Below are positions 1 through 48,645 of a stretch of 48,645 bases of DNA, one piece after another. How positions within the stretch are numbered: the stretch's first letter is position 1; every line of letters starts with the position of its first letter. Source of the stretch: a virus; IMG/VR virus record IMGVR_UViG_3300024518_000003, positions 1-48,645 of that record. The stretch is one strand, 5' to 3'. The position numbers and the translations under genes were made by a program. The notes under the pieces were generated by a model. That model did no database searches and was not told where the DNA came from. It saw nothing but the letters and a program-made list of their open reading frames with translations.

Positions 1-127
1 CTGCTCGTTGAGCGGTTACTGTCCCCGCCGTACTCCTCATCATACAGGGGTGTGTACCGCGTGTCAAGTAGTGATAACCGGTACAAATTTTCCATCATAT
101 CATCCTCTTCCTTGGAAGGCTTGCCTT
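1..127. repeat. Terminal direct repeat, left copy
   Basis: These 127 bases are identical to 48519-48645. The repeat lies inside the terL coding sequence, and joining the ends restores one open terL frame. A repeat of exactly 127 bases fits an assembler k-mer overlap on a circular sequence better than a packaged terminal repeat. Confidence 0.97.
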
Positions 128-1514
128 TGTCGTCCCCTTTGTCGATGAACATCCAGCCCTCAATCTCCATCACCGTCCTGGTCAGATCGGGGAAGAAGAA
201 TAGCGACGGGATCCTATTGGGTCCGTACAACATGTCCGCAACCTTCAAAATTCCAGACGTCTTATCTTTGGACGCCGTCTCCAGGTACATCTCATGTGGC
301 ATAAGAGCCTTGGCGACCACGTCAAACAGGGATTCCCCGTGGTTCGGGTCTCCTTTGGACAGTGGGTCGATTATTACTCTGTTCACGCGAAGAGCGTTCG
401 CCTTCACGATTCGGATGATGCTGTCTGCTATAAAATTCCCGTCCCCGTTCTCCCATACCTCGTATATAAGGTACTTATACCCATTGGGGGCCGTGGCCAA
501 AAACAATATAGCCTGTGGTTTCTTGGGATGGATATCGATGGCGATATCTACCGGCCAACCTGTAGGTACTGGGAACCTCCGTACGAGATGGCCGCCCTCG
601 TCATGGAAGGTCCGTTTGAAGTCTCCCCATATCAGCCCTGATTTGTAGCTGGGAACCCCTTTAATACGAGCCTGAATCTCGTGGGGCTTCAGGGTCTTCT
701 TGAACTGCTCAACACCAGCCAACGTAATACCGTATCCCACATTGTCTGTAATTTCGGCATTCACGGACACGATAGACCTGTCAGGCTCTCCGTTCTCGTC
801 GAAACGTCTGATAACCTCCCGGTCTACCCAAGCCTCCTTCAGGAGAGTCATACAGAACACTTCAATCCCTGTCCTATCAATCAGCCCTCGGGCGCAGGCC
901 ACCCTGTTCTCTCGTTTGGGAGGTTCGTCATAGAACACAGCGTCGCCATGCCACCCCTCGAACAAGGCCGAGTCTTGGAAATTGGACATGATTTCGATGG
1001 TCGATCCTGTCAGAACGTCTATGAAGTGGGCCTCAATACCGTTGGCGTTCTTCTTGACCTTGAGGGGTCGCTCTGCAGGCCACCACTCCTTAAGTGCTGG
1101 GATAACAACAGTTTTTACATGCTTTTCCCAGTCCTGACCAACAATACGGATCTTACGGGGATGTCGGTGCGGGAACATAATCCGCTCCCCATCCCATAGC
1201 CACTTACCGGCACATAGGCACGGGAGGATGACGGCCCACATGGCGCTCTTGCCGACCCGGTTGGCACCAGTATATGTAAATACCCGTTTATCTGGGTCAC
1301 GCATGGCCCTCAGCATGATCTCCTGCTTGGGGTTCTGCTTCGGAACCAGAAGAGTCTTGTTAGGGTCAACCACACCTGTGAACGGAGTAAAATAATTTAC
1401 CCGGTTGGCCGATACCTGCTTGTCGACCTCGTCCATGAGGACGATATTCTTCTCTTCCAGAGCGAGGAGTTGTTTCTCTATCTCCTTGCGGGAGAGTTTT
1501 TTACGAGGTGGCAT
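1..1514 (-). CDS. terL: Terminase large subunit (N-terminal and middle part; cut by window end)
   Basis: This is the packaging motor ATPase and nuclease that loads DNA into the prohead through the portal. The frame starts at ATG 1514, stays open to base 1 and continues across the circle to a TGA at 48494-48496, giving 512 residues. Residues about 83-90 form a Walker A motif (GANRVGKS). Residues about 194-199 form the Walker B/catalytic acid site (FYDEPP). Further on, the acidic positions in DIAID, VIIDP and the C-terminal EEDDMM fit an RNase H-like nuclease. It is preceded by small leftward genes and followed by the portal gene, whose TTG start overlaps the terL stop. The identification is firm; the apparent 3' truncation is only where the circle was opened. 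Confidence 0.96.
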   Translation of the reverse strand, partial: MPPRKKLSRKEIEKQLLALEEKNIVLMDEVDKQVSANRVNYFTPFTGVVDPNKTLLVPKQNPKQEIMLRAMRDPDKRVFTYTGANRVGKSAMWAVILPCLCAGKWLWDGERIMFPHRHPRKIRIVGQDWEKHVKTVVIPALKEWWPAERPLKVKKNANGIEAHFIDVLTGSTIEIMSNFQDSALFEGWHGDAVFYDEPPKRENRVACARGLIDRTGIEVFCMTLLKEAWVDREVIRRFDENGEPDRSIVSVNAEITDNVGYGITLAGVEQFKKTLKPHEIQARIKGVPSYKSGLIWGDFKRTFHDEGGHLVRRFPVPTGWPVDIAIDIHPKKPQAILFLATAPNGYKYLIYEVWENGDGNFIADSIIRIVKANALRVNRVIIDPLSKGDPNHGESLFDVVAKALMPHEMYLETASKDKTSGILKVADMLYGPNRIPSLFFFPDLTRTVMEIEGWMFIDKGDDKGKPSKEEDDMMENLYRLSLLDTRYTPLYDEEYGGDSNRSTS

Positions 1515-1529
1515 GGTTGCTCGAGGACC

Positions 1530-1760
1530 TCACTTGCCCGGCCATACTTCTAACCCCCATAATGACCCACGGTCGTCTTTAAAGGCCGCTACCACGCCTC
1601 GAAACATAGGCAAAGACTTAGAGATGAGCCTATATCGATGCGGTACCCGCTCCTTTCCGCAGTCAAAAAAATACACCTCATTAGCGTCCATGCCCAATAT
1701 GTCTACGCCCACTGGCAACAGCATCCCCCTCTCTATCTTGCAAGATTGCACTGCCCTCAT
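1530..1760 (-). CDS. Hypothetical protein, 76 aa
   Basis: This small leftward gene lies 15 bp upstream of terL. The ATG at 1760 has a purine-rich Shine-Dalgarno (GAAGGAAGA). The protein carries a short segment VYFFDCGKERV and ends in GLEVWPGK, with no motif I recognise. The tight packing against terL and absence of a better frame support coding. No function is assigned. Confidence 0.65.
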   Translation of the reverse strand: MRAVQSCKIERGMLLPVGVDILGMDANEVYFFDCGKERVPHRYRLISKSLPMFRGVVAAFKDDRGSLWGLEVWPGK

Positions 1761-1825
1761 CTATTTCTTCCTTTCACTCACGAGGTGGCATCCTCTACCT
1801 CTTCACATATGTACTGGGCCATCGT

Positions 1826-2107
1826 TCAATCTTCCTCTAAGTAGCCCTCAGCCCACACGCCGCAGCGGGGGCAGTATACTCCGTTTCTCGTCATACGGAG
1901 CAGATCATTACCACAAGGGCAAGCCCAGTGCTCCCCATCTCGTAGCACCTCGTATTTGCAAACTCCTTTATGGCACTTACACGCCGGACATTCGAGGGCG
2001 CAAGTGCCGATGGGCATCACCCCCTGCCAAATATGGCCACACTGCAAACATATCACCTCTCCTTGCATGTAGGGCCTGTGCTCGTCCAGCTCAATGACGT
2101 TACTCAC
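1826..2107 (-). CDS. Zinc-ribbon protein, 93 aa
   Basis: The protein has several Cys pairs spaced as zinc ribbons: ICLQCGH near residue 20, ECPACKCHKGVC near 40, WACPCGN near 60 and YCPRCGVW near 80. This suggests two structural zinc sites and a DNA-, RNA- or protein-contact role, but the exact function is unknown. The start is GTG at 2107, overlapping the end of the Tad2-like gene by 8 bp, with GGAGAG about 9 bases upstream. It is the third gene upstream of the portal in the packaging transcript. Confidence 0.75.
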   Translation of the reverse strand: MSNVIELDEHRPYMQGEVICLQCGHIWQGVMPIGTCALECPACKCHKGVCKYEVLRDGEHWACPCGNDLLRMTRNGVYCPRCGVWAEGYLEED

Positions 2108-2549
2108 CGGTCAGAACTCTCCAGTCGTCCGAAAGCACGTCGGATTGACTCGCCACCCAACTCTGGTGAGACCCGTCCGCGCATCGCATTTGTAGGTATG
2201 GCTGCACTTTGAACAGTTCGCCTTCGGTAATGTTGAACGCTTCTGCCGTCTGGGCGTTGCAGGGTATGCCCTCTGGATAGCCTTTCTGAAAGACTACGAA
2301 CATATTTTTACCGTTCCAACCGTGTCTCTGGATCCGGTGTCCAGCACGGGCGGCCTCGAGGGCTTGCCCGAAAGTAAGACCTTCCAGGGGGCGGTACGCA
2401 TTATCGAACACCTCTTTCGGTGACCAGGACGTATATCCATCCTCATACTCAACCACATATCCTGGATCTCCTGCCCGCGAGTTGTGGTCGTCCATCTGGC
2501 ACTCTTGCGGGGCTGCTTTGATCAGTTTCGTCCCTATGTACATTTTCAT
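2100..2549 (-). CDS. tad2: Tad2-like anti-Thoeris protein (DUF2829) with N-terminal extension
   Basis: Residues about 58-147 match the DUF2829/Tad2 family: LTFGQALEAARAGHRIQR, then HGWNGKNMFVVF, then YLQMRCADG and SWVASQSDVLSDDWRVL. Known Tad2 proteins bind and sequester the cyclic ADP-ribose-type signal made by ThsB, which stops Thoeris abortive infection. Residues 1-57 are an added module with GYVVEYEDGYTSWSPKEVF, a phage module often found in front of other small domains. The gene starts at ATG 2549 after a GAAGAG site and sits between a Lys/Ala-rich gene and a zinc-ribbon gene in the packaging transcript, unlike the usual early placing of counter-defence genes. Family assignment is strong; sponge activity here is inferred. 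Confidence 0.85.
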   Translation of the reverse strand: MKMYIGTKLIKAAPQECQMDDHNSRAGDPGYVVEYEDGYTSWSPKEVFDNAYRPLEGLTFGQALEAARAGHRIQRHGWNGKNMFVVFQKGYPEGIPCNAQTAEAFNITEGELFKVQPYLQMRCADGSHQSWVASQSDVLSDDWRVLTGE

Positions 2550-2765
2550 CTATCTCTTCCCTTTCTTCGCGGGGGACGGCTTCTTGCGTCCTGCGATCTT
2601 CTTCATGGTTTTAACCTGCTTGGCCTGCTCTTCGGCCAGAGCGGCTGCTTTCTTCTTCGCGGAGGCTAACCGTTTTGGGTCCGATTTAACCTCTTCGGCT
2701 TGGGCCAGCGTCTCCGCGTCCCACCTTGCCTGGTATTTGTCAGGCCCTGGGGCTATCTGTGCCAT
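2550..2765 (-). CDS. Lys/Ala-rich basic hypothetical protein, 71 aa
   Basis: The protein begins MAQIAPGPDKYQARWD and ends in a strongly basic tail (KKIAGRKKPSPAKKGKR). The composition suggests a mostly helical, nucleic-acid-contacting protein, but no fold is recognised. It starts at ATG 2765 and ends one base before the Tad2-like gene. Its upstream bases (GATTGAACA before the ATG) resemble those in front of a 14-codon frame at 1774-1821, hinting at a small local duplication. Confidence 0.7.
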   Translation of the reverse strand: MAQIAPGPDKYQARWDAETLAQAEEVKSDPKRLASAKKKAAALAEEQAKQVKTMKKIAGRKKPSPAKKGKR

Positions 2766-2768
2766 TGT

Positions 2769-3440
2769 TCAATCCTCTCCTAATATTGAATAAATTAGTT
2801 CCTTGGGCTCGTCCAGGCTGTTTAGGCTGCTCAGGTCTGACAGTAGGACGCTGTCTGCCGCCCGCCTCAGTGATTCCATCTGGTCGGAGCTAAGGGTCCT
2901 ACGGTGGCCTCCAAAGACTGGGGGCCCACCCTCGGCCTCTCGTCGTATCTGGTCTAATACCTGCAGAACACCCTCCGCAGCGGTCAGTATAGCTTTGGCC
3001 GCCTGTTCTCTCCGTTCGGAAGCGGTTGCTCGGCAGGAGACGCTCGGGTTCGCCATGACACAGGCCAGGTTGAGTATGCTCTCTCGTTGCGGATAATAGA
3101 TCCTAAAAGGACTACGCCCTTGGCGGTACGTGGCGCTATAGTCACACCTGTGATATGTCACTCTGACTGGCTCGTCCAAGCTGAACCCTGCGGCTGCAAG
3201 GATTTTTTCTTTGAGGCCGTCTTCTACCTCTTCGCGCGTTATTCTCTTCACTAACAGGTCGCTACGGTCCTGTTCAGCCGCTTCGAGGCCGCTACGGTCC
3301 TCTTCAGCCGCTTCGAGGCCGCTACGGTCCTCTTTTGGAAAAATTTTGTCCTGTTGGCCCCCTACACCCCTTTCCGCTACCACCATACCCCCCGCCCCCC
3401 GGTCGGTCCGGGCCGGGTCCCTATCGTCCAACTGTGCCAT
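2769..3440 (-). CDS. Hypothetical protein with N-terminal decapeptide repeats, 223 aa
   Basis: Residues about 37-66 contain a ten-residue repeat (EDRSGLEAAE and close variants, nearly three copies) encoded by a 30-bp tandem repeat. The rest is mixed: a segment with VRVTYHRCDYSATYRQG and YYPQRESILNLACVMANP, then helical sequence with many Glu and Arg. The gene begins at ATG 3440 and lies between the XRE-type HTH gene and the Lys/Ala-rich gene. I do not recognise the family. The repeat is likely to vary in copy number between relatives. Confidence 0.7.
   Translation of the reverse strand: MAQLDDRDPARTDRGAGGMVVAERGVGGQQDKIFPKEDRSGLEAAEEDRSGLEAAEQDRSDLLVKRITREEVEDGLKEKILAAAGFSLDEPVRVTYHRCDYSATYRQGRSPFRIYYPQRESILNLACVMANPSVSCRATASERREQAAKAILTAAEGVLQVLDQIRREAEGGPPVFGGHRRTLSSDQMESLRRAADSVLLSDLSSLNSLDEPKELIYSILGED
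3261..3334. repeat. 30-bp tandem repeat, about 2.5 copies, in coding DNA
   Basis: Copies start at 3261, 3291 and 3321 (partial). The first two differ by one base. The unit contains GCCGCTTCGAGGCCGCTACG, and its last 12 bases also occur in the palindromic region near 8832-8843. It keeps the reading frame of the 223-aa protein. Confidence 0.9.
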
Positions 3441-3450
3441 ATCACTCCCC

Positions 3451-3678
3451 TTACGCGAACTCCTCAGCTAACCTATCGAGATTACTAGACAAATCGTCCA
3501 GCACTGCCTGTTTGGTCAGTGCTCCCCCGTGTATCAGAGCGGCCACCGTCTCAAGCGTGGGCCGTCTGCCTCCTGCTAGTTTGTGTATCGTACTGAGCGA
3601 TAAGTAACACTTGTCCGCTAGCTCGTCACGGGGGCAGGTCCGTGCCGCTTCGACCATCGGGCCGAGACTATCCGTCAT
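3451..3678 (-). CDS. XRE/Cro-type HTH protein, 75 aa
   Basis: This is a small DNA-binding protein. DELADKCYLSLSTIHKLAGG followed by RRPTLETVAALI reads as a Cro/CI-type helix-turn-helix with the usual G-R-R-P turn. I placed the start at ATG 3678, which overlaps the upstream TerS-like gene by 11 bp; a longer frame reaching 3825 would lie entirely inside that gene. It is the second gene of the leftward transcript, just downstream of a promoter with two palindromic operators, so it is a candidate for the protein that binds them. That link is inferred. Confidence 0.8.
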   Translation of the reverse strand: MTDSLGPMVEAARTCPRDELADKCYLSLSTIHKLAGGRRPTLETVAALIHGGALTKQAVLDDLSSNLDRLAEEFA

Positions 3679-4138
3679 TGTCCGCCCCGTCCGCTTCGGC
3701 CAGCATTGCTCGTAATCTGGCCATTTCGGCGTCATTGCCTTTGATCTCTTCAACCTTCGTGTGGACGTCCACATTTGCGGTCGATTCACCATCTTCCAAG
3801 CGGGCTTTATCGTACAAAATGCCAAACATTCCGGTCAGTTGGAAAGCGCTGGCTTCTTTGAGCTTTGCAGGCGTCAACGCCTTCATGACTTCCAGCTGTT
3901 TCGCGTGTACAATATCGCTCTTGTATTTCTTGAACGCGTGTACATCGTTCGAGCTGTCCCCCAGAAGCGGCTTCACCCGCTTCTGGACCGCTTGCCTGCT
4001 CACTCCTAAGATTTCCCCGATTTCCGCGTAAGACAAACCGTTCACCGATCGCAGCCGCAACGCGCGGTCAATATCAACCACATTTGACCGCCGCTGTATC
4101 TGTTCTGTTTCGTCTACTGTGGTAACGTCCTTACTCAT
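3668..4138 (-). CDS. HTH protein, probable terminase small subunit
   Basis: The N-terminal half carries a homeodomain-like helix-turn-helix (LSYAEIGEILGVSRQAVQKR, residues about 37-56). The C-terminal half has ASAFQLTGMFGILYDKARL, a pattern I associate with small terminase-like HTH proteins, then an acidic tail. TerS proteins bind the pac or cos site and feed DNA to TerL. The first gene of the packaging transcript is a plausible place for it. A longer frame to 4174 runs into the promoter, so ATG 4138 is chosen. That start has almost no 5' leader and no well-spaced Shine-Dalgarno. A transcription regulator is the main alternative. Confidence 0.7.
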   Translation of the reverse strand: MSKDVTTVDETEQIQRRSNVVDIDRALRLRSVNGLSYAEIGEILGVSRQAVQKRVKPLLGDSSNDVHAFKKYKSDIVHAKQLEVMKALTPAKLKEASAFQLTGMFGILYDKARLEDGESTANVDVHTKVEEIKGNDAEMARLRAMLAEADGADNDG

Positions 4139-4145
4139 ACTTCTA

Positions 4146-4174
4146 ATAGTACACGTGTACGCAAATCTTGTCAA
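4146..4174 (-). promoter_or_regulatory. Leftward promoter of the packaging/structural transcript
   Basis: On the minus strand, TTGACA (4174-4169) is followed by 17 bp and TACTAT (4151-4146). The -10 overlaps the first palindromic operator. The expected transcript start is at about 4139-4140, next to the ATG at 4138, so the mRNA may be leaderless. Confidence 0.6.
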
Positions 4175-4188
4175 TTATACACGTGTAC
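4149..4188. promoter_or_regulatory. Pair of palindromic operators GTACACGTGTAC
   Basis: A perfect 12-bp palindrome (4149-4160) and a second copy with one changed end base (4177-4188, ATACACGTGTAC) have centres 28 bp apart. One overlaps the leftward -10 and spacer; the other lies just upstream of the leftward -35 and about 20 bp upstream of the rightward -35. Nearly three helical turns between centres would suit cooperative binding of a dimeric repressor. Confidence 0.7.
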
Positions 4189-4208
4189 AAAAAAGATTGA
4201 TTAAAGTG

Positions 4209-4237
4209 TTGACACTAATCAAACGATATGGTTTAGT
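4209..4237 (+). promoter_or_regulatory. Rightward promoter of early block A
   Basis: TTGACA (4209-4214), 17-bp spacer, TTTAGT (4232-4237). The leader that follows is AT-rich and leads to AAGAAAGGG before the first gene. The -35 matches consensus exactly, and the -10 matches at 4 of 6 positions. Confidence 0.6.
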
Positions 4238-4282
4238 AAGAACAGATAACAACAAACAAACAACACAAGAAAGGGAATGAAA

Positions 4283-4555
4283 ATGACGAACTGGACAGTA
4301 ACAGACGTGATGGTCACAGACAACACAGATTTAAGCCCGAACAACTGGTCAGCAGATATTGTAATAAATAACAAGTATGTGGTCCAGGTTTGTGGAGACT
4401 GTGGAGAGGTATCAATCCCCGAATCTCACGAACGATTCCACAATTACGAGACCGACCAAAACGAGTTCTTTAACTATTTTCTGGATCGAGACTGGTCAGA
4501 CTTGTGGTCTTCACTAAACATCGACCTATGTCTTGATTCAATCAAAGAAATATAA
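4283..4555 (+). CDS. Hypothetical early protein, 90 aa
   Basis: This is the first gene of block A. Two nearby ATGs are possible (4277 and 4283). The second lies 7 bases after AAAGGG and is preferred. The protein is acidic and aromatic-rich, with a CGDCGEV pair in the middle and a C-terminal part with DRDWSDLWSSLNIDL. No family is recognised. Base composition is AT-richer than the structural genes. Confidence 0.7.
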   Translation: MTNWTVTDVMVTDNTDLSPNNWSADIVINNKYVVQVCGDCGEVSIPESHERFHNYETDQNEFFNYFLDRDWSDLWSSLNIDLCLDSIKEI

Positions 4556-4572
4556 ACGAAAGGAAATGAAAG

Positions 4573-4914
4573 ATGATCAAAGTAACATACCAGCAAATCC
4601 AAACAAACAAACTCAAGAGGGCGTGTCTCATTCAGAAGATCAAGTGTCTAAGAGCAAGCCAGTTGCCGGCCGATTACAAAGACAACCACCCCAGTGTTCA
4701 GGCTACCAAATGGACAGAGGGAGTAATTATATATTACAGAACAAATCAAGGGCAGTTGCTGCCCTTGCTCAAAGAGGGCGAGGTAGTCAGCGAAGACTGC
4801 CTGAAAGACGCCTTAGGGAAGATGAGAGAATGCGGTGAAAGACTGCGACAAATAAACAAAGAGAGGGCAGAAATTGCAGAAACATGGAATAAAACAATAG
4901 AAGTGATTACCTAA
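4573..4914 (+). CDS. Hypothetical early protein with C-terminal coiled coil, 113 aa
   Basis: The gene starts at ATG 4573 after AAAGGAAATGAAAG. The N-terminal half is basic. The C-terminal 35 residues (LGKMRECGERLRQINKERAE and following) look like an amphipathic helix or coiled coil. A competing frame from 4533 is not supported by a ribosome site. Function unknown; position suggests an early host-interaction gene. Confidence 0.65.
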   Translation: MIKVTYQQIQTNKLKRACLIQKIKCLRASQLPADYKDNHPSVQATKWTEGVIIYYRTNQGQLLPLLKEGEVVSEDCLKDALGKMRECGERLRQINKERAEIAETWNKTIEVIT

Positions 4915-4957
4915 CCCAAGCCGGGGCGGTTTGATCTGCCCCAAAAAGGAAATGAAA

Positions 4958-5221
4958 ATGAAAAGAGAAAGCAAAATAGTAAAAGCAGCAAAGCTGGCAA
5001 AAGAATTAGGATATGACCATATATCAACGGTGGTTAAATCGGTATTTGCAACGACATACCACAACCACAACAGCGTTGAGGATATCTTGCAGCATGGGAA
5101 ATGGGTGGCGGCACAATACCACAATGGCCGTTGGTGCGGTCCGATGGGTACGAGCTATAAGGATTTGCCTCCCAAGACGATATCAAGAGTCGACTTGTTC
5201 AGAAAATTAGATGCTCAATAA
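4958..5221 (+). CDS. Hypothetical early protein, 87 aa
   Basis: ATG 4958 follows AAAAAGGA with a 7-base gap. An ATG at 4952 is too close, and an ATG at 4931 lacks a ribosome site. The protein has a Lys-rich N-terminus, then GYDHISTVVKSVF and QYHNGRWCGPMGTSYKDLPP. No domain recognised. The gene is packed between the coiled-coil protein and a 96-aa acidic protein. Confidence 0.65.
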   Translation: MKRESKIVKAAKLAKELGYDHISTVVKSVFATTYHNHNSVEDILQHGKWVAAQYHNGRWCGPMGTSYKDLPPKTISRVDLFRKLDAQ

Positions 5222-5243
5222 AACCGAAAAGGAGATACATACA

Positions 5244-5534
5244 ATGAAAATGACACTGAACGCATGCGACTTCATAGACCTATTCAAACAGTACGACCGT
5301 GAAGAGGATTTCAGTGCAACAGGGCGCGCTGCCTTGTTCGATTACTTAGAAGAGATTGACCCTGACCGGGACGTGGACATTATCGGTTTGTGTTGCGAGT
5401 ACACCGAATACAGCGACCTAGCCGAATTTCACTCTGAATATGGGAAAGAATATGAAACATTAGACAGTATAGCCGACCGAACCACACTTATTCAAGGCTA
5501 CGACGGAGATAAATTCATCATATCAAACTATTAA
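5244..5534 (+). CDS. Acidic hypothetical protein, 96 aa
   Basis: I chose ATG 5244, which follows AAAAGGAGATACATACA, the same leader type as the sliding clamp gene. An upstream ATG at 5211 overlaps the previous gene and has no site. The product is strongly acidic, with YDREEDFSATGRAALFDYLEE and EIDPDRDVDI, which could mimic DNA or bind a basic partner, but no family is recognised. It lies 20 bp before the clamp gene. Confidence 0.7.
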   Translation: MKMTLNACDFIDLFKQYDREEDFSATGRAALFDYLEEIDPDRDVDIIGLCCEYTEYSDLAEFHSEYGKEYETLDSIADRTTLIQGYDGDKFIISNY

Positions 5535-5554
5535 CACAAGGGGAGATACATACA

Positions 5555-6598
5555 ATGTTTAAAGTTACAGTACATCAAAAAGACCTCTACGACGCGGTAA
5601 GGCACCTGCCAAAAAATGACAAAAACATGGTCGTCCTGGATCAAATACAACTATCAATCACCGCGGATACACTACAACTACACTCAACGAACCTAGATCT
5701 ACATTACGTTACACAGATCAATTGCATGACAGCCGGATCCGGTTCTGTACTTGTAGATGCAAAACAATTCCAATCAATTGTCAAAAGCACGTCTGGACGA
5801 TGTGAATTATCTTGTGACAGTACGACACTCGCTGTCAATATGTCAAAGCTGCGCTGTCAAGACCCTATGGATATGCCCTGCATTCCCGACCTCCCCGGCA
5901 CTCCCCGGCACTCTCTACAGTATGATCTCATTTACCCGTTTCTCACTCTCATTGATGTCCCTGATAAATATTCTCTTAGCACCTCAGATACTGCTATCCT
6001 ACTTGATGATAACAAGCTCGTCATGATCACCGACGGCACAGTATTGACTATCCTCGACACTCTCTTGCCGAAATCTTCCCACCGATTAATTCCTAAATCT
6101 GCTTTGTTATTTATCAAAAAACTCCTTAAAAAGACTGACTCTCTAACAATACAGCACGATGTGGCCACACTCGTTTGCAGCATAGACGACACGACCGACG
6201 TCTACGCCAGACTTATAGGAGGAAGTTACCCGGACTACCCGATGCTCATTCCCGAACGGGGCGAATCAATACACATACCGAAACAACAACTATTATCCGC
6301 CCTAAAATTGGCCGCAACTGTTGTTGATAAAAAGTATGTCGGGAGTAATTTTTCTTTCGTTGCTGATACTTTGCAGATCGAAACATGCAACCCAGGAAAA
6401 GACTTATACACGACCGATACCATCTCGGTGTCCTGCGAAACGGGATATACTGAACAATGGGGTTTCAACACAAAGAAATTATTAAAGCTCATACGAACTG
6501 TACCAGACGACGTTGTAATATTCGCTATGCCCACCGAGTCGGAAATGCCAGTACTCATTGAAAACATAAATTCATACATTATGCCAATGAGAGTATGA
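5555..6598 (+). CDS. dnaN: DNA polymerase III beta sliding clamp homologue
   Basis: The 347-residue product has the length and three-part pattern of bacterial beta clamps (E. coli about 366). Visible hallmarks are the opening FKVTVHQKDLYDAV, the domain junction GGSYPDYPMLIP (compare FPDY in bacterial clamps), and the C-terminal YIMPMRV, matching the VMPMRL end that forms the partner-binding cleft. The clamp encircles DNA and tethers polymerases and other partners. The start ATG 5555 follows AAGGGGAGATACATACA. No clamp-loader gene is visible, so loading would depend on the host complex. A decoy role that binds host clamp partners is possible. Confidence 0.88.
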   Translation: MFKVTVHQKDLYDAVRHLPKNDKNMVVLDQIQLSITADTLQLHSTNLDLHYVTQINCMTAGSGSVLVDAKQFQSIVKSTSGRCELSCDSTTLAVNMSKLRCQDPMDMPCIPDLPGTPRHSLQYDLIYPFLTLIDVPDKYSLSTSDTAILLDDNKLVMITDGTVLTILDTLLPKSSHRLIPKSALLFIKKLLKKTDSLTIQHDVATLVCSIDDTTDVYARLIGGSYPDYPMLIPERGESIHIPKQQLLSALKLAATVVDKKYVGSNFSFVADTLQIETCNPGKDLYTTDTISVSCETGYTEQWGFNTKKLLKLIRTVPDDVVIFAMPTESEMPVLIENINSYIMPMRV

Positions 6599-6612
6599 AA
6601 GGAGCTATACAC

Positions 6613-7227
6613 ATGCACGCAAGACATTACATCGCGGCTCACATCAGCAAAGGCAACACGAAACTACCTAAAACAACTTGGATTTTCAACGCGGGGAGCG
6701 CTAAAAACTGCCCCTCAAGACGGTTAGGGTTATGTCAATGTCCGACAAAATGCTGCGCACGCAAGGCCGAAAAAGCGTACCCGCCTGTCCTTCCTTACCG
6801 GGTACGACAAGAGAAACTATGGACAGAATGCACACCAGCACAATTTGCGAATGCACTATTAGAAACGTCGCGCATTGCTACGAAAGTAAAGCTAAAAACG
6901 TTCAGATACAACGAATCCGGCGACTTTGAGAATCAATCACAGGTGGCATGGTTCGCCAAAGTATGTCAAATCCTAACAAGCCATGGCATAACTTGTTATG
7001 GGCACACAGCCAGAACCGATCTTGATTTGACATTGCTCAATGGTACGTCATGTATGCAAGTGTCAAACAATTCTTACGCGGAAATATGGAGGTTAAGAGG
7101 GGCGAACGTCTTCAAAACGGTCAAAGAATACAGTAAATACTGTACAAAACGGTGTGATATGGACTGTAAAACCTGCCAATTATGCCAATTCTCCACACGT
7201 CAAACTATCGAGGTGAAATTACACTGA
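6613..7227 (+). CDS. Gp88-like cysteine-rich phage protein, 204 aa
   Basis: ATG 6613 follows AAAGGAG; an ATG at 6595 overlaps the clamp stop and lacks a site. The N-terminal part has NCPSRRLGLCQCPTKCCARK, the middle has FRYNESGDFENQSQVAWFAK, then GITCYGHTARTDLDL, and the end has YCTKRCDMDCKTCQLC. The order (Cys cluster, then a W/Y-H/N-x-SGDF motif, then a Y-G-x-T segment) matches my recollection of the phage gene product 88 family, which looks like a degenerate radical-SAM-type barrel. Function is unknown. The two Cys clusters suggest metal or Fe-S binding. Confidence 0.6.
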   Translation: MHARHYIAAHISKGNTKLPKTTWIFNAGSAKNCPSRRLGLCQCPTKCCARKAEKAYPPVLPYRVRQEKLWTECTPAQFANALLETSRIATKVKLKTFRYNESGDFENQSQVAWFAKVCQILTSHGITCYGHTARTDLDLTLLNGTSCMQVSNNSYAEIWRLRGANVFKTVKEYSKYCTKRCDMDCKTCQLCQFSTRQTIEVKLH

Positions 7228-7228
7228 T

Positions 7229-7420
7229 ATGTACAAAGTAGTGCAAGCACGCAAAATGCGGTCAATATTCATCGGCACAGAACAAGAATGTGAACAATAT
7301 CTGATAGATAACCCTAAACTAGACCATGGAGGTATGACACATCATGACGCTACAAGAGATCTTGAACACACTACCCGTAACAATCTCATCAAAGTTCGTA
7401 CCGGCACGAAAGGCGGTTAA
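7229..7420 (+). CDS. Hypothetical protein, 63 aa
   Basis: The ATG at 7229 lies one base after the previous stop (TGATATG), suggesting coupled translation. The first half, MYKVVQARKMRSIFIGTEQE followed by CEQYLI, reads as a small alpha-beta fold. The last 25 codons overlap the next gene in another frame and may be loosely constrained. Function unknown. Confidence 0.55.
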   Translation: MYKVVQARKMRSIFIGTEQECEQYLIDNPKLDHGGMTHHDATRDLEHTTRNNLIKVRTGTKGG

Positions 7421-7814
7421 AAACCGCCTCAACTGGCAGGTAACGGTTAGAAACACTGAAACGGGCAAATCTTGCACACTACGTTACCGGACATTAACAA
7501 GTATGCTTCCTGGTTGGTCTCCGACAAAACGGGGCAGGCAATACGCCGTTGAGATAGAACAGGCTACCCAGACAGGGATATTCCAAACCCAACAAGCCGC
7601 TCCACCGACGTTAGAAGCGGTCGTGAAGTTCCACATGCCCGTCCTGGAGGCCTCAATAATGGATTATGATACTTGGGTACTCTCTGCCCCACTACCGCCC
7701 AATCCATGGCCTCTGGAGACGTACCAGGCATTACGAAAGACCGAATTGCCCAACGTACTTGGTATCGATATGGTAGATCTCATCATAGGCGAATGGGGGC
7801 CCTCCAATGTTTAG
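7344..7814 (+). CDS. Hypothetical protein, 156 aa
   Basis: The start is ATG 7344 after ATGGAGGTATGACACATC. The opening MTLQEILNTLPVTISSKFVP followed by ARKAVKNRLNWQVTV recalls small phage proteins of unknown function. The C-terminal third is Trp/Pro-rich (PLPPNPWPLETYQALRK). It overlaps both neighbours, typical of a compact early operon. No function assigned. Confidence 0.65.
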   Translation: MTLQEILNTLPVTISSKFVPARKAVKNRLNWQVTVRNTETGKSCTLRYRTLTSMLPGWSPTKRGRQYAVEIEQATQTGIFQTQQAAPPTLEAVVKFHMPVLEASIMDYDTWVLSAPLPPNPWPLETYQALRKTELPNVLGIDMVDLIIGEWGPSNV

Positions 7815-7965
7815 TGTATGTTACAACAACCAGTCAAAATTTACCGGCTCACTGTACCAATGCCTCCTGTACCTGCAACACCTATCTCCACTCGGAACTG
7901 TTCTATCAATGATCTTAGCAGGTTACACGATTAGAAAGGCGGTAAAAGATGCAACACGTGACTAG
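7807..7965 (+). CDS. Small protein with a possible membrane segment, 52 aa
   Basis: ATG 7807 overlaps the preceding stop by 8 bp, and the TAG at 7963-7965 overlaps the next start by 17 bp. The middle has a hydrophobic run (LSPLGTVLSMILAGYTI) followed by a basic end (RKAVKDATRD). It could be a single-pass membrane peptide. Support comes from the coding gap it fills and the overlap pattern. Confidence 0.5.
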   Translation: MFSVCYNNQSKFTGSLYQCLLYLQHLSPLGTVLSMILAGYTIRKAVKDATRD

Positions 7966-8212
7966 AGCACTATCTACTGTACCAGACCTAACCAAGCACT
8001 CAGAAGCATTGAAACACGTCGCGGCATACTTTCAAGACCACACACAACATGAAGCTGCGGTCCTCAACATGGCGGTACACCCTGGTGTGCTGGCGTCAGA
8101 AGACCCCCCGATGTATCTCGCTATACTGTGCGCGCGCCAGTTACAAGAACTCGAACACAGACTGGGGGCCATGCCTAAGCCGTCATTCGTATCCGATGAG
8201 TGTCTAAATTGA
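7949..8212 (+). CDS. Hypothetical helical protein, 87 aa
   Basis: The ATG at 7949 follows AAAGGCGG. The protein looks mainly helical (LKHVAAYFQDHTQHEAAVLN, then MYLAILCARQLQELEHRLG). No motif is recognised. It ends 13 bp inside the next gene. Confidence 0.6.
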   Translation: MQHVTRALSTVPDLTKHSEALKHVAAYFQDHTQHEAAVLNMAVHPGVLASEDPPMYLAILCARQLQELEHRLGAMPKPSFVSDECLN

Positions 8213-8403
8213 GAGGCGGTACGCGGGCCGGAGCAGGCCGAAAACCGTACGTAGCTCACAGAGATAAGATGATTCGTGTGTCTGTCTTTCTCCCCCGACG
8301 CATTGTTGAACACATGAAACAAACGAACAGTGTTAACCACATAATCCGAGACCTTATCCTCAAACATTATGACACGTCCGGTACGACCGACCACGACCGG
8401 TAG
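8200..8403 (+). CDS. Ribbon-helix-helix-like DNA-binding protein, 67 aa
   Basis: The start is GTG 8200, overlapping the previous gene by 13 bp. The N-terminus has RGGTRAGAGRKPY, the glycine/arginine signature common in small phage proteins. It is followed by KMIRVSVFLPRRIVEHMKQ, a strand-then-helix pattern of MetJ/Arc folds, and a second helix. It is the last gene of block A, next to the palindrome-rich region, so a role in binding that region is possible but unproven. The end of the gene carries one copy of the ACGTCCGGTA motif that recurs in that region. Confidence 0.65.
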   Translation: MSKLRGGTRAGAGRKPYVAHRDKMIRVSVFLPRRIVEHMKQTNSVNHIIRDLILKHYDTSGTTDHDR

Positions 8404-8411
8404 ATTTTGGC

Positions 8412-8471
8412 CCTACCGGACGCGCCTAACGTCCTGTATTTATTATATATATATATATTACGTCCGGTAGG
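8412..8471. repeat. Inverted repeat around AT tract
   Basis: CCTACCGGACG (8412-8422) pairs with CGTCCGGTAGG (8461-8471), 11 bp perfect. The 38-base loop is mostly alternating A and T (TATTTATTATATATATATAT). It starts 8 bp after the last block A stop. Confidence 0.9.
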
Positions 8472-8514
8472 ACTAGTAGAAGGGGGGGTTAACCGGGAAA
8501 AAACATAGGGTACT

Positions 8515-8536
8515 GTAGCGGCTACGTAGCCGCTAC
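8515..8536. repeat. 22-bp perfect palindrome
   Basis: The sequence reads the same on both strands, with arms GTAGCGGCTAC and GTAGCCGCTAC. An extra GTAGCCGC copy follows at 8537-8544. Confidence 0.95.
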
Positions 8537-8638
8537 GTAGCCGCCCCGTGTATAGGGGAAAAATACCTGGGTAATGGGGCTACCTACTGGTCGCCGCGGA
8601 CGTCGCCCGATTCTGTAATGATTTCGGATACTTAAGCC

Positions 8639-8676
8639 CGTCCGGTAGTCGGTCCGGGGCCGGACACTACCGGACG
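8639..8676. repeat. Nested inverted repeat of the CGTCCGGTAG motif
   Basis: CGTCCGGTAGT (8639-8649) pairs with ACTACCGGACG (8666-8676), and an inner GTCCGGGGCCGGAC (8652-8665) is itself palindromic. It would fold as one long, GC-rich stem with a 2-base bulge. Confidence 0.9.
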
Positions 8677-8765
8677 TGGCACCTAAGTGTGTGGAATTAC
8701 TGGAGAATGTGCCTCTTAGGACCCTCGAAAACCCGTTAAAACGACCCAAAACAGTCCAAAAAGCA

Positions 8766-8782
8766 CTCGTAGCCGCTACGAG
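8766..8782. repeat. Short hairpin CTCGTAG/CTACGAG
   Basis: Seven-bp arms flank CCG. The unit carries the same GTAGCCGCTAC core as the 22-bp palindrome at 8515-8536. Confidence 0.85.
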
Positions 8783-8811
8783 CAGGCCTGAACAAACCAC
8801 GTAGCGGACTG

Positions 8812-8831
8812 AGGCCGCTTCGAAGCGGCCT
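8812..8831. repeat. 20-bp perfect palindrome
   Basis: AGGCCGCTTCGAAGCGGCCT is fully self-complementary. It shares bases with the 20-bp stem at 8824-8872, so the two structures are mutually exclusive. Confidence 0.95.
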
Positions 8832-8872
8832 GAGGCCGCTACGAACAACCCACGTAGCGGCCTCAGGCCGCT
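8824..8872 (-). terminator. 20-bp perfect stem overlapping the primase-helicase stop codon
   Basis: The arms 8824-8843 and 8853-8872 are exact reverse complements with a 9-base loop. The stem takes in part of the stop codon of the leftward primase-helicase gene, so it should form at the 3' end of the block B transcript. There is no U-tract after it, so intrinsic termination is uncertain; it may protect the 3' end or act with other factors. Confidence 0.6.
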
Positions 8873-11138
8873 ACACCTCTTGTGCCGCTTCGTACCGCTC
8901 CAAAACGGCACCTTTCACTATCTCGCCCAAATCGCTACCGACTTTTATGTATAATTTGGTCCTGCCGCCGTCTATAACAGATGATTTGCCCACCCGCCCG
9001 TCGATCAAAGCGGGATGTTTCCGGTACCCAAGACTTGTGAGCAAGGTCCCCAGGTGCGCATAATTTACCCGTCTGCCATCATCTTGTAGGAGTCGGATAA
9101 CTGCCATTGTGGATACCCACCCACCGCGAAAACCCACACGGTCCTGGTCTACCGCCTCAAGGACAGATGCCCCGACAGGACAAACAGACTCCCTGATAGC
9201 TGCAGTTGTGGAGCTTGTTTGAGGCGCCCTGTTACACGACGTAGCGGGATTGAACTCTTCGGGTATGTTATACCGTGCAAGGTACCCATGGACCGCGTCA
9301 TACCCACCGCCACGCAACCAGGTATATAATAGCGGGAAGTATGGCCCAGTCATACCATCACGTATCAGATCGCCCATACTCTGTTGCGCGCTGTAAAATA
9401 TAGCGAACCGACGGTCATTTTCCGTCTTCCGGATCGCGTCCTTATGATTTGAGTTAAATATAAAATTGGCACACACATCACCCATCACCTGGTCCATCCG
9501 CATGGCCCGCTTGGCTAATCTTACGTTTGTGATCATGGGTTTCAGGATCTCAATCACGTCGTTCTGTGCGCGAGGTACATACACGTCCTCAACACCGATA
9601 AATAGCTTACCAAATATCCAGGCGTTATATTTTTCACCAATTTCTGACGCTGGGGGCATATGTGTATATTTTTCACCGATACAGTGTGCGACGCACCAAG
9701 TGAACAATGACTTTCCGTTACCTTCTACGCCCTGCAACAGTGGGGCCCACTGAAATTTGACCCCCCGGCTCTGTACACAGGCGGCCATGTAGGCCAGAAA
9801 AATCTGTCTATCTCGCTCAACAGGTAGAACAAGCCCTAAGTGTTTCAAAAACGGGTCCACGCCACCGTCGCTTTGCGAGGTCTCGACAGGCACGTACGTA
9901 TTAACCATAGATCGGCCCTCGTGGGTGAGCAGCTCCCCAGGTGCCAACAACGGCCTGAAACATGTGGTGTCCACCTTCGGGAACTGGTGTACCTGAGATT
10001 GGGTAAATGCGACCCATGCGCTACGCTTCGTTTTCCCGTCACCAGTTACTTGGAATTCGTACCCACCGTACACAGCGTCGAACTGCTCCGGACGGAGAAA
10101 CGCCCCGGACGGGACGAAGATAGCATGTTCATCTCGTACGTACACACACCCCTTGAAGTATTCGATCAATTTGGTAGTGTCGAGATACTGGTATCCGGGG
10201 CCACTGCTGTCTTGCTCAACCTTCGGGGAAGAGGGCCGGCGCGCGTGTACCGCTTTCTGCAGATTCACGGCAGTGCTCACGGTACGGTCCAGGTAGTCCG
10301 GCCTGTCGTATTTCTCCCGTAACAGACAGGATTTACACAGTAAACGGTGTATACGCTCGGTGTCCTTACCGGTCCAGAAAGCGAGGTGTTGCGCCAGGGC
10401 GGCGTCACACCTCGACAAGTCTGTACCGTCGCCGTTGTCCCTTGGGTACATTCCGGATAATACGTCCTCGTTCGCGTTCCATAAGTCCGCGAATGTCGCA
10501 CGAAATCCGAACTTAGCCGCGACACTGCTGGACCTCATAGCGGCGGCGATGAGCTCGTCGTCGTCCGTGTACCCGTCCCACTCCGGAACGGGACCGGATC
10601 CAGAGGGTGTGGTTGATACTGGTGTGTCGACGTGTAGGTATCTATCGACCACACCGTCCAGCACCGCCTGGGAAGGGCGAACACCTGATGCCCCTACAGC
10701 ACCGGTACCGGTTAACGCCACGTACCTACTTTCGGTGTAAAGGTCGAATCCCTCCCCCGTGTCAGCGGACCTGTACTTTTTACGTCTCAGGCTGGACGGT
10801 ACTGTCGGTCTTCCGGTACCTATTATATGCAAGCCCCGGCCCGATTGTGACACTTCTACGAGACATCCGGAGAAAGTACTGCACAAGTCCTGTGCTAATC
10901 CCGACCAAGTACCGTCGGACAGCAAACAGTCATCAATATCGATCAGAAAAAACGGATCGTCCTCTGTAATGACGAAACCCACACCGCACCCTAACGCCCT
11001 TGCAGCCGTAACGGCGGTATCATACCCTAACCACTTTGTCGTATCATGGGCGTTGCAGACCTTGCCCAGCCCGTCACACGGTAGTTTCCTTTTAGATAGA
11101 ATAAATTGATCATGATTATGTATGGACACTTGACACAT
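8871..11138 (-). CDS. Primase-polymerase/helicase (PrimPol domain plus D5/DUF5906-type ATPase)
   Basis: This 755-residue replication protein has two halves. The N-terminal archaeo-eukaryotic primase-like domain shows catalytic acids in FFLIDIDD (residues about 63-70) and SGRGLHIIG (about 99-107). The C-terminal SF3-type helicase shows Walker A GVEGNGKS (470-477) and an acidic FIGVEDVYV strand (about 515). Such proteins make primers, and some extend them, while unwinding DNA. ATG 11138 touches AAGGAG directly; GTG 11129 has a better 9-base gap and may be the real start. It is the last gene of block B and ends in the palindrome region. Confidence 0.88.
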   Translation of the reverse strand: MCQVSIHNHDQFILSKRKLPCDGLGKVCNAHDTTKWLGYDTAVTAARALGCGVGFVITEDDPFFLIDIDDCLLSDGTWSGLAQDLCSTFSGCLVEVSQSGRGLHIIGTGRPTVPSSLRRKKYRSADTGEGFDLYTESRYVALTGTGAVGASGVRPSQAVLDGVVDRYLHVDTPVSTTPSGSGPVPEWDGYTDDDELIAAAMRSSSVAAKFGFRATFADLWNANEDVLSGMYPRDNGDGTDLSRCDAALAQHLAFWTGKDTERIHRLLCKSCLLREKYDRPDYLDRTVSTAVNLQKAVHARRPSSPKVEQDSSGPGYQYLDTTKLIEYFKGCVYVRDEHAIFVPSGAFLRPEQFDAVYGGYEFQVTGDGKTKRSAWVAFTQSQVHQFPKVDTTCFRPLLAPGELLTHEGRSMVNTYVPVETSQSDGGVDPFLKHLGLVLPVERDRQIFLAYMAACVQSRGVKFQWAPLLQGVEGNGKSLFTWCVAHCIGEKYTHMPPASEIGEKYNAWIFGKLFIGVEDVYVPRAQNDVIEILKPMITNVRLAKRAMRMDQVMGDVCANFIFNSNHKDAIRKTENDRRFAIFYSAQQSMGDLIRDGMTGPYFPLLYTWLRGGGYDAVHGYLARYNIPEEFNPATSCNRAPQTSSTTAAIRESVCPVGASVLEAVDQDRVGFRGGWVSTMAVIRLLQDDGRRVNYAHLGTLLTSLGYRKHPALIDGRVGKSSVIDGGRTKLYIKVGSDLGEIVKGAVLERYEAAQEV

Positions 11139-11193
11139 CTCCTTGTTTCGTATAAGGTTAACGAGATTTCACCGCCTCCACCCTTTGCGCGAG

Positions 11194-11227
11194 GCAAGGC
11201 CTGACCTGTTACTCGGTCAGGCCTTGC
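11194..11227 (-). other. 13-bp perfect stem-loop before the primase-helicase gene
   Basis: GCAAGGCCTGACC (11194-11206) pairs with GGTCAGGCCTTGC (11215-11227) around an 8-base loop. On the transcribed (minus) strand no U-run follows. It lies in a 94-bp gap between a 75-aa gene and the primase-helicase, so partial termination, RNase processing or mRNA stabilisation are options. Confidence 0.7.
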
Positions 11228-11232
11228 TTGTT

Positions 11233-11460
11233 CTATCTAAGCTCTACGGCAGTATCTAGACCGGAGATAACAGAGAGGGCTTGGTTCTCTGAGTCCAACT
11301 CAACAGCTCTAAACACCCCGTTTTCGGTAAAATAAACAGTACAACCCACAAAGTAATACGCCGTTAGCGTATCTGTTCGGATACGGTAGCGCCCTATTAG
11401 GACCCACGTAGGAGCAAGTACGGCCTTCCACCATCTTAGCAACGGATTAAACACGGGCAT
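11233..11460 (-). CDS. Hypothetical protein with possible membrane-proximal N-terminus, 75 aa
   Basis: ATG 11460 overlaps the end of the 51-aa membrane peptide gene by 14 bp. The product begins with PLLRWWKAVLAPTWVLIGRY, an amphipathic or membrane-surface segment, followed by YYFVGCTVYFTENGVFRAVE, which reads as beta strands. No family recognised. The overlap with the membrane peptide suggests paired expression. Confidence 0.65.
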   Translation of the reverse strand: MPVFNPLLRWWKAVLAPTWVLIGRYRIRTDTLTAYYFVGCTVYFTENGVFRAVELDSENQALSVISGLDTAVELR

Positions 11461-11602
11461 CTTTCACCACCTCTCCTATCGTCTCGAGCACATGCGGCTC
11501 TATAAGCTCTTCGTAATATAGGCCCGCCAACATGGGCGTCGCGTAATACATAAAGATTCCAAACACCGCCAATATCGCTACGAAATACACTCGATCAGAC
11601 AT
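11447..11602 (-). CDS. Small single-pass membrane protein, 51 aa
   Basis: ATG 11602 to TAA 11447-11449. Residues 5-28 form a hydrophobic helix (VYFVAILAVFGIFMYYATPM) after a short charged start, and the C-terminus is acidic. It overlaps both neighbours (8 and 14 bp). It could be a holin-like or inner-membrane accessory protein, but position in the replication block gives no firm clue. Confidence 0.6.
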   Translation of the reverse strand: MSDRVYFVAILAVFGIFMYYATPMLAGLYYEELIEPHVLETIGEVVKDARV

Positions 11603-11762
11603 GCCAAGTCTCCTTCCACAAGTGGAACACCTGTAATAACAGTTCGTTAACCCTCTTTCCGCTATACTTGCCAGACTGTCGTATCAACCCCGCCAGGTGC
11701 GGGCCGTTGAACTCTCGGGTCCGCTTCGTCTCCTCCGTAAGTGCCCGCAATAGCCCGCTCAT
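11595..11762 (-). CDS. Hypothetical basic helical protein, 55 aa
   Basis: ATG 11762 overlaps the stop of the 141-aa gene in an ATGA junction. The product starts SGLLRALTEETKRTREFNGP and has many Arg and Lys, with a helical C-terminus (RVNELLLQVFHLWKETWHV). No motif recognised. Coding is supported by the stop-start overlaps on both sides. Confidence 0.6.
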   Translation of the reverse strand: MSGLLRALTEETKRTREFNGPHLAGLIRQSGKYSGKRVNELLLQVFHLWKETWHV

Positions 11763-12184
11763 TGCACACCTTCCAGATACTCCTCGAACACACCCTTGCC
11801 CGACATGAACTTGAGAGCAGACAGTGTGGCCCTCGTTCGACCTGGGTTGTTGCCCCGCTCCGTTTTAAGATAGTTCCCGTGTCGGGAGACTCCAAGAAGA
11901 TAGGCCATTTCGGAAGTGGACAGGCCTTTCGACTCTCGGAACCGTCGGAAGTCGGAGCCCCTCAGGTCTGTACAGTACCAAGGACACCATGTGTACTGTA
12001 CGAATAGCTTTTTCTCCAAGAGGAACATCACCGCACGAGCGGTAGCTTTCGTTACTTCGGGATATTTTTCAGGGCCCTTAGCCTTAGTGTTGTCGTACCC
12101 ATCCCGGGTCTCATACCCGAGTGCCCACCGTATGAAGCAGGGCGCGTGGCCCCACAATGACTCTAACTGTTCGAATGTAATCAT
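11759..12184 (-). CDS. Protein with two HTH-like modules, 141 aa
   Basis: Two related segments can be aligned. Residues about 14-62 contain FIRWALGYETRDGYDN followed by VTKATARAVMFLLEKKLFVQ. Residues about 86-138 contain GLSTSEMAYLLGVSRHGNYL followed by RTRATLSALKFMSGKGVFEEYLE. The second copy looks like a helix-turn-helix (S-x-x-E-M-A-x-x-L-G-V-S). The nearby 201-aa protein (12761-13366) has the same two-module plan. DNA binding is likely; the targets are unknown. ATG 12184 follows GGAGGG and overlaps the VRR-NUC stop. Confidence 0.75.
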   Translation of the reverse strand: MITFEQLESLWGHAPCFIRWALGYETRDGYDNTKAKGPEKYPEVTKATARAVMFLLEKKLFVQYTWCPWYCTDLRGSDFRRFRESKGLSTSEMAYLLGVSRHGNYLKTERGNNPGRTRATLSALKFMSGKGVFEEYLEGVQ

Positions 12185-12666
12185 AATGTACCCTCCCGTT
12201 CTGCGAACTTAGCGTCAGCCCCGAACGAGGCCAACAGTTCTAAGAATCTTCGTTGTGCCACCTCACGGTCCCTGCCCGTGAACACCCAACCAGACCCTTT
12301 AGTCTCTCTGGCGACGAACTGTCCGATCACCTTACCGACATGGTCAGGCCCTATCGTGATCGGCCGGATGCCGATCAAGTCTGACGATTTGATACGCCTA
12401 TTCATACGGGTCGAATCGTTACAAAGCCCGTACCGAACCTGCCTACCCGTGTTTGGGTCTTTAAAAGCACCAACGTTGTTCCTCCATAGTCGAAGGCCCT
12501 TGCGGGAGGCCTCCGCCCTAATTATACTCTGTACCGCTGCTTCTGACAATCCGCTAGATGTTGTGGTATTGTCTGAGAGGGCCCCTAGCTGGGACCGCAG
12601 GTCATTCACCGCTTCAGGCGGTATATCCCACCTGCGAGCCCATTCGTCTACTGTGTCATGTAACAT
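12181..12666 (-). CDS. VRR-NUC-type PD-(D/E)XK nuclease, 161 aa
   Basis: The core SEAAVQSIIRAEASRKGLRL WRNN, then SSDLIGIRP, then GQFVARETKGSG and a C-terminal helix QRRFLELLASFGADAKFA, matches the phage VRR-NUC fold. D and E-x-K (ARETK) form the metal-binding active site. Family members act on branched or single-strand-containing DNA and often sit in phage replication cassettes with a SF2 helicase and primase, as here. The N-terminal 45 residues are an added helical region. The start ATG 12666 lies directly after the 36-aa membrane peptide stop. Confidence 0.85.
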   Translation of the reverse strand: MLHDTVDEWARRWDIPPEAVNDLRSQLGALSDNTTTSSGLSEAAVQSIIRAEASRKGLRLWRNNVGAFKDPNTGRQVRYGLCNDSTRMNRRIKSSDLIGIRPITIGPDHVGKVIGQFVARETKGSGWVFTGRDREVAQRRFLELLASFGADAKFAEREGTL

Positions 12667-12777
12667 TTACGACCTCCCCCAAAGTATCCCTATGGCGACC
12701 AAGGCCATGGCGACCAGGCACGGCAACGCAATGCCTGACCCGATAACTGCCACGACAAACTTACATATCGTTTTCAT
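12667..12777 (-). CDS. Membrane peptide, 36 aa
   Basis: ATG 12777 to TAA 12667-12669. After MKTICK the sequence is almost entirely hydrophobic (FVVAVIGSGIALPCLVAMAL and on), ending GILWGRS, so it is one long or two short membrane helices. It overlaps the 201-aa gene by 17 bp and abuts the nuclease gene. Function unknown. Confidence 0.55.
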   Translation of the reverse strand: MKTICKFVVAVIGSGIALPCLVAMALVAIGILWGRS

Positions 12778-13366
12778 GTCCAATCCTTTCCTCTACCCAC
12801 TTACGTGCTGTAGATTGCACCAGGTTCGTCAGCACGAAGTTATCAATTAGTTCGTTGGTTAGTTTCTTCAGGTCCTTCAATTTCTTCTCTAACTTGGATA
12901 CCTTAGTCGGGTAGTCTATCATGGCCCGTAGATCGGGCTGTTCAACCAGCCAGGTCCGAAAGTCTTCCTCTGCTCCCGTCTCGTATAGAAATAACAAGAC
13001 ACGAGCCATCGCTCGTGTCCGTTTAGACACAGCACGATTTGTGCTTTCCAGTGCCCTGTACCCGTTTGGATGAACACAATAGAACACCGACATCTCAAGA
13101 TAAGACATGGCCATGTACACATTACGAAATTCTTTCAGACCTTCTCGAGTTATTTTTTTGGAAATCCAAGAGGATTCCAGGTACTCTTTCAACATCCCCT
13201 CTTGATGCAGGAACTCAACTGCAAACGATATCGCCCGGTTCGTGCATGTCGTAGCATTCCGTGCCCTGGCCCGTGCGTAACCTTTCATATCTTCACACCC
13301 GAAGATTAACGCCATCTCCCTACTGCTCAGCCCCGTCTTCGTTTCTAACTGTAATAATGTCAACAT
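12761..13366 (-). CDS. Protein with two HTH-like modules and a coiled-coil tail, 201 aa
   Basis: The first module (residues about 12-64) has GLSSREMALIFGCEDMKGYA, then CTNRAISFAVEFLHQEGMLKEYLE. The second (about 82-140) has MSYLEMSVFYCVHPNGYRAL, then RTRAMARVLLFLYETGAEED. A Lys/Leu-rich coiled-coil segment follows (about 157-175). The module resembles those of the 141-aa protein two genes downstream, so both may come from one ancestral gene. ATG 13366 follows GGAGAGATAGCAC. Probably DNA-binding; no further assignment. Confidence 0.75.
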   Translation of the reverse strand: MLTLLQLETKTGLSSREMALIFGCEDMKGYARARARNATTCTNRAISFAVEFLHQEGMLKEYLESSWISKKITREGLKEFRNVYMAMSYLEMSVFYCVHPNGYRALESTNRAVSKRTRAMARVLLFLYETGAEEDFRTWLVEQPDLRAMIDYPTKVSKLEKKLKDLKKLTNELIDNFVLTNLVQSTARKWVEERIGHENDM

Positions 13367-13649
13367 GTGCTATCTCTCCTCCCTCGTATGCTCCCTTACC
13401 CCAGCCAGTCCCGAAAATGAGTGCGCTCTGAAGGATGCGATCGAACTCATTTTCGGGCAGTTTGTGATGCCCGTATTTCTTCAGCCATTTCTTCCGGATC
13501 CTCTTCTTACGGTGCGTTCTCTTAGGCACAAGAAGGTCAGCGACAGGCTGTCCGGGCCGCATGCTCTCTGGTAGTGCTAACGTATGCACAAGAAGGTCAG
13601 CGATAGGCTGTCCGGACCACATGCTCTCTGGTAGTACTAACGTAAGCAT
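13320..13649 (-). CDS. Hypothetical protein with a duplicated 20-residue N-terminus, 109 aa
   Basis: The first 41 residues are two copies of a 20-residue unit (LPESMWSGQPIADLLV and LPESMRPGQPVADLLV). A basic stretch follows (RTHRKKRIRKKWLKKYGHHK) and then a soluble C-terminal part with FDRILQSALIFGTGWGKG. The start ATG 13649 follows GGGGAGATAACAC. It overlaps the 201-aa gene by 47 bp. Function unknown; the basic segment suggests nucleic acid contact. Confidence 0.65.
   Translation of the reverse strand: MLTLVLPESMWSGQPIADLLVHTLALPESMRPGQPVADLLVPKRTHRKKRIRKKWLKKYGHHKLPENEFDRILQSALIFGTGWGKGAYEGGEIAHVDIITVRNEDGAEQ
13526..13645. repeat. 60-bp tandem duplication inside a coding region
   Basis: Unit 13526-13585 is followed directly by 13586-13645, with 5 differences in 60 bases. 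The copy keeps the frame, adding 20 residues to the N-terminus of the 109-aa protein. Confidence 0.95.
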
Positions 13650-13652
13650 GTG

Positions 13653-13898
13653 TTATCTCCCCATCAGGCGGGCAAGAGTTCTCGCCACCTGCGATCCCGC
13701 ACTCGTCGAGGCCCGCCCCGCTAAGAGGGCAAGAGCCCTCTTAGTGAGAGTAGGCTTGACGCCTCTGCGATACGCACCGTACATATTGGCATCCCAAACC
13801 AACCGGCCGCTGAGCCAGCTTTCCAGGGTCTTGCCTTCTCGTTTCAAGTTCCTCTTGTACGCTTCGTACGACTCGTTACTCTTCCGTGGTCTGTTCAT
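13653..13898 (-). CDS. Basic hypothetical protein, 81 aa
   Basis: The protein is rich in Arg and Lys (NRPRKSNESYEAYKRNLKRE), with GKTLESWLSGRLVWDANMYG and a basic Ala/Leu C-terminus. No family recognised. ATG 13898 overlaps the 57-aa gene by 23 bp. The adjoining 109-aa gene starts 3 bp downstream of its stop. Confidence 0.65.
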   Translation of the reverse strand: MNRPRKSNESYEAYKRNLKREGKTLESWLSGRLVWDANMYGAYRRGVKPTLTKRALALLAGRASTSAGSQVARTLARLMGR

Positions 13899-14049
13899 AC
13901 ATCTCCTCCTTTACATGTGTCAGTGATTCGATAATCATAATCGCTGCGTAGTATTCCGGATATTTACGACGGAACCGTTTGTTATCGCTGAGCTCCCGCG
14001 TTAGCGCACGAACCACAGCGAGTACCTGCTCGTCTACCTCTCTACTCAT
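13876..14049 (-). CDS. Hypothetical helical protein, 57 aa
   Basis: ATG 14049 forms an ATGA overlap with the preceding 51-aa membrane gene, preceded by AAGGAGG. The product looks entirely helical (VDEQVLAVVRALTRELSDNK, then YPEYYAAIMIIESLTHVKEE). Function unknown. Confidence 0.6.
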   Translation of the reverse strand: MSREVDEQVLAVVRALTRELSDNKRFRRKYPEYYAAIMIIESLTHVKEEMYEQTTEE

Positions 14050-14201
14050 TCGAACCTCCTTAGGTCACTTAAAGTTATGAGATCACGAAAGATACTGCCC
14101 AGAACCAAACCTATCGCAACGCCGTACCATTCTTCTCTTCCGGTAGACACCCAGAGTACTAATACCACCCAGTATGTCCCCCAGAACATCCAGTCTCTCA
14201 T
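14046..14201 (-). CDS. Small membrane protein, 51 aa
   Basis: ATG 14201 overlaps the helicase stop (ATGA). Two hydrophobic segments are visible: MFWGTYWVVLVLWVS and WYGVAIGLVLGSIF, separated by a charged turn (TGREE), suggesting a two-pass membrane hairpin. Such small holin-like proteins are common, but placement with the helicase argues against a simple lysis role. Confidence 0.6.
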   Translation of the reverse strand: MRDWMFWGTYWVVLVLWVSTGREEWYGVAIGLVLGSIFRDLITLSDLRRFE

Positions 14202-15829
14202 TTGTCCCCCAATATCCGGCCAGTTAGCGCGTTAGCGTCCACGGCCTTTAATGTCTGGGCGGTTAGAACGTCTACCCCAAAGGTGTGGTAAAACCGCCGT
14301 TGTGCCGTCGATCTGTCTTGACCTTCGGCCTTCTTCTGCCCGCCCCAAGCCTGCATTGCCTCCAGTAAGATCGACTGTGCAGCCTGAGTCTTTTCGTGCC
14401 GTTTAACGCCTGCCAACACACCTATGTGTGGCACACACCTGCCCTCGAGTTCAGCTTTGACTTCGGCTGAACTCCGGTTTACTCTCGCCACCTCCCCTCT
14501 CAACCGAGCAAGAGCTTCTCCGCTCAGTTCAATTAGATCTCCGTCGACAAACTCCGGAGCGGATCGTTCGACAGGCTCCGGGATATATCCACATTCGGGA
14601 CATCCTTTATGTATTCTCTCGTATGCTGCAGTGCATTCCGGACAGCTTGTGAGAGGAACTACACCCTCTAAACTTGCTGTGCGTTTCTGCCTACGGTCCA
14701 GGGACCATTCCCGAAGAGTGTCGGGGAGGCCGAACCCCGGCCGGGTTGTGTTCCCGACATGGTCTATTATGATGGCGTGGTCTTTTCCGGGGAATGGCCT
14801 CAGCGCTCGCCCAAACTGCTGACTGTACAGAGCGAAAGATTGTGTTGGCCTCGCGAACGAGACGACCGATATTGCAGGAAGGTCGAACCCTTCTCCGAAC
14901 AAGTCCACATTGCAGAGCTGCAATAGCTCACCCTTCGCCAGTTTCCGGATGCAGGACGTACGCTTACGGTCAGGAGTACCCCCGTCGAGGGACTCCGCAG
15001 GCACCCCCGCTGCTCTGTAGTCATGGGCTAGTTGCTCTGACAGTTCGACCGAAGGGGCGAAGGTGACTCCCCGTAACCCCGCAGCATGTTTGAGGTAATG
15101 CCCGACCACGCAACCCACGACGTCACTGCGTTTGACAGCGTCTGCAGCAGAACGCTGGGTGAAGTCCCCGTTCACCCCAGTCTTGAGCCCCGTCAGATCT
15201 AGAGACGAGGACGGCGCGTATATCCGGTAATCTGTCAAGAACCCTGCTCGTGTGAGCTCCCGCATGTTGGGGCCGATGACCAGGCCGTCGAATACTCCGT
15301 CTGTCTCACGGCTTAACCCTCTCCCGTCTGCACGGCACGGTGTGGCGGTCACGCCCAACCCGTACTGAGCATTGCGGAATAGAGCTGTGGCCTTACCCCA
15401 CTTGTTCTTAGTCTGTACATGATGGGCCTCATCGATCACCCAGAACTGTACCCGATCAGCCCATGCCTTTCGCCATTCGGGCAGTCGGATCAGGGTATCC
15501 ACACCTGCAACAGATACTGGTGCTCCACCAGAGTGGTAGTTCTTACCCGTATGTTCGACGTGTAAGTCTACGCAGAGTTTTACGACTGGATCCGGGGCGG
15601 TAATGTCGTGTCTTATCCCGCACTTAGCCAGCGCCAGAGAGATCTGGGATACCAGCTCTTGCCTGTGCGCGATGGCGCAGGTCCGGAGACCCATCCTACG
15701 GATCGTGTCCGCCATCAGGACAGTCTTTCCGGCACCGGTAGGCATGACCAGCATCTGGTTCTGGACCCCTGCCTTCCAAGCAGCAATTAGCTCTTGTTGG
15801 GCATCTATTTGATACTGGCGCAGCTCCAC
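14198..15829 (-). CDS. SF2 DEAH-type DNA helicase with C-terminal zinc ribbon
   Basis: This ATP-driven helicase or translocase has 543 residues. Motif I is MPTGAGKT (29-36), motif II DEAH (133-136), motif III GVTATP, and motif VI QQFGRALRP. A zinc ribbon follows the second RecA domain (CPECTAAYERIHKGCPECG, near 405-423). The architecture is that of phage DEAD/DEAH helicases found beside VRR-NUC nucleases, DUF2815 proteins and Pol A. A likely role is opening or remodelling DNA in replication or recombination. The start ATG 15829 overlaps the 61-aa HTH gene by 25 bp. Confidence 0.9.
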   Translation of the reverse strand: MELRQYQIDAQQELIAAWKAGVQNQMLVMPTGAGKTVLMADTIRRMGLRTCAIAHRQELVSQISLALAKCGIRHDITAPDPVVKLCVDLHVEHTGKNYHSGGAPVSVAGVDTLIRLPEWRKAWADRVQFWVIDEAHHVQTKNKWGKATALFRNAQYGLGVTATPCRADGRGLSRETDGVFDGLVIGPNMRELTRAGFLTDYRIYAPSSSLDLTGLKTGVNGDFTQRSAADAVKRSDVVGCVVGHYLKHAAGLRGVTFAPSVELSEQLAHDYRAAGVPAESLDGGTPDRKRTSCIRKLAKGELLQLCNVDLFGEGFDLPAISVVSFARPTQSFALYSQQFGRALRPFPGKDHAIIIDHVGNTTRPGFGLPDTLREWSLDRRQKRTASLEGVVPLTSCPECTAAYERIHKGCPECGYIPEPVERSAPEFVDGDLIELSGEALARLRGEVARVNRSSAEVKAELEGRCVPHIGVLAGVKRHEKTQAAQSILLEAMQAWGGQKKAEGQDRSTAQRRFYHTFGVDVLTAQTLKAVDANALTGRILGDK

Positions 15830-15990
15830 TTAACCCCCCTTTTGATGTGGCTTATCAATGATTCATGAACGTCATAGTCTTTGGCGATCAGGACTTGCTT
15901 CTCGCCTTTGCTGACGCGTCGGAGAATCTCTTTAACGTCCTCCGACGACAGCTTGGATAGCTTGTTGTTGTCCCCTGTTGGGTACGTCAC
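15805..15990 (-). CDS. Small HTH protein, 61 aa
   Basis: The start is GTG 15990, overlapping the previous stop in a GTGA junction. Residues 11-52 (NKLSKLSSEDVKEILRRVSK, then AKDYDVHESLISHIKRG) match the helix-turn-helix seen at one end of phage HNH proteins and resolvases, here without a nuclease domain. DNA binding is likely; it may regulate or recruit the helicase encoded just downstream. Confidence 0.7.
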   Translation of the reverse strand: MTYPTGDNNKLSKLSSEDVKEILRRVSKGEKQVLIAKDYDVHESLISHIKRGVKWSCASIK

Positions 15991-16199
15991 GACTGTAAGT
16001 CTCCCTTCAGATCTACCTTCATGTCTATACCCCCAAATTTAAGTGCCAATTCACGCCTATGTTTGTACCTGTCCGTCTTCGCTACGAACCGGGTGCAAGA
16101 CCGACAGGGAGGGGGCCTTTGGTCCCGGAGCGGTCGACCGGACGTTATGAGGAGGTACGTACTATAATGTTCACATGTGTTACATTTGATCTCGCTCAT
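15987..16199 (-). CDS. Zinc-binding early protein, 70 aa
   Basis: I chose ATG 16199, which follows AAAGGAGAAGCACC in the mirrored leader; a longer frame to 16412 would cross the promoter. The product begins MSEIKCNTCEHYSTYLL and has PPPCRSCTRFVAKTDRY, two Cys pairs that can form one zinc site. It is the first gene of block B. Function unknown. Confidence 0.75.
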   Translation of the reverse strand: MSEIKCNTCEHYSTYLLITSGRPLRDQRPPPCRSCTRFVAKTDRYKHRRELALKFGGIDMKVDLKGDLQS

Positions 16200-16230
16200 G
16201 GTGCTTCTCCTTTCCGTTTGATCTGTTCTC

Positions 16231-16259
16231 ACCCTAACGGAAAAATTGTGACTCGTCAA
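16231..16259 (-). promoter_or_regulatory. Leftward promoter of block B
   Basis: On the minus strand, TTGACG (16259-16254), 17-bp spacer, TAGGGT (16236-16231). It mirrors the rightward promoter. The expected start is about 16224, giving a 25-base leader. Confidence 0.65.
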
Positions 16260-16267
16260 GATTTTTC

Positions 16268-16296
16268 TTGACTTGTCAAGATCGGTTCGGTAGGGT
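16268..16296 (+). promoter_or_regulatory. Rightward promoter of block C
   Basis: TTGACT (16268-16273), 17-bp spacer, TAGGGT (16291-16296). The -10 has only three consensus matches, so an activator or a phage-modified polymerase may be needed. Confidence 0.65.
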
Positions 16297-16329
16297 GAGA
16301 ACAGATCAAACGGAAAGGAGATATACACA

Positions 16330-18357
16330 ATGTTTGAAGAGTTCAGAAATCTCGTAGGTACTAAAGTAGAACAAATGATGAGCAGCCACGCCACCCTGTA
16401 CGTAGTGGACATTCCTAAAGAGAAACTGTGGGATCATTACCTTCAGAGTTTTCCTCCAGGTACGAACCCTATGTTCCGGCAGCGCACGGAACACGATTGT
16501 TCGACGTGTCGATCGTTCATAAGGAGGATGGGCAGAGTCGTCGCTATTGAGGACGGGAAGTTGGTCAGTATCTGGGACGTGATGCGTGCTGGCCTTACGT
16601 ACCAGCCAGTGGCCGACAGCATGGCGGAGCTGGTAAAGTCTGCAAAGATCGCAGCTCCGTTCTTCTCTAAGGAAAGGAACATAGGCCATGCAGAGAACCT
16701 TGAGGACGTGGAGAAGGGGCGGATACGTTGGACACACTATCACGCCAAGGTAGCTCCTATGTTTGTCACAGGCAGTGTGGGAGCATCGGTTGGTGAGTTC
16801 ATCGGGAGACATACTGTGCTGAAGGGGTCTTTACGTAAAATATCAGGAGAGGCAGTGGAGGAGGTCTTGGAGCTGATCGAAGAGGAGAGGCTGTATAAAG
16901 GTACGGAATGGCTTGGGGCATTGACTGCTTTTCTAGCTCTCCGTAAGAACTGGGTGGAGCTAGGCGGTGCGGCTAAAGAGCTATTCGAGTGGGACGCGGC
17001 GGCGTCGGTGGCCGGTAGCGCAATCGCGCACATGAAGAACCTTTCAATCGGTACCCTCCTGGTCGACGTGACAGAGGGTGTGGTCATGGAGGAAGCAGTA
17101 CGGAAGTACGAGAATATCGTAGCTCCAAGCAACTATAAGCGCCCCAAGGAGATTTTCACAAAAGCGACACTGGAGAAGGCCAAGCTGAAGCTCGATGAGC
17201 TCGGCCTTAGCAAGTCATATGGCCGCATGTCCGCGACAACATACAGCGTGCCGGTGGCGGGAGTATTCTATTCAGACACGAAGTACACAAGCCCAGAGCT
17301 AGATGTATTCGAAGAGCTGGGGAAAGATGTTCAGATCTCCGATAAGATGATCCGGAACGCCACGCCGATCAAGATCATAAAGTTTCTATGCCTGCCAGAA
17401 CTCAGGTCTGGAGGATTGGAGATACTGGTAGAGCCCAGATTGACCAAGAATTTCGTGTCTTTGGTAGGGCCATCCGACCCTGACGCTAAGCCCATCACTA
17501 AGTGGGACAACAATATCACCTGGGCGTATGTAGGTAACCTTGCCGACTCTGGCATCAAAGATGCGGTCAGAGACGCAGGAGGGAAAGTAGATGGAGTCCT
17601 GCGATTCTCTCTTAGCTGGAATGAGAACGGAGACTGCAACGACGATCTCGATGCTCACTGCATAGAGCCCTGCGGGAACGTCATATACTACAGTAACAGT
17701 ACCAACCGTAACACGACTGGCGTGCTGGACATCGACATAACGAACCCCGAGACTCAGTGTAAGGGAGGCCAGGCAGTAGAGAATATAACTTGGTCGGATG
17801 AGTCGAAGATGCTCGAAGGAAAGTACGAATTCAAGGTCCACAACTTCGAAAAGAAAGGGGGGCTAAGTGGATTTAACGCAGAGCTAGAATACGGCGGAGA
17901 AGTTCTCCACTACTCCTGGCCCTCTCCTCTAACGAACAGGGAGAAGGTAAGCGTGGTCACCCTCCGGTTTACGCCGCACAAAGGGATTGAGGTGCTGTCA
18001 AGTATTGCTGGAGGTGCGAGCAGCAGCGTCGAGATATGCGGTCTTAAGACACGAACGTTTAGACGAGTCACCAGAGGCATGATGTCCCCCAACTACTGGG
18101 GCGGTCAGCGCTTTGGCAGTAGACACTATATGTTTATGCTCGAAGGGTGTAAGATAGACGAAAGGCTGAACGGGTTCTTTAACGAATTCCTCCCGACGGA
18201 ACTGCTAGAGCACAAGAGAGTATTTGCGGCCCTCGGGTCAAAGATGAAAGTTACTCCTTCAGACGACCAACTGTCTGGAGTAGGGTTTAACGAGACGGTT
18301 AGAAACCATTTTATCTGTCGGTTGAAATCCGGCAAAATTATGAAAGTAGAGGTGTAG
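16330..18357 (+). CDS. Large early protein with DUF2135/YfaP-like domain, 675 aa
   Basis: This is the first gene of block C, with a strong leader (AAAGGAGATATACACA then ATG). The N-terminus has EHDCSTCRSFIRRMG (near 56-70), a Cys/His site. Residues 430-560 have LRFSLSWNENGDCNDDLDAH, then GNVIYYSN, ENITW, GKYEFKVHNF and GEVLHYSW. These resemble a YfaP/DUF2135 beta-sandwich with acidic, possibly calcium-binding residues. The middle is helical. I do not know its role. It is conserved-looking and probably made in quantity early in infection. Confidence 0.75.
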   Translation: MFEEFRNLVGTKVEQMMSSHATLYVVDIPKEKLWDHYLQSFPPGTNPMFRQRTEHDCSTCRSFIRRMGRVVAIEDGKLVSIWDVMRAGLTYQPVADSMAELVKSAKIAAPFFSKERNIGHAENLEDVEKGRIRWTHYHAKVAPMFVTGSVGASVGEFIGRHTVLKGSLRKISGEAVEEVLELIEEERLYKGTEWLGALTAFLALRKNWVELGGAAKELFEWDAAASVAGSAIAHMKNLSIGTLLVDVTEGVVMEEAVRKYENIVAPSNYKRPKEIFTKATLEKAKLKLDELGLSKSYGRMSATTYSVPVAGVFYSDTKYTSPELDVFEELGKDVQISDKMIRNATPIKIIKFLCLPELRSGGLEILVEPRLTKNFVSLVGPSDPDAKPITKWDNNITWAYVGNLADSGIKDAVRDAGGKVDGVLRFSLSWNENGDCNDDLDAHCIEPCGNVIYYSNSTNRNTTGVLDIDITNPETQCKGGQAVENITWSDESKMLEGKYEFKVHNFEKKGGLSGFNAELEYGGEVLHYSWPSPLTNREKVSVVTLRFTPHKGIEVLSSIAGGASSSVEICGLKTRTFRRVTRGMMSPNYWGGQRFGSRHYMFMLEGCKIDERLNGFFNEFLPTELLEHKRVFAALGSKMKVTPSDDQLSGVGFNETVRNHFICRLKSGKIMKVEV

Positions 18358-18358
18358 T

Positions 18359-18736
18359 ATGAAGTTACTCGAGAGGGCGATACGACAGAGATGGAGATTT
18401 GATTCGAGCATAGGCCCCCTGTCTACGGAACAACTATGGGACGTAGACCTGAAGGTCTTGGATGAAACGTACGTATACCTCGGCCAGAAACTAAGGGCAA
18501 TCGCGGGAGAAGGACTGGCCCCCGCGTCGGAGTCCACGGATGTTTCTAGGTATGGAGGCAAGATGGCCCTGCTCAAACATGTGTATGACACACGTGTGGC
18601 AGAGAGTGAAGCCAAAGAGGAGAGGGTGCTTATGCGGCAGAAGGCGGACCGTCTCGACGAGATAATAGAACGGAAGAAAAATCAGGAATTAGAAGAACTA
18701 TCAATAGAAGAATTGGAGGCAATGAAGAATGATTAA
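18359..18736 (+). CDS. Conserved-looking phage protein, 125 aa
   Basis: ATG 18359 lies one base after the previous stop (TAGTATG), indicating coupling. The protein is helical, with IGPLSTEQLWDVDL near the start, a middle with KMALLKHVYDTRVAESEA and an acidic C-terminus rich in Glu and Leu. I recall similar small proteins beside the next gene in other phages, but no function. Confidence 0.7.
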   Translation: MKLLERAIRQRWRFDSSIGPLSTEQLWDVDLKVLDETYVYLGQKLRAIAGEGLAPASESTDVSRYGGKMALLKHVYDTRVAESEAKEERVLMRQKADRLDEIIERKKNQELEELSIEELEAMKND

Positions 18737-19424
18737 ATTTGAGGTAGGTAACGACCCATTTATGATGAAGGTAGTAGCGAAGGGCTTGGAAGTGATGGCC
18801 GAAGAGCTCGCAAAGAGACCGGTGCCGACATTCGGGCCGAAGGTGTTCGGCAGTGTCGTGGAGGGGCCCGCCGTAGAGGGCGCGGAACCATCTGAGGACG
18901 TACTGGTGCCGAGCCAGGCCCCGAAGGCCGGTGACTCCGTATTGCACATGAGGCCCACAGGAGGTGAGGCTGCACCCCTCGCAGAAGAGCCCGAGGACAG
19001 CGTTGTCTCCGGGGCTGATGTCGACTCTGCAGGAGTGCCTTGGGACAGCCGCATCCACAGCGGTTCTCAAAAGACCTTGGCTAAGAGCGGGCAATGGAAG
19101 AAGAAACGCTATGTCAGTCCGGAGGTGGTCGAGAAGGTAGAAGCAGAGCTGCTCGCAGCTCGTCCCGCTCTCGCTGGACAGACGGCCACGCCCTCAGCAG
19201 CGCCGCCCCCTCCGCCTCCCGTGCCGGGCACTGAGGGTGCTCCCGCCCCTCCCGTGAGCTTCATGGACCTCTTGCGGGCCATAACGGACCGGGCGATTAG
19301 TCCGGACGTTGTAGCGAAGGCAGCGTCGCACTGCGGCCTGGGCAGTCTCATTGAGGCTAACGGGAAGGATGAGATTGTGTCCATACTATACGGTATCTTG
19401 ATCAACGGAGAGGCGGTAATATGA
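18729..19424 (+). CDS. Phage replication-cassette protein with VDxxGxPWDxRIHS motif, 231 aa
   Basis: Residues about 97-130 contain DVDSAGVPWDSRIHSGSQ and GQWKKKRYVSPEVV, a motif seen in many phage proteins next to DUF2800 and DUF2815 genes. Before it lies a low-complexity Pro/Glu/Gly region, and after it a proline run (PPPPPPVPG) and a folded C-terminus. It overlaps both neighbours by 4-8 bp. A scaffold or DNA-binding role in replication or recombination is inferred from context only. Confidence 0.7.
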   Translation: MIKFEVGNDPFMMKVVAKGLEVMAEELAKRPVPTFGPKVFGSVVEGPAVEGAEPSEDVLVPSQAPKAGDSVLHMRPTGGEAAPLAEEPEDSVVSGADVDSAGVPWDSRIHSGSQKTLAKSGQWKKKRYVSPEVVEKVEAELLAARPALAGQTATPSAAPPPPPPVPGTEGAPAPPVSFMDLLRAITDRAISPDVVAKAASHCGLGSLIEANGKDEIVSILYGILINGEAVI

Positions 19425-20509
19425 CAGGCAAGCCCACACCATCCTCGGCGCACAACTGGGGAGGGCAGGACGGATGTACAGCGTTCGTAAGCATGCACGC
19501 AAAGTATCCCGACCTCTCAGACCGGACGAAAGCTGAAGAGGGAATCGCTGCCCATAAGGCTGCAGCGGCTATGCTCTTAGGGACACCTCCGCCAGAGGAG
19601 ATGGACCCAGAGACTGTGGCCAAGCTGCAGACGTATGTGTCCGATGTACAGACGATGTCGAAGGGGCAGGAGATCCATGTTGAAGAGAAAATAACGTGCT
19701 CCAGGATCCACCCGGAATCGGAAGGCTATATAGATGTGTGGTCCTTCGTCCCCGAAGATGGAACATTGTACATTTGGGACCTGAAATGGGGCAACACCAT
19801 CGTAGACGCGTTCGAATTCTTACAGGGTATCTGTTATGCAGGTGGGCTTCTGGAGAGGATAGGCATGCCAGAACATAAGGTTCTCGTTCAGATCAGGATC
19901 GTCCAGCCTAACTCCTGGCTAACGTCAGATCCCATATCGACGTGGACTGTCCGTGCTGAGAACCTACGGCCTTATATTAACCAGCTTGAGACTGCAGCGC
20001 ATGAAGCCATGTCGGATTCACCAACCGCCAGATCCGGACCTCAGTGCCTGCAGTGTAACGCGAGGCATGATTGCCAGACCTCAGTGTCTGCAGGGGTCCG
20101 AATGTTCGAAGCGGCCTCTGAACCCACACCCTTAGACCTGACGCCCGAGGCGTTAGGGAAGCAGTTGAAGTTCGTGCGTAGAGCTTGTAAACAGCTCGAG
20201 GCGATCAAGGCGTCGACCGAGCAGCACGTTAACAGCCTTGTTGCAGCGGGAGAATCTGTCCCTGGTTGGGAGCTGTCGCCTCAGACCTCTCGTGAGAAAT
20301 GGACCGCACCCACGCAGATAGTAGAAGAATTAGGCACTTTGTTGGGTCTGAAGCTCACCAAGATCGCACCCGTAACCCCTAACCAAGCTCGGGCTCTTGG
20401 GATTCCAGAAGACTTATTGGCGATGTATTCCAGGAGGCCCAAAGCGACGTACAAACTAACTGAAATTGACGCAAAGAAACGATTCAGAAAGGGAGAATTA
20501 ACGATATGA
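19421..20509 (+). CDS. DUF2800-type PD-(D/E)XK nuclease, 362 aa
   Basis: The N-terminus SAHNWGGQDGCTAFVSMHAK and AEEGIAAHKAAAAMLLG match the DUF2800 start. EEKITC, GYIDVW and YIWDLKWGN supply the D and D-x-K active-site pattern of a Cas4/RecB-like nuclease. A Cys cluster near residue 207-216 (CLQCNARHDC) may bind a metal or Fe-S cluster. It probably trims DNA ends together with the downstream ssDNA-binding protein. It overlaps the preceding gene by 4 bp (ATGA). Confidence 0.85.
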   Translation: MTGKPTPSSAHNWGGQDGCTAFVSMHAKYPDLSDRTKAEEGIAAHKAAAAMLLGTPPPEEMDPETVAKLQTYVSDVQTMSKGQEIHVEEKITCSRIHPESEGYIDVWSFVPEDGTLYIWDLKWGNTIVDAFEFLQGICYAGGLLERIGMPEHKVLVQIRIVQPNSWLTSDPISTWTVRAENLRPYINQLETAAHEAMSDSPTARSGPQCLQCNARHDCQTSVSAGVRMFEAASEPTPLDLTPEALGKQLKFVRRACKQLEAIKASTEQHVNSLVAAGESVPGWELSPQTSREKWTAPTQIVEELGTLLGLKLTKIAPVTPNQARALGIPEDLLAMYSRRPKATYKLTEIDAKKRFRKGELTI

Positions 20510-21324
20510 AAGAATTCACGACCGGGGCCGGAAGGCTCGTACAAGGGCACGTATTCAACGGAAAGACAACGAACCGTAAGGGAGAGCCCCTGAAGAACAG
20601 GAAGGGCGAACCCCGAACGGACTATTTCTTCGCCATCGCTATCCGGAAGGACGACCCATCAGCACAGCAATTGATCAATATGATAGAGGGTGTGGCTAAG
20701 GAAGCGTTCCCCAACATGTTCGGGGCGGATGGTAGATGTACGATCCCGAAGTTCAGTTTCAAGTATGTGGACGGAGACAGCACACTCCCCAACGGAGAGG
20801 GGAAGAAACCCTGTGATACTGAGGGGTTTCCAGGTTGTTACGTATTCAAGTTCGCAACCTGTCTTAGAGCGCCTAGCGTCTATAACAAAGGGTTCACTCA
20901 GCTCATAACGGACCCTAACGGGATAAAAAAAGGAGATTACATCCAAGTGAACGGGACTGTCAAGGGGAACAGTACTCCCTCAGATCCGGGTGTGTACCTC
21001 AACCCCGATGGAGTACAGTTCCTCGCGTACGGAGAAGCGATCACATCAGTAGCGGACTTTGACCCTGCCAAAGCGTTTAGCGCCCCCGTTACATTACCTC
21101 CGGGAGCGTCCGAGACTCCGTTAGCAGCAGAAGCACCCACGGCAGCAGCCGGAGCCGCAAGCCCTCCGCCTCCAGACCCAAACTTCACGGAGATACCGCC
21201 ACCTCCTGCTGCCCCGGACGAGAATAGGATCATCGACGTAGGAGGACAGCCATACGCCTACAGCACCTTGAAGAAAGCAGGATGGTCTGACGTACAGATC
21301 GCTAAGTACGACGTACCATCGTAA
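20506..21324 (+). CDS. DUF2815-type single-stranded DNA-binding protein, 272 aa
   Basis: The core (residues 1-185) has VFNGKTTNRKGEPLKNRKG, DYFFAIAIRKDDPSA, GCYVFKFATCLRAPSVY and GDYIQVNGTVKGN, which read as an OB-fold protein of the DUF2815 family. Residues 200-250 are a Pro/Ala linker, and the end (GGQPYAYSTLKKAGWSDVQI) is a small C-terminal module. It should coat ssDNA during phage replication. ATG 20506 overlaps the nuclease stop. Confidence 0.85.
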   Translation: MKEFTTGAGRLVQGHVFNGKTTNRKGEPLKNRKGEPRTDYFFAIAIRKDDPSAQQLINMIEGVAKEAFPNMFGADGRCTIPKFSFKYVDGDSTLPNGEGKKPCDTEGFPGCYVFKFATCLRAPSVYNKGFTQLITDPNGIKKGDYIQVNGTVKGNSTPSDPGVYLNPDGVQFLAYGEAITSVADFDPAKAFSAPVTLPPGASETPLAAEAPTAAAGAASPPPPDPNFTEIPPPPAAPDENRIIDVGGQPYAYSTLKKAGWSDVQIAKYDVPS

Positions 21325-21332
21325 ACAGTACC

Positions 21333-21360
21333 AAGTCCCGGCTCGCGCGAGCCGGGACTT
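21333..21360 (+). other. 28-bp perfect palindrome before the polymerase gene
   Basis: The arms AAGTCCCGGCTCGC and GCGAGCCGGGACTT form a very stable stem with little or no loop. It is transcribed between the SSB-like and polymerase genes and ends 2 bases before the polymerase Shine-Dalgarno (AGGAGG). No U-run follows. Confidence 0.9.
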
Positions 21361-21374
21361 CAGGAGGTGACACA

Positions 21375-23546
21375 GTGGAAGCCATGAAGAGGATATCTCT
21401 CGACATAGAGACTTACTCCGAAGCAGGGTACAAGTTCGAGGATGGCAAATGGTGCAGTGCTATGAAGAGCAAGCCTGGACTCCGAGCAGTAGGTGCGTAC
21501 GTGTACACCAAGCACCCTAGTGCGGACGGACTGTGCTTCGCATACGGCACGGACAGACTTACACTATGGGTAGCCGGTATGGGAGCCCCGACGGACCTCC
21601 TCGACCACATCAGTAGCGGTGGCTTGGTGGAGGCATGGAACAGCATCTTCGAATTCTGGGGATGGAACAACATCTTCGCACGACAGCATGGTTGGCCCGA
21701 GCTGACTCTCGAGCAGATGAGGGACACCAAGGCCCGTTCAGCGGCGATGTCGTATCCTCTGGCGCTCGGAGATGCCTCTAAGATTCTGACCCCCGGCACG
21801 GCTAAACTGGCGGAGGGCAGGACCCTGATCAAGAGGTTCTGCGTCCCGAGGACCCCGACCAAACACAACAAAGCCCAGCGGATCCACCCCTCTGAGGACC
21901 CGGTTAAAGGACCTCGGTTCTGGGCATACAACATCCGCGACGTGGAGGCAGAGTACGCCATCGGCAGTATGCTTCCGGAGCTGTCAGAACAAGAGCTTAA
22001 GGTCTGGCAGTGCGACCAGCAGATCAATGATAGGGGTGTCAAGATCGACACGGACCTCCTGGCTTGCTGTAAGGAAGTGGTTGAAGGTGCATTCGAAGAC
22101 CACACAAAGGCACTGATCGAAGTGACAGGAGGTGCAGTTCGGACAGTGTCTGAGATCGATCGATTCAGTACGTGGCTGGCGAAGTCAGGGTACCCCATGC
22201 CTTCTATAGATAAGGACCACGTGACTGAAGCACTGGAGGACCCGGACCTACCTAAGGAGTGCCGTAAGGCTCTGGAAATACGTCAGATTCTCGGTTCATC
22301 GAGTGTTAAGAAGCTGTACGCTATCGAACACATGCTTGGATCGGACGGGAGGCTCCGTGGCCTGTTCGAGTACTGTGGTGCTCTTCGGACGGGGCGATGG
22401 TCTGGCAGAGGGCCACAACCTCAGAACCTCCCAGGCAGCGGGCCAGGAGTTGTAGTTTGCCCAGGATGTAATCGAGTAATCGGAAAGGACCCGTTCCAGA
22501 GTCTCTGTCCGAGCTGCCATAAGAACCGTGGTAACGACCCTAAGTGGGATCATACGGTCGTAAAAGCTGCGATTAGAGCCATTGAGTCGAAAGACCATAG
22601 ATTGGTCGCGCTTCTGTTTAGAGACGCCGTATCGGCGGTCTCCGGCTGCCTCAGGGCACTGTTCGTTGCCGCTGACGGCCATGAGCTTATGTGCTCAGAC
22701 TACAGCGCGATCGAAGCTGTGGTATTAGCCGTGCTGGCAGGAGAGACGTGGAGGCAGGAGGTCTTCCGGACACACGGCATGATCTATGAGATGTCCGCCA
22801 GTAAGATAACTGGCATACCCTTCCAGGAGTTCTTGGACCATAAGGAACAAACGGGAGAGCACCACCCGATGCGTAAGAAGATAGGGAAGGTTGCTGAACT
22901 CGCAGGAGGGTATGGCGGCGGGGTCGGTGCGTATCTTGCTTTCGGTGCGGATAAATTCATAGGCTCGGACGAAAAGATCAAGGAAGTTGTGTACAAGTGG
23001 CGTGAAGAGAACTCGATGATAGTCAGGTACTGGGACGAGATAGAAGTCGTGGCCACACAAGCTATACAACACCCCGGTCGAGAGTTCGCATATCGCGGTA
23101 TTACTTTCGTTCGAGACGCCGCAACAGACGTACTCAAGTGCAGGCTGCTTTCAGGGAGACACATATGTTACGCATCTCCTAAGATCCTACCTAAAAGAAC
23201 CCCTTGGGGCACCATCACGGATCAGATAACGTACATGGGGTGGAACACCAACGAGCGGAAGGGGCGCAGAGGCTGGACCCGTCTCAGCACCTGGGGTGGT
23301 AAGCTAACGGAGAATATAACACAGGCAGTGGCTAGAGACATAATGGCCTACGCCATAGTACGGCTAGAAGAGGAGGGGTTTCGAGTGGTACTTCACGTGC
23401 ATGACGAGGTGTGCTGTGAGATACTACGCGGCTCAAGGACGATAGAGGAACTAGAATCAATAATGTCAACGATGCCCTACTGGGCCCAAGGCTGGCCAGT
23501 GAAGGCGAGAGGAGGATGGTGTGGAAGACAATATAGGAAAGATTGA
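21375..23546 (+). CDS. Family A DNA polymerase with 3'-5' exonuclease
   Basis: This is the phage replicative polymerase (723 aa). The exonuclease domain opens with ISLDIETYSE (Exo I, D10/E12). Polymerase motif A is DYSAIEA (D442), motif B lies in RKKIGKVAELAGGYGGG (about 504-520), and motif C is HVHDEV (D677). Between exonuclease and palm there is a zinc ribbon (C362, C365, C378, C381) that I do not expect in bacterial Pol I. The start is GTG 21375, 7 bases after AGGAGG; an in-frame ATG follows at codon 4. It works with the primase-helicase and SSB-like protein. Confidence 0.95.
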   Translation: MEAMKRISLDIETYSEAGYKFEDGKWCSAMKSKPGLRAVGAYVYTKHPSADGLCFAYGTDRLTLWVAGMGAPTDLLDHISSGGLVEAWNSIFEFWGWNNIFARQHGWPELTLEQMRDTKARSAAMSYPLALGDASKILTPGTAKLAEGRTLIKRFCVPRTPTKHNKAQRIHPSEDPVKGPRFWAYNIRDVEAEYAIGSMLPELSEQELKVWQCDQQINDRGVKIDTDLLACCKEVVEGAFEDHTKALIEVTGGAVRTVSEIDRFSTWLAKSGYPMPSIDKDHVTEALEDPDLPKECRKALEIRQILGSSSVKKLYAIEHMLGSDGRLRGLFEYCGALRTGRWSGRGPQPQNLPGSGPGVVVCPGCNRVIGKDPFQSLCPSCHKNRGNDPKWDHTVVKAAIRAIESKDHRLVALLFRDAVSAVSGCLRALFVAADGHELMCSDYSAIEAVVLAVLAGETWRQEVFRTHGMIYEMSASKITGIPFQEFLDHKEQTGEHHPMRKKIGKVAELAGGYGGGVGAYLAFGADKFIGSDEKIKEVVYKWREENSMIVRYWDEIEVVATQAIQHPGREFAYRGITFVRDAATDVLKCRLLSGRHICYASPKILPKRTPWGTITDQITYMGWNTNERKGRRGWTRLSTWGGKLTENITQAVARDIMAYAIVRLEEEGFRVVLHVHDEVCCEILRGSRTIEELESIMSTMPYWAQGWPVKARGGWCGRQYRKD

Positions 23547-23637
23547 TAAACAGGACGTACGGCTGTTGCATATGGCACATGAAGCCTGGAACGTACTGGC
23601 AGTACTGGAATTAAAGCTCAGAGAGGGGGACGACTAA
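23521..23637 (+). CDS. Small protein, 38 aa
   Basis: GTG 23521 lies 5 bases after AGGAGG inside the end of the polymerase gene, and its TAA overlaps the next ATG (TAATG). The product is helical (KQDVRLLHMAHEAWNVLAVL and on). The good ribosome site and tight junctions argue for translation. Function unknown. Confidence 0.55.
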   Translation: MEDNIGKIDKQDVRLLHMAHEAWNVLAVLELKLREGDD

Positions 23638-23825
23638 TGCCACAGGACTGGCACGAAGTATCCAAGACTCTGACAGTGGAGTGTGATAAATGCGGGGACA
23701 CTGTGAGGGCCTGCGGGGACACCATGGTGGAGGCGTGGGAATACCTAGAAGGTCTCGGGTGCGTCGCGCACTATTGCACCGCCCAAGGGCTGTTCCTCTA
23801 TTACTGTATGGATTGTGAGGGGTAG
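23637..23825 (+). CDS. Zinc-binding protein, 62 aa
   Basis: Two Cys pairs enclose the fold: VECDKCGDTVRACGD near residue 15 and YYCMDCEG at the C-terminus. The middle has MVEAWEYLEGLGCVAHYC, so it may form a small zinc ribbon with a helix between the pairs. It starts at ATG 23637, coupled to the 38-aa gene, and ends at a strong stem-loop. Confidence 0.65.
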   Translation: MPQDWHEVSKTLTVECDKCGDTVRACGDTMVEAWEYLEGLGCVAHYCTAQGLFLYYCMDCEG

Positions 23826-23867
23826 ATACAGTCGGAGGTCGTCCTCGTAACACCTCCGACTGTATCT
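23824..23867 (+). other. 16-bp perfect stem-loop after the polymerase cluster
   Basis: AGATACAGTCGGAGGT (23824-23839) pairs exactly with 23852-23867 around a 12-base loop. No U-run follows. A second, shorter repeat (CAGGCC ... GGCCTG, about 23880-23915) sits before the next gene. It separates the replication genes from small distal genes and may limit read-through or shape mRNA decay. Confidence 0.85.
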
Positions 23868-23931
23868 GGAGATATACACAGGCCTGACTATACGGGGATT
23901 TCGAGGGCCTGTCAAGTAGGAAGGAGACAGT

Positions 23932-24225
23932 ATGAAAAAGAGAAAAACGGGTAGGGGCTTTAGCTTGTCAGAGTTTTCAGACGGAAACGGGGCGGCTTGC
24001 TCTGCACAGAAGAGCAGTTCAGCAATGAGAGATATGCTTTGGCTTGGAATAGATTATCCCGAACCAAAGATAATGGCGAGCAAGGTTATTGACGGTGGTA
24101 CCGGCTGGGCTAAAGTGCCTATGCATCCAGATGTCCTACTCACCAGCAGGATGCACATCGACAAAGAGCTTGCCCTGGAGCTGATAGGGTTATTGCAGAC
24201 ATTCGTGGATACTGGGGATATTTAA
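23932..24225 (+). CDS. Conserved-looking phage protein, 97 aa
   Basis: ATG 23932 follows GGAAGGAGACAGT. The product has GRGFSLSEFSDGNGAACSAQ, then SSSAMRDMLWLGIDYPEP, then SRMHIDKELALELIGLLQTF. This pattern (RGF, CS-Q-SS, TRMH) recurs in small phage proteins of unknown function. It begins the distal part of block C. Confidence 0.75.
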   Translation: MKKRKTGRGFSLSEFSDGNGAACSAQKSSSAMRDMLWLGIDYPEPKIMASKVIDGGTGWAKVPMHPDVLLTSRMHIDKELALELIGLLQTFVDTGDI

Positions 24226-24258
24226 CCCTTGGCACGTGATTAAGAAAGGAAGAAATTG

Positions 24259-24477
24259 ATGTACAAATGTGAAGCACATGGAGAACAAGCAGGTGACTGG
24301 TGCCCGGCGTGTAACAAGCCCCTAGAGTGCGATTGCTCGACAATTGAGACGGCAAGGTTTAAGGACCTCCAGTTCTACTGTTCGGACGGCCCGAGGAATG
24401 TAACTATTTACGTCCAGCATTGCGGCACTTGTGGAGACGTTAAGGGGGTTGGAACATGGCGGGTAAAGAACGATTGA
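24259..24477 (+). CDS. Zinc-binding protein, 72 aa
   Basis: ATG 24259 follows AAGAAAGGAAG. Cysteines occur as YKCEAHGEQAGDWCPACNK, LECDCS and HCGTCGDVKG, enough for two zinc sites. Function unknown. A 22-bp overlap leads into the 57-aa gene. Confidence 0.6.
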   Translation: MYKCEAHGEQAGDWCPACNKPLECDCSTIETARFKDLQFYCSDGPRNVTIYVQHCGTCGDVKGVGTWRVKND

Positions 24478-24629
24478 TAGAAGATATTAAACGTGCATAT
24501 AAGGGCCTCTTAAAGACGGTCAATGCGACGGAGGAAGAGCTGTTGGAGAGCAGAGGATATTTCTCGTTTGCGGTTACCCTTCATAGAGGGTGCGGTAAAA
24601 GAGAAAACCATTGCGTGCAGCATCGATGA
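24456..24629 (+). CDS. Hypothetical protein, 57 aa
   Basis: ATG 24456 is preceded by AAGGGGGTT. The product has a helical basic N-terminus (KERLIEDIKRAYKGLLKTVN) and a C-terminus with GCGKRENHC. It fills the gap between the 72-aa and 131-aa genes. The start overlaps the 72-aa gene by 22 bp. Confidence 0.55.
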   Translation: MAGKERLIEDIKRAYKGLLKTVNATEEELLESRGYFSFAVTLHRGCGKRENHCVQHR

Positions 24630-24644
24630 GAGCGAGGAAACAGT

Positions 24645-25040
24645 ATGAAGTTTAAAGGCGTTAAAAAAGGCGACAAGGTGTTTTTGATAGAGGCCACCAG
24701 TGCCGGATGGGGAAGCGAGGTTTTTTTTATCCCAAAAGAAGTCACTCACGTAACGCCAAAGAGGTTCCATGTGGGGCCTGTGACCTACAAAAGGGACAAC
24801 GGGAGACAGCTTGGTGACTATTGGAATAGGGCCCTCTTGGAGGGTGAGGATTACCACGGCAACGTGGTAAGGGACCAGACCAAAGAGCGTGACGAGCTCA
24901 AGAAAAAGTTGGAAGGCGCCAGGAGAGCCGAAGGTATCTTTGAAGAAGCGGCCCGTGCAGTTGGGCATGACACCAAAAACCTGGACAAAGTACTGGAGCT
25001 AGCCATCGAGATAGAGCGGCTATTGGAGGAAACAGTATGA
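24645..25040 (+). CDS. Hypothetical protein with small beta domain and helical tail, 131 aa
   Basis: ATG 24645 follows GAGGAAACAGT. Residues 1-70 look like a small SH3-like beta barrel (GVKKGDKVFLIEATSAGWGS, then VTYKRDNGRQLGDYW). Residues 80-131 are charged and helical. No function recognised. Confidence 0.65.
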   Translation: MKFKGVKKGDKVFLIEATSAGWGSEVFFIPKEVTHVTPKRFHVGPVTYKRDNGRQLGDYWNRALLEGEDYHGNVVRDQTKERDELKKKLEGARRAEGIFEEAARAVGHDTKNLDKVLELAIEIERLLEETV

Positions 25041-25222
25041 GCAAGAACATGACGTACCATGCAGTATCAAAGTTATTCACAGCCACATGTGGTCAGTGTA
25101 GCCGGAGTTATACAACAGAGGGCGAGAAGCACGAGTGCTTGGCCCGTCTGAAACAAAGAGGATGGACTGGGGGCGATCGCGAACAGCCGGTCCTACTCTG
25201 CCCGCACTGTTCCAGGACGTGA
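25037..25222 (+). CDS. Zinc-binding protein, 61 aa
   Basis: Two Cys pairs, ATCGQCSRSY (near 17) and LLCPHCSRT (C-terminus), would hold one zinc ion, as in the 62-aa protein at 23637-23825. ATG 25037 overlaps the previous stop (ATGA), preceded by GGAGGAAACAGT. Function unknown. Confidence 0.65.
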   Translation: MSKNMTYHAVSKLFTATCGQCSRSYTTEGEKHECLARLKQRGWTGGDREQPVLLCPHCSRT

Positions 25223-25229
25223 GGTGCGC

Positions 25230-25448
25230 ATGGACCAAATAGCTATAGCACTCACGGGGGTTGTGGCCATCTTTCTCTCGCAAGACGAGAGCGCGAACAG
25301 GAGAAAGTACGCTTGCCTCTTCGGGCTGGCCAGCCAGCCCTTCTGGTTTTACAGTGCGTACACGGCAGGCCAACGGGGCGTACTCGTGCTCTCCGCATTC
25401 TATACGATGGGGTGGGCACGCGGGGTGTATAATAATTGGGTTAAGTAG
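25230..25448 (+). CDS. Membrane protein, 72 aa
   Basis: Three hydrophobic segments can be seen: IAIALTGVVAIFLSQ, YACLFGLASQPFWFYSAY and GVLVLSAFYTMGWARG. Similar small proteins with QPFWFY and YxxAWARGVYN segments are widespread in phages; I do not know their role, and a holin function is possible. ATG 25230 lies 5 bases after GAGG, with GTG 25224 as an alternative. It is the last gene of block C. Confidence 0.75.
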   Translation: MDQIAIALTGVVAIFLSQDESANRRKYACLFGLASQPFWFYSAYTAGQRGVLVLSAFYTMGWARGVYNNWVK

Positions 25449-25454
25449 TGGGCA

Positions 25455-25541
25455 TCATTGTGGTTGTACTGCGCACAGGACGAGCAGTACAACCACCGCC
25501 CCTATCGCGAGCATTACGATTTCAAGCAGTAGGCTTTTCAT
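25455..25541 (-). CDS. Membrane peptide, 28 aa
   Basis: ATG 25541 overlaps the end of the 85-aa gene by 20 bp. After MKSLLLEI the chain is hydrophobic (VMLAIGAVVVLLVLCAVQPQ). It spans the stem-loop at 25460-25496. It may be a small lysis accessory or an accidental frame; the overlap with a preceding membrane gene favours coding. Confidence 0.4.
   Translation of the reverse strand: MKSLLLEIVMLAIGAVVVLLVLCAVQPQ
25460..25496. terminator. Stem-loop between converging blocks C and D
   Basis: GTGGTTGTACTGC (25460-25472) pairs with GCAGTACAACCAC (25484-25496), 13 bp perfect with an 11-base loop. It sits where the rightward replication and leftward structural transcripts meet, 12 bp after the block C stop. 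No clear U-run is present on either strand, so factor-assisted termination is possible. Confidence 0.65.
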
Positions 25542-25779
25542 CTTCACGCACTTCCAGTTTCTTATTAAGAAGTTTAATCTCAAGTTCTATTCTACGGTCC
25601 TGTAGGTCATACTTCTTGATCTGTCGTCGATACAACAAGTATGAGAAGATCAGGCCGATAACAGGTACGGCGAACCCCAGCACCCCCTTGAGGCCTACAA
25701 GCCACATAGTGGCGCTACTCCCCCCTGCGGGTAGAAATGTTACTATCGGGATCGACAAGCTCGGCCGTTCTATTTGCAT
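25522..25779 (-). CDS. Single-pass membrane protein with coiled-coil tail, 85 aa
   Basis: Residues about 25-50 are hydrophobic (MWLVGLKGVLGFAVPVIGLI and on). They are followed by RRQIKKYDLQDRRIELEIKL, an alternating charged helix typical of inner-membrane spanins or holin accessories. It sits at the end of the structural transcript with two tiny frames, the usual place for lysis genes. ATG 25779 follows GGAGACGAAAACGAT. I infer a lysis role with low certainty, because no endolysin is visible nearby. Confidence 0.65.
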   Translation of the reverse strand: MQIERPSLSIPIVTFLPAGGSSATMWLVGLKGVLGFAVPVIGLIFSYLLYRRQIKKYDLQDRRIELEIKLLNKKLEVREDEKPTA

Positions 25780-25826
25780 ATCGTTTTCGTCTCCTTCGGT
25801 TGCTTGTATCTTCCGTTCCCGCCCAT
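25770..25826 (-). CDS. Possible 18-aa peptide between tailspike and membrane cassette
   Basis: ATG 25826 has AGGAG 6 bases upstream, and the TAG at 25770-25772 overlaps the next start by 10 bp. The product is short and basic (GGNGRYKQPKETKTICK). It may serve to couple translation of the 85-aa gene. Confidence 0.3.
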   Translation of the reverse strand: MGGNGRYKQPKETKTICK

Positions 25827-25835
25827 GGTGTTCTC

Positions 25836-28337
25836 CTAGAGTTTTCCGTATGTTATTCGGTACGTTATAGACCCGAGGTCCACCGCAGCACCAGTTTCGT
25901 TACTGAATATCAGTTCAACCGTCGGGACGGACCCGACTACCGCGTCTAAAACCAACCCGTTCAACTTGGCGGAAGGGGTCATTCGAATCTCTGCATCAGG
26001 TGGAATATCCGGAGCGGCCAATCGCGCCGTGAAGCTGTCGTTGTCTGCTACTTCCGGGACGTTCCATGCCTTAGAGATTGTTCCGATCTTATCGATAGCG
26101 CCTGCGGAATCATTGGGTCCGGACCCATCGTCAAGGTCGTACGTGAGCCCAGTACCGCTGTTCATATTCCCGATAAAATCTATGGCGCAGGTTGTATACG
26201 TCACGATACCGTTCCCTAGGTCCGAGTCCATTAAATTACCCGATACGAGGCCTGTCGAAGTCACTCCGGAGTTCTCGATAAAGATACATGCAGACCCTAC
26301 AGCAGTGGCATCGGCCGAGGCCAGAGCTAACGTCGCTCCTGAGACTGTCTCTCCTGCGGTGATGCTGGCTGCAATCGTAAAGTACTCTCCCGGATGGCCG
26401 GGAGAGTCATATGTAATCGTAAGGGTATCCACGTCATCCTCCGAGTAAGAGGCCACGGTCACTCGTCCGTCCATAGGGCGTGAGGTCCAGGGCGCGTTAG
26501 GCAGGCTCAGCTGGGTGACGGTGTTGTTTAACGTAGTCTCCAAGCTGCCCCCGATTAAGATCTCATAATCCTCATCGAAAGAAGTCCGGTACGTGAACGC
26601 CTGGCCGTTGATGGTTATCGTATCCCCATCAGAAGGGTTCCCCGTGAATTGAATGGTCCCTGTAGCCTGTTCGGCAGTAGGACCGAGAGTCATGTGTATG
26701 GAGTTAGAAGCGCATAGCACATCAAGAGTATCGGCCAGGTAAACACCGACTAGCGCACCGTTGGCGATCGTGTTACCGATTATGGCGGTGCCGATCGTAT
26801 CTTCCGCATGGATGCTGCCAGTATTGGTGGCGACGGTGGCGTCCGAATCCCCGAACCCGTCGATTGTGTTCCCACTGATAATGTTTCGGGTGGCTGTTGT
26901 CGAAGAATCCCCCGCCACCCAGATGCCCGCCGTAGTGATGGTTGTGGCCACAACCTCGCCGGTACCGTGATTGTTGTACACTGTGTTCCCAACGATTGTG
27001 TTACTGCCTGGAGAGAGGCCTGCAGCGCCTCCAGGAGTCACCAAGTAGACTCCGTACTTGACGTCACGAATCGTATTGCCGTTGATCGTGCATCGGAAGG
27101 GAGCGTCTCCGTGTATCCCCGCCCAAGTAGGTACATTATAAATCGTATTGTTGTTAACGAGCATGCCGTTGCATACCGGCTCCGCAGCTTCAGTCCCTGC
27201 GTCCTTATCAAGAGAGATTCCGTATGCGTTCTCCCCGTCCGACCCGGAGGCATTGATAGCATAGACGGTGTTGTTGCAGACCCGCCCTCCATTACAAGAG
27301 GTGGCACGGATGCCGTACTCCCAGTTGGTGTGGCTTTTACACTGCTCGACGATCGGGTCGGTACAGAAATCAACTCGGATGCCTGCTCCACCCCAGCTCG
27401 TTGAGATCACATCTTTGATCTCAATGCCAGTTAGTCGGTTGTCTACGTCAGCGCCGTACACGTGGATGCCGACCTGTGTCGTCACCTGAGAGGCGCTCTG
27501 AGGGCCAGATAGCGTTAGGCCATAGATCTTGACGTCCGATACGGTTACGTCCAGTCCACGGTCCGCTGAGGTGTCCGAGCCCCACGTGAATGTAGCGTCA
27601 TCTCCCCGGATCGTACAGGCGGTGGCGATAGTGCCGATCCCCGCTGCAGGATAGGACCCTCCTTCCACTTTGACCACACCAGAAGCAGTGGCGGCCGTGG
27701 CGCTAGCGAGGAACGTCATGTTGTTCGCCCCCGTCTCGCCCACGTCCCCGCCCCACCAGGAGAAGTTGGAATTCCGTAAGTTTGTGATAACTCCGGAAGA
27801 ATCATAGTTGAAACAGCCAGGCGCTCCAGTGAATTGCGGCGTGGATGTTGCGTCCAGTGTGTACGTCGAGAAGGTAATGACTGACCCAGGCAAGATCTTG
27901 AAAGACACGTTAGAAGGCAACGTCTCAGAGGCGGTCAGCGTGGTGCTTTGATCGACCACCAGCTCTGCTTCTGTGGCTCCAATGTCAGTGAGCGCCGCGT
28001 CTAAACTCGCGTACGTGGACAGGAGGTATTGAGAGGCCCCCTGGACGGCCTGGGCGATTACGTTGTCGTCCGTAATGGTCGTACCTGTTGGGGGATCCGT
28101 GTCCGTAGATTCAGCGAGGACCAACTTGACCGCCCCTGTAAAAAATACCTGTGCCTGACCGTTACCGTCCAACTCGATCGGGTTGGCGTTAGCAGATTGC
28201 AGTTGGTAATCGGAGTATGTGGTCTTCTTGGTGGCCGTCCCCACCTCGTATGTAAACAGTAGGTCGCCCGCACGAGGCACCCCGTTGCTGTCGAAGGCCT
28301 GGTACCTAGGGTTGCCCTGCGGTAGTGCTTGTGCCAT
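25836..28337 (-). CDS. Tailspike/tail fibre protein with beta-helix, 833 aa
   Basis: The N-terminal 110 residues (PQGNPRYQAFDSNGVPRAGD, then YSDYQLQSANANPIELDGNG) form a particle-binding head domain common in phage tailspikes. Residues about 150-600 are a right-handed beta-helix with repeated N-N/G-N-T-I turns (NNTIYNVPTW, GNTIRDVKYG, SGNTIDGFG). The C-terminus is beta-rich and may trimerise. Such spikes bind and often cut surface polysaccharide; an enzymatic residue set cannot be read directly. This is the last large gene of the late transcript, likely to vary with host range. Confidence 0.85.
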   Translation of the reverse strand: MAQALPQGNPRYQAFDSNGVPRAGDLLFTYEVGTATKKTTYSDYQLQSANANPIELDGNGQAQVFFTGAVKLVLAESTDTDPPTGTTITDDNVIAQAVQGASQYLLSTYASLDAALTDIGATEAELVVDQSTTLTASETLPSNVSFKILPGSVITFSTYTLDATSTPQFTGAPGCFNYDSSGVITNLRNSNFSWWGGDVGETGANNMTFLASATAATASGVVKVEGGSYPAAGIGTIATACTIRGDDATFTWGSDTSADRGLDVTVSDVKIYGLTLSGPQSASQVTTQVGIHVYGADVDNRLTGIEIKDVISTSWGGAGIRVDFCTDPIVEQCKSHTNWEYGIRATSCNGGRVCNNTVYAINASGSDGENAYGISLDKDAGTEAAEPVCNGMLVNNNTIYNVPTWAGIHGDAPFRCTINGNTIRDVKYGVYLVTPGGAAGLSPGSNTIVGNTVYNNHGTGEVVATTITTAGIWVAGDSSTTATRNIISGNTIDGFGDSDATVATNTGSIHAEDTIGTAIIGNTIANGALVGVYLADTLDVLCASNSIHMTLGPTAEQATGTIQFTGNPSDGDTITINGQAFTYRTSFDEDYEILIGGSLETTLNNTVTQLSLPNAPWTSRPMDGRVTVASYSEDDVDTLTITYDSPGHPGEYFTIAASITAGETVSGATLALASADATAVGSACIFIENSGVTSTGLVSGNLMDSDLGNGIVTYTTCAIDFIGNMNSGTGLTYDLDDGSGPNDSAGAIDKIGTISKAWNVPEVADNDSFTARLAAPDIPPDAEIRMTPSAKLNGLVLDAVVGSVPTVELIFSNETGAAVDLGSITYRITYGKL

Positions 28338-28357
28338 TTCGTCTCTCCTAATATCTG

Positions 28358-28373
28358 GGGTGCTATAGCACCC
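28358..28373 (-). other. 16-bp perfect palindrome before the tailspike gene
   Basis: GGGTGCTATAGCACCC is self-complementary and lies in the 38-bp gap between the 897-aa gene and the tailspike gene. It could tune tailspike expression; there is no U-run on the transcribed strand. Confidence 0.75.
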
Positions 28374-28375
28374 GA

Positions 28376-31069
28376 TTATTCTTCGTCTTCACGTAAATAA
28401 GTGAGCCCCAGCCGGTATGGTTCGGAAGCTATCCTTCTCAGCTTCCGAAGATCCGGCTTAACGTTCGCGCCTTCAAGATCTGCGGCTAATTGCATTGCCA
28501 CCTTGCGATCATATAACCCTTCTTTCATAAGCTTCTCAAAATGCCGCTGGGACTTCTTATAGACCATGGTCCGTAACGCATCTGCGTAATACCAAAACTT
28601 ACCTACTTTCCCTATCTGTGCCTGCCACCACCTGTTAGCTGCTTGCGGGACGTTGGCCCCGAGTTTGTCTTCCAGCGCGGCGAGGGGTCTGGCCTTACGC
28701 TCCGCTCCTTTGGGAGGAGCGGTGAACTCCATCATCCCCTTCATCGCTGAGACACGCTCCATCGCCCGCACATGTGCAGGATCAAACAATATGTACAAAG
28801 ATTTTCGGTACTTGTCTATGTCTTGTAGAATTTGTTCGGAAGTACCGTCCGTAATTTTCAACCACGTGTTCTTTTGCAATGACTCCAGAGCGGAGGTGCC
28901 TTTTTTACCCTTCTTCAGAAACGATACGAGCTCTCCCATATATTTCGAAGTTTGCAGCGCCTTCCCAAGTACGTTCTCTTCATCTAGTGCTCCCTCTTGA
29001 AAGCGTGCCAGGTGTTTAGCGAGAGTTTTCTTCCCGATGAAATCACGACGTTGCGCTAGAGCGGCCTGCCGCTCCCAGAGGTTGTTCTGCGCAGTCTCAA
29101 TACTTGTGACCTCATTCTTAAGCCACGGCAGTTCGTTAAGGACCGAGTCATTCTTACGTACCCACGATTCAAGCTTCCGCTCGTCCAACACTCCATTAAG
29201 GGTGGCACGGTCAAACATGTCGTCTAGAGCAGAGTCTAGGACTGCCTTCTGCATACTGAGATCCCCGCCGAAATTCTCCTGAAACTGTTTCGCCGTAGAC
29301 TGAGATCTTAGAAACTCCTGCGCTACCTGCTCACCAGATGTTCGGTAGTCCCCGGTCCCATCCTTCCTTCGTATCCGGTACACCGCTCCACGCTCAAACG
29401 GAACCACGAAGTTTTCATAGTATTCTCTCCTGAATGTGGAGTACCCCTCCCCCAATGTCGGCTCTATGTCCTTAAGAAACATATCTAAATCACGTTTCAA
29501 CAAGGTCAAGCCACGTACCTTAACTTTGTCTGGGGAGAAGGGAGAAAGAGCCTTCAGGGTCTCTGACACGATACGCTCTCGTATGGCTTTCAAATCGTTG
29601 AAAGAAACATTGTCTGCGACAGAGACAGTTGTTGGTTCTCCCGCATCGTCTAGCGTCTCTATGACTCTTCGATTTTGTCTGAGCTCACTCATGCGCTTTA
29701 TAGTGCCGGGTATGGATTCCACATCTTGATATCTGCTGCCCCTACCGTATTTTTTAACCATTTCAGATTGCCAGGCATCGAAGGGCTCAGAGATGTCCAC
29801 GTCATCGAGACCTAATTCTTTTAACCGTATAGACATCTTCAGAGACGCGTTTGTGCGGGCCGTATCGATCTCTTTTCGGAGCCATTCGCCCCTAGAGAAT
29901 TTGTCCAAGGTTGGGTTCTTGGCTCGCACCAAACCCCCTTGGTCCAATAGGTTCTTTGCTATCAATTTATCTGCAGACTTGAGGTACACGTCCACCCTGT
30001 CCGCAGCCTCGTAAACTATTAGTTCAGGATCGTTCTCAACCCCCTCAAATTGCCTGCCACGAAAATCCTCGATGGCAGCCTCAGAAGAGGCACGTTTCGC
30101 CACCATACTGTCTAGCTCTTCCCCGAACGCCCTGCGCTCCAATCCCTCCTGCTGTTGCCTAAGGGCCGCACTCTTGGTGGCTCCTGCGGTACTCGGGTCG
30201 AATCCAGGCGCGATTTTAGCCAGATCCTCCGCTTCTTCCAAACCCGCTACGGCCTTCTCGGGAAGCTGCCCACCTAATACCTTCTTAAGCTGCCGCTCTG
30301 CCGCTCGATTCTGCGCTTTAGTCGAAAAAGAACTAAGGAGTCTCTTAGTCGTTTTGGCCACCATAGGCCCAGCGGTATGTGTCGCTCCGACCAGAGCTGT
30401 CGGTCCTGCTATTCCTCCGAGTATTTGAGACGTGACTTCAGCGGCGGTGTTGTCAGGAGCTATTTCTCGAGACATGCCTGCCCCGACCCCGGCCCCGGTA
30501 GCTGCAGATACTTCCCCAGCAGCGGACAATGCGGGCGCCTTAGCCACAGGTTCCAAGATACCTTTAGTGACCATACCTCCTGTTGACACTCCGGCCACCG
30601 GCAGCTTTGACGCTACCTTAGCGATACCAGCCGCAGGCACAAAGGCGGTGCCGAGTTCCCGACCGACCCTATGTACTACTCGACCGACTGGAGTGTCTGG
30701 GCCAGTAGGTGTTGGGCCCAACAAACCTTCCATCTGTTGTCGGATCCAATTAGAGCCTCCGAGGGGGTTCTTAGAACCTAACCCACCTTGTTTAATTATA
30801 AAATTCGTAAGATCTACAGGAGCTCCGATTACGTCCGTGATGCCGAGATTGAATCCCCCGGCCAGCCCGGCCAAGTAGTCTTGGACTTCATATTCTCTTC
30901 CAACGGCGGATGTGGTCTCAGGTGTGAAAGGAGTCGACGAAGGGGCTCTTGATCCAAATTCATCCACTTCGCCCGACAGCTCTTCTGGTGACTCAGCGCC
31001 TCCGACAGAGGTGCCAGGCGCTGAGAATTCGGACATACCCACCGATGCATTTTTTTCGAAATCATCCAT
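28376..31069 (-). CDS. Large internal virion/DNA ejection protein (probable), 897 aa
   Basis: After an acidic Ser/Gly N-terminus there is GGFNLGITDVIGAPVDLTNF, then GPTPTGPDTPVGRVVHRVGR and an Ala/Gly-rich stretch. The rest is mainly charged helix (residues 250-880). This pattern fits the large ejection proteins of podoviruses that leave the capsid with the DNA. ATG 31069 is chosen; GTG 31072 overlaps the upstream stop. It follows two other candidate ejection genes. I see no muramidase motif. Confidence 0.65.
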   Translation of the reverse strand: MDDFEKNASVGMSEFSAPGTSVGGAESPEELSGEVDEFGSRAPSSTPFTPETTSAVGREYEVQDYLAGLAGGFNLGITDVIGAPVDLTNFIIKQGGLGSKNPLGGSNWIRQQMEGLLGPTPTGPDTPVGRVVHRVGRELGTAFVPAAGIAKVASKLPVAGVSTGGMVTKGILEPVAKAPALSAAGEVSAATGAGVGAGMSREIAPDNTAAEVTSQILGGIAGPTALVGATHTAGPMVAKTTKRLLSSFSTKAQNRAAERQLKKVLGGQLPEKAVAGLEEAEDLAKIAPGFDPSTAGATKSAALRQQQEGLERRAFGEELDSMVAKRASSEAAIEDFRGRQFEGVENDPELIVYEAADRVDVYLKSADKLIAKNLLDQGGLVRAKNPTLDKFSRGEWLRKEIDTARTNASLKMSIRLKELGLDDVDISEPFDAWQSEMVKKYGRGSRYQDVESIPGTIKRMSELRQNRRVIETLDDAGEPTTVSVADNVSFNDLKAIRERIVSETLKALSPFSPDKVKVRGLTLLKRDLDMFLKDIEPTLGEGYSTFRREYYENFVVPFERGAVYRIRRKDGTGDYRTSGEQVAQEFLRSQSTAKQFQENFGGDLSMQKAVLDSALDDMFDRATLNGVLDERKLESWVRKNDSVLNELPWLKNEVTSIETAQNNLWERQAALAQRRDFIGKKTLAKHLARFQEGALDEENVLGKALQTSKYMGELVSFLKKGKKGTSALESLQKNTWLKITDGTSEQILQDIDKYRKSLYILFDPAHVRAMERVSAMKGMMEFTAPPKGAERKARPLAALEDKLGANVPQAANRWWQAQIGKVGKFWYYADALRTMVYKKSQRHFEKLMKEGLYDRKVAMQLAADLEGANVKPDLRKLRRIASEPYRLGLTYLREDEE

Positions 31070-31071
31070 CA

Positions 31072-32466
31072 CTATCTACCCCCGAGACGTTTCTGCTTTA
31101 CCGATCCGTCTTTGGATATGTACAACCCGCCGTCCGGGAGCTCATCGAAGGCCTGCTTCCGCTCCTCGTAGCTCATCGTCGGTGACAGCCTCGTGACTCC
31201 GAGCAGCTCTCTAAAGGCATCTATGTGCTCCATGCCGTTCTTGGCTTGGTCTTTAAGAAGTCGGGTGTTTGATCTGTTGGCCGCCATCTTCGCCAGGTCA
31301 GAGTATGTGGTCTCCAAGTGCGAGTCGATAGCAGCTACTCGAGACATATAACTCTCCGGCCCATCCCAGAATCTACCCAAGATGTCGTTCTCTTGTAAGA
31401 TCCTCTCCATCTCTGCCACAGGGAACTTGTTTGGGTTAACGGACAGTGCTCGGATCACTTTGTTCTGAGCACTCTTCACTCGTTGCGTGGCCGCTGTTAC
31501 CCGAGGGTCGTTAGCCCCCGTCCCGACCGCCTCCAAGAATCCATTGGCAAAATTCATAGTTTTAGCGTACGGGCCCGTAACGAATCCAACCATCTCGGAG
31601 ACTGTCCGTTCATATATAGGCTTGTCTTCAAGCCGTGGGTACCCGCCTTGTTGGATCGGTTTCAGATCTGCAGGGGGGATACTTTCCTCTCGGATGCCGG
31701 AGCCAGGCTGCTGTTGAGTCCCTAGCGCACCCACCAACTGTGGGTTACTGCTAAGATCATCTCTCCTACGGCCTACAGACCTATCATAAACGTAGGGATT
31801 TCCCGTACTCCGATCCACTCGGACGGAGAGATGCCCGTCCGCAAGTTTGAGCGCATCGGCATCACTTACGCCTAGCGTTTCTGCGGTGAATTTCGTGTCC
31901 TTCATCAGCGCGGTAGATTCACCACCGGCCTCTTTCTTAGCGTACTTGCCAAGACCACGGGCTTTGAAGAACAGTTCCTGACCGATCTTCTGTTGGTTCT
32001 CGTCGCTGGAAGCGATCATGGTCCGCTGAAAGTATTGGTCGTATTTCTTGTCGTCCCATTCGTTCTCTACCTCTTCGACGGGCGGCAATTTACTCAGGTC
32101 CAGTCGGTAGGGGTTGTCTTCTTCCAACTGAGAGTTATGCATCTCGAGAGTCTTGAACGCGCTACGATATGACCCTCGGTCAGGTGCTTGTGCTATAGCA
32201 GAGGACAGGACGTCATTCGTGGCCTTCATATATCCTTGGAACTCAGCGAGCTCTTTCTTCTGAACGTCATCCAAGAACACCTTGTGTTTTTCCTCGGCCC
32301 TGACATCGGCACGAGCCTGCCTCTTGCCCTGTACGGCCAATTGGCTTGTGGTCAGGGCATCTACCTTAGCCTGGCGGTCTTCTCGCTTGCTCTGATCGAT
32401 TGCACGCTGTATCGCCCCTATGCCTTTAGACAGATCCATCCCTGTCTTCAGTTGTGGTAGTGCCAT
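31072..32466 (-). CDS. Probable internal virion/ejection protein, 464 aa
   Basis: The N-terminus is strongly helical and charged (GIGAIQRAIDQSKREDRQAK, then KRQARADVRAEEKHKVF). The middle has DGHLSVRVDRSTGNPYVYDR, and the C-terminal third is helical. No enzyme motif. Context between the 406-aa and 897-aa genes suggests a set of three ejection proteins, as in P22 (gp7, gp20, gp16), but I see no clear sequence match. ATG 32466 follows AGGGGAGAGTAGAC. Confidence 0.6.
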   Translation of the reverse strand: MALPQLKTGMDLSKGIGAIQRAIDQSKREDRQAKVDALTTSQLAVQGKRQARADVRAEEKHKVFLDDVQKKELAEFQGYMKATNDVLSSAIAQAPDRGSYRSAFKTLEMHNSQLEEDNPYRLDLSKLPPVEEVENEWDDKKYDQYFQRTMIASSDENQQKIGQELFFKARGLGKYAKKEAGGESTALMKDTKFTAETLGVSDADALKLADGHLSVRVDRSTGNPYVYDRSVGRRRDDLSSNPQLVGALGTQQQPGSGIREESIPPADLKPIQQGGYPRLEDKPIYERTVSEMVGFVTGPYAKTMNFANGFLEAVGTGANDPRVTAATQRVKSAQNKVIRALSVNPNKFPVAEMERILQENDILGRFWDGPESYMSRVAAIDSHLETTYSDLAKMAANRSNTRLLKDQAKNGMEHIDAFRELLGVTRLSPTMSYEERKQAFDELPDGGLYISKDGSVKQKRLGGR

Positions 32467-32478
32467 GTCTACTCTCCC

Positions 32479-33699
32479 CTAACTAAACAAACTTACGAGC
32501 TGCATTATATTGTTGAGTCCGGTCTCCTGGCCGCCTGTAATAGCGTTAGATTGGTTAATGAACCCAGACCCACGAGCGGCCCCTTGCCCCAGCTGTGCTC
32601 CTGCGATACCCTGCCCGATCTGAGTACCTGCCGATCCGATATCACCCACGGCTACTTGTCCAGCACCCATTATGCTCAACAACGGATTCAGGTCTTGGAA
32701 GTACCTAGCCCGATGCCTGTCGAAGTCAGATGTGGCGAAGTTCTGCCCATGTTCTATAAGCGCTCTCGCTGCCTCGGGAGTATTGGTCTGCCCACGTGAC
32801 GCGAGGTAGTTTTCGATTTGATTGAGGCCCTCTTGCAGCCGAAAGTTATATCCGGGAGACTTGGTGTAGTCACCAGGTCCGCTGAACAACATTCCCGTAT
32901 CGCCCATATCCGCAGGCAGTTTGGTATATTCCATCGGAGAAAGCTCGGGCACCACGAACTCATCTGCTATCGCATGCCCGGAAGCTCCTGGTACCATGCC
33001 GTCACTCGGGTCCCATGGGGTTGGATCGCCGGCTTCAGCCCTGCGTAAAGACGCTTCCAATGCATCTTGGTCGATCGGACGTGGGTTTCTAGCCAAAGAC
33101 CTTGATCCTGCAGATGTCGGGACACCTCCAGCCCCGACGGCTGTGCCGGGTACCCCCTGTGCGATATTACTTCCGGCCGGAACTAAGCCCCTCCCTCGCG
33201 GAGGAGAAGATATTGCAGACGACGTCGTCTGAGGTAGTTGGGATTTTCGTAGATACGGAACACGATCTCCCCCTGGATCTCGGTAATACCGAAGGGGCTC
33301 ACCATCAGGGCCTATGTCTTCTCTACGTACGTCAATAGTGCCCCCCTCTGGATGCCACACCCCAGTACTTCCAGGCATTCTCGGTATCCTGCCATCGTTC
33401 GTAGGGCTCGGGCCAAGAGGGCCTGCCCCTGCAGGGGAGACAACAGCAGTACCTGGCCGATCTCCCATTACAGACGACGCTACGGCCTGGGGGCCCAAAA
33501 GTTTCGCGATGGCGATGTTTCGAGCATTGACCATAGGTTGGTTCAATTGTAGGATGCGGTCCATGATGTTCATCTGGACCTGACTTGCAATCTGGCCGGA
33601 CCTTACCTGAGCGTCTGCTGCCCGTATAGCTGCCGCTACTTGTACTTCGGCAGCACTTTTCCCTGTAAAATCATCCCAGATATCTTCTCCCAGCGCCAT
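32479..33699 (-). CDS. Probable DNA transfer/ejection protein, 406 aa
   Basis: Helical N-terminus with AAAIRAADAQVRSGQIASQV, a long Gly/Pro/Ser low-complexity middle (residues 85-240), and a C-terminus GAGQVAVGDIGSAGTQIGQG followed by GSGFINQSNAITGGQETGLN. Ala/Gly/Asn repeats of this type are typical of podovirus DNA transfer proteins that assemble inside the capsid. Evidence is composition and location. ATG 33699 follows AAGGAGTAGATC. Confidence 0.6.
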   Translation of the reverse strand: MALGEDIWDDFTGKSAAEVQVAAAIRAADAQVRSGQIASQVQMNIMDRILQLNQPMVNARNIAIAKLLGPQAVASSVMGDRPGTAVVSPAGAGPLGPSPTNDGRIPRMPGSTGVWHPEGGTIDVRREDIGPDGEPLRYYRDPGGDRVPYLRKSQLPQTTSSAISSPPRGRGLVPAGSNIAQGVPGTAVGAGGVPTSAGSRSLARNPRPIDQDALEASLRRAEAGDPTPWDPSDGMVPGASGHAIADEFVVPELSPMEYTKLPADMGDTGMLFSGPGDYTKSPGYNFRLQEGLNQIENYLASRGQTNTPEAARALIEHGQNFATSDFDRHRARYFQDLNPLLSIMGAGQVAVGDIGSAGTQIGQGIAGAQLGQGAARGSGFINQSNAITGGQETGLNNIMQLVSLFS

Positions 33700-33709
33700 G
33701 ATCTACTCC

Positions 33710-33958
33710 TTAGTCCGTTGCTGTTTGTTTCTCAAGCGCCTCCACGGCGTCTGTTATCAGTTTAGCAGATTTATGCGCAGATTCCAAGAAGGTTCTAATC
33801 TCGTCCTCTATTTTCACGTCTTTGTCCAGGACTCCGGTGGCCCTGCCGTCTAAATACTTTAAAAGAGGCTGCACTCTGGTGTTAAACTCGTCCACTCGAA
33901 TCGTCACTGTCTGACTCCCCAGCACCTTACGTAATGTTTTCGCTTGTTCTTTTGTCAT
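33710..33958 (-). CDS. Hypothetical virion-cluster protein, 82 aa
   Basis: I use ATG 33958 (TGATGA overlap with the upstream stop) rather than a longer frame to 34054. The product opens MTKEQAKTLRKVLGSQTVTI, then FLESAHKSAKLITDAVEALE. It looks small and helical; a chaperone-like or minor virion role is possible, but nothing specific can be read. Confidence 0.65.
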   Translation of the reverse strand: MTKEQAKTLRKVLGSQTVTIRVDEFNTRVQPLLKYLDGRATGVLDKDVKIEDEIRTFLESAHKSAKLITDAVEALEKQTATD

Positions 33959-34317
33959 CAGTCTGTTGCTCCTTTTTTCTCTTCTTCTGCGGGCACGACG
34001 GGGTCCGGCTTCGGCTCCTGTCCCGTCTCGTACACGTCTGTTGCACCGGCCCATTCTGGGCCTGCAAGCTTGGCCTGTTTGTACGCTGTCTTCAACGGGT
34101 GTTCTGCCTCGTTGAAAGCGTACCGGGCACCCTTTAAGATCACAGTCCCCGTCTTGGATACTGGCGCGCCCCCGCGCTCCTTGAACTGCAGGTCTGGGTA
34201 CCCGTAGATATCCAACCGAGCTCTCTTGGTCCGTGGCTCTATCACTATCCGCTCTATCGAATGGTACTTCATTATGAGCGAAGTACCCTTGAATGGTACG
34301 TCTTTTCCGTATCCCAT
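33958..34317 (-). CDS. Hypothetical virion-cluster protein, 119 aa
   Basis: The N-terminal 80 residues read as beta strands (YHSIERIVIEPRTKRARLDI, then VSKTGTVILKGARYAFNEAE), and the C-terminus is an acidic Pro/Glu/Lys tail. No family recognised. ATG 34317 follows AAGGAGATAAC. It lies between the 248-aa virion-like protein and the 82-aa gene. Confidence 0.65.
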   Translation of the reverse strand: MGYGKDVPFKGTSLIMKYHSIERIVIEPRTKRARLDIYGYPDLQFKERGGAPVSKTGTVILKGARYAFNEAEHPLKTAYKQAKLAGPEWAGATDVYETGQEPKPDPVVPAEEEKKGATD

Positions 34318-34326
34318 GTTATCTCC

Positions 34327-35073
34327 TTAGTCGTCTATTACGAGGATCGCGAAGGTCGCACTTGCGTCCCCCGTCCCGGTGAAGCTCTTACCCGAAACCT
34401 TGATTGTGGACAAGGCGGGACACAGGATCCAGGGGAGGTCTGTCCAAGGCCCGGACGTTTGCTCAAGCACCTCCGAGTCCTGAAAATTGAAAACTCCCGA
34501 TTGTAACCCTCTGTTATGCCTATCCACATCGGCCCTCAGTCTCATGTCTATTTTACGAGTTACCGTACTGCTTTTCCAGGCATACAAGTAGCCCTTTTTG
34601 CTCGCAGGGACTTTGTACCTGCACGACAAAGACTGATTGCCTCCGGCTGTTATCTGCTCGTAAACGGTAGCTCCTGTTGCGTTATCGACCAGAGTTATAT
34701 CGCCCGCCGCAACAGTGCCCGACCCTACTGCCGTCGCGTGAACCCACTGCACGTCGTGGATCGCCGTTCCGACGTTGACCGTTCCGCCATTCGTGGCGAC
34801 AGATACTGTTTGCTCGTCCCCAGAGCTATCCAAGTACTCAATATGAACGTTCTGGACTCCTGTCCCTACCGCCGTGTCGTTAGCGTTGGCACTTACGAGA
34901 TCTAGGTCAGCCCCTGCGGGCCTAGGCAAAACGATGTTTCCTGTTTCAGTCACGTCGTTCAAGGCCGTGGTAGTTATCGAATCCTTACGTCCTGGAATAA
35001 CGAACACCTTGTGTCCAGGGATCTTTCCGAGCGATACCCTTCTTAAAAACTCATCGCTAAACGTCCTACTCAT
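34327..35073 (-). CDS. Beta-rich virion protein, 248 aa
   Basis: The product is rich in Thr, Val, Gly and Asp. NVHIEYLDSSGDEQTVSVAT, GDITLVDNATGATVYEQI and YKVPASKKGYLYAWKSST suggest beta sandwiches. ATG 35073 directly follows the 961-aa gene stop. A tail or capsid-fibre component is likely from context. No enzymatic motif. Confidence 0.65.
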   Translation of the reverse strand: MSRTFSDEFLRRVSLGKIPGHKVFVIPGRKDSITTTALNDVTETGNIVLPRPAGADLDLVSANANDTAVGTGVQNVHIEYLDSSGDEQTVSVATNGGTVNVGTAIHDVQWVHATAVGSGTVAAGDITLVDNATGATVYEQITAGGNQSLSCRYKVPASKKGYLYAWKSSTVTRKIDMRLRADVDRHNRGLQSGVFNFQDSEVLEQTSGPWTDLPWILCPALSTIKVSGKSFTGTGDASATFAILVIDD

Positions 35074-37959
35074 CTAATACCACCCGTCCGTCGTGTCTCC
35101 GTGGAGCAGTAATGTCTCTCCATCGGTAAGACTAAAACTTTCGTTCTCGCCAATCAAGTCATCCGCTCCGTCAGGAGTAATTACCACCTCATTGCCCGAA
35201 CTACCTGTGTTTTTGATCAAGTACTCTACCCCAACCACAGCGGGTAGGGTGATCGTCACGTCTCCGCTGTCAGTGTTAACGAAAACGATATGATAAGACG
35301 AATCAAGGGTAGTACCGCCTGTGACCCTGGTTATGCTCGGTTTCCGCCCGCTAGCTGTGTGGAAAACTCGCTCACTATCAATCCGGGCCGCTTCAGTCAG
35401 AGTGGCCGCCCCGACTGCCGTGGTACTGAATACGATAGCTCCCGGCATGTCGTTAGCACCAGGTGTCCCGTCTACCTCCCCCCTGATCTCCACGCACGGG
35501 ATGTAATCAGTTCCGTCATACCCGAAGCCAGGCATGTGGACGACGTAATCTCCGTCCTGTAGGACGTCCTCGGAGTCATGTACTCCTCGTGACCGGAACG
35601 AAGCTATCGTCGGCCCGTGGACGGCTGCGTTACCGTGGCCCGCGATCTGTAGCAGCAGATCGTTCGTAGCAAAGTTCTGTACGATACGCATCCTACTCGT
35701 CTTAGTCGTGCCGTTAACGACCGCACTGTAAGTATCTGTATTTATACACACTGCGTCGTTGCCAGAGTCCACAAAGAGCATATGCGGGCCGGTGTTCGAT
35801 TTGACCTGAAAATCACCGTCCTCATCCGCTTGATTGTTAAACGTCCACCCACAATTCGCCGTCATGATAACTGCGTTAGCGCCTGATTGGTCGTTGATAC
35901 GCAGGACATTCTCGGTGGACCCGGCCTGGGCCAATAGCAACAACGTTATGCTGTCGGAATCGTTCCGGATATCAACCTTCGCCTGCGGTGCCGTTCTGCC
36001 TATACCGATCCGGTCAAGACTTACATCGACCTGTAAGAGACTATCGTCTGTCTCCCCCTTAACTGTGAAGTCTCCCGTTGAGCTGTTTTGTTGGTTGAGG
36101 GCCAACCCCCCCGCCGCGTCGAACACGACGTCTGCTACACCAAGTGAATCTCTCATCTCTAGTGTTGACGCGGACTGATTCAACGCCTTATTGATGATCA
36201 TCGACTCACTGGCCGGCTGTTGACTGTTGATCGAAACAGTGCTGTCATTGGCCACATCGATGATCGTTGTGCCTGCGATCTGGAGCTCCTGAGTAGCCCC
36301 ATTATACTTCATAGACCCAACGTTAGACCCAAAGGTCAAGATACCGGACTCACTGGCCCCCGCACCGTCCTCGTGCGTCCATACTGGCAGTTCTATGTCC
36401 TCACCAGGGATAGCGATTATCCCGGCTACGAAATCCCCATCGACCATGGTCCCTTCCGCAGTTCCATGCCAGCCGTTACCAGACGCATCTTCAACGTCCT
36501 TGCCGCCGGGGGCTGTGTTCATGGCTGTCTCGTCGAAGGCACATACCAAGACCAGGTTTGTCCCTTGCGATACTCCGGAAGTGGGGAATACGTCTGTTGG
36601 GTCTATTTTAGCCCCGACACCCGCAGCGTAAATATCTGTGATATCACTATCAGCTAACTTACGATCGCCCCAGATGGCCGGATCATCGATCAGTCCTGGC
36701 CATGTCCTCCTCGGAGACTGCGCGTCGATACCTTCCCCGATGGTGAAGACTTCGTTCGGGGATGTGGTAAGAGACGTCGGTACGGGATTGCCCGTATTGG
36801 CCTGAGAGGACACATTGACCCCGTCCACCCAAAGTTTAACTCGGTTGTTCGGGGTCGCCTCTCCTCCATCCCATGTGAACGCAATATGCGCCCATGCATT
36901 CTCGGGCAGAATCGTATTGGACACCGACTCCGACCCTGACTGGGAGGTCTGAAAGAAGAACACCTCTAGTCTCCTCCTGTTGGCTCCCTCACGACCAGTC
37001 TGAATGGTCCAGGACCCGGTTGAGTCCGTCGCACCCCACTTGGCCATCCACCCATCATTGGCAGAGATGCCTGTGGAGAAGTACCAAAAAGACACAGACA
37101 TCTTCGTAATGCTCTGCATGCCGGTCACGTCGCCATGGTTGGTCCGGTCATCCACACCATCGAAATCTAGGGCGTTACCAGACCCTGCAGGCCTCAGCAC
37201 CGTATTGTATCGAGTGGCCTTTCCATCTACAGAGTTACGAGTCACTCGGGTGTAGTTACTGTCCGCGCTGCTCGTCATCCGTACTTCGGGTGCGGACTTC
37301 ACGATCTCTACATCCGTATCCGGAGTCAGTGTTCCGAACCCGGCTCGACCAGTATCTCCCTCCACTACCAGAGCATTATTTCCGACTATCAGGTCGTCCC
37401 CTGGGTCCGTCCCGAGATTGATCGTGATCGTCGTAGATGAATCGGAAGAAATTGATCTGAGAGCGATGTCGGAAACATTCGTTATCGCCTTGTCGCTGAA
37501 CGACACCGCCGTCGCGGGGCTTAACGTAATCGTTTCGACCCCTGCGCCTATCACGAGGGCAGAACTCTCGGCGATCAGGCTATCCACTGCGGCACTGCCT
37601 ACATTCGTTATGTTCTTGTCACTGAACGACACTGCTGAAGTAGGGTTCAGCGTGATTGTATCACTGCCGTCCCCGATCACCAGAGCGTTTGAGACTCCAC
37701 TGAGGACCGAGACTTCGACCGCTGTTATCTGCTCCCATTGCCCGCTGCTAGAATTGTACCCCAGAACCCGCTTATCGTTCGTGGCCAGGCTGTCATCAAC
37801 GTCCGTCAGATCACTGAGCTCGCTCACGATGCCTGAGGTCTCGTCGGAATGGCCCTGTGCCCACCTCGTAAGGTCCTGGAAGAACCGCGTATGCTCAGAT
37901 GCAGCTCTAATAGATCCAGAAGTTATCGTAGTCTGAGGTGGATCAGGTACGTCGGGCAT
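35074..37959 (-). CDS. Tail fibre-like protein with LamG/concanavalin-type domain, 961 aa
   Basis: The N-terminal 60 residues are charged, then comes a set of three repeats built on ALVIGDGSDTITLNPTSAVS followed by F-S-D-K-x-I-T-N-V. Residues about 260-450 form a LamG-like jelly roll (SVSFWYFSTG, WAHIAFTWDG, VKLWVDGVNVSS, GLIDDPAIWG). The C-terminal part has trimeric-fibre style beta repeats, ending NEVVITPDGADDLIGENESF. LamG domains bind glycans, so this may be a second receptor-binding protein beside the tailspike. It overlaps the gp10-like gene by 17 bp. Confidence 0.75.
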   Translation of the reverse strand: MPDVPDPPQTTITSGSIRAASEHTRFFQDLTRWAQGHSDETSGIVSELSDLTDVDDSLATNDKRVLGYNSSSGQWEQITAVEVSVLSGVSNALVIGDGSDTITLNPTSAVSFSDKNITNVGSAAVDSLIAESSALVIGAGVETITLSPATAVSFSDKAITNVSDIALRSISSDSSTTITINLGTDPGDDLIVGNNALVVEGDTGRAGFGTLTPDTDVEIVKSAPEVRMTSSADSNYTRVTRNSVDGKATRYNTVLRPAGSGNALDFDGVDDRTNHGDVTGMQSITKMSVSFWYFSTGISANDGWMAKWGATDSTGSWTIQTGREGANRRRLEVFFFQTSQSGSESVSNTILPENAWAHIAFTWDGGEATPNNRVKLWVDGVNVSSQANTGNPVPTSLTTSPNEVFTIGEGIDAQSPRRTWPGLIDDPAIWGDRKLADSDITDIYAAGVGAKIDPTDVFPTSGVSQGTNLVLVCAFDETAMNTAPGGKDVEDASGNGWHGTAEGTMVDGDFVAGIIAIPGEDIELPVWTHEDGAGASESGILTFGSNVGSMKYNGATQELQIAGTTIIDVANDSTVSINSQQPASESMIINKALNQSASTLEMRDSLGVADVVFDAAGGLALNQQNSSTGDFTVKGETDDSLLQVDVSLDRIGIGRTAPQAKVDIRNDSDSITLLLLAQAGSTENVLRINDQSGANAVIMTANCGWTFNNQADEDGDFQVKSNTGPHMLFVDSGNDAVCINTDTYSAVVNGTTKTSRMRIVQNFATNDLLLQIAGHGNAAVHGPTIASFRSRGVHDSEDVLQDGDYVVHMPGFGYDGTDYIPCVEIRGEVDGTPGANDMPGAIVFSTTAVGAATLTEAARIDSERVFHTASGRKPSITRVTGGTTLDSSYHIVFVNTDSGDVTITLPAVVGVEYLIKNTGSSGNEVVITPDGADDLIGENESFSLTDGETLLLHGDTTDGWY

Positions 37960-39376
37960 CGCTCTCGCTCCTCGCTTTATGTGACCGACCTTTGAACTGC
38001 GCCCCGTACAACACCCTTTCCACGGGATCCGTCACTCGTACTCGAAAGTTTACCTGTCGGTGGGCTCCGAGCCTACGTGTTATCACCCTGTCCTTTCGAT
38101 TCCCGATCGGCCCGAGTTTTAAGATACGCTCTCGTGTACTAGGGAACGAATTAGCTCCGTCGTCCGAATAGTCTACCATGCAGGTGGGGTCGGACCCTTG
38201 CCCAGTGGCGAGGCCTACCCCGGTCTTAAAATCTAACTGCAGGCGGTTGCACCGAATACGGGCGTTCTCGTCTCTAACCACATCGAAAATCTTCTCGGAC
38301 AATATCGTAGCCCCGTTGTCTGTATAGGCATCTCTGTCCAGAAGATACAAACGACCGTTGGAATGGTCTCCCAAGTACACAACCCCTTTATGCTCAACAC
38401 CACAGCTCGCTCTGTGTCGAAGCTTACTGGTCGTATACGCCCACTGGGTCCATTGGTCCGACAGAACGTTATAAAGCCATGACTCCCCTTGTTGAGGAAA
38501 GGACAAAGCGTAGTACGGAATACCTTCAAACTTAAACCCGAAGCCTAGTGCGTCGTCCACCCGAGTGTACCCCACGAACCTCTCTGTTAGCTCTGGCTTG
38601 GACACTACGGTAGGTACATATTCGACGATCTTCCTAACCGTGTAATCCTCCGCCAACCAGTATACAGTACTGTCGACTTTGGCGGCGGAGAAGGGAGCGA
38701 TGCACCCCTCCTCCATAGCTCCTGCTTGTCGCTCGATTATGACCGAGGTGGCGTCTCCGTAGAAAAACCGAATCCTCTCCTCTCCGATCACCAAGAGCTC
38801 ATTATGGTCTTCCAAAAGCATCGTGGAGCTGGTGCTCTTAAGGTCTAAGTTGTTGAAATTGTTGGACCCGGCATCTACCCACCCTACCGGACTGTTCACG
38901 GTCTCGCCCCACTGTACTCCGTCACCCGTGGCGACCATGAACCTGCTGAAGAAGAACGCACATGCTTTAGGGGTAGAGGTAAAATCTGTGTCCGAGATCT
39001 TAACGACTGTGTTCAGGTCTGTTGCGGCCACGTAGTACCCGCTGACACCGTCCACGACCATCATGTGTGTTCCGTTCGAGCAGATGCTAACGGGAGAGGA
39101 GGCGGTGTCTAGATCCACCCCTGACGACACGTACGTCGGTGTCTGTGCCAGGCCTGTCAGGTCAGTACGGTACATCCTAGCCCCTACTACCCAGAACAGC
39201 TTATTTTCGAATATGTGGCAGCCTCGGACCCCTTTGTTCGGCAGTGTCGAGCCCATCAGGCTGAGACCGGGTGTTCCTCTGAGACAGGGCCGTCCGTTGT
39301 ACCCTTCTGGGTCATAGTGCCAATTCACTGGAAAATGTCGGGTACTTATGTTCTGTTTGAGTAGGTCTATTTCCAC
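37943..39376 (-). CDS. P22 gp10-like tail accessory (DNA stabilisation) protein, 477 aa
   Basis: In P22, gp10 closes the portal channel after packaging and mounts the tail. Here the N-terminal region GYNGRPCLRGTPGLSLMG and VRGCHIFENKLFWVVGARMY followed by DGVSGYYVAA, and the GDATSVIIERQAGAMEEGC segment (near 225), match that family. The length is close to P22 gp10 (about 470). The start is GTG 39376 after GGAAGGTGG. It sits directly after the gp4-like gene, as in P22. Confidence 0.85.
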   Translation of the reverse strand: MEIDLLKQNISTRHFPVNWHYDPEGYNGRPCLRGTPGLSLMGSTLPNKGVRGCHIFENKLFWVVGARMYRTDLTGLAQTPTYVSSGVDLDTASSPVSICSNGTHMMVVDGVSGYYVAATDLNTVVKISDTDFTSTPKACAFFFSRFMVATGDGVQWGETVNSPVGWVDAGSNNFNNLDLKSTSSTMLLEDHNELLVIGEERIRFFYGDATSVIIERQAGAMEEGCIAPFSAAKVDSTVYWLAEDYTVRKIVEYVPTVVSKPELTERFVGYTRVDDALGFGFKFEGIPYYALSFPQQGESWLYNVLSDQWTQWAYTTSKLRHRASCGVEHKGVVYLGDHSNGRLYLLDRDAYTDNGATILSEKIFDVVRDENARIRCNRLQLDFKTGVGLATGQGSDPTCMVDYSDDGANSFPSTRERILKLGPIGNRKDRVITRRLGAHRQVNFRVRVTDPVERVLYGAQFKGRSHKARSESDARRT

Positions 39377-39377
39377 A

Positions 39378-40328
39378 CTACCACCTTCCTTGCCTTCGTC
39401 CCGTTAGATCCGCCGTCAAAATGGAAGAAGACTGCTCAGTGTCGTGGTCCTTGACCGTCTCAAGCAGGTGCTGTGCTCGAGCTTCTTGTTTGGCATTCAA
39501 GGAGGCGTCAAACTTGGGACCTACATATAGCGCCAGCTGCCATGCGAGAGGCAAGAACCACACCTGTGGGAAGTCCACATTGTCTGTCTTCGTATCTACG
39601 TCCTCAACTGGTATCTTAACCGAGAAACGAACCAGCTCCTTCACGTCACCGGCGGCCTGCCATAGGCGCATTGTGGTGTTGGTCGTAGTGGGCTGATGGT
39701 AGATCTGGTTAACCGTTCCAGTCTGTGCCTTGTCGTTCAGGTACAAAAACCTCTCCCGAGACTCGATAAAGATCGGTCGGTCCTGGCCGCTCGAGTTTCT
39801 GAGGCGGGCCTCGACGATCTCCAAAGGCCTCTGAAGTTTGTTCGTATACGTATAGACGTGGTTGTCCACAGCTATGGTGTCCGTCGTAACATCGGTCAGG
39901 GTGATCGTACTTCCGGAGGGCGCGCCGTTAACCGTCGTCCACTGGAGCGTCCCATCATCCAACTCTATCCCGATATTGTCCGAAGCGGAGATGCCTGTGA
40001 TACTGTCCACAACGAGAGTAGAGGCCCCACTTGCCGCCGCAGTAGCTACTTCCGTCTTCACGTACGAGTCGGATGCGTGATCGCCCGAAGGGCCAATAGA
40101 GTACGTATGCGTGCCTTTGGCGAGAAACAGCACCGCGTCCACCAGCTTCCAAAGCGTCACTCCGTCCGCCTGCCAGTACTTGATCATCATATTGAACGTA
40201 CGGAGGCAGGTAGCAACATCCCGGTTATCTATGACATCGTTCTCGTCATACTCGCCGATGAGGGTCAAGGCTTCCTTACAGATGTCTTCGAACGTTACAT
40301 TGAAATTAAAGCTCCCAGAAGTCGCCAT
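39378..40328 (-). CDS. P22 gp4-like head-tail connector protein, 316 aa
   Basis: The start FNVTFEDICKEALTLIGEYD and LRTFNMMIKYWQADGVTLWK match tail accessory factor gp4, which binds under the portal ring. Residues about 95-165 are an inserted beta domain (GASTLVVDSITGISASDNIG, then LQWTTVNGAPSGSTITLTDV) absent from minimal gp4. A similar domain is found in the next upstream protein. The C-terminus (SLNAKQEARAQHLLETVKDH) is helical. Confidence 0.85.
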   Translation of the reverse strand: MATSGSFNFNVTFEDICKEALTLIGEYDENDVIDNRDVATCLRTFNMMIKYWQADGVTLWKLVDAVLFLAKGTHTYSIGPSGDHASDSYVKTEVATAAASGASTLVVDSITGISASDNIGIELDDGTLQWTTVNGAPSGSTITLTDVTTDTIAVDNHVYTYTNKLQRPLEIVEARLRNSSGQDRPIFIESRERFLYLNDKAQTGTVNQIYHQPTTTNTTMRLWQAAGDVKELVRFSVKIPVEDVDTKTDNVDFPQVWFLPLAWQLALYVGPKFDASLNAKQEARAQHLLETVKDHDTEQSSSILTADLTGRRQGRW

Positions 40329-40332
40329 TTGA

Positions 40333-40791
40333 TCACTCCAAGTTATTTATAGACGGGAGACGAACGGTGTTCCCGTCCGCCGCTGGTCCCGATAGCTCCG
40401 TTTTAAGAGACACAGTATCTCCAGAAGGGTCGGCCGTGATGAAGGTCCAATGTGTGCCTGGGTAATCTAAATCGACCCCTATCGGGTCTCCAGAAGATAG
40501 TCCGGACGCAGATGTAAGGACCGCCGTCTTCGCACCTGCTGTAAGTGCCCCGTTGAGGGTGGTCGTACCCACGACCTGTTCAACAGCGGGGCGTGATGCG
40601 TCCACATTCTGATCGTCGTACCGCCCTTCCACAAAGTCTCCTGCATGACGGGGCTCCCAACAGCCACGGGTGCATACCCAGAGGCCGGTCCACTCCTCCT
40701 CCATCTCGCTACGGCGGTACGTCGTACCACAGCGATCACACTTCATGAGGTGGTCTCCTGGTACGTATCCGCCTCTGCGAGTCAGTGCCAT
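40333..40791 (-). CDS. Zinc-ribbon virion-cluster protein with gp4-like beta module, 152 aa
   Basis: The N-terminus has MKCDRCGTTYRRSEMEEEWT and GLWVCTRGCWEPRHAGDFV, a treble-cleft-like zinc site known in small phage proteins beside head-tail genes. The C-terminal 75 residues (GAKTAVLTSASGLSSGDPIG, then HWTFITADPSGDTVSL) align with the inserted domain of the gp4-like protein. It may act in head-tail joining. ATG 40791 follows GAAAGGG. Confidence 0.7.
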   Translation of the reverse strand: MALTRRGGYVPGDHLMKCDRCGTTYRRSEMEEEWTGLWVCTRGCWEPRHAGDFVEGRYDDQNVDASRPAVEQVVGTTTLNGALTAGAKTAVLTSASGLSSGDPIGVDLDYPGTHWTFITADPSGDTVSLKTELSGPAADGNTVRLPSINNLE

Positions 40792-40794
40792 CTT

Positions 40795-41241
40795 CTACCC
40801 TTTCAACCAGAGGTCGAGAACCACGTCATACGTGTCTCCCGCATCTGCGTTTGTAGTGGTAAAAACGATGTCGCCCGTACCTACCTCGCCCGTAGGCAAC
40901 AAACACCCGTACTCTTTAAAGTTCATGCACCCGTTTGAGGAGTCCGCGGACACCCCACTATTCAACCGAACAACAAGATCGTCACTTGAGTCGAAATCCC
41001 ACTCAATCACAAGAGTCAAGCCGTGGATATTGTACTTGATCCTCTTGATGCCGATTTGGGCAGGCACAACCCCGTTGTCCAGGGCGAGGTCCTGTCGAGC
41101 CACCTTAACCACATTGGTCTCCCCGGTCCCGTCGGAACTACCCGTGCAACGAACAGACACGTATTTGTACCCCGAACCGAGAGGCGTAAACCCGTCCCAG
41201 TTCATGGGACGGAGCCATTTTGTCTCAACTATATCAGCCAT
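40795..41241 (-). CDS. Hypothetical virion-cluster protein, 148 aa
   Basis: The sequence reads as mainly beta (GSGYKYVSVRCTGSSDGTGE, then KYNIHGLTLVIEWDFDSSDD). No family recognised. It lies between two other beta-rich proteins, and ATG 41241 follows GGAGCGATAAC. A minor capsid or tail component is likely. Confidence 0.65.
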   Translation of the reverse strand: MADIVETKWLRPMNWDGFTPLGSGYKYVSVRCTGSSDGTGETNVVKVARQDLALDNGVVPAQIGIKRIKYNIHGLTLVIEWDFDSSDDLVVRLNSGVSADSSNGCMNFKEYGCLLPTGEVGTGDIVFTTTNADAGDTYDVVLDLWLKG

Positions 41242-41242
41242 G

Positions 41243-41998
41243 TTATCGCTCCTTTATGGCAGTAATGTAGTCCACCTTAAGGATATGGGCTGCAGCTTCT
41301 CCTGATTTAAACCACATAGCGGGGCCTATGGCTGACACAGGAATGGCAGAAGGTGTCAGCTTCGCCACGGCTGTGCCGTCTACGTAGCATGTGATGCCCG
41401 TACCGTCGTAATAGATGGACATAGTGTACCATGTGGCCGTGACGTACGCGGTCTTGATCGTGACGTTGTCAAATACGTCTGCCTCGCCGACGATGACGTC
41501 AATATCGGTATCTCCGTCGGTAGAGTAGAACCCAATACCGTCATCGAATGTTCTCGCCGTTCCGTCTGCTGCAAAAAAGTTCGTAGTGGTCTGGTTCGTG
41601 GCCAAGCCAATGAAGATCTCGTTCTCATCCACGTTCGTAGCAGTAACCTCGAAGCGTGCCTCAAAGAAGAACTTCTTGCCCGATTCCAATCGCCAGCATG
41701 GCGACACGGTGTAGAAGTGCATGTTCTCGTTATCCGCCGCTCCGGTTGTAGCTACCAAGTTCCCGTTGGGAGAGTCAGCATCTACTTCGTTGGTGACCGT
41801 CATACTTGCAGACGCTACGATAGATATGCCTCCCGCCGTAGCGGTCTCATTGGTGATAGACGCATCCTCTAAGAACGGCCCTACAAAGTCCTCATGGTAG
41901 AGCACTCGTTTGGTAGGGTCGAGCACGTTCATTTGGCCCATGGGGTCAGCTGAGCTTAGGTCTGTAATTCCACTTGTGAATCGTCTTGGTGCTGCCAT
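41243..41998 (-). CDS. Jelly-roll virion protein, 251 aa
   Basis: ATG 41998 follows AGGAGGAAC. The product has FFFEARFEVTATNVDENEIF, GLATNQTTTNFFAADGTA, DDGIGFYSTDGDTDID and WYTMSIYYDGTGITCYVDGT, a concanavalin-like jelly roll. Such domains occur in capsid fibres and decoration proteins. It is transcribed after a set of alternative hairpins that may set its level. Confidence 0.65.
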   Translation of the reverse strand: MAAPRRFTSGITDLSSADPMGQMNVLDPTKRVLYHEDFVGPFLEDASITNETATAGGISIVASASMTVTNEVDADSPNGNLVATTGAADNENMHFYTVSPCWRLESGKKFFFEARFEVTATNVDENEIFIGLATNQTTTNFFAADGTARTFDDGIGFYSTDGDTDIDVIVGEADVFDNVTIKTAYVTATWYTMSIYYDGTGITCYVDGTAVAKLTPSAIPVSAIGPAMWFKSGEAAAHILKVDYITAIKER

Positions 41999-42007
41999 CT
42001 GTTCCTC

Positions 42008-42055
42008 CTTAAACGCCCGTTAGGGCGCTCCCCGGCGAACCAGGGAGCGTTTAAG
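42008..42055 (-). promoter_or_regulatory. Overlapping alternative hairpins before a virion gene
   Basis: Three pairings share bases: CTTAAACGC/GCGTTTAAG (42008-42016 with 42047-42055), CGCTCCC/GGGAGCG (42026-42032 with 42043-42049), and CGCCC/GGGCG (42014-42018 with 42023-42027). Not all can form together, as in attenuators. They lie between the 319-aa gene stop and the Shine-Dalgarno of the 251-aa gene. Confidence 0.65.
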
Positions 42056-42056
42056 T

Positions 42057-43016
42057 TTATGCGTTATTGTACGCTGTTCCGCCACCTACGATACCGTACG
42101 TGTCCGCTTCTCCCGCAACATATGATTCGAAGGTATGTCCGCCGGTAGCGTCCATACATGCCGTGACCGCTCCTGCCACGTCAAGAGAGCTGAACCGACA
42201 ATACGTGGTCTCACCGGAATTGGCTGTGCCGTTAAAATCTATAAACTCGGCAGCGTCGACATTGGATCGAAAGAAACAATCCTTGATCGAATAATTAGTC
42301 ACATTGCCGGTAGAGATAATCATGGCTACAACAGCAGTCTGGGCCACGTCGAACTGCATATGGCATCCGTTCAAGACGAACCCATCATGCGCGACGCCGG
42401 TCACAACCGAGTCGTTGCTCGCAGACTTACCAACAACCTTACAGTTGTACATGGCGAAGTCGTTCGCACCTGTGGCCAAGGTAATGAAGTCGACCGCATT
42501 CAAGATCGTGCTCGTGTCTGTAAACAGGCAGTCCTGGAATGTGAGGCCATCTCCTGCGGCTGACACATCTATCAACGTGGCGATGTCAGCGAAATTCGCA
42601 ACAAATCTACAATTGCTGAACGCGACATTGGCCGCTGTGACCGTGAGTGTGGCCGTAGTGGCAGTGTCGAACGTGAACGTGGGCCTATTGGACCCGCTCC
42701 CGAGGCCTATGACAGCGACGCCCGCGACAGATGCTGCGATGGCGGCAGCCGATCCCAGTGTTCCCGTATATCTTGGTTTAACAAAGATCTTATCGCCTCG
42801 ATCGGTAAAGCACCTACTAATGGCATAGCTCACGGTGGCGAAAGGTCGATGAAATGTACCGGCACTCGATACGTCCGCTCCGCCCTTCTCTCCCTTCAAA
42901 AGACCAGTAGAAGAGTCGGAGACCCAGAACGTGCGGCCTGGGTGCGTCTGTGTAAGAGGGACGCCTCTGATCAACACGCCGGTCTCAAATCCGTTCGGAT
43001 AATTACTCATGCTCAT
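42057..43016 (-). CDS. Beta-helix virion protein, 319 aa
   Basis: The start NYPNGFETGVLIRGVPLTQT and HRPFATVSYAISRCFTDRGD precede a right-handed beta-helix (residues 110-290; VAFSNCRFVANFADIATLID, DGLTFQDCLFTDTST, FAMYNCKVVGKSASND). It directly follows the coat gene, so it may be a capsid-surface or head-fibre protein. ATG 43016 follows AGGAGGATAAA. Confidence 0.7.
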   Translation of the reverse strand: MSMSNYPNGFETGVLIRGVPLTQTHPGRTFWVSDSSTGLLKGEKGGADVSSAGTFHRPFATVSYAISRCFTDRGDKIFVKPRYTGTLGSAAAIAASVAGVAVIGLGSGSNRPTFTFDTATTATLTVTAANVAFSNCRFVANFADIATLIDVSAAGDGLTFQDCLFTDTSTILNAVDFITLATGANDFAMYNCKVVGKSASNDSVVTGVAHDGFVLNGCHMQFDVAQTAVVAMIISTGNVTNYSIKDCFFRSNVDAAEFIDFNGTANSGETTYCRFSSLDVAGAVTACMDATGGHTFESYVAGEADTYGIVGGGTAYNNA

Positions 43017-43025
43017 TTTATCCTC

Positions 43026-43067
43026 CTTAGAGAACCCAGTGGGCCCCCGTTAAGGGAACCCTCTAAG
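43026..43067 (-). terminator. Stem-loop after the coat gene
   Basis: CTTAGAG (43026-43032) pairs with CTCTAAG (43061-43067), with extra inner GGG/CCC pairs. It follows the coat stop and ends near the next Shine-Dalgarno. A partial terminator or mRNA stabiliser would help make coat the most abundant product. Confidence 0.5.
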
Positions 43068-43083
43068 TTCGGATAGTTATTGG

Positions 43084-43983
43084 TTAAATTCCTGCAGAGC
43101 CGGAAATCCCCCGGAAATCAGACCACATGAAAGAATACCTGTCATAGGTATCCGCCAAGGCGTTCTTAGTCGGAAAGTCGTTGTCATATTTCAGGTTGTA
43201 TCCATCTCTCTGAAACATCTTCATTCCGTTCGGGCAGGTGGTCCGCATGAACCACGCGTCTTCGTCATCAAAGAAATGATTCACATACGGTTTGAGATCG
43301 TACAAATCCTTCACCGCATTCGTGGCATTGTTGGCAGTATCGTTCTGAAGAGTACTGTTCAGGACACGACAAGCCTCAAACTTCAGCTGTCGCGGGATGT
43401 GAAGGCTCTTCGGCATGAGCTTAATAGTCTGGCCGATGTTGTCCTTCGTACCCATGATCTGGATGATCATGTCCTCAACCGCACTTTCGCTAAAGTCCTG
43501 GCTAATAAGGTTACTCTGGTTCCCATTGTCAGTGACGTGGCTCGAAGAGATCAACTCTACTCCGTCACCGCCAGTAAAATCGCTGTCGAAAGCGTTGTTA
43601 TACACATCTGCAGCCACCGTCTCTTTGGTCAAACGACGAGAGATTCCAAGGGCTTGTGCTCGCGACTTTGCGACCTGCGGATACAGGTTGTCCCGGAGTT
43701 CCTCATAGGTCACGATGAAGCCAAGGGCATATGCCACGTGGATATACGTCGCAATGTACCCCTGCTGGTGCCCTACGTATTTTACGGGGGAGCCTTGGCT
43801 TTTGACCATTAGATTTCCGAACCCGTTAAGAAGTACGTCTTCTTCTCTGGCGCCACTCGACACTTTTTCTTGGTCGAACAGCTCTTTCCACTGCAGGTAC
43901 TGGTCATACCCTATGCCGAACCACTTGTTCACCATTGGTACGTGTGCTCTGGGATGATTCCCAGTTGTGATCGGTGTGCTCAT
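43084..43983 (-). CDS. Major capsid (coat) protein, 299 aa
   Basis: The sequence GFIVTYEELRDNLYPQVAKS, then AADVYNNAFDSDFTGGDGVE and LISSSHVTDNGNQSNL, then SLHIPRQLKFEACRVLNST, then DAWFMRTTCPNGMKMFQRDG and YSFMWSDFRGISGSAG, is a typical HK97-fold coat pattern. The length (299 aa) is normal. It lies after scaffold and decoration-like genes and before a stem-loop, with a strong site (AAGGAGACGTAGT). No delta-domain cleavage site is evident, which agrees with a separate scaffold protein. Confidence 0.85.
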   Translation of the reverse strand: MSTPITTGNHPRAHVPMVNKWFGIGYDQYLQWKELFDQEKVSSGAREEDVLLNGFGNLMVKSQGSPVKYVGHQQGYIATYIHVAYALGFIVTYEELRDNLYPQVAKSRAQALGISRRLTKETVAADVYNNAFDSDFTGGDGVELISSSHVTDNGNQSNLISQDFSESAVEDMIIQIMGTKDNIGQTIKLMPKSLHIPRQLKFEACRVLNSTLQNDTANNATNAVKDLYDLKPYVNHFFDDEDAWFMRTTCPNGMKMFQRDGYNLKYDNDFPTKNALADTYDRYSFMWSDFRGISGSAGI

Positions 43984-43998
43984 ACTACGTCTCCTTCC

Positions 43999-44604
43999 TT
44001 ACGCAGGCGTTACGCCCAAATACGTCCCTGTCGCGTTACGCGAAGTATTGATAAGGACATCCCAGATTGCGAAATCACCGATTTCATTGCCTGGGATGTC
44101 TGAGAGTCCCACGATAAGTACCGTGTTGCTCTGGTCGGCCCCTACCGAGGACCCTAGAATCTCGAAACCAGAACGGCCTGTTACTGTGCTCCCACCGGCC
44201 CCTACTGCGATAGTGGCGTTCTGGCCAACCCACGCAGCTGCAGGCGTCCCAGACCCGTCGTCCTGGATACGAAAGACGAGGTCAGGAGTGGCCTTTACAA
44301 CACGGGCTGCTCGCTCGGTGGAAGCTGGGTTATGCGTTAGGGACGCATTCGTTGTGGATTCCTGAAAACCCGCAATGACCCCAAGAATGATTGTTCCATC
44401 TGTTCCTGCAGACCTGTTGACCGTTAGCCTCTTTGCAGTAGCGTCAGCTTCGCCGTCCGTAGGGGACAAGAGTACTGGGTCTCCTACGTATAGTGCGACG
44501 GCATAACTAGCTGAAATATATACATCGAAGGTGGCCCCGTTCCACGGGGTTCCGTCCATGTAGTGTGAAGGCGAGAGTCCTCTCGCCGCGTCTACGTTTG
44601 ACAT
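43999..44604 (-). CDS. Capsid decoration-like protein, 201 aa
   Basis: The sequence GLSPSHYMDGTPWNGATFDV, then ALYVGDPVLLSPTDG, then ILGVIAGF, PDLVFRIQDDGSG and IAVGAGGSTVTGRSGFEILG recurs in structural cement or decoration proteins next to coat genes. It probably binds the capsid surface at three-fold sites. ATG 44604 follows AGGAGGTTATT. Confidence 0.7.
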   Translation of the reverse strand: MSNVDAARGLSPSHYMDGTPWNGATFDVYISASYAVALYVGDPVLLSPTDGEADATAKRLTVNRSAGTDGTIILGVIAGFQESTTNASLTHNPASTERAARVVKATPDLVFRIQDDGSGTPAAAWVGQNATIAVGAGGSTVTGRSGFEILGSSVGADQSNTVLIVGLSDIPGNEIGDFAIWDVLINTSRNATGTYLGVTPA

Positions 44605-44619
44605 AATAACCTCCTGTCA

Positions 44620-45171
44620 TTACATAAAGTTCGAGTCTATCTGAAGCCCCCCATTCGCCCCTGGCAGGTCGTTGGGGTTGAAGGAGTTCTCCAGTGTTTT
44701 ATCCTTGTGTTGCCCGTGCCTAATATCGTGGGCGCGTTGTCTCCGAGGTTTTCGTTTGCTCTCCTGGTCTTCTTCGTACCAGTCCTTACGGATCTTCATG
44801 CAGACTCCCGAGATGGAATTGCCGTTCTCGTTGGCTCCGACATGATCACCTGTGTTTTCGTACTCATCGTCGACTTCCCACCCACCTTTTAGTGCGCGCT
44901 CTATTCTCTTCTTATCGAAGGCCCATCCGTCATTGAAGATACGACGTACGAAATCGCCATCATCTGCCGCGAACCCGGCCCTCCTCTTCTGAACGTGGAA
45001 GGGAACTCGCCCCTCTGCCTTTTCCCTACTAATCTCTTCGGGACGGTGGTCCCTATCTGCCTGTCTTGTTTCTACTCGGTCTGGACCGGTACATTTCTGG
45101 GTATGTGCCGCCAGCGCGGCTCTTGAGCCGAATTCTCGTCCACAGTTATCGCATGCGTATGCAGTTTTCAT
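44620..45171 (-). CDS. C2H2 zinc-finger protein in the capsid cluster, 183 aa
   Basis: Residues 5-27 form a canonical C2H2 finger: YACDNCGREFGSRAALAAHT, then QKC, so the fourth ligand is Cys (C2HC). The middle (RVPFHVQKRRAGFAADDGDF, then FDKKRIERALKGGWEVDDEY) is charged, and the C-terminus is basic, then Asn/Gly-rich. The gene sits between scaffold and decoration-like genes, an unusual place for a DNA- or RNA-binding finger. It could act in assembly, in genome contact, or on the host. Confidence 0.7.
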   Translation of the reverse strand: MKTAYACDNCGREFGSRAALAAHTQKCTGPDRVETRQADRDHRPEEISREKAEGRVPFHVQKRRAGFAADDGDFVRRIFNDGWAFDKKRIERALKGGWEVDDEYENTGDHVGANENGNSISGVCMKIRKDWYEEDQESKRKPRRQRAHDIRHGQHKDKTLENSFNPNDLPGANGGLQIDSNFM

Positions 45172-46050
45172 TTATATAAGCCCTTCACAGTTTTTTAAGT
45201 AGTCTGCTTCATCTTCAAACACGCCGTCGACGATGTACTGCCTGGCCTGCGCCTGCATGTCCTTCGGCAGGTCTCTCAGTGTGGTCTTTCTATTCGGAAC
45301 CCGCGTCCCTCTCAGACCTGGCGAGTCTACGGCCGAGGGGGCGTCTTTGTTCGGATTCTTAAATTTATGTTGGAACGTACCGCGCACCCTATCTTCTACC
45401 GCTTGGTAGAACTGAGCGTTGGTCATTTGACCTAGTTGTCCAGACTGTAACCGCTGGGCGATATCGTTCGCAGCGAACTTGGCGTAATCTCCCAGTTCCT
45501 GGTCTTTATCATACCAGTCATTCCGTGCTTTAAATGCGGTAAACTCCGGTATCTCTGCAGGAGCGGCAGGTGCTACCGGTTCCGGCTTCTCGAGCTTGGC
45601 CTTATCTTCTTCCAGCTTCTGCCAGGAATCGACATCACTATTCTCAACCGCAAGTTTCTGCTCGGCCAAGATATCAGCGTGAGCCTTCTCATAGGCTCGC
45701 TCGGCAGCTTTGCCAGATACCTTCAGTAACTTCTGGGTCACTTCCTTCTGGCTCTCCAGTTCGGCTTGGAGAGTGCCAATAGTGCCCTCGTACTTCTTGA
45801 GCCTGCTTTTGATGATCGGAATAACGGTTTCTCCCCGCCTAACATACTCTTCAGGAGTTACTGGCCGATCGCCTTTGTAGTCCTCGCGGTACCCCATCTC
45901 CTTGGCACGTTCAAGAGTCTTAGCTTCCACCTGTTCCTGCTCGGAAGGTACTTGCTCTTGCTCGGGGGTCTGCAGTTCTTGCCCTTGCTCGGGGGTCTGC
46001 AGTTCTTGCCCTTGCTCGGGGGTCTGCAGTTCTTGTCCTTGCTCTGTCAT
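45172..46050 (-). CDS. Scaffolding protein (probable), 292 aa
   Basis: The protein is acidic and helical throughout, with EYVRRGETVIPIIKSRLKKY, a coiled coil (TLQAELESQKEVTQKLLKVS), and a C-terminal RDLPKDMQAQARQYIVDGVF. Position directly before decoration and coat genes fits a scaffold. Residues 3-32 are a nine-residue repeat (EQGQELQTP, three copies). It overlaps the GroES-like gene stop (ATGA). Confidence 0.75.
   Translation of the reverse strand: MTEQGQELQTPEQGQELQTPEQGQELQTPEQEQVPSEQEQVEAKTLERAKEMGYREDYKGDRPVTPEEYVRRGETVIPIIKSRLKKYEGTIGTLQAELESQKEVTQKLLKVSGKAAERAYEKAHADILAEQKLAVENSDVDSWQKLEEDKAKLEKPEPVAPAAPAEIPEFTAFKARNDWYDKDQELGDYAKFAANDIAQRLQSGQLGQMTNAQFYQAVEDRVRGTFQHKFKNPNKDAPSAVDSPGLRGTRVPNRKTTLRDLPKDMQAQARQYIVDGVFEDEADYLKNCEGLI
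45961..46041. repeat. 27-bp tandem repeat, three copies
   Basis: Copies at 45961, 45988 and 46015 are nearly identical (one base differs in the last). They keep the frame and encode the nonapeptide repeat at the N-terminus of the scaffold. Confidence 0.95.
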
Positions 46051-46379
46051 TCTAGCCCCGCTTTCCCGTCCAGGATCATGAGGAGGTCTGTATCGTGCAT
46101 CAACCGCATGATCGTTCGCCCTATATTGAAGATCTTACCTTTGTTCTTGTCTATCATGACTCTATCCCCGACTTTCGGGTGGGGCAAAGGTCGATCGTCA
46201 AAACATCCACCTCCCAGGGCCACGACTGTGCCTGAATCGGTTCGGTACGTGTTACTCTCAATTACAGAAGCGGGCAACAATAACGCACCTCTCTTCTCGT
46301 CCTCTCGGTCGGGTTGAATCAGCACTTTATATGCTGTCGGCCGGTACTGTGTAGCGTCTACTAACTTGTTTTCTCGCAT
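46047..46379 (-). CDS. GroES-like co-chaperonin, 110 aa
   Basis: The Cpn10 pattern is visible: PTAYKVLIQPDREDEKRGAL (core strand), a gap at the mobile-loop position (PASVIESNTYRTD), SGTVVALGGG, then VGDRVMIDKNKG and a C-terminal strand LLMILDG. Phage co-chaperonins such as T4 gp31 replace GroES to fold the coat protein. The gene lies just upstream of scaffold and coat, which agrees. The roof-type insert (CFDDRPLPHPK) differs from bacterial GroES. Overlaps with both neighbours suggest coupled synthesis. Confidence 0.8.
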   Translation of the reverse strand: MRENKLVDATQYRPTAYKVLIQPDREDEKRGALLLPASVIESNTYRTDSGTVVALGGGCFDDRPLPHPKVGDRVMIDKNKGKIFNIGRTIMRLMHDTDLLMILDGKAGLE

Positions 46380-46609
46380 AGCTCTTCTAGCTCCTCAAAT
46401 TTCAAATCGATGAATTCCTGCAACTCCTGGCATTGCCCTACTCTCTTGCCGTACATTTTCAAAAACTCCGAATTGGACGAAATATCCATGAGGTCACCCA
46501 ACGCCGTGTGGGCTGCCAGGGCCTGCTGCTTGTAGTACGCCCTCCGCATTACCGCCTGCGTTACCGGGCTGCGCTTCCACTCCTGGAAGTCCTGCTCCGT
46601 TATTTCCAT
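46361..46609 (-). CDS. Hypothetical protein overlapping the portal 3' end, 82 aa
   Basis: ATG 46609 has GGAGCGA upstream. The product starts MEITEQDFQEWKRSPVTQAV and has a helical, charged rest. The pattern ITEQDFxxWKxxPVT is common in phage proteins beside the portal. The first 39 codons overlap the portal gene in another frame. Confidence 0.75.
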   Translation of the reverse strand: MEITEQDFQEWKRSPVTQAVMRRAYYKQQALAAHTALGDLMDISSNSEFLKMYGKRVGQCQELQEFIDLKFEELEELCEKTS

Positions 46610-48497
46610 CTCTATTCGCTCCTATCTGTACTAACTTCGTAATCTCTTGTAATTCTGCCTTATACTGGTCCAGCTGAGGACCAACCTCAGTCGCCTCAGC
46701 ATCTGCCAGAGCTTTAATAGCGGTGGCCACATTCTTCTGTACACGGGATGCAATCTCCCGCCGGTCGTCATCGTTCTTCGACATTTCGAATTGGAATTTA
46801 GATACCTCCAGCTGGAGCTTCTGAGCTTCCAACATGATCTTCGGATCTTGGGGCGGAGGCGGTGCGTCCAGAAGCTTCTTGGCGTCCGGAATCTGCATGG
46901 CTTCCAGGAACCGACGCTTGATCTCCTCGTCGTTGAATCCCTGCCCGACCATCCCCATTAATATCTGGGCCTTAAGTAACTTCTGAGTACCAGTGGTTTC
47001 ATTCGGGTCCGCGATGGGGACTATGTCACACGTCTCGTAGTTATAGTCCGACCGCAGGATCGCCGTCTGAGAGTCCAGGACCCTGAAATACTCCTTGGGG
47101 TCTAGGTGCTCATAATTTAAGACGAAAAGAGCTTTAAACTCTCTCCTGAAAGAGTAGTACAGCCTCTTATGGATAGAACTGAAAACAGTAAGCCCCTGCT
47201 CGATACGGGCGAGAGTCGTCGTCGGTCTCTCGGACTCGTTGCTCTGCTGCCCTGTCAATATCTCGGACACACTGGCAAGCTTCTCGCCTGCCGTGACCAT
47301 GAATCCGAGCATATTGAACAGGACCATGGAGGGTTCTTTTGCGGGCAACGGTACTATGTTCTTTCGTAAGTCGTCGCCGATGAAGCCCACACTCTTCCAT
47401 TCGCCGAGGCTGAATTTCAGTTCCCCTCCGCCACGGCCTCGGCCAAGGTTCACTCCCTTGCCAAGAAACCCTGCGTTGAGGTTGTATAGGGTTCCCGAAT
47501 CTACGATTTGGTTGGTTACAGAATCAATTACCTTATTTATGGGTGTTAGGAGAACACCGAATCCGATATCATAGAAGCTCCCGTCCATGGCAGGCATGAA
47601 CGAATATTTCGTAAAATATTGTTTCGCCGCTATCCGTGATACCTCGTCGTCACTATTACGTGTAACACCCTTGGCATCGAACCGTGGGACGATACGAGCC
47701 ACCTGTTCAGTGTCTTTATGGACGACCACAATGTACGGCTCTTTGTACCCGTCGTCATCCAGGTCGAGGTATGTGTGCTGCTCCATAAACACGTGTGGCT
47801 GTTCCGGATCTTCTGCAGCTGTCGTCTCTTCATCTTCTTCCTTAGTGGCCAACGGGCTCCCGTAGTCGTAGCGAGAGAACAGTCCTGCCCGCACTCTCTC
47901 CTCTACCTCATTCGGATAGAGAACGTACAGTTCAGTGAGCCTAGGGACCGTACTGAGCGACTTGGCCCAGTAGTTCACAACTATATCCCAAGCACTGCGG
48001 TACTCTGACCTGTTCCGGCCAAGGACAGGATCGTACCAATGCTTCTTAAATGCTAACCCACTTATGGGCAAAACACTGAGCAGCTTATCGGTCTCCGCCT
48101 CCCACTCTTCCATCTCATGGAGGAGCTGGTAGGACATATGACGTGAGACCCTGTCTGCTGCGTCGGACTTCTCGTTGTTCGGATCATCTCCGACTACGAT
48201 AGCCCGGACTACATCTGGAGCCTTAACGAAGTTAGGGTACGCTCTTGCGGCGAATTGAATCGCAGACACGGCCATCAGGGGGTACTTCATACTGGAAGAC
48301 TTCTCGAAAGGGAAGTTACGTTCCTCAAATACCTGCATGGCCACCTTCTGAGCTTCTCGAGTCGTCCGCTCCCAGTCGGCGCGGCTGGCCTTATCGATAT
48401 CGTACCCGTCGATCACGCCTTTGGCTATGACAGCGAGCTCGTCGTCGGTGAGTTTGTCGGCGATGTTAGCTTCGCCTATCAGGTCCTCTGGCCTCAA
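46494..48497 (-). CDS. Portal protein (P22-like), 667 aa
   Basis: The portal forms the dodecameric DNA entry ring. The region FPFEKSSSMKYPLMAVSAIQ, then ARAYPNFVKAPDVVRAIVVG, then LPISGLAFKKHWYDP and YFTKYSFMPAMDGSFYDIGF, and the wing/stem segments follow the P22-type portal pattern. A Gly/Ala/Pro tail (residues 630-667) is low-complexity. The start is TTG 48497, overlapping the terL stop (TTGA), so translation is probably coupled. Confidence 0.88.
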   Translation of the reverse strand: MRPEDLIGEANIADKLTDDELAVIAKGVIDGYDIDKASRADWERTTREAQKVAMQVFEERNFPFEKSSSMKYPLMAVSAIQFAARAYPNFVKAPDVVRAIVVGDDPNNEKSDAADRVSRHMSYQLLHEMEEWEAETDKLLSVLPISGLAFKKHWYDPVLGRNRSEYRSAWDIVVNYWAKSLSTVPRLTELYVLYPNEVEERVRAGLFSRYDYGSPLATKEEDEETTAAEDPEQPHVFMEQHTYLDLDDDGYKEPYIVVVHKDTEQVARIVPRFDAKGVTRNSDDEVSRIAAKQYFTKYSFMPAMDGSFYDIGFGVLLTPINKVIDSVTNQIVDSGTLYNLNAGFLGKGVNLGRGRGGGELKFSLGEWKSVGFIGDDLRKNIVPLPAKEPSMVLFNMLGFMVTAGEKLASVSEILTGQQSNESERPTTTLARIEQGLTVFSSIHKRLYYSFRREFKALFVLNYEHLDPKEYFRVLDSQTAILRSDYNYETCDIVPIADPNETTGTQKLLKAQILMGMVGQGFNDEEIKRRFLEAMQIPDAKKLLDAPPPPQDPKIMLEAQKLQLEVSKFQFEMSKNDDDRREIASRVQKNVATAIKALADAEATEVGPQLDQYKAELQEITKLVQIGANRDGNNGAGLPGVEAQPGNAGGNAEGVLQAAGPGSPHGVG

Positions 48498-48645
48498 TAT
48501 CCTGTCCTCGCGTCTCTGCTGCTCGTTGAGCGGTTACTGTCCCCGCCGTACTCCTCATCATACAGGGGTGTGTACCGCGTGTCAAGTAGTGATAACCGGT
48601 ACAAATTTTCCATCATATCATCCTCTTCCTTGGAAGGCTTGCCTT
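48494..48645 (-). CDS. terL: Terminase large subunit, C-terminal part (with repeat copy)
   Basis: These bases hold the last residues and TGA (48494-48496) of terL. Bases 48519-48645 repeat 1-127. Across the join the frame reads without a break into the portion at 1-1514. The C-terminus has EEDDMMENLYRLSLLD followed by a short Asp/Ser/Arg tail. Confidence 0.95.
   Translation of the reverse strand, partial: GKPSKEEDDMMENLYRLSLLDTRYTPLYDEEYGGDSNRSTSSRDARTGY
48519..48645. repeat. Terminal direct repeat, right copy
   Basis: Identical to bases 1-127. It marks the circle closure. Confidence 0.97.

Follow-up and report, generated by a model that had tools for sequence, protein, structure and literature searches.

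A predicted mirror-image divergent promoter region between two replication operons of a 48-kb phage

Results

The DNA analyzed here (the window) is the whole of virus record IMGVR_UViG_3300024518_000003, 48,645 nucleotides in length, which carries a 127-base terminal repeat and is therefore most likely a complete circular genome. An inverted repeat at positions 16206 to 16321 separates two operons that run away from it. The leftward operon (- strand) encodes a 70-amino acid protein with two CxxC pairs (15987 to 16199), for which no relative was found, a 61-amino acid helix-turn-helix (HTH) protein that may be a regulator (15805 to 15990; phrog_517 HTH DNA binding protein, E = 4.9e-6), a DNA helicase (14198 to 15829; phrog_16, E = 1.6e-84; PF04851/PF00271), an endonuclease-like protein, and a primase. 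The rightward operon (+ strand) is headed by a 675-amino acid phage protein (16330 to 18357; phrog_1735, E = 1.4e-206) and continues with an exonuclease, a Gp2.5-like SSB, and a family A DNA polymerase (19421 to 23546; phrog_69, phrog_7011, and phrog_17). Judged by content, both operons serve replication and recombination and would be expressed early.

The phrog_1735 protein has counterparts in 456 phage records at an identity of ∼40%; many of these are large-genome phages, whereas here its gene comes first in a probably early operon of a phage of 48 kb. No match to the helicase is carried by the relatives of the structural module, many of whose records are fragments, and the phage therefore looks mosaic. 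Elsewhere in the window, a 149-amino acid protein (2100 to 2549) contains a Tad2-like domain associated with Thoeris anti-defense (PF11195, E = 2.1e-23), a GroES-like co-chaperonin is encoded at 46047 to 46379 (PF00166, E = 2.4e-7), and a 131-amino acid protein (24645 to 25040) scores just above the cut-off for Pfam PF24203 (phage ProQ C-terminal-like) and may be a phage RNA-binding protein. A terminator-like hairpin at ∼23810 to 23885 is followed by GGAGATATACACA, the same 13 nucleotides as are found around the rightward Shine-Dalgarno sequence at 16317.

The two 31-bp arms of the repeat, at 16206 to 16236 (left, - strand) and 16291 to 16321 (right, + strand), are exact reverse complements (31/31), as had originally been predicted. 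A perfect inverted repeat of this length and spacing would be expected ∼1e-12 times in 48.5 kb by a simple 4^-31 estimate, so the arms are not a chance occurrence. The symmetry runs on inward, giving arms of 56 nucleotides with 84% identity and a 4-nucleotide gap, such that the whole 116 bp forms a quasi-palindrome. Each arm spans a predicted -10 element, discriminator, leader, and Shine-Dalgarno sequence. The exact arm sequence was not found in viral contigs, and searches of phages and plasmids with the repeat region gave no significant match.

A short centre enclosed by perfect inverted repeats could also reflect an invertible promoter, the ends of a mobile element, or an artifact of chimeric assembly, but these origins are largely excluded by the surrounding sequence. 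The flanks (GGTGCT and TATACA) are not repeated, so that there is no target-site duplication, and the repeat is single copy, neither of which fits a transposon or MITE. Gene order is as in relatives, and both adjacent genes have correctly spaced starts. No recombinase or integrase was found among the proteins scanned; a host enzyme could in principle act on an invertible promoter.

As single-stranded DNA, the 116 nucleotides are predicted to fold with an energy of -46.5 kcal/mol (z = -14.4), and none of 200 shuffled sequences folded as well. This very strong fold, together with a change in the sign of the GC skew at the repeat, would suit a cruciform, replication origin, or recombination site that acts as DNA structure and not as twin promoters. 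Such a role is very improbable given that the skew change tracks gene orientation, that the arms end exactly at the Shine-Dalgarno sequences of both genes, and that the palindrome is absent from relatives with the same replication genes.

The predicted leftward promoter comprises a -35 element, TTGACG, at 16254 to 16259 (- strand) and, 17 bp away, a -10 element, TAGGGT, at 16231 to 16236 (- strand). Its rightward counterpart has TTGACT at 16268 to 16273 and, at the same spacing, TAGGGT at 16291 to 16296 (both + strand). The -35 elements were called by consensus match, and TAGGGT matches the -10 consensus at three of six positions. The promoters stand back to back with their -35 elements 8 bp apart (GTCAA-N8-TTGAC). 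Predicted transcription starts at 16224 (-) and 16303 (+) are 79 bp apart, and the -10 elements do not overlap. On both sides the Shine-Dalgarno sequence is GGAAAGGAG, preceding ATG codons at 16330 (+) and 16199 (-). The coordinates thus bear out the initial description of these elements on each side.

Each promoter scores 8/12 to consensus and is omitted by a standard scan with a threshold of 9/12; ∼90 sites genome-wide score at least 8/12. Because TAGGGT is weak and such scores are common, the promoter call rests on context, namely position and comparison with relatives. The elements were assigned by hand; automatic best-pair promoter calling misassigned them.

The original prediction held that the two messages begin with the same 25 or so bases. 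Their leaders are indeed identical, but the shared transcribed part is shorter, ∼19 nucleotides (AGAUCAAACGGAAAGGAGA), when the usual start 7 nucleotides past the -10 element is assumed. The further suggestion that a single trans-acting RNA controls both messages found no support: the best other match or complement to the arm in the genome reaches no more than 20/31, no Rfam family matched within 8 to 26 kb, and fold prediction indicates that the leader RNA is unstructured.

The 54-bp centre contains the three GTCAAGA half-sites noted at the outset (16255 to 16261, +; 16266 to 16272, -; 16275 to 16281, +), but these are better read as two dyads, each lying over a -35 element. The perfect dyad TCTTGACTTGTCAAGA (16266 to 16281) covers the rightward -35 element, and the imperfect dyad TTGTGACTCGTCAAGA (16246 to 16261), which matches the right dyad at 13 of 16 positions, covers the leftward one. 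Both are candidate operators on the basis of sequence, and they are 20 bp apart centre to centre. Dispersed operators of the stoperator type, suggested by GTCAAG, were considered and rejected, as the perfect dyad occurs only here in the genome; the several operator copies that mark a lambda- or L5-like region are accordingly lacking. Among the proteins scanned, HTH proteins are encoded, including one at 11759 to 12184, none of which is a recognized repressor, and no characterized repressor family was found. No protein of the window corresponds to the TetR-like regulators annotated in SppYZU01, Scuro, JD001, and CP-T1.

A third early promoter is predicted at 4209 to 4247 (+ strand), where TTGACA-17-TTTAGT is followed by AAGAACAGAT, with 9 nucleotides in register with the arms. 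The element common to this promoter and the arms, AGAACAGAT, lies in the same register after the -10 element, and at this position the ∼90 other promoter-like sites share no more than 4 nucleotides with it. That AGAACAGAT is repeated in register at an independent promoter suggests that this part of the arm, at least, is functional. The third promoter lies in a second divergent region (4126 to 4277), in which a leftward TTGACA-17-TACTAT promoter is flanked by two TACACGTGTA palindromes, one over the spacer and -10 element and the other upstream of the -35 element. This leftward promoter drives a gene for a sigma-region-4-like HTH protein, possibly a small terminase or a regulator.

The in-register AGAACAGAT and the dyads over both -35 elements, with HTH genes present in the leftward operon, raise the question of whether the arms are simply the site of one regulator, be it a phage repressor or activator that binds between -10 and +20 or a repressor of translation acting on the identical leaders, with selection for that site alone preserving the identity. 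We regard this as unlikely. A stretch of 31 bp that includes the Shine-Dalgarno sequence exceeds the usual single site, the third promoter shares only part of the arm, and neither the unstructured leader RNA nor the scan for repressor families points to such a regulator.

For comparison, relatives of the helicase (mostly ∼47 to 54% identity) were gathered from viral contigs, phages, and genomes (loci L003 to L311), and after dereplication 118 regions lying upstream of the helicase gene were examined. No close relative of the phage was present in the collections searched. In most helicase relatives, the helicase operon and an exonuclease/SSB operon likewise diverge from a short intergenic region. 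Spans of the form TTGAC...GTCAA cluster at 41 to 44 bp in the 118 regions (57 observed versus 0.65 expected in shuffles), which argues that a divergent promoter is conserved at this position. These pairs correspond to two facing, interlocked promoters with predicted starts 28 to 30 bp apart, and would make a compact two-way promoter in their own right. The window shares the divergent sigma70-type -35/-10 pairs between helicase and exonuclease/SSB operons; its geometry is back to back and not the commoner face-to-face arrangement, and it lacks the 41- to 44-bp span. A TTGAC-N6-GTCAA dyad is also enriched in the relatives (15 versus 0.05 expected); this is due in part to promoter geometry, and we do not claim it as an operator.

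The inverted repeat of the window was present in none of the 118 dereplicated relatives, and a search with a promoter-plus-AGAACA pattern gave two matches, about chance level. Related phages with the same genes and no repeat had been named in advance as evidence against the prediction. This proved true in part: helicase, exonuclease, SSB, and divergent promoter all occur without the repeat, but the same relatives also lack the two genes that directly flank it. The broader proposal, a mirror-image divergent promoter region serving two opposing early operons through identical sense leaders, is supported at the level of sequence, with a predicted divergent promoter kept in many relatives.

Six loci have back-to-back promoters: the window, L101, L087, L098, L062, and L063. 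Identity between the spacers of paired promoters was 13/17 in L101, 12/17 in L098, 10/17 in L087, and 9/17 in the window, against a cross-locus mean of 5.1; L062 (6/17) and L063 (4/17) showed little twinning. The within-locus total was matched by 2 of 720 permutations, or by 2 of 120 when the window was omitted. In L101 and L087, respectively, CGCCAACTGTCTGTAT and TTTAGGTTGTAAATTA occur at the spacer end plus -10 element of both promoters, and neither motif has another exact match in its own genome, the best others having three mismatches. The promoter pairs of L101, L087, and L098 are alike within each locus yet unrelated to those of the window, which suggests that twin promoters arose several times with different sequence. 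Perfect inverted repeats of at least 14 bp number four at these divergent promoters versus seven in 899 kb elsewhere; one of the four, at L126, consists mostly of Shine-Dalgarno sequence plus -35 element.

In an earlier set of 42 loci, the mirror score of the window was 34 and the next best 14.5. Outward arms of the face-to-face relatives were alike at 7.90 of 25 positions within a locus versus 7.12 of 25 between loci (p = 0.0008, rising to 0.035 after correction for composition). Mirror identity in these relatives thus goes little beyond the elements they share, so concerted evolution is not a general feature, and its extension to the face-to-face class was rejected given the small effect. 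The possibility that the arms derive from the exo-side leader of L081 was likewise set aside, the resemblance being suggestive only (p ∼0.05).

Within the window, the two halves agree at 9 of 17 spacer positions, at all 14 positions after the -10 element, and throughout the 31-bp arm. Constraint on the -10 element, leader, and Shine-Dalgarno sequence fits this pattern of differing spacers and invariant arms; if a whole half had been copied, the arm would have been preserved as the spacer diverged. By contrast, the identity would be functionless if 31 bp of promoter-leader had been copied in inverted orientation by a recent template switch and had not had time to diverge. The absence of any difference in 31 bp and the restriction of the repeat to this phage are as such an event would leave them, template switching makes copies of this kind, and the matched bases of the centre could be merely functional -35 sites. 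We nonetheless consider neutral duplication somewhat unlikely. The centre is mirror-related too (dyads 13/16, spacer 9/17), suggesting an older and longer copy, an independent promoter also carries AGAACAGAT, and twinning is seen again in other back-to-back relatives.

Discussion

The original prediction offered recent duplication or selection as alternatives for the origin of the arms, and that pairing still holds. Constraint is indicated by arms of 31/31 beside spacers of 9/17 and by AGAACAGAT at the third promoter; duplication or homogenization is indicated by the recurrence of twin promoters in L101, L087, and L098, where the sequences are unrelated. Template switching is described as homogenizing the arms of imperfect inverted repeats in two reports (PMC8604942, PMC8794818). 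The interpretation that we favor, and hold to be reasonably probable, is that the locus is a divergent early promoter whose halves were twinned by inverted duplication or template-switch homogenization, so that the two operons would have identical start signals and be controllable at a single point.

Under this favored interpretation, the region would be the divergent early control region of the phage, with two back-to-back promoters of the host sigma70 type, the leftward one serving the helicase/primase operon and the rightward one the recombination/polymerase operon. It would descend from a two-way early promoter kept at the same place across a large phage group. We infer that one promoter-leader-Shine-Dalgarno unit was copied inverted to the other side, or that the two sides were equalized by replication template switching. 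Host polymerase could then use either promoter. Given that the -10 element, discriminator, first ∼19 transcribed nucleotides, and Shine-Dalgarno sequence are identical, transcription initiation and translation would be expected to proceed at similar rates for the two operons. Because the -35 elements are adjacent, a single protein spanning both dyads could shut down both promoters, and the dyads together with AGAACAGAT at the third early promoter would allow joint control of all these promoters by one putative regulator.

Counted against this interpretation are the weak TAGGGT elements, the lack of a close relative, and the little spacer identity at L062 and L063; a one-time recent duplication without selection also fits the arms, taken alone, nearly as well. 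A wider proposal is possible but distinctly tentative: that in this phage group, template switching between short inverted elements has repeatedly turned the two halves of the early control region into mirror twins. Opposing operons would then have promoters, leaders, and ribosome sites that undergo concerted evolution, changing in sequence but remaining equal in strength. If twins are maintained in this way, a phage could coordinate two opposing early operons by simple means, with a single start signal and a single ribosome site each used twice and refreshed by copying between inverted arms, and concerted evolution of regulatory DNA would become directly testable.

Among known systems, the same position upstream of a related helicase in L101, L087, and L098 offers paired promoters that are strongly alike. 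The shared part there is the spacer plus -10 element, perfect over no more than 16 bp, whereas in the window it is the -10 element, leader, and Shine-Dalgarno sequence over 31 bp. Lambda-type and Staphylococcus aureus phage switch regions (PMC3991615, PMC8516035) resemble the window in divergent early transcription, here predicted, and in dyad operators, here candidates, over promoter elements. Unlike those switch regions, the window yielded no repressor/antirepressor pair or integrase, and it seems to have an early replication operon on either side. Bacterial bidirectional promoters, studied by Warman, Grainger, and colleagues (PMC12825309, PMC10268837), are pseudo-symmetric DNA transcribed both ways between divergent genes, at which one polymerase can block the other, and the window is like them in its predicted two-way starts and in its pseudo-symmetric DNA between divergent genes. 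They are defined by starts 7 to 25 bp apart, most commonly 18 bp, and by reciprocally overlapping -10 elements (PMC10268837). The face-to-face relatives, at 28 to 30 bp, fall just outside this definition; the window, with predicted starts 79 bp apart and separate -10 elements, falls well outside it, its symmetry lying in the sequence identity between two separate promoters and their leaders. The two-way early promoter is thus already known as a kind, and the form found in the window is an unusually symmetric one made of two separate twin promoters.
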